Part shown: piece by piece, positions 1 through 64,000 of the stretch | How positions within the stretch are numbered: the stretch's first letter is position 1 | Layout of the letters: every line of letters begins with the position of its first letter | Assembly (NCBI GenBank): GCA_030141605.1 | Contig: JAQGDQ010000021.1 | Location: 620,001 to 684,000 of the forward strand | DNA length: 64,000 nt | Reading direction: 5' to 3' | DNA from: Tubiluchus corallicola | Taxonomy: Eukaryota > Priapulida > Priapulimorpha > Priapulimorphida > Tubiluchidae | The notes under the pieces: model-generated | Told to the model about the DNA's origin: nothing | The model's database searches: none | Seen by the model: the letters and a program-made list of their open reading frames with translations, nothing else | Position numbers and translations under genes: made by a program

Positions 1-651
1 CAAGCAAAAAAACAACTCAGTGATCCAGTCTGATCACCCACCACAGCTGCATTGATCAAACTATAGGCCATGCTTTGACCTAATACAATGTTTAAACTGA
101 AAGGTAGTTTTCAATCAGTCATTACTGTTGCGTTGTGGCTTATCCCTAAACTAACACTGTTTCGCAAGAACAAACTTGTCGTTATTACCTTAGACTTCAA
201 GACGCCGTTTATCATGCCTTTTATTTAGACTTGGACTTAACTATTTTAATTGTAAAGGAATGAACAAAAAACGTAACATAAAGGCATATTGGGATGGCAT
301 AATTATAGGTGTTCACAGCATCAGTGTCATCATTGTGTTGGGAGAGGATATGCTTATGCTTCCTCATTCTTGTCAATGGAGTACACCATATTACAACTGA
401 CAGAAGCTAATGTAGCTAACTAACTACTGATGTTCACTCTCTGTAGACTGTAGTGGCGAATGGCTATAATCAAAATTCTAACGTACTGCACATACAGATT
501 TGCTGCCGCCTTAAATTTTGTTTTAAATTCCCAACAAAAGGTGGCAGCAACTACATAACAGCTTGATTGTTTATCAACATGCCATCTCCGTGCTTCGTGT
601 TTGTGCTTTTTTGATGTTCTTGTTTGGTACGCCTGCAGCGTTTTAAAAACT
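1..651. other. Upstream flank of the SPATA6-like gene
   Basis: No coding exon recognised on either strand. An AG acceptor-like site (gcctgcag at about 632-639) lies 12 bases before the start codon, so the 5' UTR may be spliced and the promoter may lie off the left edge. Confidence 0.35.
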
Positions 652-3600
652 ATGACTGGAAAAGTGATAAAATGTACTGCCGCTATAACTGTCTATGCTG
701 TAAGTTAATTGATTTATTATAAGAAACGCATTATTCAGCACTTATGTTGTGGCTGACTACTTTTAGCTACACTACTTACAGTGTTACTCTGTCATAATTA
801 GGGATTAAGTGAGCACACTCATAGAAATTTCATATTTTTTCATGGAGTAATTGTCAGTTAAATTTAAGCTTTACTAGAATTGGTGCGGCAATCACCATGG
901 CACGCAACATATTAGTACAAAATAACTACTGATAAAGTAAAATTTAAATATGTTAATTATTATAATCTCTTGCTTGCTGTTGGGTGGTGAATGAACGTTT
1001 TTATTCGGTGAGTTTATTCCATGCGGTAACTTAGCAACTAAAAATAAATTATAATATTGTATTATTTACATTTTATTTTAATCATTGTAAGTTGTATAAC
1101 TTTATTATTTACATGCTTGTTTTCTTTTAATTTTGTATTTTGTATTTTCATCATATCTGTATATTATTTTGTCATGGTAAATGGAATATATATATATATA
1201 GATAGATAGATAGATAGGAATATATATTACTTCAAGATAGGCATGATTGCACTACCACTTTTATGCTGTACTTAACTTTCAATATTACCTTTTATTTTCA
1301 AAGTCGTCGGGACGTAGTGTCGATCTCGGGTGCTTTCCCTTCACAAACATGATTGAAAACTGTTGATAGATGGTGTGTTTTATACGAAATGAATGTGAAA
1401 CGTATAAAGCCCAGGTGTCGTCTCCCCCGTGGCAGGGATACAGGGGCAAATTATGCCCCAGAAATTTTCGCATTTTTGGGTATCATAGTCAAATAATCAG
1501 GAAACTACTACAAAAAATAAATAAAAAAAATTAAGTTATTTTTGAGTTATGCCGTTATTGCAATTATGCATTTATAAGTAAGTTGTTTTGTACACACAAA
1601 AAAAGCCCAGTAGCATCCAAAAGTGCTTAATTTTCATTAATTATAATATACTTTAGCATAATAATGATAACGATAATTTATTTGTAGAGTGCAGAAATTG
1701 ACCAGCTGTGCTATAATACAGGTTTACAACTACAAATGACTGCAATAAAAATATAAGCATACAATAAAAATTCATCAGGCACACTGTTGAAACGTTATGG
1801 TGAAAAGATAGGTTTTGAGATTAATTTTAAAACAGCTAAAATCAAGTAACTAAATGCAAGCTAATGGGAAATTTAATCCATGCTTGTGTGCACACTCACC
1901 ATACCAAATGATGATTCTTCAACAGCTAGTGTAAACTGTGTAAATAATGTACATTGTTAGGCTTGTGAATGCTATTGTGTTATTAAGAGTAGTACTACTA
2001 ATTGGGTTGTGTTTGTTATTGATGGTAAAAGAAGCCAGGTGATTTGCAAACTTCGGCAGATTGACAAGGCGAAGCCTGTGTGTAGGTTTTTGCCCATGGT
2101 TTCTTCTCTCTGTGAATACACTGAAAACACTTCATCCCTAAGGATGAGACCCCCCCCCCCCCCATAATGATATGGTGGCAAGGTGTTTTTAAACACTGTT
2201 ATATACATCATTTTTGCATTTGAGTTTTTTATCCAACATTTTTCTCAAATTCATGCAGTGTCCAATTAAATGAACATAAACTCTGCTCAGTAGTCTTAGG
2301 ATTAGTGTTAGAGTAATTGTTATTGGGTTTGCAAAGAAATAAGTGCAAATCTTGTGAAATCACAATTTTATTACTGAAGAAATGGGAAAAAATAGAAGCT
2401 GCACTTAATTGGATTTACCCAAAACAGAAGACAATAATATATTTTTTAAAATATTATTAGGTATTAACTATAAAGAATGTGGCAAAATCTGTTTTATTTG
2501 TAATAACTACAAAATAGCTTCAGGCAAAACATAAATGGAATAAAATGAATAAGTTAAAATAGTGCACTCATAGACGATACTGCAAGTTTATACACATGGC
2601 CTTAAATTTTATTTAAAATGGCTGATCTTTTATAAAAATAAAGATACATTTTTAGTCTTGACATAGGTCATACTGCACAACCCTACGCATTTAATCTTCT
2701 GATTATCAAACTTATTTATTCCAACCAACACCCAAGGACTTTAGTTAGCAAACTTGCCGACCATTTAATTTTAAAGTGGGTGTGAAATGCGGAAAGTCCG
2801 ACATCGTAAAATGCTACACTTTGCATTTACTGTATAAGATTTTGCTATAAATATAAACTGCTTCTGAATTGTTATTTAAGTGGATCTGATTGCGGACATT
2901 AGCTGGAGGGCATGTAATTACTGTTGATATGGCATTAATTAATTACTCAAACCTAGAATGAGACAGATGTGCTGATTGTTTGCACCTGCTGTTTTACATT
3001 TTGCATGTCACAGTTACTGGAAGCTGCTTAATTTTACAGCTGTTAGTTTGACAGCAATAAACATTTGCGATTTTACTTCACGTAGAAAAATTATTTGTGT
3101 CATTATCAGTCCGTTCTACCTGCTGATCAGTGGTCGCTCATGTATAGGTTCTGTGGTGCTGCAGTACCCCCTGTTTTCACTCATTATCATCGATAATATT
3201 CAATATAATAATCTTTTTTCTTTAGTTCTTTCTTTATACAGTACTTGTGCAGAACCAGAGCACATAAGGGAAGTACAATTTGCTTCACAGCCCAAGCATC
3301 GTGGTATTTGCGGCCATGCGCACATGTCTGAGATAAGACGCTGTACTTTAGGTAGAAAGAGTACTGTCGCTCACTGCAGTACATGTTGTCAGTTGTCACG
3401 TGCTTAAAAGCCATGTATCAGCATATTCTTGAACTGCGACAGTTTATGCTATTCGTAAGAAAACAATATTTTTTGTTTAGGAGTTTATCAAGGTTATGTT
3501 TAAATCAGTTTGTTTGTTTAAAATTACAATTACAACATTATAATTACATCTGTTTGTTTTGTTTTACACAGTATTAAAACAATGGCTAAAAAATTTCAAT

Positions 3601-6600
3601 TTTGCAGCACCCCCACTAATTTTAGCCACTGCTGCTGATATTGCTGCCTGTAAACATGTGAAAAACATAAGCGACCTAACAAGTTATGCGAGTTGCTCCA
3701 AAACATATATGGCTAATAGAAGATATATTAGGCTTGAACCAAATATGCCTTTGAAATAATTTAAGTTTACAAAAAGTTCATATTATGCAATACAGGTCAT
3801 GAGTGTGTGAGTGCTATTCATATGTTATGGCAGATCTCAATTTTTTGTTTATTATCCAATCAGTAGTTAAGCAACACATGCTTACAAATGAAAGGGGCAC
3901 TTTTTGTCTGAAATGCATGAATAATAACATGAAAATGAGTGGCTGAGCAACTTTTGCCTTTTTCATTTCCCCCGCATGTAAAATTGTTTCACAGACTAGC
4001 TGGCAGCTTAAACATTTTCTAGGTAACTTGTCCAGGAGTATGGCTTCCAAACAGGGGAGAAGTCTACATTCTTATACGGCTATGGGGCCAGCGTCAACGT
4101 ACAAAGCCCTTTGTGCCGTCTTTTCCCCTTTTCTTCCGACAAATACTTACATTTGAAAAGGTATAGCTCATTTTAGTTTTATATTTTCAACATTATCTTC
4201 CAAGTAATGCACACAAGCGTAGCTATTAAAATGCAACAAGTTCTTAGTTATAAGTCTAATTATTTATGAGGTTTTTTATAGGTCAAACAGGCTAATTGTT
4301 TTTTTCACGTGTAATAAGTTAAAAATACTTAAAATAGAAAATGCAATGCTCAAATTAAATTAATGAGCAAGAAATTTAAAGTACTTTTTGTGCATTATAC
4401 ATAACATGAGATGTTACAAGAGTATGACACTGCAAAAGCACTTGCAATCTTTGGTGACATAGTAGCACCACTTGTCGCTGGCTTGTTCACTGCAATGTCA
4501 TTTAAAAATTAAGTTTCAGCTATTATGTTGTGTTTTTTTGCTATTTAGGTGTTCTACCGCTGTTTAGATCCAGCTGAAATGTTGGACGAATTAGAAGGTA
4601 AGATTTTGTGATATATTTTAGCCAATGTGGCAATTTTGTGAGCGAGTGAAATAGCTCAGTTGCCTCAGTGTGTGTTTTGCTATGAATGGAAGCAGGTTGT
4701 GGATGTGTGGCTAGTTTTACCTGTCATTCAGCTTTGCAGGTGAACTGAAGAGCTAGTTTAAAGTTTTCAACAGATGCTGAGAGTATCTAAATCTTACAAT
4801 TCTTCGAAAATATAATAATATATTCTCTGTCTCTCAATTTTAATACAGATTTAGTGGAGCCTGTATTCTATTAGATACCTAATTATTACTTGTCAATCAC
4901 TTAACATTTCTACAATTTATTTACAATTGAATTAGCCTTGAATCAAAGTTTAGTGGTATAACTTTTCAGAAAAGATATATTAAAGATCAAATATTTTAAA
5001 CTATTTTTATTGATTTTCTTTTTTCCGTGAAAATTTAGATCATGGTGTCATGGTGGATCTAATACAAATGCAAAATGATGGTGATGTTGCATTAGCCACA
5101 TACAAGGCTTCAGCCCGGGAATTCTTATATCCTCACAGAGCGCATGCTGTAGCTCTGTCCGGAAGTAATCGAGAATTGCTCTTAGACAGGCTGTTAGATT
5201 TTCCGGTATGAAATTAGACGAAATTCTGATTGTGATACTGTTGTTAACTCTTTACTTTCTGTCGTTAGAAAGAGCAAAAATTAAAAGGTAATCTTTATGG
5301 TATGCAAGCTAAAGGTTTAGTTTAACATCAAGAAGTCAGATAAAAATAATTTCTGAAAGATAAGAATTCTAATTGTTTTTTTTCTTTTTCTTATTATTAA
5401 AGCACAAGAATACCCTTCACTTACATAAAGCTTTTAAATTGCCTTGAACTTTTATACCACTTACATGCTGTCTTATTGCATACAAGGCTTGCATTAACAG
5501 TAATGCTGTATAAAACTTGAAATTTAAACTTCCGCGATGACCGCTAGGGCAGCCATTTTTTTGATGATAAGTCATTTGAAACGAGTTTAGATGACATTGT
5601 ACAAAGTTTGAAATACATGTAATAATTAAAGCATTCGTAGTGCACTGTTCACTAACAAAGCAAAAGTATAAATTACTTTATATTGTCTTTAAGTTTAAAA
5701 ATAGGTGTTTTGATGAGTCAGTGGTGCATACTAGGAAGGTGAGTCAGTGACAGTTTACCAATTGGTGCGAACATTTTAAATTTTTAAGAACTTTCTTTTC
5801 TAGATACATAAGTCTTTCAATCAGGTAAGCGTAATGCTAAGTAATATAACTTTGCAAAGGAAAGTTTCTGGCACACATTTTAACATTGGCCTTTCTTCTT
5901 CTTTAGTAGTAAGTTATAATGGCTGGATGGCAAAAACTGACTGAATTTGTTTTTGATTTCTGTAGGGAATAGCCCCTAAAATGGAATTTACAACAGAGAC
6001 TACAATCAAAGAATATTTGTGGCTTGATCACCATATAAGGGACAATGAAGTGATTAGTGAAACAAGACCAAAATCTGTATCACCACACATGAGAGTGCCA
6101 TCAGGGAGGTACAGGTATAGGTACTAGTATAAAAATTGAACACAATTTACTATTTTTGATGCATAAGCCTGCTATGCATTTTTGGACTAATGTAATAATG
6201 TAATGCTTTATTGCCTTGATATTTTATTGTTTTTTACATAGATGAAACCAAAATGTATCTTTTGTAATTGTTTACTGTTCTATGCTGAAGTAAAATTTCA
6301 TTAATCGTTAATCAGGAATGTTTTAGGGGGTGATTCAAAGCACTTTGCAATCAATGAATATTTATTACATGCTATAAATATTTAATACGTCACATATGCC
6401 AGGGATACAGCACTCTTATCATAATTGCATTATAATTATGTGACACGTATTGATTCAGCTGAAATCGACTAACTGCATTAGTGGCTGTGATTCTTTGTTC
6501 AAGTCACGGTTAATGACCACCTGGGTGTTTAACAGTTTTATGCTGAATCCTGCATATAATTAACATCTTGCACGAAAACACAGCATGTTTGTTTGCTGCC

Positions 6601-9600
6601 ATCATGATAGTAACCGTGTTATGAACAAAATATTAGTCTAATCATTCTTGTTTTTTCAGACGGTACAGAAGCAGATCAGCAGCACAAGCACGTAAAATGA
6701 GCAAATGCCGTCGTTCATACTCTTGTGGTAGCTTGGAAGGAAGACCGCCTTTTGTGGTTAGAAAAGTATGAAATACGTAACTAATATCATTCAAATTTGT
6801 TTACTTTATAGAAAATCCTACTGATATAAAGAGACAATGAGTACTAGTTCTAAAACATTTTCATACATGTTAGCTGAAAGATGCTGTGGGCCAATTAGGC
6901 CTAAGCAAACAGAAAACTTTGCTTGTCCCTGTCTTGCTAATACTGCAATCCAACATTATAATGAATTAGTATCCACGGAGCTCTGATCAGGTTACCAGAT
7001 GCCAAATTAAACAAAAATTAGGTAGAAATAAGTGGTGATTTAAATACCTGCAGTAAATTTTATGCTAAGAAAGTTGTTTCAAAATTTATCAGTAAGATTG
7101 TTGGAACTTCTATTGTGAGAACATAAACAATTTTTATGATTGCAAATGAAAATTTTTACGACAGGTTGATGACAGACTTATATCATCATATCCTTATGAC
7201 TACAGTTATCGTCACAACCCTAACATCAGAGGACAAAAAACAAGCAGAAAAAGAAAGATATATTCCGAGATTCCAACGAAACAGCATCATAGTGGTGAGT
7301 ACTCTTGCATCATAACTTTTTTATGTTTGAACATGCGGAATAAACAATTAAATGCATTAATCTGTTTTTGAGCTTTGTACATGCGTAGCAATGTTGTGGT
7401 AATGCAGCTTTCTCCTGGTGTTGTACACACACACTTTAAAGAAAACATTCTCATTACACCCATCAAGTAACAGTAACAGCTAATTACTATAGTGTGATCT
7501 AAAATGATGTGATTCGGGAAGATCTAACATCACTGAACTCGACTGCTCTGATGATATTTTAATAACTGTGAAGATCTGAATGTGAAGAATTAAACACTTT
7601 TCTGTTAATTAATTGATAATTGTTATAAAAATGTTCATGGTGACAGCATTTAGAATCAGGAATCAAATTTGCTGATTTTATTAAACTGTTAATTTGAAAT
7701 TTTTGTTTTATAGGTCACCATTGTAAATTTTGTTCACAGAAACACTGGGAGCACACCTGTACAGTTTGCAGATTGTACAGGCGCTATTTTGGTCGAAAGT
7801 ATTGGGGTCATGACTGCAGCCATCCAGCCCACAATGCTGCCTACCGACACCAGAGAAGATTAGAAAACAATGTCAGGGTATGAAAAATTACAATTTAGAG
7901 AGAATTTGTGTATATTTAATAAAAAATTTTGTATGCTGTCTTTTCACGATAATTATTTGATAACATTTACTATACGGAAGAAAACAAACTGAAGTTTGTT
8001 GCTCTTTGTTTTTAATACATTCTGATGAAAATAACAACTGCTTTTAATTTTCTCAGCTAACTTGTTATGCATTAATACCAGCAATTTCTGCATATATTTA
8101 GATGAATATACATTACAATTAAGTAAAAAATTTGCTACTTTATTTTTATACATTTGACAGATGGCCTGTGCTTTTTAAACGTGGTTTAGCAAAATGTGAA
8201 ATTGCAAACTTAATTCATGGACTTGAATAAAATTGACTCTCAAAAAATTAATGAATTGATGTTATCACATAAAGTTAAAGTTTCATAGCTGCTAATAAAT
8301 TTCATTTGACTACATGAATGTTAGCTGTTGTACATGTAAGTTATGTAGTATTTTTGGATACTATTTAAAATGACGTGTGTGTGTGTGGTTTGGGTTAGGC
8401 TAGTTCATTAATTAGCTAAGTTTCTTTAGGGAAGTTGAGCTCTAATTATATGCAAAAAAGCTATTACTATCCTGTAACACAATATAACACAAGGAGCAGT
8501 TTAATTGTTGCCTCGCACTTTATACTATGCTCATCTACATTATCATTTTTATTGGTATTACTATGCTCATCTACATTATCATTATTATAGGTATTCATTT
8601 CATGTTGTCACTTTTATTTGATTAGGTTGTGAAAGAGCCGTATTATACTCGTGGAATGAGATCACGTGCAAGCTATAGCGATGATGGTAAGTAAATATCG
8701 ATCAATTAAATGCTTAATGAAGTACTTATCTGAGTCCGCCTTTTAACATATTGACCACCCATTATGAATATTTTGATTTTGTGTGAATTTCTCATCTTTG
8801 GTGGTGTATTGTCTGCTACCACTACTGTGAGTATGTTCATGGAGTCATAAATTTATCATGAACGTCTTTTATTCTGAATTTTTAAAACATGCATTATCAT
8901 ATCTGTGGCCCCACAGAAAAAGAAAACATTTTGTTGGTAGTAATTGCTATTAAAGATTATGGTTGAGTGAGTACTTTGTAATTTGCCTAACATTGAAGTA
9001 ATGAAATGTTTTAAGTTTGGATGAATTTTATGTAACGTCATTCTCTCATTTATGTTAGATGATGATCCGATTCCTGTAAGAGCATCCGGACTTCGAGATA
9101 GCAGAAGAAATTTTCAACAGAGCCCTAGGAGTCCATCCCCCGAAAACATCTCCTCTAGGCGATTACTGAAAAAAGCGCAGAAAGCTTTTGATGACGTTAA
9201 AAGGGCATCGCGGCATCCTCAAGAAGACAAACTGGAGGACGTCGTTGCTGCTGAAAGAAGAGCTACGGTGTCACAAAACCGTCATGAGGCAAGCAGTGAC
9301 GCAAAGTTTGCCCCAGGTCTGCTGCGAACTGATAATTATACTGATAGACTTGATCAGAGAGGATTGGCACAGGGAGTCTCTTATTATGATGATGCACCTG
9401 GGGTAAGCAATATTATGAATTTATTGCACATTAATGCAGTAATTATTTGTTCGTTTTTGTTCATTTACAAATTTTTGACATGTTCTATATAACCTGCTAT
9501 TAGGCTCTAGCCCTTAGCCTGTCATATCAATATACTTGTGGTTGCTACATTTTATGTATCATTTATCTTTCATTATCTCTCGACTTTTACAATGGGCATG

Positions 9601-10798
9601 ACTTCACATTGTTTTTAACTTATAGGGAAATGATTTTCCGGAGTACTATGATGATGATTATGAAACATTTGTGGATGAAGGTATAACCGGAGATTACATT
9701 CCGGATGATACAGCTTCTGCGGATTCATTGACTGACATCCGTGACAGATTTCAAGCGTTGGGGGAAGACAGGTCTAGTTCAACAAGAGACAACATTGTTA
9801 ATCACACGTAAGTTTGTGAATATTTTTCCTTAACTTTATGTTTAATGTTTTTGCGACATTCGATGTTTAGGGCATATTTTCCAACGAAGCAGTTCAATTT
9901 TGCCTACAGATGGCAGGATTACTTAATAAATGGATATTTTCAATCTAAATCTAATATAGTGTCAGAAATTCTATTTTTGTCTTCATTATAGACCTGAATA
10001 AACCATCCTGCACTAAGCTAAAGCGAGTGTTCAGGAAACTTAATCAAAACATTAAACAAAAGTTAATCAAATCATTTCAATCTCTGTTGCTTTTTAATGA
10101 CCTCTGAAGTGGCCATTACATATTGGGTGCTCATGTAACGTGAAATTCAGTCAACAGCGAACGTAAAAAATTAGTCCCTTTGTCTGAAGTACAACATGTC
10201 TACGGACCTCTATTTCCATGTTTTTTATTATTAATATTTCTCAAGGTCTTATTTTCATAAGAAAAATGCTTATGTAAATTGACAAATGTAAAAATATAAT
10301 ATTTTTCTTCCGAGTAATTAATTGCACTAATTCAGCACTGTAAGGCAATGTTGACACAGAAATGGTCATTCAATATTTTCAGCTATGTATTTTTAATGAG
10401 GAACTCTACGCAGAAAATTACGAAAATTTCAATGTCTGTGATTCAAGGAGTATGTTTCCTGTAAATCCTTCAGTCAAAAAAACTGATCACAATAGTTCTA
10501 TGTGACTAAATGACCTTTAATGCTTAAAAGTAAAAAAGAAAAAGTAAAAATTTTTCATCTGTGACACAAGTCTACCCAAGAAAAGCTACTATTCTAATTA
10601 TGACCGCATTTATTTTAAATCTTAATATTATTTAACAGTCTTGTTGAGTTGGATGAAAAGAACCCGCATGCAGTATCAACAGCGGACCGTCCTTCAAACC
10701 ATACGAGCAAGAAAGATAAACTGTATGCAGAGTTTGATGAACAAATTGAAAAAATCTACGATAGGCTTTATGGACTCAACAAACCACTTGTTCATTGA
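652..10798 (+). CDS. SPATA6: SPATA6-like protein, 12 coding exons
   Basis: Exons read from the sequence: 652-699, 4023-4160, 4549-4597, 5039-5205, 5966-6114, 6660-6765, 7165-7294, 7714-7877, 8626-8686, 9059-9402, 9626-9807, 10639-10798. All junctions are GT-AG and in phase, giving 1698 nt, 565 residues (human SPATA6 is 488). The N-terminal part carries the family pattern: start MTGKVIK, then CPGVWLPNRGEVYI, FEKVF and DPAEMLDELE, followed by EFLYPHR, SNRELLLDR and PKMEFTTETTIKE. PPFVVRKVD (exon 6) and the C-terminal block KIYDRLYGLN also match human SPATA6. In mouse, SPATA6 is needed for the sperm connecting piece; a similar sperm role here is inference. An added Cys/His-rich block at residues 264-302 (exon 8) is not something I recall in the vertebrate protein. 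The C-terminal half is charged, Ser-rich and probably disordered. The first exon rests on a 16-codon match plus phase, so it is the least certain. Confidence 0.88.
1187..1217. repeat. Microsatellite (TA)n followed by (GATA)n
   Basis: A TA run of about 14 bases passes directly into four to five GATA units. It lies inside SPATA6 intron 1. Confidence 0.9.
1390..2080 (+). repeat. Dispersed repeat family, copy 1
   Basis: This stretch of SPATA6 intron 1 shares ordered blocks with two stretches near 46.5 and 47.7 kb. They include a GCAAATTAT-CAGAAATTTT block, an internal TTATTGCA block, and a terminal block around TGATGG-AAAAGAAGCCA-GTGAT ending near CAAACTT. No coding capacity or terminal repeats were seen, so the class is unknown. 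Confidence 0.7.
2148..2163. repeat. Homopolymer run of 16 C
   Basis: Sixteen consecutive C residues in SPATA6 intron 1, striking in an AT-rich context. Length may be unstable or affected by sequencing error. Confidence 0.95.
8523..8597. repeat. Tandem duplication, unit about 37 bp, 2 copies
   Basis: The block ACTATGCTCATCTACATTAT is present twice in direct succession, with near-identical flanks, in the SPATA6 intron between 7878 and 8625. Confidence 0.85.
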
Positions 10799-11170
10799 CA
10801 CTGCTTATTGATGAGATTTGACAATACTTTTGTAAAATCACTGCAGAAAAATGATTTCAAACTATCATATTTATATTTACATATGTGCTGTAGCTGTATA
10901 CAGATAAATGTTAGCATTAATCAGTGTAGCTTTTTTTGTTAAATTTCTTTGATATGTATTGTGATTAGGTGCAATATTTTGTTTGTTCTATTGAATAGAC
11001 CTAGTATATCTGATTGTAAAGCAGGAAATGTACATTTAATTTTTTACTGTCTACTTTTACAGCTATGGCTACATTACTGATATTATTAGCTATTTACACA
11101 TAGATTTAAAAATTGGATATTTATTAATGAATTCATTAATTTATGTATATGGACATTGTATAAATCAAAA

Positions 11171-11176
11171 AATAAA
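11171..11176 (+). terminator. Candidate poly(A) signal AATAAA of SPATA6-like gene
   Basis: Canonical hexamer 373 bases past the SPATA6 stop codon, just before the 3' end of the convergent TCEANC2 gene. Confidence 0.5.
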
Positions 11177-11256
11177 AATTGATTTATATAAAAAATACGT
11201 TTAATAAATTTACAAATTACATTGCTGTTTCCCTGAGAAATATTTTACTTTAATGT

Positions 11257-11262
11257 TTTATT
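11257..11262 (-). terminator. Candidate poly(A) signal of TCEANC2
   Basis: TTTATT on the + strand reads AATAAA on the - strand, about 73 bases past the TCEANC2 stop. The two convergent 3' UTRs therefore abut or overlap within about 540 bases. Confidence 0.5.
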
Positions 11263-11334
11263 TCAGTTTAAATTAAAATTATATGCAAAATGGTCAATGA
11301 GTTAAAAAAAGTGTGTCTAAAAGCCATAAAACCA

Positions 11335-14300
11335 TCATCTTTTTGAATTTTTAACAAATGCAGAAATGTTAAGTACTGAATGTTTCAAGTCGCTGCATAC
11401 GTTTTTGTTGTGCTTCAAAGTAAAGACAATTTTTCTCATTGTCCGCCGATATCCTACATTTGGTTTGCGATCATGCTGATAAAATACCTCTCTTTCAATG
11501 TTTACTGATAAACCATTGTCGATCTGAAATGAGAATTTCTGTTAAACCAGAATGGCAATGCAGTCAAACCTTGTTATAACATCCCCAGAATGGAAGCCTC
11601 GCTTAATGCCCAAATTTTTGGCAAAACAAATGTCTGTATTTGCATAGACCTCTGTATACATTAATGGACCTCATTATAATGCCAAACTCGCTTAATGCAA
11701 CTTTTGCAGTCCCAAAGTGTATTTCTTTCAATTGATACAGTTGCAATGGATGTTGAGAAGTCATGCTTTGCATGTGGTGCTGACGAACCACTGGCATGAC
11801 AGTGTCCGGTTTTTCGCTGGATTATCTGCTGTGTTTACCTGTCTTGAGAGAAGATTTCTGTCTGCCTATTTGTCTGATTACACCGATTATGACAAATGGA
11901 TGCTGAGAAAATGTTTTAACCTTAAGCAATCAATTACCAACTTTGGACAATTAGTATAAAATATTGCATTTACTATTAAATGTAAACACTTGTTTTCGCT
12001 ACAATGTATATATAATGTCTGGCATTATCTGTTCTTATCAAAATTGCGAGGTTCACTTGCAGCATTTTAATTAAAAATGACTGTTAAAATGTCGGTAGCA
12101 GTAAATAAAGGAGTCCTTGAGACGAATAGTATCTGAATTGCATGATTAGTAGAAATTTGCTGTATTCCAGCTTGCAACGTATGAAAAATAATCTAACTAT
12201 GTCGATTTGAACTGGTTTACATTAAATATGAAATATCTTTTTAGAATATACCTCCATATTTAGAGCGTTGGCTACCATTTTTCTTCCAGTGCTGCGTAGT
12301 TTCTCAGTTTTAGCATCACATTTCACATCTATGACTGGTCTTCCGGTGTGGGTTTTAACATACTTCTCCCATGTCTCTGTTAACAGTTTGGCTTTGTCTG
12401 CAATTTGTGTGTCGTTGTGCCTCGTCAATTTCTTAACAGTTTTACCTGCAGTACCAGCATTTATTACATTTTCTGCAGTTATGCTGTTGCAGATTTCAAT
12501 ATCATTTGGTAATCGAAAGATGGAATGCTAAAAAGTGTTGAAATGAAATATTTCCAAAACTAAAAACAAGAAATGCAATTCTACAGGGGTTAGAACAAAT
12601 ATTATTCAAACACTTCTTAGACACAGTTGAGTTAACAAGAAAAATACACACTTGACAGCTGTAATTTTCTACAATGATGCTGTTAGTGACAACTAGCCTT
12701 ACTGCATTACTTTCGCAACAGCCTCATCAATTTCTTAATCTTGTTTAACGCATTAATGATATTGTTAAAATTACTTAGCACATTTTGCTCTTTAGCCAAC
12801 TTTAATTTATCTGTAGTGAACTTTCCTCAAAAAGAGAATTTCGGGTATTATATTACTCGCAATTCACAGTCCTTTTCAGTAAATGGAAAAATTTATTAAA
12901 ATGAACACCAAAATGTAAAAAGTAATCTCTAGCTTACACGGGTCCTGCTTGAAAATTGAAGATAGTGCCACTTCACCTATTTTTGTGTCTTTAAGTACTG
13001 TAATAGATGGCTGTTTTTCTGTGAGCGCATTTAGAGCAGACAGCATGATTTCCACCTTTTGTCCCGGGAGTTCTAACTGTGCCTTATATCGCAAAATGTC
13101 TTCAACGATTACAACTCTCTATAAAAAAAAAGACAAAACTACAAAAAAAAAAAATCACTTCAGTGTTTGATAGGCTTGTGCGTACTTCACTGTTGTACTA
13201 TATAATTATACACACAAGTAATTAACAATATTAAAATAGTAAAGACAAAGTTAAAATATAAATTGTAATTAAATTTTGGAAGTGCAAAGTCGACATTGCA
13301 GCATGTTATCTTAATGACTTGTAAGGCTTGTACAGTACATTCCAAATAAGCGATTTGAATTTCTATGCAAGTAGTAAGTTGCCTTAAAATGCAAGTAGAA
13401 AATTTCAAGTGTGTACAAATAATAAGTACATTTAAATTGCGAATCAAGCAAATATAAAGTGATCACTACTGCAAGTCCAATGTATCACAAGCAGGACCTG
13501 ATTAAGATGTGTTCAGGTGCCTCTCTCCTTTGCCCCATGACACCGCATCCACGTTTCGCAGCTCATATACATATTATGTTATATAAATTATGTGACATTA
13601 TATATAAAACAAACTCCATTGCTCTATATGCCAGGATTTATGCACTTAAATTCTTTATTGACTTTTAATTAAATAAATTAGCTAAAAAAAGATGATGCCT
13701 GCCAACAGCAAAAAAATTAATCATTCTCCTATAGCCCTCTACCTCACATTTTGAATTGTGTAATGCTTTTATGATCTTTAACATACTTTATCTGTTTTCA
13801 ATTTACAATTTTTTGCCAGCTTGGTGCCTCCCCTAAGCCTTAGAGCCCTAAGCATGTACTTAGTCTGCTTATGCGCTAATCTGGCCCTGATCACAAGTGA
13901 GTCCAGTAACTGACATATTGGTACACATATGAGTGCTCACTATCTTTATGTAATTATGTATTAGTACATATTAAATCAGTTCTGACTGATAAAAAGATAA
14001 GAACACAGTCATAAAGTCGACACTATATGATATGAATTGTTTCACAGACCACGTGGTGGTCTGTGAAAATAGGCTATGTAAAAATGGTCTGTAAAATAGG
14101 CTATCATTTCTGACAACTTGTGATAATCTTATAATATTCGATGGTACACTGTGTCGTTTGTTATATCGATTCTTATATTATAGAGTGCAAATACAGGTGT
14201 TCAGAAATCATTGTAAATCAATTTCACAGTCTAAGAGTAAATATAACAGGTCTGATCGTGTACACACGTATCGAAACAGTGAGTTAAATAATCTTGTTTT

Positions 14301-17300
14301 CTTAGTTGATGTATTGCAGACAAAACTAAAAAGAATGCCATAAACAGTACAACCAGGTGAGTACTTGTACAAAAACTACAACTGAAATAGGTTAACTCTA
14401 TTTCTCGTGAAAGGCACAAGCGTATCTAAGTCTGTTTGACATTCTTATTCTAAATATAACTTATTACGCTATAACTTCCAAATGAAAAAGTAGTAGAAAC
14501 TTCATGGAGTTAAATACATTCGTTAAAAACAAGACATCTCATATGGAGCTTTTTATATGGCACACGTAAAACATTGCTACATGGAATACTGAAAGCCTCT
14601 AGCAGCAACTAGTACGTTCTAGTCTAGTCATTTAATGTGACTGACTGGTATGCTGCCACTTTGTTTGTTGGGAGCACACCTTGTACATTTATTTGTTTAA
14701 CAATTTCATGTATTTTAATTTTAATGGCAATAAATAATTTATTTACCTATCTACCTGCCTAAAATTTAACTAATTATTTACTGCGGGGGGTAATGCTTGC
14801 AATTCCTTTCGACCATGAGACTTTCCTTACAAAGACAGATATGAACACCCGGCATATTCTCAATGTGATATGAATGGCTGAGTGGTCATGCAATATACTT
14901 TGCAATAAAAGTTAAACGTCAAAGCTGGTCAGTTAATTTATTGTGACCGCCTGAGTTCAGTACTCGCTCCAATTAATTTAATTCGCCATACCGATTCTGG
15001 ATGATCACCTCACTGAGAGTAGATTTACTTACCTTTGAACCAATAAAAGTGGCCGAGACAACACTACCCGTTAAGGAAAAGAAGCTGATACCAAAGGGTC
15101 CAGTCTGCAAGCCATTATTATACAAGGCCTAACAAAATGACAGCACTAAAATTGAACAGTTAGCTGAGATTCAAACTTGTACTCCTGTATTCCAGTCTGA
15201 ATGGCCAAGGTTAGAAATAAACTAGTTAACCCTGCTGGGAGCCGCTGCTGTTCACTTACGTTATTTAACATCTGCTAGATTTTCTTTTTCAGAATGGCAG
15301 ATGTTTACATTGGTGGTTTAATAGCCATCGCTATATTTTATTTGGCGATTCTTCTTGTCGGATTATGGGCTGCAAGGAAATCTAAGCAGAGAGGAGTAGA
15401 AGCCGATAGCGAAGATGTCATGCTTGCAGGCAGAAACATTGGAACAGTTGTAGGAATCTTTACTATGACAGGCAAGGAAAGATATTGTGGAAATATAATA
15501 CTAGAAATATGAAAGCTACTTTGGCATCTCAAGTAGAAAAATGGCATAACGGTTTTTGTTTTCTTTTTCTAGCAACCTGGGTTGGAGGAGGATATGTTAA
15601 CGGTACAGCAGAAGTAGTTTATTCAAATGGAATTCTCTGGTGCCAAGCTCCATTTGGCTACAGCCTCAGTTTAATACTAGGTCTGTTACAACATGCAGAA
15701 TAAAATACAAGATGACAGTAGCACACAGGTTTCTTAACTTGCTGTTGCTATCAGTGGTTGTGAATGGCAAGGACCTTGTGGCTAGTGCTGCTGTTTCACA
15801 ACTCTTTCCAATAATTGTATTCTGTCTAGCCACACTACGTAAAGTTAAGTTTTTTCATTTCAAAAGATGTCATGGAGATTAACTAGCATGCTGGCTTTAA
15901 CACAGCTAATGTTTTATCACCAATACTTTACTACATCACTAGTGCACGCACTTCTTGTGCCATTGTTCCGAAGGATGCATCAGTCTCATTTGCATTTTCA
16001 GGTGGAATGTTATTTGCTGGTAGGATGAGAAAAGCTGGCTATATAACAATGCTAGATCCATTCCAACAAAAATATGGAAACAGAATGGGAGGTTTACTGT
16101 TTATTCCTGCTTTGCTTGGTGAAGTGTTTTGGTCATCAGCTACTTTAGCAGCACTTGGTAAGACAAAGCAAACTTTTGGTGTAAGTTCAGCACAAGACCA
16201 TTCCACATATATCTAAACATTTAGAAGTAATTCAGTTTTTTTCTAGTATACAAATCAAACTGCCTTTGCAGCTTTCGGCACAATTTGATAGTCACATCCA
16301 TTAAAAAAAATAATGACATTACTACTAAAATATTTAATATTATATGAAAAGCAAATTACCGATAAAATACTGAATTAGCATTAATATGCAGAGTGTTTTT
16401 CACTATTTTGAGACCTCAAAACAATAATTTCAAGAAAAATTCCTATAATTATCAAACACGTTTCTTTTGGCCAACAGAAAAACTTCAGACCTTTGGCTCC
16501 TATTTAAAAGCACTAAATATTTTATTAGATGCTTCACTTTCAATGATTGTACCCATTCAATGATATGCTTATTCATTTAAATAAACAGGTGCAACTATAC
16601 ATGTCATCACGGATTTGGATAAAGTAGTTTCGATAGTGGTTTCAGCTTGTATTGCTATAATGTACACTTTAGTTGGAGGACTGTACTCAGTAGCATACAC
16701 TGATGTAGTTCAACTGGCTTGTATATTTCTTGGACTTGTGAGTCTGATGTAATTATATATATTTGTAGCATTTCATCTGTTAACATAAATGAGTGCATTT
16801 ATAACATTTTCACAAAATAACTAAACTAATACATAGCAAATAAGTTAGTATCAGACTGGATAGGTTAACTTAATACGGTAAAGTGGTCAGGTCTGATCAA
16901 TCATGCAATCTTGTGGTCATCAAGTCTGTTTATAGCAGCAATTAAATGTTGAAAATTTGCTTAGAGAACTCCTTTTTCTGATATTCTAATATTTTTATGC
17001 TCTACATTCTGAGAGCCTCAAACTTCCATTAAATAGAACATCAATGAATGGATCACATATTCAAATTCAGCTTTATTCCCTAATAAACGTAAGTTTTTAC
17101 TTTTTAGTGGCTATCCATACCATTTGCAATGACTCACTCCTCAGTTAATAACCTGGGAGATGAGTCAGACAACTGGATTGGAACTATTGATGTAAAAGAT
17201 ATCGGATACTATATAGACACGCTGCTTGTACTTATTTTTGGTGGTATTCCTTGGCAGGTGAGAAACAGTTTACACTTTCACAATGTTGTGCGTTTATGCA

Positions 17301-20300
17301 ACTGCCACCTCCAAATATGGTTAGTAAACCCTATCATGCCAATACAAATTACTGAATGCAGGGCAGCAATGATTATCTAAACTAAAATGCAAAGACGCAA
17401 TCATTATTAGTATTCATTACAATCAAAGTCCAAACTGTATCTTATCTTTTGATATAATGGACAAATGACCAAATTTTAAGTAACATGCCATTTAAAAAAT
17501 ATAGTTAGTTAGGCATTAAAACTGAAAGTACAATAAATGTAAATGATAGATTTTATATAAGCAAACATCACCATTTGACATTATTGATGGCTAAATTGAA
17601 TAGCTACAAGCTACTGCAATAGTAACAATACTTACCATGTCTTGTTTTTTACTTTAATCTCTTCTGGGGAAAAGTCAATCTTTTTTATTGCTTGCCTAGG
17701 TTTATTTTCAAAGAGTACTATCAGTTAAAACAGAAAAAATGGCCAGGACTTTATCATTAGCAGCTGGTGTAGGTTGTTTTATCATGGCCATACCTCCCGC
17801 TCTCATTGGAATAGTTGCTGCATCAACAGGTAATAATAACATTTCTAGCATTCTTGCTTGAGTAAGTAAGACTCTAATGATAGTAAAATGGTGCAATATG
17901 AGCTTATTGTTAGTCTTATCAATAATTACAAAATAAGATCATTATGCATAAATCAAAGCAGGTTGATTCCCTGCTACTAGTATTCGATACAGAAATGTAG
18001 ACTGCTCAACTATACCCGAGACAGCACTTGACCCACTATTACCCTGCCTATACTCGACAATTTAAGCAGTTTGTTAGAAAAAACAGTTATACCACTTTTA
18101 AAATGTTCGCTACGGTATTTATTCCCGAGACAGAGTTGTACACCATAGAGCCTTACTTATATACCACAATTAACTTCGTGTCAATTGTTAATGTTTAATT
18201 GAGTGTTAATAGGCTTGCTTCGGTTTGCTCGAAACAAATCTCATTCGAAATTTATGAGGTGATACTGCCCAGCTGCCCAAAAAGAATATGAACCCAACAG
18301 TCAGCCATCCATTCACTGACCAGGCTTGGCGATGCTTAACTTCAATTACCAAACACAAACAGTAGCCCATCCACTGGGTTACTCACCAAAATTCATTTTG
18401 AAAGATATTTGTGGTAAACTCTGTCAACACATTCATGAAAGATTATATTTTCTTTTGTTTAGACTTTAACTTAACAGATTATGGAGAGCCTCAGGACCAA
18501 TCCATAATTTTACCTGTTGTTCTAAAGTACCTGACACCAGTATGGGTTTCATTTATTGGCTTGGGAGCAGTGTCAGCAGCAGTAATGTCTTCTTCCGATT
18601 CTTCAATACTCAGTGCAAGTTCGATGTTTGCAAGAAATATTTACAAACTTATTTTTAGACAACAGGCAAGTTGTCTGGCTGAGTCTTTCAAAAATTTATT
18701 TCCATGCAGTGGCTAGATTTGTATTTGACTTTGATACTAAAATGTTCCTTGAGCAAGGTTAATTTGTAAGCAGCAACAAAGTTGGGTTGCCAGCTAGAAT
18801 TACAAGTTAAATAATCTAAAGAACTTTTTTTCTCTTACTCATGCTTATTATCTACATGCTTTAAATCAACTTACTTGTAAAGGAGTCCACTATTTTGAGC
18901 TCATTTTTACATGACCTTTAAAAGAATCATAATTAACTACTTACTCTGGTTGGTTACATGTAAATTTTTGTATTACATGTTTTAGAATTTAGCACAGATC
19001 TAATAGTAACCATTTCATAAAAAATGTATTAATTTTTAGGCAACAGAAAAAGAGATACTGTGGGTGATGAGAGCAGCAATCTTTGGTGTTGGTGCTATGG
19101 CAACGGTAATGGGCATCTCCATTAATACGATCTACGGATTGTGGTATCTTTGTGCTGACTTAGTTTACGTTGTGCTATTTCCTCAGTTATTTTGTGTGAC
19201 TTACATCAGCTTTACAAATACATATGGTTCTCTGTTCGCTTATGTTGCAGGATTAGTGCTGCGAATTCTCAGTGGTGAGCCAATCATACATTTGACAGAA
19301 GCAATAAGGTATCCTCTGTATGACGAAGAGAATGATATGCAAAAATTTCCATTTCGTACGTTGATCATGGTGATCTCATTCGTGTGTATTATAACGGTTT
19401 CTCTATTCACAAACTGGTTGTTCCAGGGTGGAATTATGCCAGCAGAATATGACATATTTAAGTGTTTTGTTGAGAAAGAAATTGAACAGCGTACGAAAGC
19501 AGATGAAACAAATGAAGAGTACAGACTTTTAGCTACAGCAAGCAATGACAATCTGAAAATGTTTGTAATAAACAAGGACATTAATGCAAATAATATTAAT
19601 AGCAAAAATAATGATGCAGTTGCTTATGACACAATTTATCTATGATTTATTATATTTCATGAATATAAATGCTGTATGTGTATCTTTACAACAAAAGTTG
19701 TCCACGCATATACATGTACATATATATACTGACATTGTTATATTTTGCATGTGTTCTGCTTTGTCGTGCAAAGACAATAATTAGATTAACATTTCTAAGG
19801 GAATGCACAGTTAATACATCTGTGCTTATTTAAATTTAGAATTGATGTCAATTGCTCAAGGTTCAATACACTCATTACATTTTCCATAAATCAATGCCTT
19901 TTCTGCACAAACTCAAAATGGTTCTGTGATAAGAATACATTTATTCTCTAACGTATATTTAATTATTGAAAACTCTTTAAAGGTAGAAATTTTAGAGTTG
20001 CTAAGTGCAACGGTTTTTGCTGTTTGCTGAGTACTTCATGAAACAAACATAATCTTATTTATCAACTGTTCAGCAGGTTATGACATTATGATCTTTGATC
20101 TTAATGCACAGAAGTAATTAAACAGTTATAGATACTTAGGAGATTGGTTGTTTGCCATAGTGTCATTGATATGATATCACTTGATCAAAGCAGGGTAACC
20201 ATATTTATTTGTTACTGTGTATCGCTGAGCAGCAACGAGCTCCACAAGAAAACAAAATATATAATTTAGCAGATCAGAAACAATTTGTGTGATGTAAATT

Positions 20301-23300
20301 CTAGGCAATTTGAAGCTTTTAGCAGGCACTTCAAGATAAAAACGATGCAGGAATGTGAAGTCTAAGTTATAAGACAGAGAAAAACTTCTTTGGCAGCTTT
20401 TTTTCTGGAAAAGATGGATGGCAGTGTAAATGTTCAAGGGCTGATAGCAATAATTGTGTTTTACTTGTTAATTCTTCTTGTTGGATTGTGGGCTGCAAGA
20501 AAGTCTAAACAATCAGGAGCTGCGGCTGACAGTGAAGATGTCATGCTGGCAGGAAGAGACATAGGACTTTTTGTAGGAGTATTTACTATGACAGGTAACA
20601 CAAAATATGCTATAACGTGCTTGTGTCTATGTGCAAAATTATAATATCAAGATATTATATGAAGCTATGTTTTACAGTTTCAACTATTTTCAAAAATTAT
20701 TCTCATTACACATAAAATGCACTGGAAGGTCTAACTAGCTGCACATACCTTCCCATACAATCGTAAAAGTTATAGCACTGTATATTAAACTTTTGTATAA
20801 ACTTTACTGTTAATTCCAGAAAAATTGTTTGGAAGTATCCAAAATGAGACAAATTAGACATGTTCAGGTGCCTTATTGGTTATTAATGTGGTTATTCTTG
20901 CATTTGTTTCCCTTAAATTACTGAAGCAACTTATTTAATCTTTCTGTTCATGTAAACAACTATAAAAAAACTGATAATTCAGATGCTAATTTATAATTAA
21001 AAACGATAAAAATTCACTTACGACTGTCATAAGGCTTCAATGCTAAGCTAATATACAGCTGCAGGAAATGACTACAGACATTTAATCTGAAGTTTAATCC
21101 CTTTTCCAATAAAACCTAATCTTGTTGTTGCAGCAACATGGGTGGGAGGTGGTTTTATTAATGGAACAGCTGAAGCAGTTTTCAAGTACGGAATAATGTG
21201 GTGTCAAGCACCAATAGGCTACAGTTTAAGTCTTGTGATGGGTAAGTAATAAATATGTAGACTGATAAACATTGCCACACTGCTGTACTGCTGCACATAG
21301 ACCAAATTGAACAGTGTGAATTTATTAAATGCAAACAACTGATGAGTAACACAGTCTGCCATGAAATTAGCAAACTTAAAGAAAGCCATAAAGACACACA
21401 TCTTTTACTATGTGAATTATTATGAGACAGCGATAGTTCACTGTGTCTCATAGAGACAAAAGAAATAATCACTCTTCAGCTTTAACCAACAACAAGTTTT
21501 TTTCAAACAAGTTAGTTCACTCTAAGATCTTCGAACAGCCAATATTTTATAATATTTGCATGCGACTGAGGTCTGATGATGCTCCTAGGTACTGCTAGCA
21601 TTACCATGAAGTCAGCTTGATATAACAAAAAGTGCATGTACCATGTGACGAAATTGTGTGCGTATATAACGATTTAGTCAAAAGCCACTAAATTCCTGCA
21701 ATTGTCTTAGATGGTTATATCCATTCCTGCCTAACATGTGAAATTCCAAGTTTTTCACTGTCTTACAGGTGGGCTGTTCTTTGCATACACCATGAGAAGC
21801 AAAGGTTATGTAACCATGTTGGATCCATTTCAGCAGAAATATGGTACCAGAATGGGCGGGCTGTTGTTCATACCAGCCCTAATGGGTGAATTACTCTGGT
21901 CATCAGCTATACTTGCTGCCCTAGGTAAGCCAAAGGCCTGAAAGATACAGTAGCCTCCATTACTTCAATAATGATTTCAGGTGGGTTTGCACTGCACTGA
22001 CATATTATTCACGATGTAATGACATCTATTGGCAACGAGGGCACGATATATAAGCTGGTATGCGGGAGTTATATGAAGTAAGGAGATGAATTTCAAAAAA
22101 TGAATGAAACGCTTAATTAGACACTTAAAGCTTAATACTTCCTAGCATTAATATTCTGAGTGTTACGTCTGCAACTGATTAAGTAAACAGATAATGTTGT
22201 TTCATCTTAGGAGCTACAATCAGCGTCATCATGCATTTTGACAGAGTGACTTCAATTATCGTGTCAGCTTGTATTGCTATTGCCTACACACTTTTTGGAG
22301 GTCTATATTCAGTAGCCTACACCGACGTGCTCCAACTCTGTTGCATAGCTGTGGGGCTGGTAAGTACTTTGGTCATTGTCAGAATCATTTCAGATTCACG
22401 AATGCACAGAAATAGTGGATTGATATCAATGCTGCTTTTTTATTAGAATAATTTGAATTTGAATAATAACACCCAGAACTAAAACTCATTCATTCAAATC
22501 AACTTAATCTATTTCTGTGTCACTTTATGATTATAAGACAGTATGAGACAAAACAACTCTACAATGCTTTTTATTTCAGTGGATTTCTGTGCCTTTTGCT
22601 CTAAAACATCCAGCTTCTCATGGTTTAAAGAATACTTCTGAGCAGTGGGTTGGTGGTATACACAAAAATGACCTAGGACTATACATAGACAAGATTTTAC
22701 TTCTAGTATTTGGCGGGATTCCTTGGCAGGCAAGTATATCAGATACAGTCAGTCGAAAACCATAACAGCATATTCAGACAGTGTATGATTTCAGCTTTGA
22801 AAAAAGTGCTCTATGATTTCAAGTAGCCTATTTAGAATCTATTTAATGAAATAAAAATCAAATATTCTAAACTACTTTATCATCACAACAACTTCATTAT
22901 TGCAACAGGTGAATTCTGAAAATTCATAGATCAGGGGCAAGCCTAACTTCAAAGATCTTTGAGTAACATTATAAATCACATCTACTAATAAAACTGTTAT
23001 TTATCATCGTCAAAAACTGGCTGCTGCAAGAAATATTGAATAAGAACTTAGAAGTCATGTAACAAAATTTGCTTAAAAAAATTCTAAATGCATCCAGATT
23101 TCTAGTTGAAATCTGTTATCAGTTGTCATTTATTAGAAATTTACAATTTTTCAGTAACACAACTATCTGTAACAATATCAAAACTTTCTGTACTGCACAC
23201 AACAGGATTAAAAACTAGCTGGATAAAATATAATTCACCCATAATCATCTCATATTGCTAGTATTTGACTAAGTGGGACTACCCGAGTCAAATTCGGCAT

Positions 23301-26300
23301 TAATTTACTATTACCACGAAAGATATTAATGCCAATAAGGGAAGCAGCTAAGTTTAGTTCTTTAAAGAAATCACTTGGACAATTAAAAACTGCTTTTAAT
23401 CAAACTTTCATCATCCCTGTGTTCAAGTATACTCTCTCTTCACCTTTTATCGTTTTCTCGCTGCTGCACTCACCCTCTCACTGCATTTCCTGTCTCTCTA
23501 TTCTCTTTTTCTCTCCCTCTCTCTTAAAAACCCTACCAGCGAGTTCATAACTCCAGAAGGCATGCAGGGTAGACCCGTAGTCTCTCACACTTCTTCACAA
23601 TAAATGCACTATGACATTGTATTTTAGGCATATTTTCAACGAGTTTTATCTGCAAATAGTCCATCAAAGGCTAGAATATTATCTATTACTGCTGGTGTCG
23701 GATGCTTGCTATTAGCTGTCCCTCCTGCACTAATTGGATCAATAGCGGCAACCACTGGTAAGTTAAGCCAAAATGCTTCACTCACTGCTCCATAACAACA
23801 ACTCATTATTGAAGTAATCAAGAAATTTTGTTGAAAATGTGTACATGTTTCACAAATTGTCCAGACGATATACTTTCATTACTAACACAAAGTAAAAGCA
23901 TTTCAGTTTTCACACTTTTCTGATCCAGACTGGAATATGACGCAATACGGAGAACCAGTGGATCCCTCACTGATTCTTCCTTTGGTACTACAGTATTTGA
24001 CTCCATCATGGGTAGCATTTTTCGGTTTAGGAGCCGTTTCTGCTGCAGTTATGTCGTCATCTGATTCATCAATGCTCAGCTCAAGCTCAATGTTTGCAAG
24101 GAATGTATATAAACTGATCTACCGACAAAAGGTTTGAATTATTTTACTTAATGGTCAGTTGTTTAGCTTGTTCAAGATCGGATGGCATCTAGCATAAAAG
24201 TGATGGCATCTAATAGAGACCAAGAAGCCACATATTTGAAACTACTGTCAACATGATTACTGTTAATTAGCTTTGGTCATGTATGCCAACAATTAGTAAA
24301 TTGAGAATTTATGTACAGTGTTAGTTTTCCTTCTATTCATTTCTATAATGTAAATAAATAAATGAATAAATAAATATAACTGAGCATATATATATATTTA
24401 TATTTATTTATTTATTTACATTATAGAAATATATATATATTTCAGACTTGCTTCATATATCACATCATGCCATCCTGTTCCACATCAAATGTGCAGTTAG
24501 TACTAACTAGTGGAACATAAAACAATTATGCTTGTAATGTTGAATGCTTAACATCATCTGACAGCTATTCTTTATTGTGTCATTTACATATTCCAGGCAT
24601 CAGAAAGAGAAATACTTTGGGTAATGCGAATCGCTATCTTTGGGGCTGGTGTAACAGCAAGCATTCTCGGCATTACAGTGGATTCTATTTACGGACTATT
24701 TTGCCTGTGCTCAGATTTAGTATATGTTGTGCTCTTTCCACAGTTAGTTGCAGTAATTTATATAGACTTTTCTAACACATACGGATCTTTATTCGCTTAT
24801 GTTGTTGGAATGACATTAAGGATTCTCAGCGGTGAACCAATCATCAATCTGCCTGCAGTGATAAAATATCCATTATACAATGAAGACTTGAATGTTCAGC
24901 GCATTCCTTACCGGACGTTAATAATGCTCATTTCCTTCTCCTCTTTGATTATTGTTTCTAGTTTTACCAAGTGGATTTTTGAACGAAGGCTGATTTCCCA
25001 AAAATATGACTTATTTCATTGCTTTAGAGATTCATACAAAAGTGCTGTTACTTGCACTGATGAAAGTGTTGCAATGTCAGGAAAAACAACGTCGTCGGGC
25101 CTAGTCCACTTTGAACCCACGATACCCACAAAAACATCTCAGAATAATATAAATAAATATAACAATTTTTGCAAACAAAACAGCTACGAAGAATTGAAGG
25201 CACTGACAGTGTATAAGAATAACAAATTTCTAAAGTCTGAGAATGATACAACAAGTATGTTGTAACCTGAACACTTGCACTGTATATATGTAATAATATT
25301 GACCAATTTTCCAGTTAACAAACCACAATACATTAGTCTATTGTAACAGCTGCTTTTATGTTCTTGCAGTTAAGCTGAATTAAGTTTCAACACTTTTGTG
25401 GACTCTTGTTTTTGTCTTACACGCATGTCTTTAAATGACGTTCTTTGTTGTTGATAGATGGTACCAATTTGGTGGAACATTTTTAATAATTGGCATACAT
25501 ATACTAGCTAGACATTGTAGGCTTATTCCTGCATTTCTGCTTGTACCAGTTACTGTACTTAGAGTTTCACACTAATTGGACTTATTGAGTTTAAATTTAC
25601 ATGTTTATTTATCACCAAGCCAGAAACATGTAAATAGTACTGTGAACTCTGCTTATAATAAATAAGTTGCTATAAGACGTTTGTAAAACTGATGCACATG
25701 AATCAGCCTATGCACAATTAAGGACTAGAAAAAAACACATATAATGGCTGTGGCCATTGTAACAAACGCATAACCATTATAGCAAAAATTGTTTTTTCTT
25801 TTTATCTTTTTAGTCTAATATTAAATGCTCTATTAAAGTTAATCAGCATTGAAAGGAATGGAAAAAAATTTAGGAATTAGGTTTGATGAAACAGGATCAG
25901 TAACTACATAATACCACTGAAATATTTGTAAACAACTTAGTCCCAAGAACAACCTTCTTACTAAAGTTAAAGTATTTTAGTCAGGTACTTTAGAATTTGG
26001 TAAAGCACATCAACTAGAACAATATGTGCAAGAAAGTATGATACAGCAAACAGCATGACAGGTAACACTGTTAGTTTATAAAATTGACTCTCTTTAGCAA
26101 AAGAAGCAACAAGCAACATGATGGTCTTGTGGTTTAGCTCAAAATGCCGCATGTGAAGTGTTTTAATTGATGATTATAAGTCTTAAACAAAGTACTTCTG
26201 ACACCAGCAATAAGATATAAACTATGATAGAGAAAAATAGACTAACAGAACATAAGTCAGTTAGTGAATATGACTATGCTCATGATTATGACATGCAGTA

Positions 26301-26410
26301 CGTACCTGTAAGCTGTACAGTGTCCTCTGTTTGAAATGTTTTGATTTAAACGAGGCATTTGCCCCGTCACTAGAGTTTGCTCTTTTAGTTTTCACTACAA
26401 ACTTCTCCAT
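11335..26410 (-). CDS. TCEANC2: TCEANC2: TFIIS N-terminal (LW) domain protein, 4 exons, 13.2 kb first intron
   Basis: Exons in transcript order: 26410-26306, 13118-12977, 12445-12252, 11523-11335. Phases agree and the sum is 630 nt, 209 residues; human TCEANC2 is 208. Exon 1 begins [10 protein letters not shown] (human begins MDKFVIRTPR) and has an in-frame TAA 27 bases upstream, which supports this start. Exon 2 holds [18 protein letters not shown], exon 3 [19 protein letters not shown] and exon 4 ERE-F plus [14 protein letters not shown]; each has a clear human counterpart. The protein contains a TFIIS N-terminal helical domain (about residues 36-115) without the zinc ribbon of TFIIS; its role in elongation is poorly known. 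Intron 1 (13119-26305) encloses both choline transporter genes on the opposite strand. Intron 3 holds a possible decayed pogo-like element. Confidence 0.9.
14040..14068. repeat. Perfect 13-bp inverted repeat with 3-bp spacer
   Basis: Arms TTTCACAGACCAC and GTGGTCTGTGAAA flank GTG. The right arm region is then partly repeated directly (TGGTCTGT-AAAATAGGCTAT) up to about 14104. It lies about 1.2 kb upstream of the first choline transporter start codon. Confidence 0.9.
15294..19645 (+). CDS. SLC5A7: High-affinity choline transporter, copy A (SLC5A7/CHT type)
   Basis: Coding exons: 15294-15471, 15573-15680, 16002-16157, 16589-16737, 17108-17257, 17700-17829, 18463-18665, 19040-19645; 1680 nt, 559 residues (human CHT1 is 580). 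It is a multi-pass sodium:solute symporter expected in the plasma membrane to import choline with Na+ and Cl-. Family landmarks are [101 protein letters not shown] and FARNIY. Intron 1 (15472-15572, 101 bp) and intron 7 (18666-19039) begin with GC instead of GT; no GT alternative keeps the frame. An acceptor ends one base before the start codon, so a 5' UTR intron or trans-splicing is likely. The C-terminal tail is Asn-rich and unlike copy B. Substrate specificity is inferred from strong similarity. Confidence 0.93.
20414..25265 (+). CDS. SLC5A7: High-affinity choline transporter, copy B (SLC5A7/CHT type)
   Basis: Coding exons: 20414-20594, 21134-21241, 21769-21924, 22211-22359, 22580-22729, 23628-23757, 23929-24131, 24597-25265; 1746 nt, 581 residues. 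Exons 2-7 have exactly the same lengths and phases as copy A (108, 156, 149, 150, 130, 203 nt), so this is a tandem duplicate. The N-terminal membrane segment ([20 protein letters not shown]) is nearly that of human CHT1, and the start [10 protein letters not shown] was chosen because it aligns with human MAFHVEGL; an upstream in-frame ATG at 20390 is less likely. Intron 5 starts with GC (CAG|GCAAGT at 22729/22730); introns 1 and 7, GC in copy A, are GT here. The cytoplasmic tail is longer than in copy A. Intron sequences of the pair look unrelated, so the duplication is old. Confidence 0.93.
24340..24429. repeat. 24-bp perfect inverted repeat around AT-rich core
   Basis: Left arm 24340-24363 (begins TTTCTATAATGTAAATAAAT) is exactly complementary to 24406-24429. 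The 42-base centre is TA/ATA rich. Located in intron 7 of choline transporter copy B. Confidence 0.9.
25657..25662 (+). terminator. Candidate poly(A) signal of choline transporter copy B
   Basis: AATAAA about 390 bases past the stop codon; no closer canonical hexamer was noticed. Confidence 0.4.
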
Positions 26411-29180
26411 GCTGTTCAGCTCTTCTACAAGTTATCCAGATTTTCCACCGTCTCGGATAGTTGCTTATTTTTTTCTCATTTTCAATTTATTGAACTAAAA
26501 GTGCAAAAAAAATTAGACATGTTATACATTCATTTTAACATTGTCAGAAATTAATACTTCATCCTGCAATTCCCAAAGCAACGAAACATTTTGATATTAC
26601 TTCTATTATTATTAGTATTATTATTATTATGAGGCAAAAAAAATATGAACTATGTGAATTCCATTTACACATATGAAGCATAATGTTATTTGTGTGTGGA
26701 ATTTGGAAGTCATTAAGATTTAACTAGATGAACAAGGTCAGTAGCAATAATGCAGAAATGGTTCATATGGTTCTGCTGAAGTAGTGTTACTACTACTGCT
26801 CAGCAGAAGGATTGAAACTGACTGCAACCTTCTTACAACCTGACTGCAAATGAAATTTGTAAACGTCCTAGGTTAATTAGTATATTCACTTTTATATGGT
26901 GATTATCTTGTTATATGTGTTATATCTCAACTGACTGCAAATGGCAATAAATGCTTTAGACACATAACAGCAAAATGACGGAGAATCAGTAAAAATTAAA
27001 AATAATGAAGGTTTGGAAAAGTGGCCATTTTGCAGAAAAATATGTTTTACGTATGGTGACAAAACAGTGCAATTCGTGTCATCTTTAAAATATCTTAGTT
27101 ACAAGTCATATTTAGTAATAACTTTACACTTGGAAAAAATAATCAATGAAATGAGCTAAAGTAACTCATAGCATTCCAAATCTCAATTTCGTGTGATTAA
27201 ACACTGCACCATGGCTGCTTAACATCAAAACGTCGTCGACAATAACTTATGCAGTTGAAAGTTTGTTGGGCAATATGTCGGAACATATACTTTAGGGAAC
27301 TCGAATTTGCTATAACTAGATATCTTAAGAGTTCTTTGCTTGTGTGCTAACATGTCAAATACCAAAATTAATGTGTTAGGTATGTAATTGCAACCAGCTT
27401 TGTACAGATGTAGCAGATACACTCCCACAATAAATGGTTGGTTCAATGATGATAGAAAATGATAAAACCATTTATACCACCTTAACAAGATCAATGGAAA
27501 CAGCCTAATTATAAGCTTACCAATCATCATCACTGTGTTTTGCCAAGTTTAAAATGTACATGTACATTACATGGTTCTCAGGCAGGAAGATACCATCTGC
27601 TTTCTTGCAGCAGTAATGTTTATACAATTAGTCAGTGTGTATCAATTCAATTCAATTGAATATAAATTGAATTGATGTGCAGTGTCTAGTTGTGTAGTCC
27701 TATTAATAATAGTCATAGTAATCTAAAACTTTGTAATCTGCTGTGATTAATAATAGTATCCAATATTACTATCAAGTATCGTGGGACAGCCAAATACACA
27801 GATTGTAAGTAGCGTTTAGCCCCGCTCACCTTGATGATGTAATACACATTCTTATAAACATGCACTGGCTGCAACTCACTACAGCATGTAAACACAGATA
27901 TAAAAGACGAAAAACAAGGATAGCTCCTGTGTTGTTACCTGCCCAAGTCTCTAGTTTAAAAATCAGTAGAAAAGAGCAAAGTTTTAAAAATGGCAGAAAG
28001 ACAACAGGTTTATTATATTCATATTAACGCAGCATTATTTATTACTTACTAATACTGCTGTTATTAATATGTCAATAATTAATGTATAATACAGTAGAAC
28101 TACTGTTATTTTTTGGTAGTAGCATATAGCAGTTTAGTTTATTATCAGTATAAAAAACAATGTGTAAAATGTCAGCTAATAAATTATTTAGGGATAGGGT
28201 TAGGGTTGGGTTGTGGTTAGTGCAACGAACGAAATCTTATGTTATAAATGCCGTACATCTGAAATATCTTGTTCCGATGCATTAAGTCTTGATCTAGCAT
28301 GCCGCATTTCTACATGTAGCCAGCAGTAACAATAAAACATTACAAAACTTTGAGTAGACACAGCAGGATTTTTATTAATTGTGAATGGGTTGAGCTGTTC
28401 ATGTTGATGATCATGATCCAATCAATGAGTGATACTTGTCTAAGTGTTTTTTAGGATTGGGGGAAACTAACAATCGTACTTCTTCTAACTTTTCTGTGTA
28501 CCGAACAGCCACATTACCTGTGCCCCAAGCACAATGCTTCACATTCTGTGCTCTCTTTCACTACTAATAAATGAAGTAAAAGCAGTTATGAACACATACT
28601 TTCCCTGTATATTATTATGCACTTCACATGCAAATACCGTTGAACTTGGGAGTAAGTCCAAGCTTCAGCAATCAAAAAGCTGTTGGAGCCAAAAAATACA
28701 ACATGACTGATTGACCATTTCGAGGTGGACCCTTGCTAGTTGACTGATCGTTTTGATTATAATTGTACTAGTCGATCTACGCCTTATAAATTAGCATAGT
28801 TAAGTAGCAGTATGTCAGTTTCCTTACAATGCAGCTGTAAACTGTAGATTAACATGTATAAATATATATTTTTTTATCTTGTACTCGCCAATATGTGTGA
28901 TTTTAATTGGATAATTGAGCAATAAATTGAATTATTTTTCCTCCAAACATTTGGGTTTTGTAAATTCTAGCACACGCAAGTGTAGAATTGTGACAATGTG
29001 TAAAAAGACTATCTATAACACAATTATAATAATATTATTATTAATGATATATACAAAATAATGAAATATATTGTAACAATATTATACAGTGCATTATTAT
29101 TCTTACTTCTTAATAACCTTTAATACAGTCAGTAAGGTCTTCTAAATACCATTACCTGAGTTTTCTTGGAAGCTGAGTAC
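26411..29180. other. Intergenic / TCEANC2 upstream region
   Basis: No exon recognised. It holds the presumed TCEANC2 promoter (reading leftward), many short simple-sequence patches, an AATTGAATTGA-type inverted repeat near 27643-27675, and a short GGGTTAGGG-type telomere-like tract at 28191-28220. Confidence 0.4.
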
Positions 29181-29379
29181 TTATATAATTTGACGTAATT
29201 TCTTAAAATTGGGTTTGCTTCTACCGGGCACCATCTTCAATTTATCACGGCATGATTTTTCGCAATACGCGAAGAGTTCCCTGATTGCTACCGAAGATGG
29301 TAAACCGAATTCGCTGAAAGTTTTGTCTGTTGGAATCGTAGTATTTATTGTTCGTAATGGTTTTGTGCTACTATAAAGT
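29181..29379 (-). other. Possible terminal coding exon of an unrecognised gene
   Basis: On the - strand a good acceptor (pyrimidine tract then AG at 29380-29381) is followed by 65 open codons in one frame and a TAA at 29183-29181. Composition is protein-like, with pieces such as ELFAYCEKSCRDKLK and a basic Pro-containing end. I found no upstream exon and recognise no family. It may be a fragment of a mobile element or chance. Confidence 0.25.
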
Positions 29380-29639
29380 CTAAAAAAAGTAAGTAATTGT
29401 AATTACTCAGTGCTTTTATATCTTCCATAGCGTTTAACTTGAGTTACAGTAGCTTGTATGTTTACCGTTAGCGTCGACGGCTATAGCTAGATTAAGCTGA
29501 CAAAAGCGTTTTAGCTTATGAACCTTGATATACAAGTGATCTTTTTATACAACAGTTCTGACCGACATGCAAAGTAATATCAGTGCAATAAACTGCTGCT
29601 GTAACGAATGGCTGTAGATTTCAATTCAAAGAAATGCAC

Positions 29640-30600
29640 AAACCGTAACCATTGCCATTGGCAAAATTACTTCCCAATCGAAATACAACTATGTCATCGG
29701 CTGTGGTAATGAAGTTCCAAACATTAATAAAGTCGATAAAGAAACAGGTCTTGGAGTTATCGTAGACAAAAATTTTGACTTCTACTCTCATCTTTACCAT
29801 CTCCTTAGTAAACGTTACACGTTACATATTGTTCACGTTACACAGCAAACACGCTATAGATTAATCTTTAGCCAAGTGCAATTTTAAATTCATTGATAAG
29901 ATAATGTTTCTGAGGCTGTATTAGTCCATAAGAGCCTTCTGATGCTTGAATATGTAAATGTAGCGTGGGACCAATCAAAACAAGATTACATTCGTTCAAA
30001 ATAAAAGATTCAGTGAAGGATGATTAGTCTGACTCCATGGTTGAGTGAAGTAACTTTCTTACCAAGGCTTAAAGAACTCAGTCTGACTATGCTTGAACGT
30101 GGGCATTTGAGACAAGACGTGATACAAACATATAGGATTCTTCTTGGTACTGGCAAAACACATATAGATGTTTACAAGAGTTTTTGATTATATCTACAAC
30201 AGAGTAGAGGACACATTTCATTTTGTCCAAAAGAGTGGTCAAAATGAAAGCACATATTTTCGTTCAAATTTCGTATATTTGTAGACACTATCAGCTAACA
30301 TTTGCTGAGACAATGTCTCTATAAGCACTGGCAGCAAAACTCAGCCAAGTTCATAGATCTCATGTTAGCGCCTAATGCCATGACCTCTCTCTACCTGCGC
30401 TGGTGCTTCTATACGACCTCTTAGTTGGAGCAAACTCCATGAAATGTAGGGGAAAATATGACAGGTGCTAATTCATGCTCCATCTATAGATTATTGGTTA
30501 CATACGATTAATGTCCCATCTGTAAATTATGGGTTATGTATAATTAATTGATTAATGTTAAGCCATGTACCCGTTCAACCAGTGATGACAGCAATAAAAA
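29640..30600 (+). mobile_element. Decayed non-LTR retrotransposon (LINE), 3' half of reverse transcriptase ORF
   Basis: Broken frames carry hallmarks of the C-terminal part of LINE reverse transcriptases: ETGLGVIVDKNFDFYSH near 29737-29784, and TPWLSEVTFLPRLKELSL then LRQDVIQTYRILLG near 30030-30151. Stops and frameshifts interrupt it. An A-rich stretch near 30590-30610 may be the old tail. It is non-functional and ends close to the start of CD2BP2. Confidence 0.7.
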
Positions 30601-30701
30601 TAAAAAATGGCAGTAATAAATGAAATTTTGTTATTCTCGTGGTACTGCCTCTAATTATGCAGTTTTTATGATGTACCGTTTTATATCTTATTCAGTTAAA
30701 A

Positions 30702-33608
30702 ATGTCTAAAAAGCGTGAACAGGAGCTCCTTGGCAGCGAAGACTCTTTAGTGTTTGCAAAGCCTGCAAAGAAACAAAGACGGTTTAAAGATAAGCATTCC
30801 TTAGACAGTGATGAAGAAGATGAACATGTAGAAAACAATGCACTTGATGAAGATGATATTGAAGGTGATTAATAGACAAGTTTAATTTTTGCTAAATTTT
30901 AAACTAATTTAGTTTAATTTATGTTATACTTTGAATGAGAAATGATAATTTTTAAAAGCTGCATCAGTGAAGCTCTAAAGTCTAAAACATAAATCACTGC
31001 CTGCCAGAGCTAAAATTTCTGAGATACTAAGAATACCAAAAAGCAGAAGGGAATGCAGCTGAAATCACTGATCAGTTTTGTTGCCTTTTCCAATTAGGAG
31101 AATGCAAGTAAGAATAACCTGGTACTATAGTTGGAAATGGTGAACTATAATGCACATCAGGCCTTGTTTATTCTTGTTATTTAGCTTGTTAGTAACTGCT
31201 TATGGAACTTTGTTATTTTAAATAGCTATGGTCTTTATACTGTTTTTCTTTCTTTAGTTAGCAGGTGACATCACTGTGTCAGATTTATGCCTATATATTT
31301 GCAAGCAGCAGAACTCTTGTCAATTGTCTGCAAGAATTACTTTATGCTTTTCATTCACTATTAGATACTGAACAATTTTTCAAACATTAATATAGGAGAA
31401 GAAGAAACAACAATAGAAGATGATGATGGAATAAAGATAACTCCTTTTAACATGCGAGAAGAAATGGAAGAAGGACACTTTGACGCAGAAGGATATTATC
31501 ATTTCCGCAAAGATGCTGAGATTTCGTACGGTTTTTTCTTGGTTTTGTTGTGCAACATTTAAAAAAACAGCTTTTTTGTCAAAAAAATTATTAATCATAC
31601 ACAGTGTTCATTTATTTGCTGCTTAAAATGGCAGATTTATTCGACTTATTAATCAGTCAGGTTAAATTACTTGACGTGATTTCGCTAATGCAAACAAACA
31701 TTTTGACCTTTCAGACTAGGAAGTGTCATATCTTTATAAGTTTTGATTATAATTTTGAAGCCACTTTTTTATTGGTACATGTATAATAGTTTATAGTTTA
31801 ATTAATTGAATGCCTATGCAGAAGTCTTCGCATGTGTCTTTTTTTTGCTATAACTATTTGCTGTCAGTAGGGTATTAGTAGCTGCTCCGTGAATTTTATG
31901 ACACCTAGTGCTGTCTGTCTTTTGCAGAGATGCCTGGATAGACAATATTGACTGGGTAACTGTCAAAAAAGGACAAAAAACGAAAGTAGCCAAATTATCG
32001 AAAGCTGGACACAAAGAAGACATTGATGAAGTAAAGCTTCTACCACTGTTGCTGAAATATATTTGTTGGCTGAAATATATTTGCTGTGAAAATTCAAATT
32101 TAATTATTTTCTGTCATAAGTATCATCTTGTTGAATGTAAGTCTATGCAAGAGTTTTTCAGTGGTACTTATCACTAATGCACCACATAATTTTGAAAAAC
32201 ATTGTATCACCACCATGTTGGTGTTACATATGGGAATGAAGAATGCCCGTATTACTGATAAGAAGGAGGCATAGACTAGAAGAGAACTTGATGTGGCTTT
32301 GCAGCATTAATTTAAAAAAGTTTATAATAAAGTGTATTTAAAAGTTGAAAGTACAAATTCTCAAAATTCGTGTCTCTGGTCTGGAACTAGATCGTTGTTT
32401 GTAAAGCTCTTTTTTATAATAGGATGTAATGGATGGTGACGACTCTTCAAGCGATGAAAGTAATGAACCAGTTAACAAAATAGATTCTTATATGAAAATG
32501 TTGGATATTATTAAGCCAGGCGAGACTGTAGCAAAAGCAATGCGACGACTTGGTGGTGGTACAAAGGGACGATCAAGTGCAAGTAGTCGTTGGAAAAAGG
32601 GAAATATGCAGAGTACTGAAACTGAAGAAAGTGCAAGAGACAGTGCTGATTTAGATAAGTTGACTGCATTTGCTGACGAGTTACTTGCTGCAGGAGAGTA
32701 TGATATTTATCAGGCGACTTACGAGAAACTTAAGCATCATATTGACGAGAGTAAAAAAACTGTTACATCAGGAACAGCAGATAATGATGATGTTTTGGAC
32801 ATGTTTGCTGATGATATTGATCAAAGTACTTTGACTAAAGCAACTGCAAAAAGTCAAATGGATGAACAAACTAGACTGGATGGTGGTAAGTTTTATAAGT
32901 GTTGTGTTTTACTTACAAACTTTCCAGGAATTCTTGGGTAACGAAGTTAATTACAGTGGACCAGCAGGTCAAAGCAAACCATTCGGCTTGCATAACTAGG
33001 GTATGCTAAACGTTCCTGCTTACAAACAAAATGGGACTTAACATGATTGTTTCTATGTATATTATAGGACAAAAGCCAACTAAGATGATATAAGAGTCAT
33101 AAACGCTTATTAGTCACATGAACAGTGTCTTATTGAAGCATGTAAAGGAAAAATATTGAGTCAATTATGCGGAGCTATTTGAGTCAATTATCGATAGTTT
33201 TTATGTACATTTGAATAGAAGCGGCCCGTACTAGGCGTTTTTGAGTCAATTAAGCGACGCCTACTGTACGTGTCCCAGTTGTATGGCAATTTTTATGTCT
33301 AGAACAATGCAGATGATTCTTTGCTAGTCGTAAATTGCAATTAAGGCAGTTCTGCTAGTACTATCTACAGTTTCTTAAATATTTTAGATATTGTTGAGCC
33401 ATCTCAAGTCAGTGAAGTTTGCTGGGAGTTTAAATGGGAGGACAAGCTGGAAGCACCTATTAGTGGACCACACAGCAGCACACAAATGCATAAATGGGTT
33501 GAGGAGGGCAAATTTCCAAATGGTGTTTATGTACGTAAAGTTGGTACAGAAACGGACGCAGCATTTTACTCTTCGAGACGAATAGATTTCGAGTTATATA
33601 CGGACTGA
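30702..33608 (+). CDS. CD2BP2: CD2BP2 / U5-52K-like GYF-domain protein
   Basis: Exons 30702-30864, 31396-31525, 31928-32030, 32423-32885, 33388-33608; 1080 nt, 359 residues (human 341). Shared features with human CD2BP2 include KHSLDSDEEDE, ITPFNMREEMEEGHFDAEG, DAWIDNIDWV, ETVAKAMRRLGGG, LDMFADDI and a C-terminal GYF domain (about residues 297-356) ending RRIDFELYTD. The human protein is a U5 snRNP component that binds the 15K protein and proline-rich ligands and leaves before tri-snRNP action. The GYF signature is altered: GPF is G313-P314-H315 and GYF is G327-K328-F329, while M320 and W323 are kept. An acceptor-like site (ttattcag) ends 6 bases before the start codon. Intron 4 (32886-33387) contains a truncated MITE. 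Confidence 0.93.
32926..33266 (+). mobile_element. Truncated pogo-like MITE, right end
   Basis: About 340 bases align with the right-hand part of the complete element at 62112-62958. It ends in the same terminal inverted repeat (CGACGCCTACTG) followed by TA. The left terminus is missing. It occupies most of CD2BP2 intron 4. Confidence 0.8.
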
Positions 33609-36600
33609 AACTATTGATTACTTTTTTTATTGTGTATAGTGTTACTTGATATATTACAAGGTTACTCTGCAATGCAAATTGCCTATTGATATGGTCATTT
33701 GCATGACAAATTCCTGTTTTGGCAGTGTTCTGCCTTTGTGAAAAAAAACACATTCGGGTTGGAGGAGCCATTGGTAATGTGTCATTGTATAAAAAAATCT
33801 TTAGTGTCTGTGTGCTCATTCAGTTAACATTTTGCCAGTTTTCTGTAAGGCTCTTTCAGGACATAGTTGTTGTGCTACCTTAACTAAACTTTTTAATTTT
33901 TATATATGTTTACTTGACTGCTTTTAGTATTATGAAAAGATTAAATTGTTACGCGTTCTACACGTACTGTCTGGTGTCGAAGTGTGGGGTCGAAGCGAGG
34001 TGATAAAATGCATTCAAGTAAAATTGTCTGTTGTTGTAAATATTTGTACTGTACAGAACAAAAAAAGAAAACATAATAAGAAACTACAGTTCACTTTTCG
34101 AATTAGAACAAGCCTTTATGTTCTCTGTCCAAAAGACTGTATTAAGCTTAATAGGGCTACTAAATCTAAGAAAAAGGTTAGTAAATATTTTTGTGATGCT
34201 AATTATGTTCCTAATTTTAATATTTTCACTCACACGTGCAAGTAGAATTGAGACAATAGCCACACGAGTACTTTTCAGAAAAAATGACGTAATTTAACAC
34301 GATTATTTTCTCCCAAATTCCACAGTAGCTGATTGATCATTCAAAACTAAGATTTTTATTAAATTTGCTCTTAACTTTTGACACGAATGCAGCGCAAGCC
34401 AAGCGAGGCCGAAAACTTGTTCTTGTTGTTTGAGGTGACATATATGAGTATGTACAGAAAACTCTGAAATATTAGGCCATCTGTTGTTGCATAAACAAAT
34501 TTTGCAACAACTTACTATGACATTCAGTAAATGGAAGTGGCCCAAGATTTGAAATATAGCACTATCTGCACCGATTACGTCTTCCTTCTCACTGGCTGGC
34601 AATAGCGACTGACTAGAACAGGGGAAATAAGAAAAAATTAATGATTCGGCACCTGCCATTGAAAATATTGTTATTGATTTAGATGTAATTATCACAGGTG
34701 CCCTTTGCTTCATCCGCTGGTTGTTTTTAGAGGGCTTCTTTGTAAAATTCATTGTAACGATTTATTTACTGTGTAAATAAAATTAGTACTACCACCACTA
34801 CTACCGTGCATTTGTATTACTTACACCCACTTTTGATTTACTTTAAGGTTTGTAGTTTCACCATTTTAATAAGAAAAGTCAAAGGTGTTCAAAAAATAGT
34901 AAACTTTATTTTTACAAAATTTAACACTATTACAACAATAGTGAATAAATTAATAAGTCCAAAATTTAATATCGAATTCTGTACATTAATAATCACTTTC
35001 AAATTATGTCTGCAGCAAATTACAAACTGGAATCCTGCAAGTATTACCCGCAAGCAGGATATCCTACTGGCAAGTACCCTACTGATTCATAAATCACAAA
35101 AAATACATTTACATCCATCAATAAACTGTTTGCAAAAACAAATTCAAACTGCAAAGAGAACAACGGCAATTCGGGTTACTACAGCAACATGTGGGATTGT
35201 GATAACCTACGATGTTCAGACTAGTTTTTTAATGGCAAGGTTTACAATTTTCAAAGAAATTTCAACTATTTGTCAATTACATTGCTTTGCAAGGTATGCT
35301 ACCGTTACCATTTCTGCAATGTTTCAAGATACTTCTAACTAACTTTGGAATATTGCACGGCATGCGTAGACCGGTGTTAAATACACACAATTTAAAACTA
35401 ATAACTAATACAATTTAATTCAAGTGCTTTAAAGAATAGAGTATTTAAATTATTGAACTACAAGTATTTCATATCACATTTTATTAAACAGGGGAAGGCA
35501 TACCTTAAATTGCTGGCATAATGCTAATTTTCCATGGTTACTATAAACTTGCTAGTTATTAAGTAATAATACTACATGTCTGACTAACTAGTCAATGTCA
35601 ATGTAAATATGCACCTAGCAAAGAAAGGTGGGCCTAAATGAAAGATAAAAGGTTAACAAAACAGATAACAGAATGTCTGCATATAGTACAAAATTTAAGC
35701 CTACGAACTACCTATTGTAGGCACAATTTTTTTCCAAAGTCACACATGTATTCAAAGACATTCAGAAAGCAAGACAATGCAAACCTATATAGTAAACACA
35801 ATCTGTCAAAAGCGAATATGTGACCAAAGGCACTGATTAAAACCTGAGCTTATTGCTTTTCATTATAACAGTGTATTTACTCAGAGCCATTTCAGTTTTC
35901 AGTACAAAACTTTGATATGTCTTTGAAACTACTACAGTACAATTTTATTGCCAGTGTATTGGCAGATTTCTTCTATTGCCAGGACACGACTACGACTTTT
36001 TATGAAAAGAAAGTAGATAAACAGAAATATTCACTTTTATTATCTTAAATGAGTAATTTAAATGATGTGCACCTATGTTATCATGCAACTCATTAACAAT
36101 ATGGAGTAGTGAACACTATGATTACTTAAGTCTTTACAGTAAAATCAAAATATCCTTTTAATCTACAATTACTTGCCATTTGTATTAAAGTTTCATTAAT
36201 TGTAGTTCATAAAGAATATAAATGTTACAGTACATGCAGCAGAGGCAGAAAATCTTACAAATGTCCCAAGGGCATAAGTTGAGAACTTTATTAAGTAGTG
36301 AACTTTTAGCCCTGCAGATTGGCCGGGCTCGTAAGGTTAGCAGTATTGCTGCAAAAATCAATATATCTTATCTTCAGGCAGGCATAAAATAACCTATACT
36401 GCACATGCACATACAATAACACCTGGACGTTCAGCTGCAGCCAAGTTATTGAGTACAACGCAATACGTAGGAACAAATTGCATTGTAGGCAGGCGCGCGG
36501 AAAAACTGCTACCTCAAGCAATAATTACGTTGTAACTTTGATGAATATTAGAATTCGGAACAGTTTTGTCATTTTTGCTAATAAAGAGAGGAAAACACAA

Positions 36601-36765
36601 ACTTTTTAATGACAAAATTTTGAAAAAACACTTAAGAAAAAATTTTCTGCGAAGTGTCCCGCAAATATTTTCCAGCCCTGATGTGGTACTGTAGTTTAGA
36701 ATTTTTTAAAAAAGAAGTAACAGTAGTTTGTAAATTTAAAACATACAAAATGCTTCTGTAATGAT
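33609..36765. other. Interval between convergent CD2BP2 and the XRCC1-NTD gene
   Basis: No exon recognised. It must contain both 3' UTRs. Candidate - strand poly(A) signals (TTTATT on +) lie at 36287-36292, 36036-36041 and 34905-34910, and a + strand AATAAA at 34776-34781. Confidence 0.4.
36287..36292 (-). terminator. Nearest candidate poly(A) signal of the XRCC1-NTD gene
   Basis: AATAAA on the - strand about 475 bases past the stop codon. More distal candidates exist. Confidence 0.4.
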
Positions 36766-39700
36766 TTAACTAAAACTCTTTTTGAGCACTTTCATGCAAT
36801 TTCTCCACGTCTTGTCGGATGGGAAATCCGTGCAATACAGCACATGATTCTCCAGATTATCATCAGTTACCTTTTTGCATAATGGGCAGATATCAAGATT
36901 GGTTTGCTTAACTTTATCTGGATGTATCACATTTCTATCACTGAAAATGCTCACTGATGTTGTATTGTTTGAGGCAGTTTGCATGTCTTTAATTGAGCTT
37001 TTAACTGTTGGAGATTGAGTAGTCTCTAATGAGTTAGCACCAGTCGAAGAATTTGTTACTTCTGTTGGGATGTCGGCTATTTCAGGTTCATTGTTCTTCT
37101 GTTTCTGGTTTAGAACTATGTTGGATGGAGGAGAGTCAACAGTTAGATCAATTTCACAGCTAGCAGCATGAGCTTCTACTACAGATGACGGGAAATAACC
37201 TGCAAGTCAAAAACACGTCAGATTAGATACTACACAATGAAAAAATAAATAATAAGAAATGTATTCATTTCAGTGTCCATATTTCTGTAGCAATGATTTA
37301 GTAACATTTTTCAATAGAATATATACTGTTCATTTATGATTTATTTCACAGAAATAAATTACAGAAATATTTCACAGAAATTATTAGCAGTGAAATTGAC
37401 ATTTAATTTTTGGAGTAATGACTCTAGCAATTTTTTTAGAATACAGCAGACACAGACTGAATGTGCATATTAGTTTATATCACGCAAATCTACATTAATT
37501 ATATACGGCAATATGAAGTAAAATCTGCAGAAATTGCATAATCTATAACATCAACTTTTTTGCACTCCAAGGTAAGCGGTATAAAGAAGTTGGATTGTAC
37601 TTGAAGCAGCTGCACAATTGTCAACGTGCAAAAGTGATCATAAGTTATTACAGTTATAAGAGTGTCTAATTAATGCAGACTTGAATACCTCTTGTGGTAG
37701 TAAATAACTCAAAGAGATACCTTGACAGATAGGGCACTCAACTAAGTTGAACAATGTCTCATCATTGGCTTTCTTAAACTTAGGTGGTTTTAACCCAGCA
37801 TCACAGCTGAAAAATAAAGTTTTTTACCACTATAATCTTTTTATGCAAGTATTACATATGACTCTAAAAGCTTTGCAATACCGTGCTTTTACAATTTTGT
37901 CAAAAATTAGTGTTGGTGTCAAGCAATTTAATCTAACATTCTATCATTATTTGTTTTCTTTTCGCATTTTTACAAACATGCATTTCCTGAAACTGTTTAA
38001 AACGAAGCCAGCCTTAGTCATGTGACCTAAGCTTTAGTAGTATACGCCACCTATCAATCACACTTGTTCTTACACGTAGTTACATTTTCTGTTGCCGCTA
38101 TGCTGATCATGCAGTTTGGTGATACTTGCATTGCTTTGTCTATTTTTTTGCAATTTAACAGTCACTAGTTGTATTTTCAAGCCAAAGTTGTCACCAGTAA
38201 ATGTAAGTCACCATCTACTTTAATAATTAGTTAATAGTTTAAATTGGTTAGAATTGCTTCAAATCTCTAGAATCATAAAGTAATAATTTGTGTTTCAGTC
38301 TTCTTAAATCTAACTTTTCATTTTGTCTAAATAGTAATAAGCTTTAGCACATTCTTAAGCACTTTTTGTGATCTGTTATTTTAATAAATTGCAGGTCTAT
38401 CCCACAGTTCAATACTGATTTTTGCCGTTTCTTTGCCTGGACTGGGCGCATCCACAATTAGATCTTTTCAGAAAAAGATCTTTCCATGTTTTGCGAGAGC
38501 TTAATACTTGTCTACGTGTAATCCACGGAGCCATGTTTGTAAAACTGGTTGTTAGCTTTAGCAGACATGCAGAGAAGAAGGCTACACAGTAAAACTATAG
38601 TTAGGTGTTTGTAAACAAAGTTATGGGAACTGAACTACTTTGTATATTAAGTAGAGGCATCTATATGCTCAAACAAGCAGAGACAGCTTGTTTGAGTACA
38701 TAGATGAACTTTCTTTTATTAATAGGTCCCAGTTATTTGCAGCTTTGGTCATAATGCTGAAATTATTAAAATCTTATTGAAATTATTAGCCTTGTGTCCA
38801 TGAACGCTAGATTGAGGAGGATTTTTTAATTTCTTGCCAGTTCTAGACTGGCCATGTCTGCAGCTGAAACGTATGTGACGTGTTTTAGCATTTTATATCT
38901 TAAATCTTTTAATAGAAGTTGTTTTCTTCCCATAATACTGTGAGTGTCTGTATAAACTGACTTGGACTATTTAATATTCACATTGTGAAATTCTCACAAA
39001 CAATGAGTTCCCGAACATCTAATCAAAGTTAATTAATAATCTACCTCAAAATGAACACACCTGGAATAAAGCTCGTCACAGTCCGATGTGGTCTGAGAAA
39101 TAAGTGCCAATTTGCGCTTTTCAGTATTTTTGCGAAATGAACCAGATTTTCTATCACAGTTACCAACGTCGGATTTAGATGTCATTGGGTCCGAGTTTTT
39201 TAGATGTTTCCGAAAATGATCATGGGATGATGATCTAGCAAACTGATTATCACTGATAGGCAATGCCGAAGACAGTGCTGGGTCTGTGTGCCTAAAGTGT
39301 TTTTCATCGAACAAATCTGCTGGTGCAGTGCTGCTATTCTGAGATTTTTCCCAATTATTTGAATCGATAGCTGAGAGATCTTGTTCAACTTGCTCAATCA
39401 AAACCGGGTTTAAGCTTTGTTTAGAAGTGCTGGCAAACTGGCTTAACTTGGGACACTTTGACAACGAAGACGAAGGTTTTGTGGAAGCCACTAGGGACTT
39501 TATACAACTATGTTCCAAAAATACTTTATTTTCTAAGGTTGTTGTAGAATGTGTTTTAGCTGCAAAGGATGACAGCAATTTGTTCGCTGGCCAAGAAACA
39601 AGAACGTTCTCAATAGTGTCTGCTTGTGTTTTCACAGCACTACCCTTTACATTTGGCATATTGGAAGGAGTTAATTCAACAGCACCTGAACAGCTTCTAA

Positions 39701-42700
39701 TTGTGCTGGATGCAATCTCCGTGTTTTTTGAACCTGGCAAAACTGGAAATGGCAATCTGTTTGTATTTGATATAACAGCACTGTTTTCCAAACTTGATGA
39801 AACTATACATAGGGGCCTGCTAGTTGTTACAGGCACACTCAGTGAAGTAGGCCTTGATACCCCAGTTTCCATACTGCACAAGGACAACAATTTCTTCTTC
39901 AATGGCACAGCAGTAAGTTTGTCTTCTGTTGGTGGAATATCTGACAAAGTCATAATTGGTGGCCTGATAATTGCACTGGGCACACACCCTCTACTTTTTG
40001 AACCTGATGAAGCTGAAAATGGTGAGCCTGCAATTTTGTCAGATGCATGACGAATTTTCTCTCCTGAAGAACCTGTTACTTCAACTACCGAAGGTGAACT
40101 ATTCTGTAGTGATTTGGATATTGTAGAACTTGCTCCAAGACTGCTTACAGTAAATTCATTAGCTGTTGATGGAATACCTGCTGAAGCGGAACCTGGTGAT
40201 TCAGTAATTCTATTGGGTTCATTTGTCAAGCCTGATAAGGGAGACCTTGATGTTCCAGTATCTTTATTGCTCACAGACAGCAATTTCTTCTCGAATGACG
40301 CAGCAGTAAATTCGTCTATTGTTGTAGCTAGAACTGGTGATCCAATAATTTTGTCAATGACATTTTCTGATGAAGATACTTCAACTACAGATGGCAAACT
40401 ATTTCGTTGCAATTTGGATATAAAAGAACTTGCTCTGGGAGTGCTGTTGAATGTTTCTTTTCTGAGATTTGTACTTGCAAGAGACAAACTAAATGCCGGT
40501 GAGGAATCATTGTAATTACTACCGCTAGTAACGATTTCCCTTCCAAGATTTGAAAATATTGTCGTCTTGCTCGTTAATGCTACGTTGAGCAACTGGTCAG
40601 CACCAGAAGAAATTGGAGGTGACAGTATCTGGTCAGTCTTTGCATTAACTGTAGCAAAAGTTTCAACTGCACTGTTGCTTAATCTATTGGCTTCAGGTTC
40701 ATTCGTCATAACATGTGTGCTTTTGACTTGTGTACTATCCATTCTTTGGACAGCACATTCATCAAATAACTCCTTTTCAATCAGATCATCAAATGACTCG
40801 TTAACACAAAGAAGAGCTGCATTTCTCGAGTCCTGCTTTGAATTACTTAGTCCATTTGAAGTGCCAGATACAGAAGAATGGTTGCTATCAATTTGCTCAA
40901 ATTTACCACTAGTTGCACTAACAGCAGTAGGTAAAGTTTCTGATTTGCTCAATGTCGCAGGTGTGTTGTTTTGCATACTTTTGGCAACACAAAAGTCATC
41001 CTTGTGCTTAGGCGTCAATCCACGCCACACATCAGGTAAGTCTTTATTGCCACTAGAATGCTCATGGTTACTAGCACCTGGAAGACTTTGTCTTGGTGAT
41101 GTTGGAATTGGCAGCGCAGAACAATCCTTCACTTTTTTATGAAGCCAAAAATCCACAGACTTTCTAAATCTGACTTTATCCTTACTACTTAGTTTCATTC
41201 CTGTTTTCTTCTCAAACTTGCGGCGTAAATCTAAGATAAAATTTTTTTAGAATTATTAAATGTTTTATAATATAATATATTGCTCATCATTTTGCTCACT
41301 ATTTTAATAATAAAACTCTTCTTCTCTCTCCGTCTTTCTCTCCTCCTTCAAATCTCGCATTTCTGCCACATTTGTAATTCACTAATCAGCTACGACTGAT
41401 GCATTTGTTTAATTGTGAAAAACTCACCTAATAATTTAAAAGCAGATAACAAATACATGCAAATTATCCAGTGAAACTAGATGTTTTGCTCTGCTGAAAA
41501 TATGCATCACCTTGTAGATTTTCTGCCTATTTCATGAGAACATTATTGAGAACTAAAAAATTTGTGGAAATGGTCACAGTGCATGCATTATGTATTGCAA
41601 TTCAACCTAGTTTAAAAATTAAAGTGTTGATTTGCAACGCAATGCCTTCAGAAGACAAGATTGCTGTGATTGCTCTAGTTTAAAACAACGCAATTCTAAA
41701 ACTGGACGTTCAGAAAAGATTCCATATAATGCTTCCACATAACATTTCCATGCTGTTTTAATACACTTTGTTTACATGTGAAAGAATCAACAGAATGTCG
41801 AATGGCAAATGCAGTCAGTACAGATGATACTTACCATACACAGTAACTTGTACCAAATCCATTCCGAATAAATCCAGGCTTCTCAAAAATTCAGAAAATT
41901 CTTCATCCAGCTACAAGAAATGAGTTTCATAAGCTATAATTCAAAGCATACATTTAGCTAACAGCTGTGAAAGTATGAAAAGTGACAGAACTGCAGAAAT
42001 CATGTATATGCAAAAAAAAGTAAAAACCAATTTATCAAAACACCATATCCGTTTATCTGCTTGACTAGGTAGGATGTTCCTGAACTCTGCGCTCAAACAC
42101 AGGAACACACATAAAAAATTGGAAATAAAACCAACAAAAACTAAAAACTAGTAAAAACTAAAGAGTAAAATAAAGCACCATGGTTTCATCTGGCAATCAC
42201 AATCATAATTAATTAGTGAAAAAAAAAGTTATCTAACATTACCTAATATCAGAAACTTACCAACATTTCCACACAACAATGTTCAGTTAAAAAAGCAATT
42301 TCTTTCGATTTCCGTAAAACTTACACTTGCTGAATTTTTGAACCTAATATTCTCAAGACCTTTGTGGCTGCCCACTGCAGCTTGCACCATTCCTCTGGAC
42401 ACCATTGTTCCTTCAAAGTTAGAGTTTGCTTCATTCTCATTGTCACTGCTGTCTCTATAATCATATAACACCCACAGCTTTAGCATTGCTAGTTACTTAG
42501 GCACTTGGTTGATCTGTAATGGTTAGAATTTTAACCCTTACAGGCCGCAGCAAAAACCACTGTAACATGTATACCGAAGCACTGCAATATTATTTACGAA
42601 ATATTAATTAACTAAGGTGTCTTTTTAAACTGAGGCTGACACAGAAAATTTAGTAAAGAGAAACAATACTTACGCATCTGATGATCGCTGCTGTAACCAC

Positions 42701-45700
42701 TTTTGTTTCAGATCAAGCTTAGGTGTGTCAGACTTCACTTGATTTGGTACTACCTGTAGAAGACAAAGCCTCTAAATGTAATTTTATTTTTTATATTTAC
42801 AATCTAAGGTGATTTCTGTTGCATTCAGTAGGTAAAAAAAGTGTCCAAACCAAAGTAAGAACTTAATAAGTGAAAATGTCACAAACTTAAAAAGCTTCAA
42901 TTGTAACAAAAAAACCAAGAATCAGGCAAGTATGGAGTTAAAATCATTTATAACAACTGTATTGTATAGTGAAAACTCTCCATTTTTTAACAAGTAGGTA
43001 ACGATGTCGCCCATTAGAATGTGAAATTAGTAATATATTCTAATTTACTTACAATTGGTAAGCTTGAAGGAGCACAGTCTGTGCTAGACATTTGTTCTGA
43101 AGGGCTATATAATCGTAGAAATGACAAGCCAAATTGTGAGTTGTTCACGCTAAAACTGTGTGGTTGTGAGCAACTGACCTTTATACGATCCCACTTCATT
43201 CCAACTGCTTCAGATAATAATAAGCCTGTTGTAATAAAACAAAAGTAAGTAATCTATCGTGTAAACTGTGACAACTCACTTTGATAGTTAAAGCAGGATA
43301 AACTCTTATCCAGCTTAAGACTATAAGTGACAGGTCTAAACTTGCAGCAGATGCAACTCCATCTTTCCCACAGCAGAGCTGCCAAAAGATAAAGAACTAA
43401 ATGAGTGAGTCTCCACAATTTAGCAAGAGGGTGCATGGCAACGCAGTAAGTTTCCCTACTGGGATGCGGGCCAGAATCCCACTTTGCGACAATGTATTCT
43501 CCTACATTTGAACGTTCCTAAATGTGAGCTAAATTTAAGAATGATAAATTCTTGAATGGGTTATAATAGTTTATTATCTACTTAATATCGAGGAGGTTCA
43601 AATTTTCATTTGAATCACGTGGCATAACCCAATTAAATCTGGCAATTAAAAAAAAAGATTTTCCACTACAAGCATATAATTGTAAAATTACACTTTCTTA
43701 CATTCTCATGTTCTCAATTTACTTTGATCTCAAACATTAAGCCTAAAAATAGGCTTGATCAAAGCCACCTAATAACATTAGGCTGTACTAGTTATTTACT
43801 ATCTGTATTCAGCATATAATCAAAGAAACGTGGTTTCTGACTAGAGTGTAGCACATGTAATGGATGAAAATAATGCTTCATAATTATCTAACAGTGCCTG
43901 ATTTCGTTCAACTGCTGCTAGCCTGAAGTAAGACAATATTCAATCAAGGAAAACATTAAGAACGTGTCTTTAATACCTTGCTCAATGAAAGATAATGGCT
44001 GTGGATGAAAAGTGGAAAATACAAGTGCCAATTAAGCGATTTACATTCTAAAACGAGTTTCATTGACGTGTATTTCATCAAACCATAACTGATTATTAGT
44101 GGAAAAGCAAAGAAAAAAATCAGCACCCAATATAAAATGTGTGAGTTTTGCAGTTTTACTTATATGGGGGTGTGAAAACGTGACAAGCTACAAAGTGTCA
44201 GTGTCAAGCGCAATGCATGAAGCTTGGCAAGTCTGTCTACAAGGCTTAATGGAGAAAGCTAACTCCGTCTTCCCACAATCCGAGCCAAACGTTGTGCAGC
44301 ATCAAGCACTGCAAGAATTAGCCACTCTGTGGTTGGTAAATTCTTGTATTACCCGATGCTGTACTGCATCTGGGTTGTATACACATTAATTCAGTACAAA
44401 CTCAACTCAAGCTGTGTCGCCTATATTTTTTTTGTTACTGAGAGTGATAAGTGACAAAGTAGTACTGTACTGAACCACAGTGCAGTGCATCAATCAAAGA
44501 GTGACCAGCACACCTAACAGGACACTTAACATTTCATGCACACAAAAACAAACCTTGTTATTTAAAGTCCTACCTTTTGAGAACATTTTCGCGTTAAACC
44601 TTTTCTTGCCGGCTCTGCTGTCCTGGGGTGTCATGAGGCTAAATGCCGGCAGAAGGCACTGATAGATGGATGGAGAACTTGACCTCCCTACCATAATCTC
44701 CACCAATGCAGTTCCGTAATTACCTAAATGCAAATCAGTAAACGTTTTTGCTACATTATCTTTTTCTTTAGTAAAACCATCTGTTAGGTAAATTACTTTC
44801 ACTGCTGTAACAATAAAAATTATATAGCGAGAACAAATTATTCATTAGTTAAATTCACTATCTAGTTTATTAGACTATGACTGGCTACCAATGGATAGCT
44901 GTAGCACACACATGGGACTCTTTTTGTTTCAAATCAATGTATTGTTATAATTCATTTGTCTTAGAACTGCCTGCTCAATGATACATCCACTCAATGAAGT
45001 CCTACATTTACCTAAACACTTGCTACATTTGCAGTTACATTTACATTAAAATTAAAGGGGGTATAGTTTTTTAGCAAAGGGTCTTCGTAGTCAGTATTGA
45101 TAACAATTGAGATGTCTATGGAAACAATAACACTGATAAACAATCTTAGCAGTTGTCACAAAAGACCGGTTAAATGTAATTATATAAAGTATAAAATTTG
45201 ATAATGTTAACACCTTTCTGAAATCTCCCTATAATGCTGAGCCAGCACACCTAATACTATAAATCAATAATAGTGTATTTGCTTTACTACTGCTGACTAT
45301 AAGCGAGATAGTACGCAAATTGTCGAAACATATGAAATGCACAGACTTTGAACTGGCAAAAGAAACACAGCTTATTTTCATGCTGTAGAACACACAGTAT
45401 TCTAATTTGTCAGACAATGTTATGTACAAATGTTATGACCTATTTCTCAGTCTTGCTCTCTATGTGGCCTTGACAGGTATTTCCCAGTACAGATCACTGT
45501 CTTGCAATAATATCTAATGAACCACAAAACTGCAACATTACAAATCATACTACAGCCAACTACCTTAATAAATAAGTTATACTGGAGCGAGCTTAATGGT
45601 CATTATGCATGACAACTATATTTAACCTTATAATTTGTATGTACCTTTGTTGTGGGTAGCAATCAAAATACTGAAATATCATGACGGTATTAAAGCAACC

Positions 45701-47079
45701 AAAGAAAATGAGTTGGAAAAACAGATGCTAGAGTACTACAACATACTATTACCCTAAGTGAGATTACTGATGCATAAGAGTAAGGTCATACCTATATCAA
45801 TAATTTCTATTTCTTCCTCCTTCTCAAGTTGAAATTCAACTGAAATGCACTTTGGCCGTTCATTTTTGTTGCACAGCCATGGCTTTCCATGGAGCACAGC
45901 CAGCCATGGAGCAGATGTAGAATTTATTAAGTTTTCTGCAGGGAAATTCTCATCCTGCAAATGTAGAGTAAAGTTTTATTGAATTGGGGTAACAAAGAAC
46001 TGCAAACTTGTACAGGAAAACATATGTTCATTACATCGAGTGCTGTACATGCAGAGTAAAGTTTTGTTGAATTAGGGTAACAAAGAACTGCAAACTAGTA
46101 CAGGAAAACATATGTTTACTACATCGAGCACTGTACATAGTTTTACTTTATGCCTAAAATACATTAATGGTTAGTTTGCCATACACCCGATCAAGTGCTA
46201 TTGTATCCATACGCGAACACGGGATACAAACTCTGTTTCAATACCAGGATATTTAGCTCAACAAGATTTTCCTTACACTTATTTAATGCCTTTCAGAACA
46301 ATCTTGAAAATAACTTGATTGTTTCAAATCTAAGCACAAGTTTCAGCAAATATTTGAATTTCACTCATCATTGATGTAAAATGCTGAATGAACACAGAGC
46401 AGCAGTATTTAGCCAGCTAAACCCAAATCATTCATGCCATCCATTTAATGCAAAAGTGAGTTTGAAACGTAGAAAGTCCGACTAGCATCTCGCCCCTAGC
46501 AGGTCCAGGGGGGAGCAAATTATACCTCAGAAATTTTTGTTTTTTTGATTATCAAAAAAATTAAACCAAAAAATAAGGTAATTTAAAACTAATTTTGTGA
46601 TACTACTCTGCTTTCTTATGCTGTTATTGCAGTTCAGTATGATCTGTAAATATACAAAACTCGTCTTTTGTATACATGAAAAAACTCAAACAGCACGAAA
46701 AAATACTTAATTTACAATAATTGCCATACCCTTTGTATAAGTGTAACATACATAGTGAACACTACTATATTATTGAAAGCAGCACTACAGTACTAATTGT
46801 GTTGGGTTTGGTACTGATGGCAAAAGAAGCCAAGTGATTAACAAACTTGCATGTGAAGCTGTGGAATGCGCAAGAACTGAAATTCGATGCGTGTGAGACT
46901 TAAAATGCACTATGTTATATAACCAATGCAGAACTTTATGTCGTCAAATATAGCTACTTATTTCTTCACCAATCCTAAAGCTTAACATTGACATATGACA
47001 AGTACATGTATATTCATGGTATAACTGTTATTACCTGTGAACTGCATGATACAACGTGTGCTATTCGGATTGGCGCCAT
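36766..47079 (-). CDS. XRCC1 N-terminal domain protein with DEK_C-like and tandem UBZ4-like domains (XNDC1-related)
   Basis: Exons in transcript order: 47079-47035, 45954-45792, 44723-44574, 43225-43053, 42753-42674, 42454-42325, 41910-41835, 41230-39061, 37806-37721, 37199-36766; 3507 nt, 1168 residues. Residues 1-163 are an XRCC1-type N-terminal domain: MAPIRIAHVVSCSSQ, AENLINS, FQLEKEEEIEIIDIG, ALVEIMVG, MKWDRIKVSCSQP, FGLSFLRLYSP. About 262-305 resembles DEK_C (TVYDLRRKFEKKTG, KLSSKDK, VDFWL). The huge exon 8 encodes a Ser/Thr-rich, probably disordered stretch with internal repeats. The C-terminus has two C-x2-C-x10/11-H-x3-C fingers (C1020, C1023, H1035, C1039; C1129, C1132, H1143, C1147), the UBZ4 (RAD18-type) spacing. 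No BRCT domain seen. A role in DNA repair or ubiquitin recognition is inference. The longer open frame running past 39061 is intron read-through. Confidence 0.82.
38658..38706. repeat. 21-bp inverted repeat, 7-bp loop
   Basis: Arms 38658-38678 and 38686-38706 (left arm begins CATCTATATGCTCAAACAAG) pair with two mismatches. Located in the intron between exons 8 and 9 of the XRCC1-NTD gene. Confidence 0.9.
39849..40424 (-). repeat. Diverged coding repeats in the XRCC1-NTD protein
   Basis: Translated on the - strand, ISKLQRNSLPSVVEV and ISKSLQNSSPSVVEV occur exactly 100 residues apart, each followed by DKI(I/A)GSP. FTAASFEKKLLSVSNKDTG and LTAVPLKKKLLSLCSMETG form a second repeated pair 131 residues apart. 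This indicates an old internal duplication (residues about 542-733). Confidence 0.75.
45961..46136. repeat. 88-bp tandem duplication, 2 copies
   Basis: Two adjoining units starting at 45961 (ATGTAGAGTAAAGTTTTATT) and 46049 (ATGCAGAGTAAAGTTTTGTT) are nearly identical along their length. Unit 1 starts 7 bases outside the acceptor end of exon 2 of the XRCC1-NTD gene. Confidence 0.9.
46440..46900 (+). repeat. Dispersed repeat family, copy 2
   Basis: Matches copy 1 (1390-2080) through GAAACGTAGAAAG, GCAAATTAT, CAGAAATTTTTG, the TTATTGCAGTTCA block and the terminal TGATGGCAAAAGAAGCCA block. Inside intron 1 of the XRCC1-NTD gene. Confidence 0.75.
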
Positions 47080-47559
47080 CTGTTTATTTATGCAAAATCA
47101 ATTTTCAACCTAAAAAGAAACACTTTCACATTTACATGTGCTTCTGTCACCAGTGCTACAGATACATCAAAGAACATGATACAACATTGTTCAAAGTCAC
47201 GCTCAGCTGACAAATCAATTTGCAAAAGAATTATGTAACTTTTAAATATGCTTTTTGACCAAGCTCTAGGGGAAAATGTTACGCAAATTTGTTAATAAGC
47301 TTAAGTCAGTATTTTAAGCTATTTTTCAAGCTGCTTTGGTCATTTTGTCACATTTTTGTGATAACTAGTCATTTAGCCATTTACAAACAAACATTTGAAA
47401 TATCTCTCTGTTCAGGCTTTGTTTTCGCAAGGGCAAATTTTTATAATAAAGTAACAGTAGCCAATTAAATATTCCATCATCGCTAATTAATAAGCCAAAC
47501 CTCTCTAGTAAATGAATGGGTGATGCAAAGTTTCTAAGATTAGCTTAAGTGCATCTCAA

Positions 47560-47870
47560 ATGAAAAATCAAAATTTTTAGTTCACTGTTATTGCAGTTCA
47601 CTATGTTTTATTATTATTATGTTCTTCTGTAAAAATGAAAAAAAGCTCAAAAACATCCAAAAATGCATAGTTTTCAATAATTGTAGTACCCTTTAGTATA
47701 ATATAAATAGTTAGACTCACGAAAGCTACTGTATTATAGAGAGTAGCACTAATTGTGTTGTAACTGGCACTGATGGCAAAGGAAGCCAGGTGATCAACAA
47801 ACTTGCGTGTGAAGTACGTGAGACCTGAAGCTTGATGCGCATATGAAACTTAAAATGGGTATTACACGCC
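47560..47870 (+). repeat. Dispersed repeat family, copy 3 (partial)
   Basis: Starts within the family near GTTATTGCAGTTCACTATG and keeps the same right part: CTCAAAAACATCCAAAAATG, TAGCACTAATTGTGTTG, and TGATGGCAAAGGAAGCCAGG followed by ACAAACTTGC. Lies just upstream of the XRCC1-NTD gene. Confidence 0.75.
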
Positions 47871-48930
47871 TAATGCGTGAAAGTTGACACGTCCAGGTGT
47901 ACCATAATCCACAAATGAGGAAATTTTTTACCAATATACTCACTATCCAATGTGAGTGCAGTGAAGGATACTGTCTAAATTCAACAAAAGCAAGAAATAA
48001 TCGTAATCCAGTTAGGTCAATTACAGTTTGTCAGCTAATTTTTAGTGTAAGGGAGTGTTACCACACATTACATCATAATGCCAAAAAGAGGCTTAGAAAA
48101 GAACTAGCCTTATGAGGAGATGTCTTTTCCAAATCACAGTGTCTTCTGATTGTTAATATAGCACATATATAATGAAGAGCAAGTAATTTTAAAAAATGGC
48201 ACTCTATTGGAATCCAGGTCCCGGTCGATTTTCGCCAAGCAATTACCTATTCGATATGATTGGTTGGAGCATTATGACGATCTGCGCTGCTCTCACGAAT
48301 GTTCGTCAATACATTGTGTATAGAATTAAGTGAAAATACACATTATTATTTATTTAACAATTGAGATAATGTTGAACATGATTTTGTTCAGTCGAAACGT
48401 TAGTTCATCTGACTGAATAAATAAATTGTTGGCTTAAATGACCTAAAATTACTTACTATAATAATTATTTTAACTAAATTTACTTGTTATATGTGTATGT
48501 CCAGTTCACCCTTGACTAAAATTAAATGTAAACAACTTGCTGTGCCAAATGTGCAAGACTAAAAAACTGTAGGTATAAAGAGTTTGAAGATACGTACAAA
48601 AACGTTATTAAAATGATGGCTGTGGAAATTAAAATTTGACTGTGATGCACTTAGTTATTAATAATAATGCTGATGATAATGAAGATGACTAATAATTGTT
48701 ATTATGAAAAGTTACATAGTTTATTTCAATAAAAATAAGCATAAACACATTTCTCAAAAAAATACTTTACATTGCTTGTAGCAATTTATTTATTCAGGTT
48801 AAAATACATTTTACATGATCGTATGCATCAAAAACTTGAGTCAAATATCTAATTTTCATTTTTTATAAAAACAATGTTAAACTTATTGGACTTCTATATT
48901 CCATTATTATAAGTTCTTTAAAAAGATTCA
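47871..48930. other. Intergenic, nothing recognised
   Basis: AT-rich sequence with short simple repeats; no exon, RNA gene or clear element seen. Confidence 0.35.
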
Positions 48931-49440
48931 CATTGTTAATGCTAATAACACTTTCATTAAAGTTGTTCCACAATGATATCACTCTCGTGTGCGAGGAAAT
49001 TGTTTTTTATATCTGTACGAGCACTTGGATTAAAAACTTGAGTCGGTAACCTCTAGTAACATGATTATTGTGAAGTGTTTTCCTACATTGATTTTGTAGT
49101 AACCATGACATATGTTTTAAATGTTTCTCTTAAATCAGCATGAGCTCTCCTTGTTGATAATGATTCTAGTCTGATGTTCAGTTTTTCACATCTATTTTGC
49201 AAACAATCAAAAGCATTAATTTTATATCTCTCTTCAAGTAGAGTGAAAAACTGTTGAACCTGGGCTATTAGTTTCCGGAATCGGTCTTACAAAGCTATGT
49301 ACCTATTAATTTTGACGAGGCTTTGTTACAATTTCTTTAAACACGTTTGGAGGGTTTTACATCAGATGATATGACAATACCAAGATCTTTTTGAACATAA
49401 TAATTAATGAAAGGAATAAAATTAACAATCACCAACTGTG
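48930..49440 (-). mobile_element. Decayed LINE fragment, reverse transcriptase C-terminal part
   Basis: On the - strand, broken frames show LLEERYKINAFDCLQNRCEK, LESLSTRRAHADLRETFK and, further on, RTDIKNNFLAHES. This order (R-R-x2-x-D-L-x-E-x-F-K, then RTDI-x3-F) is typical of the end of CR1/Jockey-like LINE ORF2. In-frame stops and shifts show it is dead. Confidence 0.55.
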
Positions 49441-50244
49441 AGAAGTTGACAATAAGCCACTTGTAAGTTTCAGTAGTACTGTATTTTAAAAGTATAATTA
49501 TCGTAACTATTATTAAATCGCGATTAAGATTATAATACGCTTACTGCTGTTCTGACATTCGACCTAACAAGAACCTCTCAACAAGACCACTTTTTCACAT
49601 CAGAAAATAACAAGAACATTTCACTACATAATTTTATACTACACAGGCGCAACATTTACTGAATGCACGATGAGCAATTAAGCGCTAAGACTAAAAATAC
49701 AACTAACTTCGCGTCCCAACAGCTATCGGTACCAACTCGACTCATGTGGATAACTAGACATGTATTTCTACAAAAGACTAAAAAGTAGAGTTACCTCTCT
49801 AACCGTTGTCTGTGAACATGTAGATGGCCTCAACTCAAAAACCACAGAAACTCAAGAGAAAACATATTATAGCTGTTATAACGAAATGTAACGAAGGGGA
49901 AGGCTGACACTGGTATGCAGTACCGGAAATGATCATAAATTATAGTGACGTCAGAAGAAAACAATCTGCTCTTGCACATTTAATAGGTATACAAGTGGAG
50001 CCAGTAAACCACTGAACTCCTAAAACACGAATCTATACCGTTAGATCTATATCACATGTTTTGAACATAATTAATGGGTAAAAAACCCTAAGCAAAATCA
50101 TTCTTTATATCACTTGCAAAAGTATGTGGAATTAGCTGCAGATTGTTTTTAGATTGAAGTAATTCAATATAATAAAGCTTTTACTGAAGAAAAATCGCAC
50201 AAACAGCATTCACTACCTAAAGACTGGCACAATATTTCGTGAAA

Positions 50245-50316
50245 GGGGGTATAGCTCAGTGGCAGAGCATTCGACTGCAGATCGAGAGGTCCTTGGTTCA
50301 ACTCCGAGTGCCCCCT
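50245..50316 (+). tRNA. tRNA-Cys (anticodon GCA)
   Basis: A 72-base gene starting GGGGGTATAGCTCAGTGG and ending GTGCCCCCT. The 7-bp acceptor stem pairs GGGGGTA with TGCCCCC. The D-arm box A (TAGCTCAGTGG), an anticodon loop CTGCAGA with GCA at 50277-50279, and the T-arm box B (GGTTCAACTCC) are present. There is no intron and CCA is not encoded. It closely matches animal tRNA-Cys, and a T5 run at about 50321-50325 can serve as Pol III terminator. Peptides from frames across it are artefacts. Confidence 0.96.
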
Positions 50317-50335
50317 CAATCTTTTTCCCAAAGTG

Positions 50336-50456
50336 AATAACGTTGGTGTCTTGGTGAGGTTGAGAATACTCATTCCGTTTCGTTGACATTTTTTGAAATA
50401 ACGTTGGTGTCTTGATGAGGGTGAGAGTGCTCATTCCGTTTTGTTGAATTTTTTTC
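50336..50456 (+). repeat. Tandem repeat of about 60 bp, 2 copies, downstream of tRNA-Cys
   Basis: AATAACGTTGGTGTCTTG begins each unit; both continue through TGAG-GAGA-T-CTCATTCCGTTT to a T-rich end. It starts 20 bases past the tRNA gene. Confidence 0.85.
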
Positions 50457-50539
50457 AACAGCACTAAGATAACTTGGTTGGGGTATTGCCCTCCCGGCCC
50501 TTAGTCACTTAGATTATAAAATTCTTATTTTGATTAAAA

Positions 50540-50830
50540 TACTACTGTATCTCATTCCATTACAGAGAAAATGTTCAGAGATGCAACCAAATAACATTTC
50601 TTGCACTTGCATGGATGATCACAGGAATAAGTACAAGGATAATATATTATGGCCAATGTGCAAACGAGAAAATGACACAACTGAGCACTTATTTGAAAGT
50701 GAGGAAAACAAGCGAGGAGTATCCAATGAGATTAAAGTGTCTGTAGGTCTAGATGATATATGCAGCAATCATATACATAAACCCCAGAGTGTGGAAAAAT
50801 ATGTATGATGACGCGCAAATAAATTGGTGA
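50540..50830 (+). mobile_element. Probable LINE 3' coding remnant
   Basis: The frame 50530-50808 contains WPMCKRENDTTEHLFE, resembling the C-x2-C-x-DTTEH cysteine motif found near the C-terminus of some LINE ORF2 proteins. No other support; treated as a short decayed fragment. Confidence 0.4.
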
Positions 50831-52352
50831 AGAGCCGAATTAAAAAAGTCATCAATACGAAAAGAAACATGAAAATACGGTGAAATTTGATCTTACAAAC
50901 CAAGAAGAGTTTGCTCATCTATTGATGAAGTGGATCTAGTGGAATCACAGGAAGGATGCGCCCTGGTGTACCGGACGGATGGATGTAGTGATGTGCATAA
51001 TAAAACGTGCCCATGAATCGTATCAGAAAATTTTGAGATTTGAGATCCTATTGCGATTTACTGAGAAATTTCTTATGCAGAACACCTTAAAAACTATCTG
51101 CATGGCCAACCAGCAAATTTTGAACAAAATGCTGGTCATGCTAATGAAAAACATCTGAACATCAGGAACTGCGGCATCTAGAAGAATCAAGTTTTATCTT
51201 TAAGCGAGTACCATTTATTTTTGCTGAGAAGCATGACTGGGACCTGAGACTTAACGTGAAACATGGATCACTATAAAAAGAATTAACTAGATCTATCTTA
51301 AGCAGGATGACTGTAGTTTATAGGAAGCATTTCTAGAAGTGGGAGATAGTTTGCCTAATGCTTTACAATTTAAAGGGTATTAAATCAAACAGTTTTAATT
51401 CTACAGCCCAGACTTGGAACAGGAATGTATATGCCTATTTGATTCTACTAGGAGTCACTTTGACCTTGGTGAAGTGCTGTACATACTTAAATAATGCAAC
51501 AATCTATGAGTTATAATAACAATGTTCATACATCCCTATTAGCAAAACAGTAAAGTCTAACATCCATCACTGGCTTTAATTTCATGGAGTAACTTGTCCC
51601 TTCATTAGTTTACCTATTTGAAACCTTCATAGTTGCATTGGCTCTTCTTACTAAATGTACAAATTCGTCAAGCTCACTAAGAATCTCCAATTTTGAACAC
51701 AAACTTTAGGGCTTTCACAGCCACTAATAAACAAGACACAACATGTAGTTGTCATTATAGCAATTTATTAAGGTTACAGTTACAAAAACAAGTGGTTAAC
51801 AAAGGTTAACAGGCTTGTAACCTGTTAATAAACAGACAAATTTTAATAACAGTGATATGGCCATTTGTTTTTCCACGTTGATCTTACAAGAAGAAAGTAC
51901 TATCAAATTACAGTAAAATAAAGCAAGCTTTTAACACACTAGTGTTTAGCAAGCATGTGAGCATATGATACAACGAGTGATACAGATAAAATGCAACTTG
52001 GACTTCTGGGAAGAGGAAACTGATTAATTTTAAGCATATTTTGACAACTATTTAAAATATATGCTTAGAAAAATATGGCAATATAGTTGTTTGACACCAA
52101 AAAGTTAATCAACCAAAGACATTTCTGAGTAAATAAACACAAATTTTCACACAAAGATACCATTTTTAGCTAACCACTCAAATTCTATAATAACACAGTA
52201 ATAACAAGTGTATATAAAAACCCATAACAAGCAGTTTTAGGGTGCAGTCATTTTACATTGCACCGTTCAACATCAAAGATGTATATTTTAAAGTTTAAAC
52301 ACTGCTTGTGCCGCAATGAATCATACATGCCTCTGCATTTAGGACACCAATA
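50831..52352. other. Intergenic and presumed MED8 3' UTR
   Basis: No exon recognised. A TTTATT at 51764-51769 reads AATAAA on the - strand and is a candidate MED8 poly(A) signal. Confidence 0.4.
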
Positions 52353-55273
52353 TCATGGTCTTGAATAAGGATGTACATTAGATGCAACCTTGATGTTAGC
52401 TTTGATGCTACTTGGTGTTTTACCCAATCCACCTGAAACACGAGTCAAGTTATCAAGATAACATCTTGTTAACTGTCAGTATTGAACAGCAGTGCCACTT
52501 CTAAAATTAGTAGCACCACATTATTATGTTATTATTAATGTCACAGATTAGTTATTGATTATTACAATAGTAAGAAATTTTACTTTTCAACTTTTATCAT
52601 CTCTGTGTCACATCATCCAGCTTACATTAAATATTAAACGTACCGGGTGGCATGCCATGGTCTGTTGGCCTTTGCATTGACCCTAATCCCTGCATTCCTT
52701 TTAGATGTTTTCCAAAACTGATGGCACTAACTAGAAGGTTTGTTTCACTTTGTATGCATGTTACCGGCAGTCCTGTTTTTGAGCCTACAACAAAAAAGTA
52801 AGATTTTTAAAATAGTGCACTTACGACAAAGTATAAACTCAAATGCACCTAAAATGCATAAAAAGAAAATTGTACACTTAACACAAATAAATTTTGAAAT
52901 GACACTGTTATGCAAAACCCACAGTCCCGAGATACTTACTCGGCTGAGGCTTTAGTAAATTATCATAAACTATACACAAAAATTTACTATAGCTTAATGA
53001 ACTAAGAAAGAGCACATGCAAGCACTAAATTCTATACCTGATTCATTCTCCCAGTTCTGTTTTGTTGTGGAAACCAATTCAGTTACATGGCCAGAGATTT
53101 TGTTTATTTGAGCCACTTGTTTCTGAAATTACAGACTAATTGTTATATAGAGTAGACATGCCAATAAAATTTTATTTTTACAAAAAATCCCCCAAAACTC
53201 ACTTCAATTAATTGAGTTGCGACAACTAAGGAATTTATTAAGCCAAGCTATAACTTATATCTCCACTCACATAAATACACCTAGCTAGATCATGCAAATG
53301 CAATAGTTTCTCTTATTGGGATTTGTGCAAACATTTAGAAATAAAATCTTTAGTCACAAATAAATCCTTTATGTTAACATGACATGAAAGAAGCGTTAAC
53401 CTAGCAATCCGAGCATATGTATACTTGCACTTTTATGTATGAATAGTTATTCGTTCACACTTCTGATCAGAATAATGTGTTTTATCTGAATTTTATTTCT
53501 TTGTTTAGTTCTCATTTACCTGAGCAGCATCGTGAGCCGAATTGGCAACTTTTGCCATAATCTGCTTGTCTCGTTGTTCGACTTCAGGTTCTGGTTTTGT
53601 CCTCAGGTAATCTGGTACCACAACATGGTTGAATGCCGGAACTCGCTCCTCCGTTAATTTCTACAAAAAAAATCAATAATTTCTAAATATTTACAACTTC
53701 ATTACAGCAGATTAGGTTAGATTAGTTAGATCATTTCATTTTCACAACAGTCACCTGTATTTGAATTAGCTTTCGAACCACCTCTCCCCAGTGTGATCCT
53801 ACGTCATATTAATGGTGATAATAAAGTAAACTATATAACAATTATACCGACTTAAATGACTTCACAAATAATATAATATAATATCATATCAGTATAATAC
53901 AGAATTATGAAAATCAATAACTCTCTAAATTCCATACAAGATTCTGTTGTGAAAAGTGAAATAAATCACCCATTTTTAAATTCAGCAGTAGCATACAAAC
54001 TCACAGGACCTCCAGGAGTGTGTGTGGGTGTTTCCAAAAGCAAAAATTAAAGTACAGAGCTACTGTACAACATTTACTGTGATACACAAAAAGTGGGTTC
54101 TTGAACGTGTGCACATCACAACTGAACACCTCTGAACTGACAGGTATGACACCTGTTTTTTGTGCAACACATTCCCGAGATGCAGGCGCTAGTACCCATC
54201 TAACAGCAAAAGGCAAAATGCATGTAACAATGAAGTACTGCCACAAGAATGCAAAGTCAACATTCTGTGGTAATAATTCTTTCATATAAGTCATTCTTGA
54301 TAGGCTTAGCAGTAACTTGAATCTATGCACTCTACAATCCCGGGATTTATGATAACCACTCACCATAGCACTAAATGACTTCACTTTCTTAAAACCAGTA
54401 ATTTACTACATAATCTAGCAAATGTCTATCAAGAAAAGAGGGAATTTTCCACTTTATCAAGATAAAAATGATTAACTTTTCTGATCCTCAGAAAACTTTT
54501 TAGTAACTGGACAAAAAACTCCAGTCTTTTACTACAAACATGCAAGCTAATCATATGTTAAATGTATAGGAGTGAAAGTATGTAATCAACTTTAATTCTG
54601 GGATTACAGACCAAAAATAGCGTGACAAAACACTTCCATACATTATATGACAACCAAAACGTAGTTACCTAAAATACAGAATACTCACTATTAATTCAGG
54701 ATCGGGTTCTGGTTGTAGGTGCAATGGAAGAAGGACAAAGTTTCTAAGTTGTGGAGTTTTCTCACTCTTTAATATTTTGGAAAGCGTATTTATCTGCGAA
54801 GATATTAAGGAAAAATTGTCCAGCAAACTAGGCCTATAGAAAATCAGAGGTATCCATAAATTTTTTATTCCATTAGTAAATCATCAAGCAATCACAAAAA
54901 TAGCAAACTAACTTAACACACATATCTTTTTACTCTTTTTTTTGTTAAACTACAGTTGATTCAATTACTTATTCTGTACAACTTTTAAATAAGAAAGACA
55001 GATGGCATCTCAAATGTATACAATATTCACAGACTATAACAAAAATACAAAAGTTCATTTCATAACTACTTCTGCAGCACATTTTCATTTAACAATTGCA
55101 GCATAATATATTAGTTTACATGTCTCATCACTATTTTTGGCAAACTTATCTAATTACCAATTTAAGTCAGACTCTGACTCCAGTTTCAGCAGGAGGGCGG
55201 TAATAGAAGTCTTCAGTTCCTGTACACGGCTTAACAAAGCACCGATGACAGCTTCAAAAACTTTTTCCTCCCT
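52353..55273 (-). CDS. MED8: Mediator subunit 8 (MED8), exon 1 missing
   Basis: Exons in transcript order: 55273-55158, 54833-54689, 53660-53520, 53122-53038, 52784-52644, 52432-52353; 708 nt including stop, 235 residues, all in phase. MED8 is a head-module subunit of Mediator in the nucleus. Matches to human MED8 run throughout: REEKVFEAVIGALLSRVQEL, NTLSKILKSEKTP and LRNFVLLPL, EERVPAFNHVVVPDYLRTKP, DAAQKQVAQINKI, LLVSAISFGK, and the end KTPSSIKANIK then VHPYSRP. The first found exon starts at REEK; human and fly proteins begin MQREEK, so only a couple of codons are missing. No ATGCA(A/G)-GT donor was found between 55274 and 60058, so the start stays open. The intron upstream would hold two LINE remains. 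Confidence 0.92.
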
Positions 55274-57359
55274 CTAGAGAATACAATAGAGAATAATTGA
55301 CTACAAACTTAGCATAAGGTACCGATACAAAACTTCTACTATCTGATGCCATCTTTGAACTACAATGCCATGCTGTTTGCCACAATAATGAGCTCAGCCC
55401 ATACCGTTATACAATTTGCCAATCAGGCAGTACTACACATAACAAACTAGTATCTAGCACTCAATGCAGTGCCTACCAATTATTTTGATGTAGGACCAAA
55501 ATTTGCCAGCTTATTTAACACGTCAACACGATTTGACTACGTTTGGATCTGTACACAATCCTGTTGATAAAAAGACACGTCCCAGAAGCAGTTTTCGTAA
55601 TGGTCACCTATCCACTTATCAGTCAGGCCAAGTGCTGTTTTGAGTTTGGTTAGTCAGCTCATGAACAGCTACTCAGCTACTCCCCTTATTATTGTTGTTC
55701 TCACTACATGTATTACTAAATGATTTAATTAGGAGTAAAATTTAATCTCAATATTTTTACCAGTTTTTCCATAAATTTAAATGCAGAGGGCGTGCAAAGA
55801 GAGAGAGAGAAAGATTGCTAGCCTCCAGCAAAATTTGGGGCTATAATGAATGCTATGTTCTAATACAAATTCTATGATAAGTTGTATGGCAAACAATGGA
55901 TGCCATCTTGTACAACAGAAAAACTGCACACGATGGCACAAACAGCCCTTGAGTGACACACGTGTGACAATATGATGTTTAAGTTTCATATTGTTTGATA
56001 TGAAAGTTAGCAATGTGCATGTGTGGCATTTAGATGTATGAATTTTTCCATTTTGGGCAAAGGAAGTAGCTGAGAGATCACGGAACTTAACAGCATCAAG
56101 TCAGGTTTCTAAATGGTTTCATATGCCATGATTCCTACTGCTTTAGGCTATTTATCACGACTCTCATTAAAGGTGTACATATATCTGAACGGGATTAAGA
56201 TACTACCACCAGTTTAGCTGCATCTTGGAGAAATATCATTGATAAGTAGTTAGTTTCCAGCACTAGTTGTACCACTATCAACACTAACATTTAGTGCTGA
56301 ACTCTAAAAAGTAGCACAGAACTCTTATAATCCAGAGCGCCTGGTTTCGATGAATAAGCTAAGATCAAGTCTGTTGCTATACATATGTCAGTCAGTTTAT
56401 TGTGTAAAACTCATTTTTTAAATATTAAGTTTACCCTGCAAGTTTTAATCAATGGTTGTAATAATCTATCACTCTTTAGTGTGTAACACAATACAAATAA
56501 CAACAATGCTGTTGTACAAAACACTAAACTCACATCACTAGCCTGTAACACATTCTTTATTCCTTTACAAACCATGAAGATCTAATGAGTGAATCTAGTG
56601 AATATGAAAAAATGAACTGTCTGGATATTTAAAAACATTTACCAGGGTAAATGCTGTTTATTCAAGACAACGCTTGACAAACATAGAGGCTCTGTTGGTT
56701 AATTTCTTTTCATGTAAGAACAATACTGGCTTCAGTAGTTTAGAAGACAAGTACAACAGCCAGCATCAATGAATATCATTGCTGAAATAACCAGATACAA
56801 CTGGGCAGATCAGAATTATTGTTAACGAGTAAAACTGCATGTAGATGCTAAGTGTCATGAATTGCTTTATTTTTGTATCCATGATATGCAATACTTTTCC
56901 TAATAAAAAAACTGCAGGACAGCCAATCTACTAGTAGCCAGCTGAAATGGGCTAAACTGAGACACTAGTACCAGGTAGTTGCATAAGCCAATGCATTCTG
57001 TAGTCTGCTCAACTTCAGAAACAGAACTCCAGCAAATTGTTAATGCTTTCACCGATGCATAAGAAAAACTGGGTCCAGAACTTAATAATATCAGTAAAAC
57101 CAAAATTTTATTTCAAAACACAAACTGCTAAAAGCCTTCTCGACCCAAACATCAAGATTAAAGTAAAAAGGGTTAAAAATGCAAAGATTCACTTTCCCAT
57201 ATCGTGAAAGTGTACTCAGTAACCATGCCATAATTGGCAATATAGTTACTCACCATCTATACTACAATATGCAAGCTTGGACCACCATTACTAAAAAGCT
57301 GTGTTTTTGAAAATCATAATCTGGCACTAACTACAAAGCTGAGTGTATACTTTAAAAGT

Positions 57360-57990
57360 ACTTATTCTTCCTTGCCTATAATATTTTATAGCTGCAAGAT
57401 TTGGGCAACTCACAGCCATTATCTAAAGATGCTTGAGAAGAATTCTCAAAAGTTAAATGGTCTGACAAGAATACCAATACTAGCATCCTCTAGCAAGCAA
57501 ATACATTGCATCTTAAGAGTTACGACGATGACTGCCAAGCTCCAACTGAGATGGTTCGGTCACGTTGTCAAGATAAAAAGCCATTCATTGCCTCCAAAAA
57601 AATTCAGTTTTTCTCGAAACTACGTGACTGCAAAATGGTGAACGAACAAAACATATATGGCTCAGTTAAAACTAACATCCAGTCATTTAATATAAATCTA
57701 GATCATTAGATGTACATAGGAATCTGTTTGACAGTCAAAATTACTGTCAACATAGATGATGATAATCATGACCTTTCCAAGCAGCGCCAGTTAGTACACG
57801 ATGGCGCTGATGTAAGGAAAATCCACAATATTGCCGGGCAAAAAAATAATAATACGAACAAGACATCAGCCAGCATAAAGGAAATGGCCCAGAAGCATGG
57901 CCTTGTTGTAGGTCTGCATTGTTGTGTCGGTCCCAGAATGGACTACTCAGCCACGAACGATCACATAACCGACGTTGAAAACGTATCTAC
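57360..57990 (+). mobile_element. Decayed LINE fragment with C-terminal finger remnant
   Basis: Shifting frames show MPIIFYSCKIWATHSHYLKM then LEKNSQK, AKLQLRWFGHVVKI (typical QLRWxGHVxR motif of LINE ORF2 C-termini) and, near 57930-57980, a degraded SHERSH zinc-finger-like end. Multiple stops and frameshifts. Confidence 0.65.
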
Positions 57991-58799
57991 TGGACAACTG
58001 AAGCATGTGATTACTGCATTCACGAAAACAAACGATGATGATGAAAATACACCGGTATCAATCAATTCAATTTTTATTTATCTCTTTATAATACTATTAA
58101 TAGTTAATAATACAACTGTATCTTAGGCTTAGTCCTTATTTCTGCAAAAAGGAGTGGTCACCTGACAGTAATACGTATAGTAGATGACCGTAGGGATACG
58201 ACATAACATGCGTCAATTACAAAGCCTAATAATAATCGTCTCCAATTACCTGTTGCATTGTGAAATAGTTTGGTTCATTACCAAAAAACGACTACCAGAA
58301 TCCAAACTTACTGTACTACACTCCAAATTCTTTAACAATTGACGCTCCGCGTAAGTTGACAAAAATAACTATTTTCAATTCAATTTTATTGTACAAATAC
58401 AATAATTTACATGGCAAAAAAATTATAATTACAAAAAAATTAAAGTACAAGAACAAATACAATTGCGCAACGTTGCAAAAACATGAGCTGGTACAATTTA
58501 CTTAAATAGCTTACCTAAATCTAATAAGAAATTATGTGATCTTATGAAATCATATTTTATGCTGCAACTACAAACAACTAATAAAAAACTAAACCTAAAT
58601 AATTAAAATGATCACAAACGAGATTAAATCACACAATCATAGCCCAAGGTTTATCCAGCATTCACAGATTACCACCAATATATAACTGCCTTTTTTATCA
58701 TATTCATTTAAGTAGTTTCCAAAGTGAATAAGGTCTTCTGCATTTGTATTTAGAAAGGCCACATTACTGAGTATACATTACTTTTTTGTAAACATAGAT

Positions 58800-59725
58800 T
58801 ATATATTTTATGATCATATTTTTGTTTCCAGGTCTTGGTTGCTCATACGTAATTTTGTACTCTTTTGTCTTTTCTTCTTATTAGAAATAATTTTTAAATA
58901 ATCTTCTAATAATTCATAATTGATTTTTGCATGTCTGTAAAATCTTAGTTTGTTTTTGCCACCATTTTGTCTAGTATCATTATGTAGCTCTGCAAAAAAC
59001 AGTTTTCTGTACACTGATTTGAGTTTATTACCGAATTCTTTTCATCTACACCATATGTTTGAAATCTTGGAAAATTTGCCCATTTTGTATAAAGCTGTTT
59101 CACTTTTTAACTATAATAACAATGGTAACAATGGTAACTATACACATTTTTAAATAGTGTATTTCTTGGCTTTATATGTGTCATTAATAGATACTTGTGA
59201 AGAATTGTTGATGCTTTAATTAGCATAGTTTACTGATAAAAGACGGACGCCAAATTTCGCGGCCATAAAATGCTACTGTTGAGATTAGGGATTCAAATAA
59301 GAAAAGAAATATATTTACATCAAAACTGCATTGAAATGTTAAACATTTTAATTTAAATAATGACCTCATGCTTTGTTTTCTCATTGTGTCACAGTGCTTT
59401 GTGTATGAATCATTGTCTATAAAATACATTCGTAGGTTTTTCTGTTTTTAATGATGTATTGCCAAGATAGAAGTGAATATCAATGTTTTTGGATAGCTTG
59501 TTTCCAAAGATAACAACTTTAGTTTTGGGATGATTAATTTGTAAGAGTTCTGTTTTGCGTATATAGCTAGTTTGTTGATTTTATTTTTGAGCCCTTCTTT
59601 CGTCGTACTGAAAATAATGAGGTCCTCAGCATACTGTAAGCATTCGATGATTTTGTCACCGTACAAATGGGTGTTACTATAACAAAATGTTTGTACATGT
59701 GTTGCCAGGTATCTCATTATCAAAA
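58800..59725 (-). mobile_element. Decayed LINE fragment including reverse transcriptase catalytic motif remnant
   Basis: On the - strand the frame at 59723-59448 holds LQYAEDLIIFSTTKEGLKNK, a degraded Y-A-D-D box with D changed to E. Further along, frames carry ISTVAFYGREIWRPS and then ELHNDTRQNGGKNKLRFYRH, typical late ORF2 sequence. The probable 3' UTR extends to about 58370. Frameshifts and stops show it is dead. Confidence 0.7.
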
Positions 59726-60058
59726 TGTCCAGGTTACCAAGCGTTCAAACTTTCTTTCTGTTGGTCAAGTTCGATTTTAAAAATTCAGCTCTAATTGCGC
59801 TCGAACATACATGTCAGTAAGAGCTAGTGAAGCTAAAATTAAGCCAACCAAAATACGGTTGCTATAGTATGATTTTTGTGGCTTTTCAACATGCGTCGCG
59901 CAGAGTAAAGCAAACAGTAAGTCTGCGAAGATTTTGGTTATTGTACGCAGCAGTAGACAAACATGAATGTTGAAAGTTCACATTATATTTTTTTATTTGT
60001 ACTTTTTCGGCCTTCCTGAAACTAAAATCTGTCTGCTTGCGCCCAAGCACTTTTTCAA

Positions 60059-63000
60059 ATGGAGGACACACGAGAGGAAGTAAGCTTAATTAAAATCGAA
60101 TAGCCCTTTGGTTTTTAGTGTGTGCAGTGTTTCAATTAATGGTTTAATACCGCCTTCGAGTTTCAGTAGACTGCGTGACGTGAATCGCCGTTTTCAGAAC
60201 AACAGCTATTTGTGTATATTGATTCGTAGTGTTAGTGTAGTGTCTCACAAAATAATACCAATTTTGTTATTATGTTTGTGTGTCACTGCAACACAAATAT
60301 TATATAACTGTAAGTCACTGTGTAGCGTCAGGCGTAATCGACTACCAGTACTATAATTAAGTACTTTACTTTAATTACTTGTCCGCAAGCCTATTTGCCC
60401 AGTACTTTGCTAAGCAGTCGAATACTAAGTGACTGGTTTTGTATTAATGAGTGCATAATAATGTAAAACATGAAACAATCAAAATGCCTCTGAAATAATT
60501 TTCAACAAGAAAATTGCAGATTGTATGAAGCGCCTGTTTATTGCTTTAATAGGACAACCGTTAGAATATGCAGTATGTCTATGATGAACTTTTGTTAAGG
60601 TCTCTTGGCGAGCAGTGAAAAATTGAAAACATTCTCCGTAGAGCAAAAAAATGGACACCAGGCTTTGAAGAGAGGGCCCCCCTTGTCCTTGACGTATATG
60701 AAGTAGTATATGACGAGTATGAAGTATAGGCGTTAGCGATATGATCTCATTGAAGCTTGGAAATTTTTGCATGGACGCTATGATATTTTTATCCCTTCAT
60801 TGTTGTTGGAGTCCAATAGGACTGGAGAGATACCACATCTGACCATAGTTTCAAGTTAGTCAAAAGCAGATCCACTAAATCACAGAGAGTTTGGTTTTTT
60901 GGAAATTGCGTGGTCAACTCCTGTAATGCATTGCTAGCACAAGTGGTTTCGAGCATAAATAGTTGCAAGAATGGACTCGATGAAAGCTGGACTCCTCATC
61001 ACTTTTCTATACTTTAGAGAGCCTGTGGTCAGCAGTCTCACCTCCCACTAATACACGTTACAAACAATGCCAAATGCAGTTTAATACTTTCAAATGCAAA
61101 ACTTTACATCTAGGAAGAAATCAATATGAATTTAACTATATTATGTCTGACAGGTCACACATCAGATGGATGACAGATAGTTACACACACTAGGTACCAA
61201 AGAGCATTGAGGTATTTTTGTGGATGGCAACTTTTCATTCAGCCAACATATTAATGAAGTCGCCAAGAAAGCTAGAAAAAACTGGTTAATTAGAAAAGTT
61301 TTTAATTTCTTAGGTATCCCGATGTTCGTGATTCTGTGTAAAACATTTGTTTGTCTTGTTTTTGACTACAGATATTTCATATGAAATCAATCCATCCTGA
61401 TTGACTGCAGTCAGGACAGAGAAATCTCTTCAATAGTGAGTTACAAAATTAGTTCCTGCCATGGACATCTGACTTATTCAGAAAAAATGGGGAACTTAAA
61501 AAAAGTCTGTCTGAAATTTGGCCGGGTCGGTATTTTACTGATAATCAATGAGGGAATGGATATAAAGTTATTAAATGTAGATGCAGAGGCAGGAACAGAT
61601 TTGCATCAAATTCAGGATTGGAATGAGATGTCAATAGGTGGAATTTATTAACTACTAAGGCACGGTGTGTCGCTGATGCTGTGCACTTTAAATAACAACT
61701 GGTTTTGAAAAACCATTCAGATAATTCAAAAAGACCTTCACAGACTATGCAGTACAATGTATTAACAATTATAGCGTTTAACTGCATCAACAATGTCAAA
61801 AATACAATTCACCCTGATCATCAAAAGAAGCTGATAAGTAATCATTGCAGTAAAATAAACTGCCAACTGTTGACAGCAATTTAATATATAGTGTCTTTGG
61901 TACTGCACATCTATTTGTTATAAGTAATTAGTACGACTAAAAAAATTTACTTACATGTTTTTGCAGGTCTTAGAAGCTGAGCAAGTGTACTTGCTGATGA
62001 AGAAAGAATACAGACTGTCACGCAACATTCGTGCTGAGTGGTATTTCTCTCACCTCAATCAAGTGATAAGTTTGGATCATAAAAATTCATTGGTAGGTTA
62101 CTAGGTATATACAGTAGTCGCCACTTAATAGACTCACTTTAGGACCGAAGTGTTTTGACCCAGTTAACCGATTGAACCTATTAACTGAAGGGTGTAGTAT
62201 TACTGGTATAGAAGTATGAGGCATCAGCTTACGATGCACTGCAAAGGCTTTTAATCAATTTTAGAAATAAAGTAATGACTAAATTCCTTTGTGCAGTTAA
62301 AAATTATTTTAAAACATTAATACTGCCGCATCTTTGGAAGTCTATGGTACTGCTCTAAAATTTTCAGTTTCTCCGTAACTGTTAGATCTTTACACTTGTG
62401 CTCCATTTTTCAAACTTTTTAACTCTATGCCCTTATTTGCTATATGATGTTTACTCTTGTAAGTCACAAGGAATACTGGCTGATTACTGTACCAGCATCT
62501 TTGACTATTAACTCATTAATCCTGAAAGCATGATTTGCAACTAGAGCATCAAAAGGAAACTACTAGGCAAGTGATTAAATGTTTAGCTTCCAGAAATTCT
62601 TTGGGTAACGTGGTTAATTGCAGTGGGCGAGCGGGTAACAGATTCAAAGCAAAACCGCCACGCTAGTTTATTAGCGCATGATAAACGTACCTGTTTACAA
62701 ACAAAATGGTACTTAACATGATTGTTTCTACATATATAATGCACAAAAGGGAAGTAAAGATGACATAAAAGTAGGAAAGACTGTTTGGGCGCATATAAAT
62801 GTCTTATTTTACGTACGTGAAGGAAAAATATTGAGTCAATTAAGTGAAGTTATTTGAGTCAATTACCGATAGTTTTTATGTATATTTGAAAGGAAGTGGC
62901 CCGTTTCAGGCGTTTCTGAGTCAGTTAAGCGATTGAGTCTATTAAGCGGCGACTACTGTAGTTGTCTTGAACGTAATCAATCACTGCTGTAGTGTTTATG

Positions 63001-63283
63001 CCAACATAATGTACGTAATTATTAACTTGCTTCCATCTTCTATAATGGAAAAGCAGTTGCTTCTATAATTGGCATTGGCATTTTGATAAAAAAATTATAG
63101 GCTGATTGTGCTGGAGAACTGGATGTAATATCTGTGATTCCAAACCTTGACAGCTGTACTCGGCTTCCAACAGATCCATACTGTTGTCGCTACAAAGTTA
63201 TTCCTTCCACAGTTGTGACATTTTTTGCTCGACGGTACCGCATTGTTTTTGCACTAGATATTAGCCCTTCAGCTGGAGTTGTG
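60059..63283 (+). CDS. SZT2: SZT2, N-terminal part (continues beyond the window)
   Basis: Three exons are visible: 60059-60079, 61967-62092, 63101-63283; 110 residues, phase 0 throughout. SZT2 is a very large protein that, in the KICSTOR complex, brings GATOR1 to lysosomes to restrain mTORC1 under nutrient lack. Similarity to the human N-terminus is clear: [63 protein letters not shown]. The short exon 1 (MEDTREE then GTAAGC) was chosen because it has the only good ATG and donor upstream in phase; it is less certain than exons 2-3. Intron 1 contains a LINE fragment and intron 2 a complete MITE. Later exons lie off the right edge; none was recognised in 63284-64000. Confidence 0.88.
61050..61450 (+). 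mobile_element. Decayed LINE fragment in SZT2 intron 1
   Basis: Frames with shifts show [20 protein letters not shown] (consensus WQMxFNxxKCKVLHxG), then [20 protein letters not shown], both classic late reverse transcriptase blocks of CR1/Jockey-like LINEs. Stops interrupt the reading. Confidence 0.75.
62112..62958. mobile_element. Complete pogo/Tc1-type MITE, 847 bp, TA target duplication
   Basis: Terminal inverted repeats of 24 bp with one mismatch: left starts CAGTAGTCGCCACTTAATAG, right end is the complement of CAGTAGTCGCCGCTTAATAG. TA flanks both ends (62110-62111 and 62959-62960). No transposase frame, so non-autonomous. The CAGT start and TA duplication fit pogo/Tigger-type elements. 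Inserted in SZT2 intron 2. Confidence 0.88.
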
Positions 63284-64000
63284 GTAAGTTGTAGTAAGTT
63301 TTACTTGTGTACACTTGTCATACGTAAATATGGTAATGAGTTTAACCTTATTTATCTATAGTATGAGTAGAATTCTGGGTTATGTTTATTTTACTATATA
63401 AACAAACTGGAAGCATTAGTTTTGTAATTTATTTTAAACAATCAAATTAATAAGGTCTAACAATTGTGCTTTGTGTTCTCCATTCGATCTGTTCCAAATA
63501 ATTTGGATCAGATTAGAGGCTAAACAAATTGGTGGTTGTCTGAAGCTCAAACTTCAGTATTGTAATTTACCATTAATGCTGACCAATCTAAAGACTCTAA
63601 TCTATGCAGGCATATTGTCATCCCAAAATTTTAATGTGTAAAGCAGTTTAAAATAAAATCTGGGTGTTAAGAAACTTCTATAGGTACTAAATTGCAAAGG
63701 ACCTTTACTTGTGTATTGGTAAAAGGATTGTCCCATGGTAGATATTCTCATTGGCATGTACTAGATTTGATATAAGCTACATACATATGAATATAACATC
63801 TTTTGTTTGTTATACATCACTACAGTAATTGCTTTTTATAATGTTGCTGGACACGGATTTATCAGCCATAATACAACTGTGGCGTTTAAATCTGGCATCT
63901 AAAATTGAAAAAAAAATGGTATCATTTATTAATTTAACTAATTTTGAATTACACTTGCTGTCTGCAAAAGTAAGCACACACACAAGCACATCAATTTTTT
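63284..64000. other. SZT2 intron 3 (partial)
   Basis: Begins with donor GTAAGT after the third exon. No further exon recognised; the next expected SZT2 block must lie past the window. Confidence 0.5.

Follow-up and report, generated by a model that had tools for sequence, protein, structure and literature searches.

XRCC1 uses the PAR route through its central BRCT domain, and its C12/C20 pair was reportedly described by Cuneo and London in 2010 as a redox switch. SLX4 pairs UBZ4 fingers with SUMO-interacting motifs (SIMs), and RAP80 pairs a SIM with UIMs. XNDC1/XNDR is linked to TRPC2 in vertebrates, chicken and lizard being exceptions. XNDR is a vertebrate gene described in 2011, for which a role in DNA repair was only guessed from the head domain, and no orthologue was found in lancelet or sea squirt (PMC3170594). 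In a 2026 mouse survey (PMC12876460), XNDC1 is listed among the knockouts that affect the vertebrae (fusion of processes), and is said to have had zero PubMed results. The family is known but functionally dark, and almost unstudied.

Gene organization

The window (the whole stretch of DNA analysed, 64,000 nucleotides from the priapulid Tubiluchus corallicola) carries on its minus strand what looks like a real ten-exon animal gene, the exon joins being predicted from sequence. The predicted CDS runs from the ATG at 47079 to the end of the stop codon at 36766. Its 10 exons are joined in frame across 9 GT-AG introns of 219–1348 nt, and make 3507 nt coding for 1168 aa, with a single stop. The exons are as follows.

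Exon 1, 47035..47079, minus strand: aa 1-15, MAPIRIAHVVSCSSQ, start of XRCC1_N; donor CAG/GTAATA
Exon 2, 45792..45954, minus strand: aa 16-69, XRCC1_N continued
Exon 3, 44574..44723, minus strand: aa 70-119, XRCC1_N continued
Exon 4, 43053..43225, minus strand: aa 120-177, end of XRCC1_N
Exon 5, 42674..42753, minus strand: aa 178-203, linker, placed by splice sites and frame only
Exon 6, 42325..42454, minus strand: linker, likewise placed by splice sites and frame only
Exon 7, 41835..41910, minus strand: aa 248-272, first part of a sub-threshold DEK_C-like segment
Exon 8, 39061..41230, minus strand: remainder of the DEK_C-like segment, ending at about aa 305, followed by Ser-rich linker
Exon 9, 37721..37806, minus strand: KPPKFKKA stretch, together with the first two Cys of finger 1
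Exon 10, 36766..37199, minus strand: remainder of finger 1 (to C1039), SIM-like motif, spacer, finger 2, stop

Residues 201-212, SSDADSSDNENE, form an acidic cluster of Ser and Asp across the end of exon 5 and exon 6. Exon 8 has 723 open codons, and a 724-codon frame would arise by chance at local G+C with p ~3e-23. Nine other frames of the window gave no Pfam match at E 0.01.

It is rather improbable that the model misjoins two neighbours, an XNDC1-like gene whose end would be in or beyond exon 8, and a small gene (exons 9-10) encoding the CCHC fingers. Past its donor (CAG/GTGTGT, by eye the weakest of the nine) the exon 8 frame meets a stop and ends at 39033. Between 35900 and 39060 the minus strand has five AATAAA, of which intron 8 holds one (38715) and intron 9 another (37340). 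However, the phases of intron 8 agree (2 to 2), and its 1254 nt fall among the lengths of the other introns. Between the preceding stop and finger 1 no Met occurs in the frame of exon 9, and a separate 3' gene therefore cannot begin in exon 9.

The XRCC1-type head

By its sequence, the protein certainly contains an XRCC1 N-terminal domain. Residues 1-158 match the Pfam XRCC1_N profile over positions 1-148 of 148 (E 6.7e-41), the XRCC1 NTD in the PDB matches with E 3.7e-32, and identity to human XRCC1 is 47.7%. XRCC1_N is the sole Pfam family above cut-off in the whole protein; no BRCT was found in it by Pfam at E up to 5, filters dropping most matches above ~0.1. The earlier note's combination of this domain and CCHC fingers in one model of ten in-frame exons, with no BRCT reported, is supported. 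Pattern matches in GTDB genome contigs (106) and IMG/VR contigs (141) included no relatives of the head.

The protein shares with XRCC1 the N-terminal domain, about 48% identical to the human one, but differs from it in individual residues and in that no BRCT was found. In the alignment human C12 is kept and C20 is changed to Pro, so that the C12-C20 Cys pair is missing. F67 and V86, residues of the Pol-beta pocket (PMC6614843; PMC12190888), correspond to L76 and C92.

On contig C1986 the same genome has a separate XRCC1, with exons for XRCC1_N and one for a BRCT (PF00533, E 1.2e-6, above cut-off), and the window gene is therefore a paralogue. At the positions of human C12, C20, F67 and V86 the C1986 protein is unchanged, the window protein reading C, P, L and C; the C1986 protein is 57.8% identical to human XRCC1. 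Alignments and exon structure indicate that the window protein is probably related to XNDC1/XNDR, a family known from vertebrates. It has an XNDC1/XNDR-type head without BRCT, distinct from the XRCC1 of the genome. It starts with MAPIRI; tammar XNDR primer 2F (PMC3170594) translates to MAPVKI, and human XRCC1 starts with MPEIRL, so that the pattern MAP[VI][KR]I, six residues only, fits XNDR. The first four coding exons of XNDR (2-5) are its more conserved part (PMC3170594); similarly, XRCC1_N is encoded by the first four coding exons in the window gene, as against five exons in the XRCC1 of the genome. Mammalian XNDR has nine coding exons (2-10; PMC3170594), the window gene ten, for 1168 aa. 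The likeness to XNDR thus consists of the head without BRCT, the start and the four-exon head. Head, start and exons are what was compared with vertebrate XNDR, from which the window protein may differ in its CCHC fingers at the C terminus, its candidate SIMs and its long linker. All 5 TRP_2 (TRPC-type) matches of the genome are on contigs other than that of the window, and the vertebrate linkage of XNDR to TRPC2 therefore lends no support. This linkage is not treated as defining XNDC1/XNDR outside vertebrates.

That the gene is instead a diverged XRCC1 which lost its BRCTs and is unrelated to ubiquitin or SUMO seems very improbable. The strong match is confined to the N-terminal domain, and the first intron lies two residues from that of the XRCC1 of the genome, as this origin would have it; against it, the BRCT-bearing XRCC1 of the genome is nearer to the human protein, and the MAP[VI][KR]I start agrees with XNDR. 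The earlier note had presented the protein as its best candidate for an undescribed factor. The head marks a relative of a family described in 2011 (PMC3170594), and what stays of that claim is the dark function of the family.

C-terminal CCHC fingers

Two CCHC motifs are found near the C terminus: C-P-I-C-x11-H-x3-C (finger 1, residues 1020-1039) and C-P-L-C-x10-H-x3-C (finger 2, residues 1129-1147). Two such motifs never occurred in 200,000 shuffles of the C-terminal 173 residues, and the finger spacing is therefore no accident. Both have the UBZ4 spacing C-x2-C-x10-11-H-x3-C. Fingers were scored with a profile made of WRNIP1, RAD18 and FAN1, and compared with shuffles preserving the ligand residues. 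Finger 1 scored 14.5 bits, matched by 1/2000 shuffles, and finger 1 of RAP80 scored equally (14.4 bits). Finger 2 scored 5.8 bits, matched by 77/2000 shuffles. An earlier UBZ profile that included the two RAP80 fingers (finger 1, 23.4 bits, 0/2000; finger 2, 11.1 bits, 19/2000) was set aside as circular, RAP80 having been brought in by the search with finger 1 itself; the lower support left by its removal makes a reader function slightly less probable.

Both fingers are below the cut-off of every curated Pfam model. Best for finger 1 was zf-WRNIP1_ubi (15.4 bits, cut-off 26.4), for finger 2 Pcf11_C and zf-Di19, not UBZ. In NCBIfam, rad18 alone was listed for finger 1, at profile positions 180-205, with a weak E of 0.0074. 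RAP80, WRNIP1 and RAD18 make 5 of the 12 weak PDB matches of finger 1, and RAP80 is the best, with a non-significant E of 0.097; the rest are RING, TRAF and PHD chains and unrelated ones. Three PDB chains matched by finger 2 (E >= 0.47) were judged to be chance. In a single-sequence AlphaFold2 model of exon 10 a beta hairpin (local pLDDT 74-88) takes the place of the helix expected in finger 2. By its sequence finger 1 is UBZ4-like, and finger 2 weaker; of the two UBZ4-like fingers claimed earlier, the first is supported by shuffles, by rad18 and by the PDB matches, and the second has little support. The same note held that failure of profile searches on both the DEK_C and the UBZ regions would count against it: neither reached a Pfam cut-off, and finger 1 has the other support given above.

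WRNIP1 Asp37, in the helix, touches ubiquitin (PMC4370504). In the alignment finger 1 has Ala and finger 2 has Leu at this position, and the D-A-L pattern of FAAP20 is replaced by E-A-E and E-L-T, respectively. In the beta-loop that contacts ubiquitin (C-P-[VIL]-C), both fingers conserve the Pro and an aliphatic residue. The fingers thus share with the UBZ4s of WRNIP1/RAD18 the CCHC spacing, the C-P-[VI]-C beta-loop and, in finger 1, the Pro ahead of the helix, but differ from them in the absence of the helix Asp.

Searching the genome with PF18439 (zf_UBZ) gave one match on another contig, and the window fingers were not found. A search with the RAP80 fingers gave one weak match (E 0.18), which does not show that RAP80 is absent; its identity as RAP80 was rejected, as by eye it looks like a ZC2HC1-type gene.

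SUMO-interacting-like motifs

The stretch EIDLTVDSPP (1040-1049) directly adjoins finger 1 at C1039; it contains IDLTVDS, a classical-looking candidate SUMO-interacting motif. SIM-like VVEVSSSE (554) and VVEVTGSS (654) lie within a duplicated linker unit in exon 8, and VELT is found at 790 in the same exon. These motifs are new here, having been missed in the earlier note. The pattern [VI][DE]LT occurs twice in the protein, and as often or more in 72/20,000 shuffles; the SIM patterns are short ones, picked with the sequence already read.

Comparison with SLX4 and RAP80

SLX4 resembles the window protein by functional analogy, as a long scaffold-like protein with tandem CCHC fingers and several SIM-like motifs. 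In contrast, its UBZ4s are N-terminal, Pfam reports none of its BTB, SAP and CCD domains in the window protein, and no XRCC1 domain is described for it in the accessible parts of the literature. RAP80 (UIMC1) has two CCHC fingers of like spacing, scoring like those found here, and a SIM together with a ubiquitin-reader-like element. The window protein differs from it by the XRCC1_N head and a longer gap between fingers; unlike the tandem UIMs of RAP80, no UIM was found by Pfam, which tests poorly for motifs this short. Of the analogues named earlier, SLX4 was retained and FAN1 dropped, the SIMs making SLX4 and RAP80 better ones. No paper reporting XRCC1 and a ubiquitin-binding zinc finger in one protein was found in the open-licence full-text literature.

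A possible adaptor

The reading tentatively preferred, at somewhat short of even confidence, is an XNDC1-type adaptor, in which a tail reading ubiquitin/SUMO, in place of BRCTs that bind PAR, would take the XRCC1-type head to damage. XNDC1/XNDR-type proteins would be ancient XRCC1 paralogues keeping the N-terminal scaffold domain, without a recognisable BRCT. Like that of XRCC1, the head may dock gapped DNA or a partner of the polymerase-beta type. The hydrophobic pocket used for this would resemble that of XRCC1 in altered form (L76, C92), and the C12-C20 Cys pair is missing. The C-terminal finger and SIM, with the linker SIMs, would read ubiquitin and/or SUMO on damaged chromatin; such reading would deliver the head to breaks, replacing the PAR route. 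The combination of head, fingers and SIM-like motifs suggests, short of proof, a second scaffold for breaks, with ubiquitin or SUMO marks recruiting it. The altered Pol-beta pocket, as seen in the alignment, counts against this explanation. Ubiquitin binding by the fingers, which the earlier note had assumed, appears weakened because the WRNIP1-type helix Asp is Ala or Leu.

There is an appreciable, if lesser, chance that in this XNDC1-family protein the fingers are structural or bind DNA or protein, and are not ubiquitin readers, the head alone being of importance. The ubiquitin-contacting helix Asp is missing from both; finger 2 scores weakly, and its model shows a hairpin; and the closest PDB match of finger 1 is a CCHC finger of RAP80, a protein whose UIMs and SIM are credited in the accessible parts of the literature, which do not name its CCHC fingers as ubiquitin binders. 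Non-reading fingers are harder to reconcile with the Pro and aliphatic residue kept in both beta-loops, and with the SIM-like motif directly adjoining finger 1.

Extending the adaptor reading, XNDC1 could be an animal-wide second XRCC1-like scaffold brought to damage by ubiquitin and SUMO, not poly(ADP-ribose), with an ancestral tail of reader elements (a UBZ4-like finger and the SIM next to it, a second finger, and repeats with SIMs) present here and lost or trimmed in vertebrates; taken as a whole, this is unlikely. As a probable non-vertebrate XNDC1 member with reader-type motifs, the window protein provides a testable hypothesis of a ubiquitin/SUMO-steered XRCC1-type head. If true, single-strand-break scaffolding and ubiquitin/SUMO signalling would be joined in one polypeptide.

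DEK_C-like segment and linker

The DEK_C domain proposed earlier fell short of the Pfam cut-off (PF08766, 14.7 bits, cut-off 24.8; E 0.03 with a 66-residue piece as query), and is unlisted by Pfam when the whole protein is the query. The segment has no NCBIfam match, and PF08766, searched against the genome, matched at two places, neither of them in the window. Foldseek, run with the partial models of this segment and of exon 10, gave nothing at E 0.001. Two confident helices are predicted, in the exon 8 part of the segment alone. The linker measures about 700 residues, as the earlier note stated, and is Ser-rich; its repeat is one duplicated unit (506-601 and 607-732), with a self-score of 108 as against a maximum of 84 in 60 shuffles.

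Gene structure and domain organization

On the minus strand of the window, a coding sequence is predicted to run from 47079 (ATG) to 36766 (end of the stop codon). It includes 10 exons and 9 GT-AG introns (219–1348 nt), measures 3507 nt (1168 residues) and features no frameshift at the joins, and it fills exactly the interval of the ten-exon, in-frame gene proposed in an earlier note. Exon 8 holds 723 open codons; at this base composition, a frame of 724 codons would arise by chance with p ~3e-23. When the genome (343.5 Mb) was searched with the protein at E 0.001, the nine matches listed were all its own exons 2–10, exon 1 being unlisted. The gene appears to be single-copy by this search, which a diverged copy would escape, since the genome's own XRCC1 is also unlisted in it.

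Features of the predicted protein (residue positions; gene on the minus strand)
1–158, XRCC1-type head
201–212, acidic Ser/Asp cluster SSDADSSDNENE following the head (exons 5–6, window ~42425–42690, minus strand)
248–305, putative helical, DEK_C-like segment
307–995, linker, 18.6% Ser
506–601 and 607–732, duplicated unit of the linker
554 and 654, SIM-like sites, [VIL][VIL][DE][VIL][ST]
790 and 1041, SIM-like sites, [VI][DE]LT
1020–1039, finger 1, CPICQGYFPSSVVEAHAASC, UBZ4 CCHC spacing
1129–1147, finger 2, CPLCKKVTDDNLENHVLYC, UBZ4 CCHC spacing

Two genes with XRCC1-type heads

The XRCC1-type N-terminal domain announced in the same note is borne out by Pfam, as the head covers the full XRCC1_N profile (140.2 bits, cut-off 21; E 6.7e-41), and by the PDB, where its best match is the human XRCC1 N-terminal domain (E 3.7e-32). 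Residues identical to human XRCC1 are 73 of 153 aligned in pairwise comparison; a three-way alignment gives 72 of 151. Pfam lists no BRCT domain anywhere along the full-length protein, even with E allowed up to 5.

Judged by sequence, the gene is distinct from the animal's XRCC1, which resides in another contig, C1986. Of the 5 XRCC1_N matches in the genome search, 3 are exons on this contig, and downstream of them lies a BRCT exon (PF00533, E 1.2e-6, above the Pfam cut-off). The sequence of the latter, FSLSGFQNPLRGQLREKALEMGAKYRPDWTKECTHLVY, is presumably XRCC1 BRCT1. The C1986 head is 57.8% identical to human XRCC1 (89/154), and 40.4% to the window gene (61/151). Human residues C12, C20, F67 and V86 are all kept in the C1986 gene, and correspond to C, P, L and C in the window protein. 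The C1986 head is encoded by five exons separated by phase 0 introns, the window head by four, with intron phases 0, 1, 1, 0. The first introns, after residue 17 in C1986 and residue 15 in the window gene, are two residues apart and might have a shared origin; the remaining head introns differ in position.

The window gene looks like a relative of XNDC1/XNDR, a vertebrate family of XRCC1_N-headed genes. According to passages of Frankenberg et al. 2011 (PMC3170594), the vertebrate TRPC2 locus has been divided into TRPC2 and XNDR; the latter is widely expressed, is encoded by exons 2–10, of which exons 2–5 specify the more conserved N-terminal region, and has orthologues in jawed vertebrates, none having been detected in lancelet or sea squirt. 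The window head is likewise encoded by four exons. Tammar primer 2F, from the same passages, translates as MAPVKI; the N-termini are MAPIRI in the window protein, MPEIRL in human XRCC1 and MPSVKL in the C1986 gene. Linkage lends no support to the XNDR assignment, because all five TRP_2 matches of the genome lie on contigs other than that of the window gene. A passage of PMC12876460 states that XNDC1 gives zero PubMed results. The family is already known. The architecture appears new within the open-licence literature, where no paper was found on XRCC1 combined with UBZ4, or on XRCC1 with a ubiquitin-binding zinc finger in an invertebrate. Proteins of this kind may well have been annotated automatically in protein databases.

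Central segment and linker

Residues 248–305 may form a helical segment akin to DEK_C. Two helices are predicted with high confidence in the exon 8 part, and suit DEK_C but also many other folds. The earlier note also terms this segment DEK_C-like. The excised segment stays below the Pfam DEK_C cut-off (14.7 bits, cut-off 24.8; E 0.03; next IMS_HHH_1, E 0.15), and no NCBIfam family is listed. Pfam does not list DEK_C for the whole protein, the PDB gave one chance match, and Foldseek one match to the modelled part (E 8.5). The acidic cluster SSDADSSDNENE may be likened to the CK2 sites of the XRCC1 linker, and may resemble a docking segment phosphorylated by CK2.

The linker duplication is solid (score 108; 60 shuffles gave mean 58.9, sd 8.9, maximum 84). 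The SIM-like sites at 554 and 654 occupy equivalent places in the duplicated unit, and are therefore not independent. The stretch EIDLTVDSPP, overlooked in the earlier note, directly follows the last Cys of finger 1, and looks like a classical SUMO-interacting motif (SIM). A general description of SIMs is found in a section of PMC5577459. At least as many sites were found in 72 of 20,000 whole-protein shuffles for [VI][DE]LT, and in 361 of 20,000 for the other pattern, figures which are flattering, as the patterns were composed after the sequence had been read.

C-terminal fingers

Among 200,000 shuffles of the C-terminal 173 residues, 70 contained at least one CCHC motif and none two. Shuffles preserving the zinc ligands were used to test beyond ligand spacing. 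A first profile was built from five fingers of known structure (WRNIP1, RAD18, a FAN1 stretch, and both fingers of RAP80). Against it, finger 1 scored 23.4 bits, a value that 0/2000 shuffles reached, and finger 2 scored 11.1 bits (19/2000), values partly circular because RAP80 had entered via the search made with finger 1. Once RAP80 was removed, the scores were 14.5 bits (1/2000) and 5.8 bits (77/2000), and RAP80's own two fingers scored 14.4 and 5.8 bits. On sequence grounds, finger 1 is therefore UBZ4-like to about the same degree as the first finger of RAP80; finger 2 is marginal. Of the two UBZ4-like fingers formerly proposed, both retain the CCHC spacing; the surrounding context is good in finger 1 and weak in finger 2, and neither reaches a Pfam cut-off. 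Sub-threshold Pfam matches are headed by zf-WRNIP1_ubi (15.4 vs 26.4 bits) and TRAF6_Z2 for finger 1, by Pcf11_C and zf-Di19 for finger 2. NCBIfam lists one family for finger 1, rad18 (profile positions 180–205, E 0.0074). Finger 1 matches PDB chains weakly (RAP80, E 0.097; WRNIP1, 0.12; RAD18, 0.41), and 7 of the 12 sequences listed are RING, TRAF, PHD or other chains; for finger 2 the PDB offers nothing convincing. A single-sequence AlphaFold2 model of exon 10 (80/143 residues with pLDDT <50; averages of 74–88 around finger 2) shows a hairpin in place of the expected helix, which counts against finger 2.

In WRNIP1, a Pro-Val pair of the beta-loop contacts ubiquitin Ile44 and helix Asp37 contacts Arg42, and RAD18 has the same contact residues (passages of PMC4370504). 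Both window fingers feature C-P-[IL]-C, keeping Pro and an aliphatic residue; the residue aligned with the helix Asp is Ala in the first finger, Leu in the second. The FAAP20 helix pattern D(-4)-A(0)-L(+3) (from part of PMC4267625) reads E-A-E in finger 1 and E-L-T in finger 2, positions being counted from the zinc ligands. Ubiquitin binding is plausible but unproven for finger 1, doubtful for finger 2, and the fingers are accordingly termed UBZ4-like rather than UBZ4 proper.

Exons 9–10 could in principle be a separate 3' finger gene wrongly joined to the 5' gene, as the exon 8 donor is weaker-looking, read-through of it soon meets a stop, and AATAAA occurs inside intron 8 (at 38715). We consider this improbable: no Met stands between the last stop and finger 1 in the exon 9 frame, phases agree at the exon 8–9 junction, and intron 8 (1254 nt) has an ordinary length for this gene. 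A shorter fingerless isoform of the single gene is possible.

Possible role

In the simplest reading of the single gene, its product would be an adaptor that brings an XRCC1-type head to damage marked by ubiquitin and/or SUMO. In XRCC1, the central BRCT binds PAR on PARP1 (passage of PMC12190888), and no such module was detected in the window protein; its C-terminal finger and SIM-like motifs would read ubiquitin and SUMO instead. Sections of PMC8599992 and PMC5577459 describe how these marks are read by SLX4 (tandem UBZ4 and SIMs) and RAP80 (SIM and UIMs), and similar motifs lie at the far end of the window protein. The polymerase pocket of the XRCC1 head includes F67 and V86 (part of PMC6614843), and V86R abolishes binding (PMC12190888, same passage). 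Both residues are changed in the window head, so that it may pair with Pol beta, with a related polymerase or with some other partner.

Surrounding sequences

Two neighbouring plus-strand stretches, 19040–19642 (by eye) and 24552–25262 (PDB E 3.1e-33), resemble the high-affinity choline transporter (SLC5A7) in its C-terminal part; Pfam lists no family for either. A CD2BP2-like stretch (32423–32938, plus strand; PDB E 2.6e-7, no Pfam match at E 0.01) is convergent to the XRCC1_N-headed gene. Intron 1 closes at its 3' end with a tandem duplication of an 88-nt unit (45955–46130; 89% identical), whose proximal copy stops precisely at the acceptor of exon 2; the duplication thus supplies a second AG, which might be a decoy. 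On either side of exon 1 lie copies of a dispersed repeat (46679–46858 and 47639–47814); 40 genome matches, the query included, were scored from 73 candidates. The STING ligand-binding domain (PF15009) has 22 matches on 10 contigs (C460, C818, C235, C2160 and others), several locally clustered and some being exons of one gene, which suggests that the STING family is expanded in this genome.
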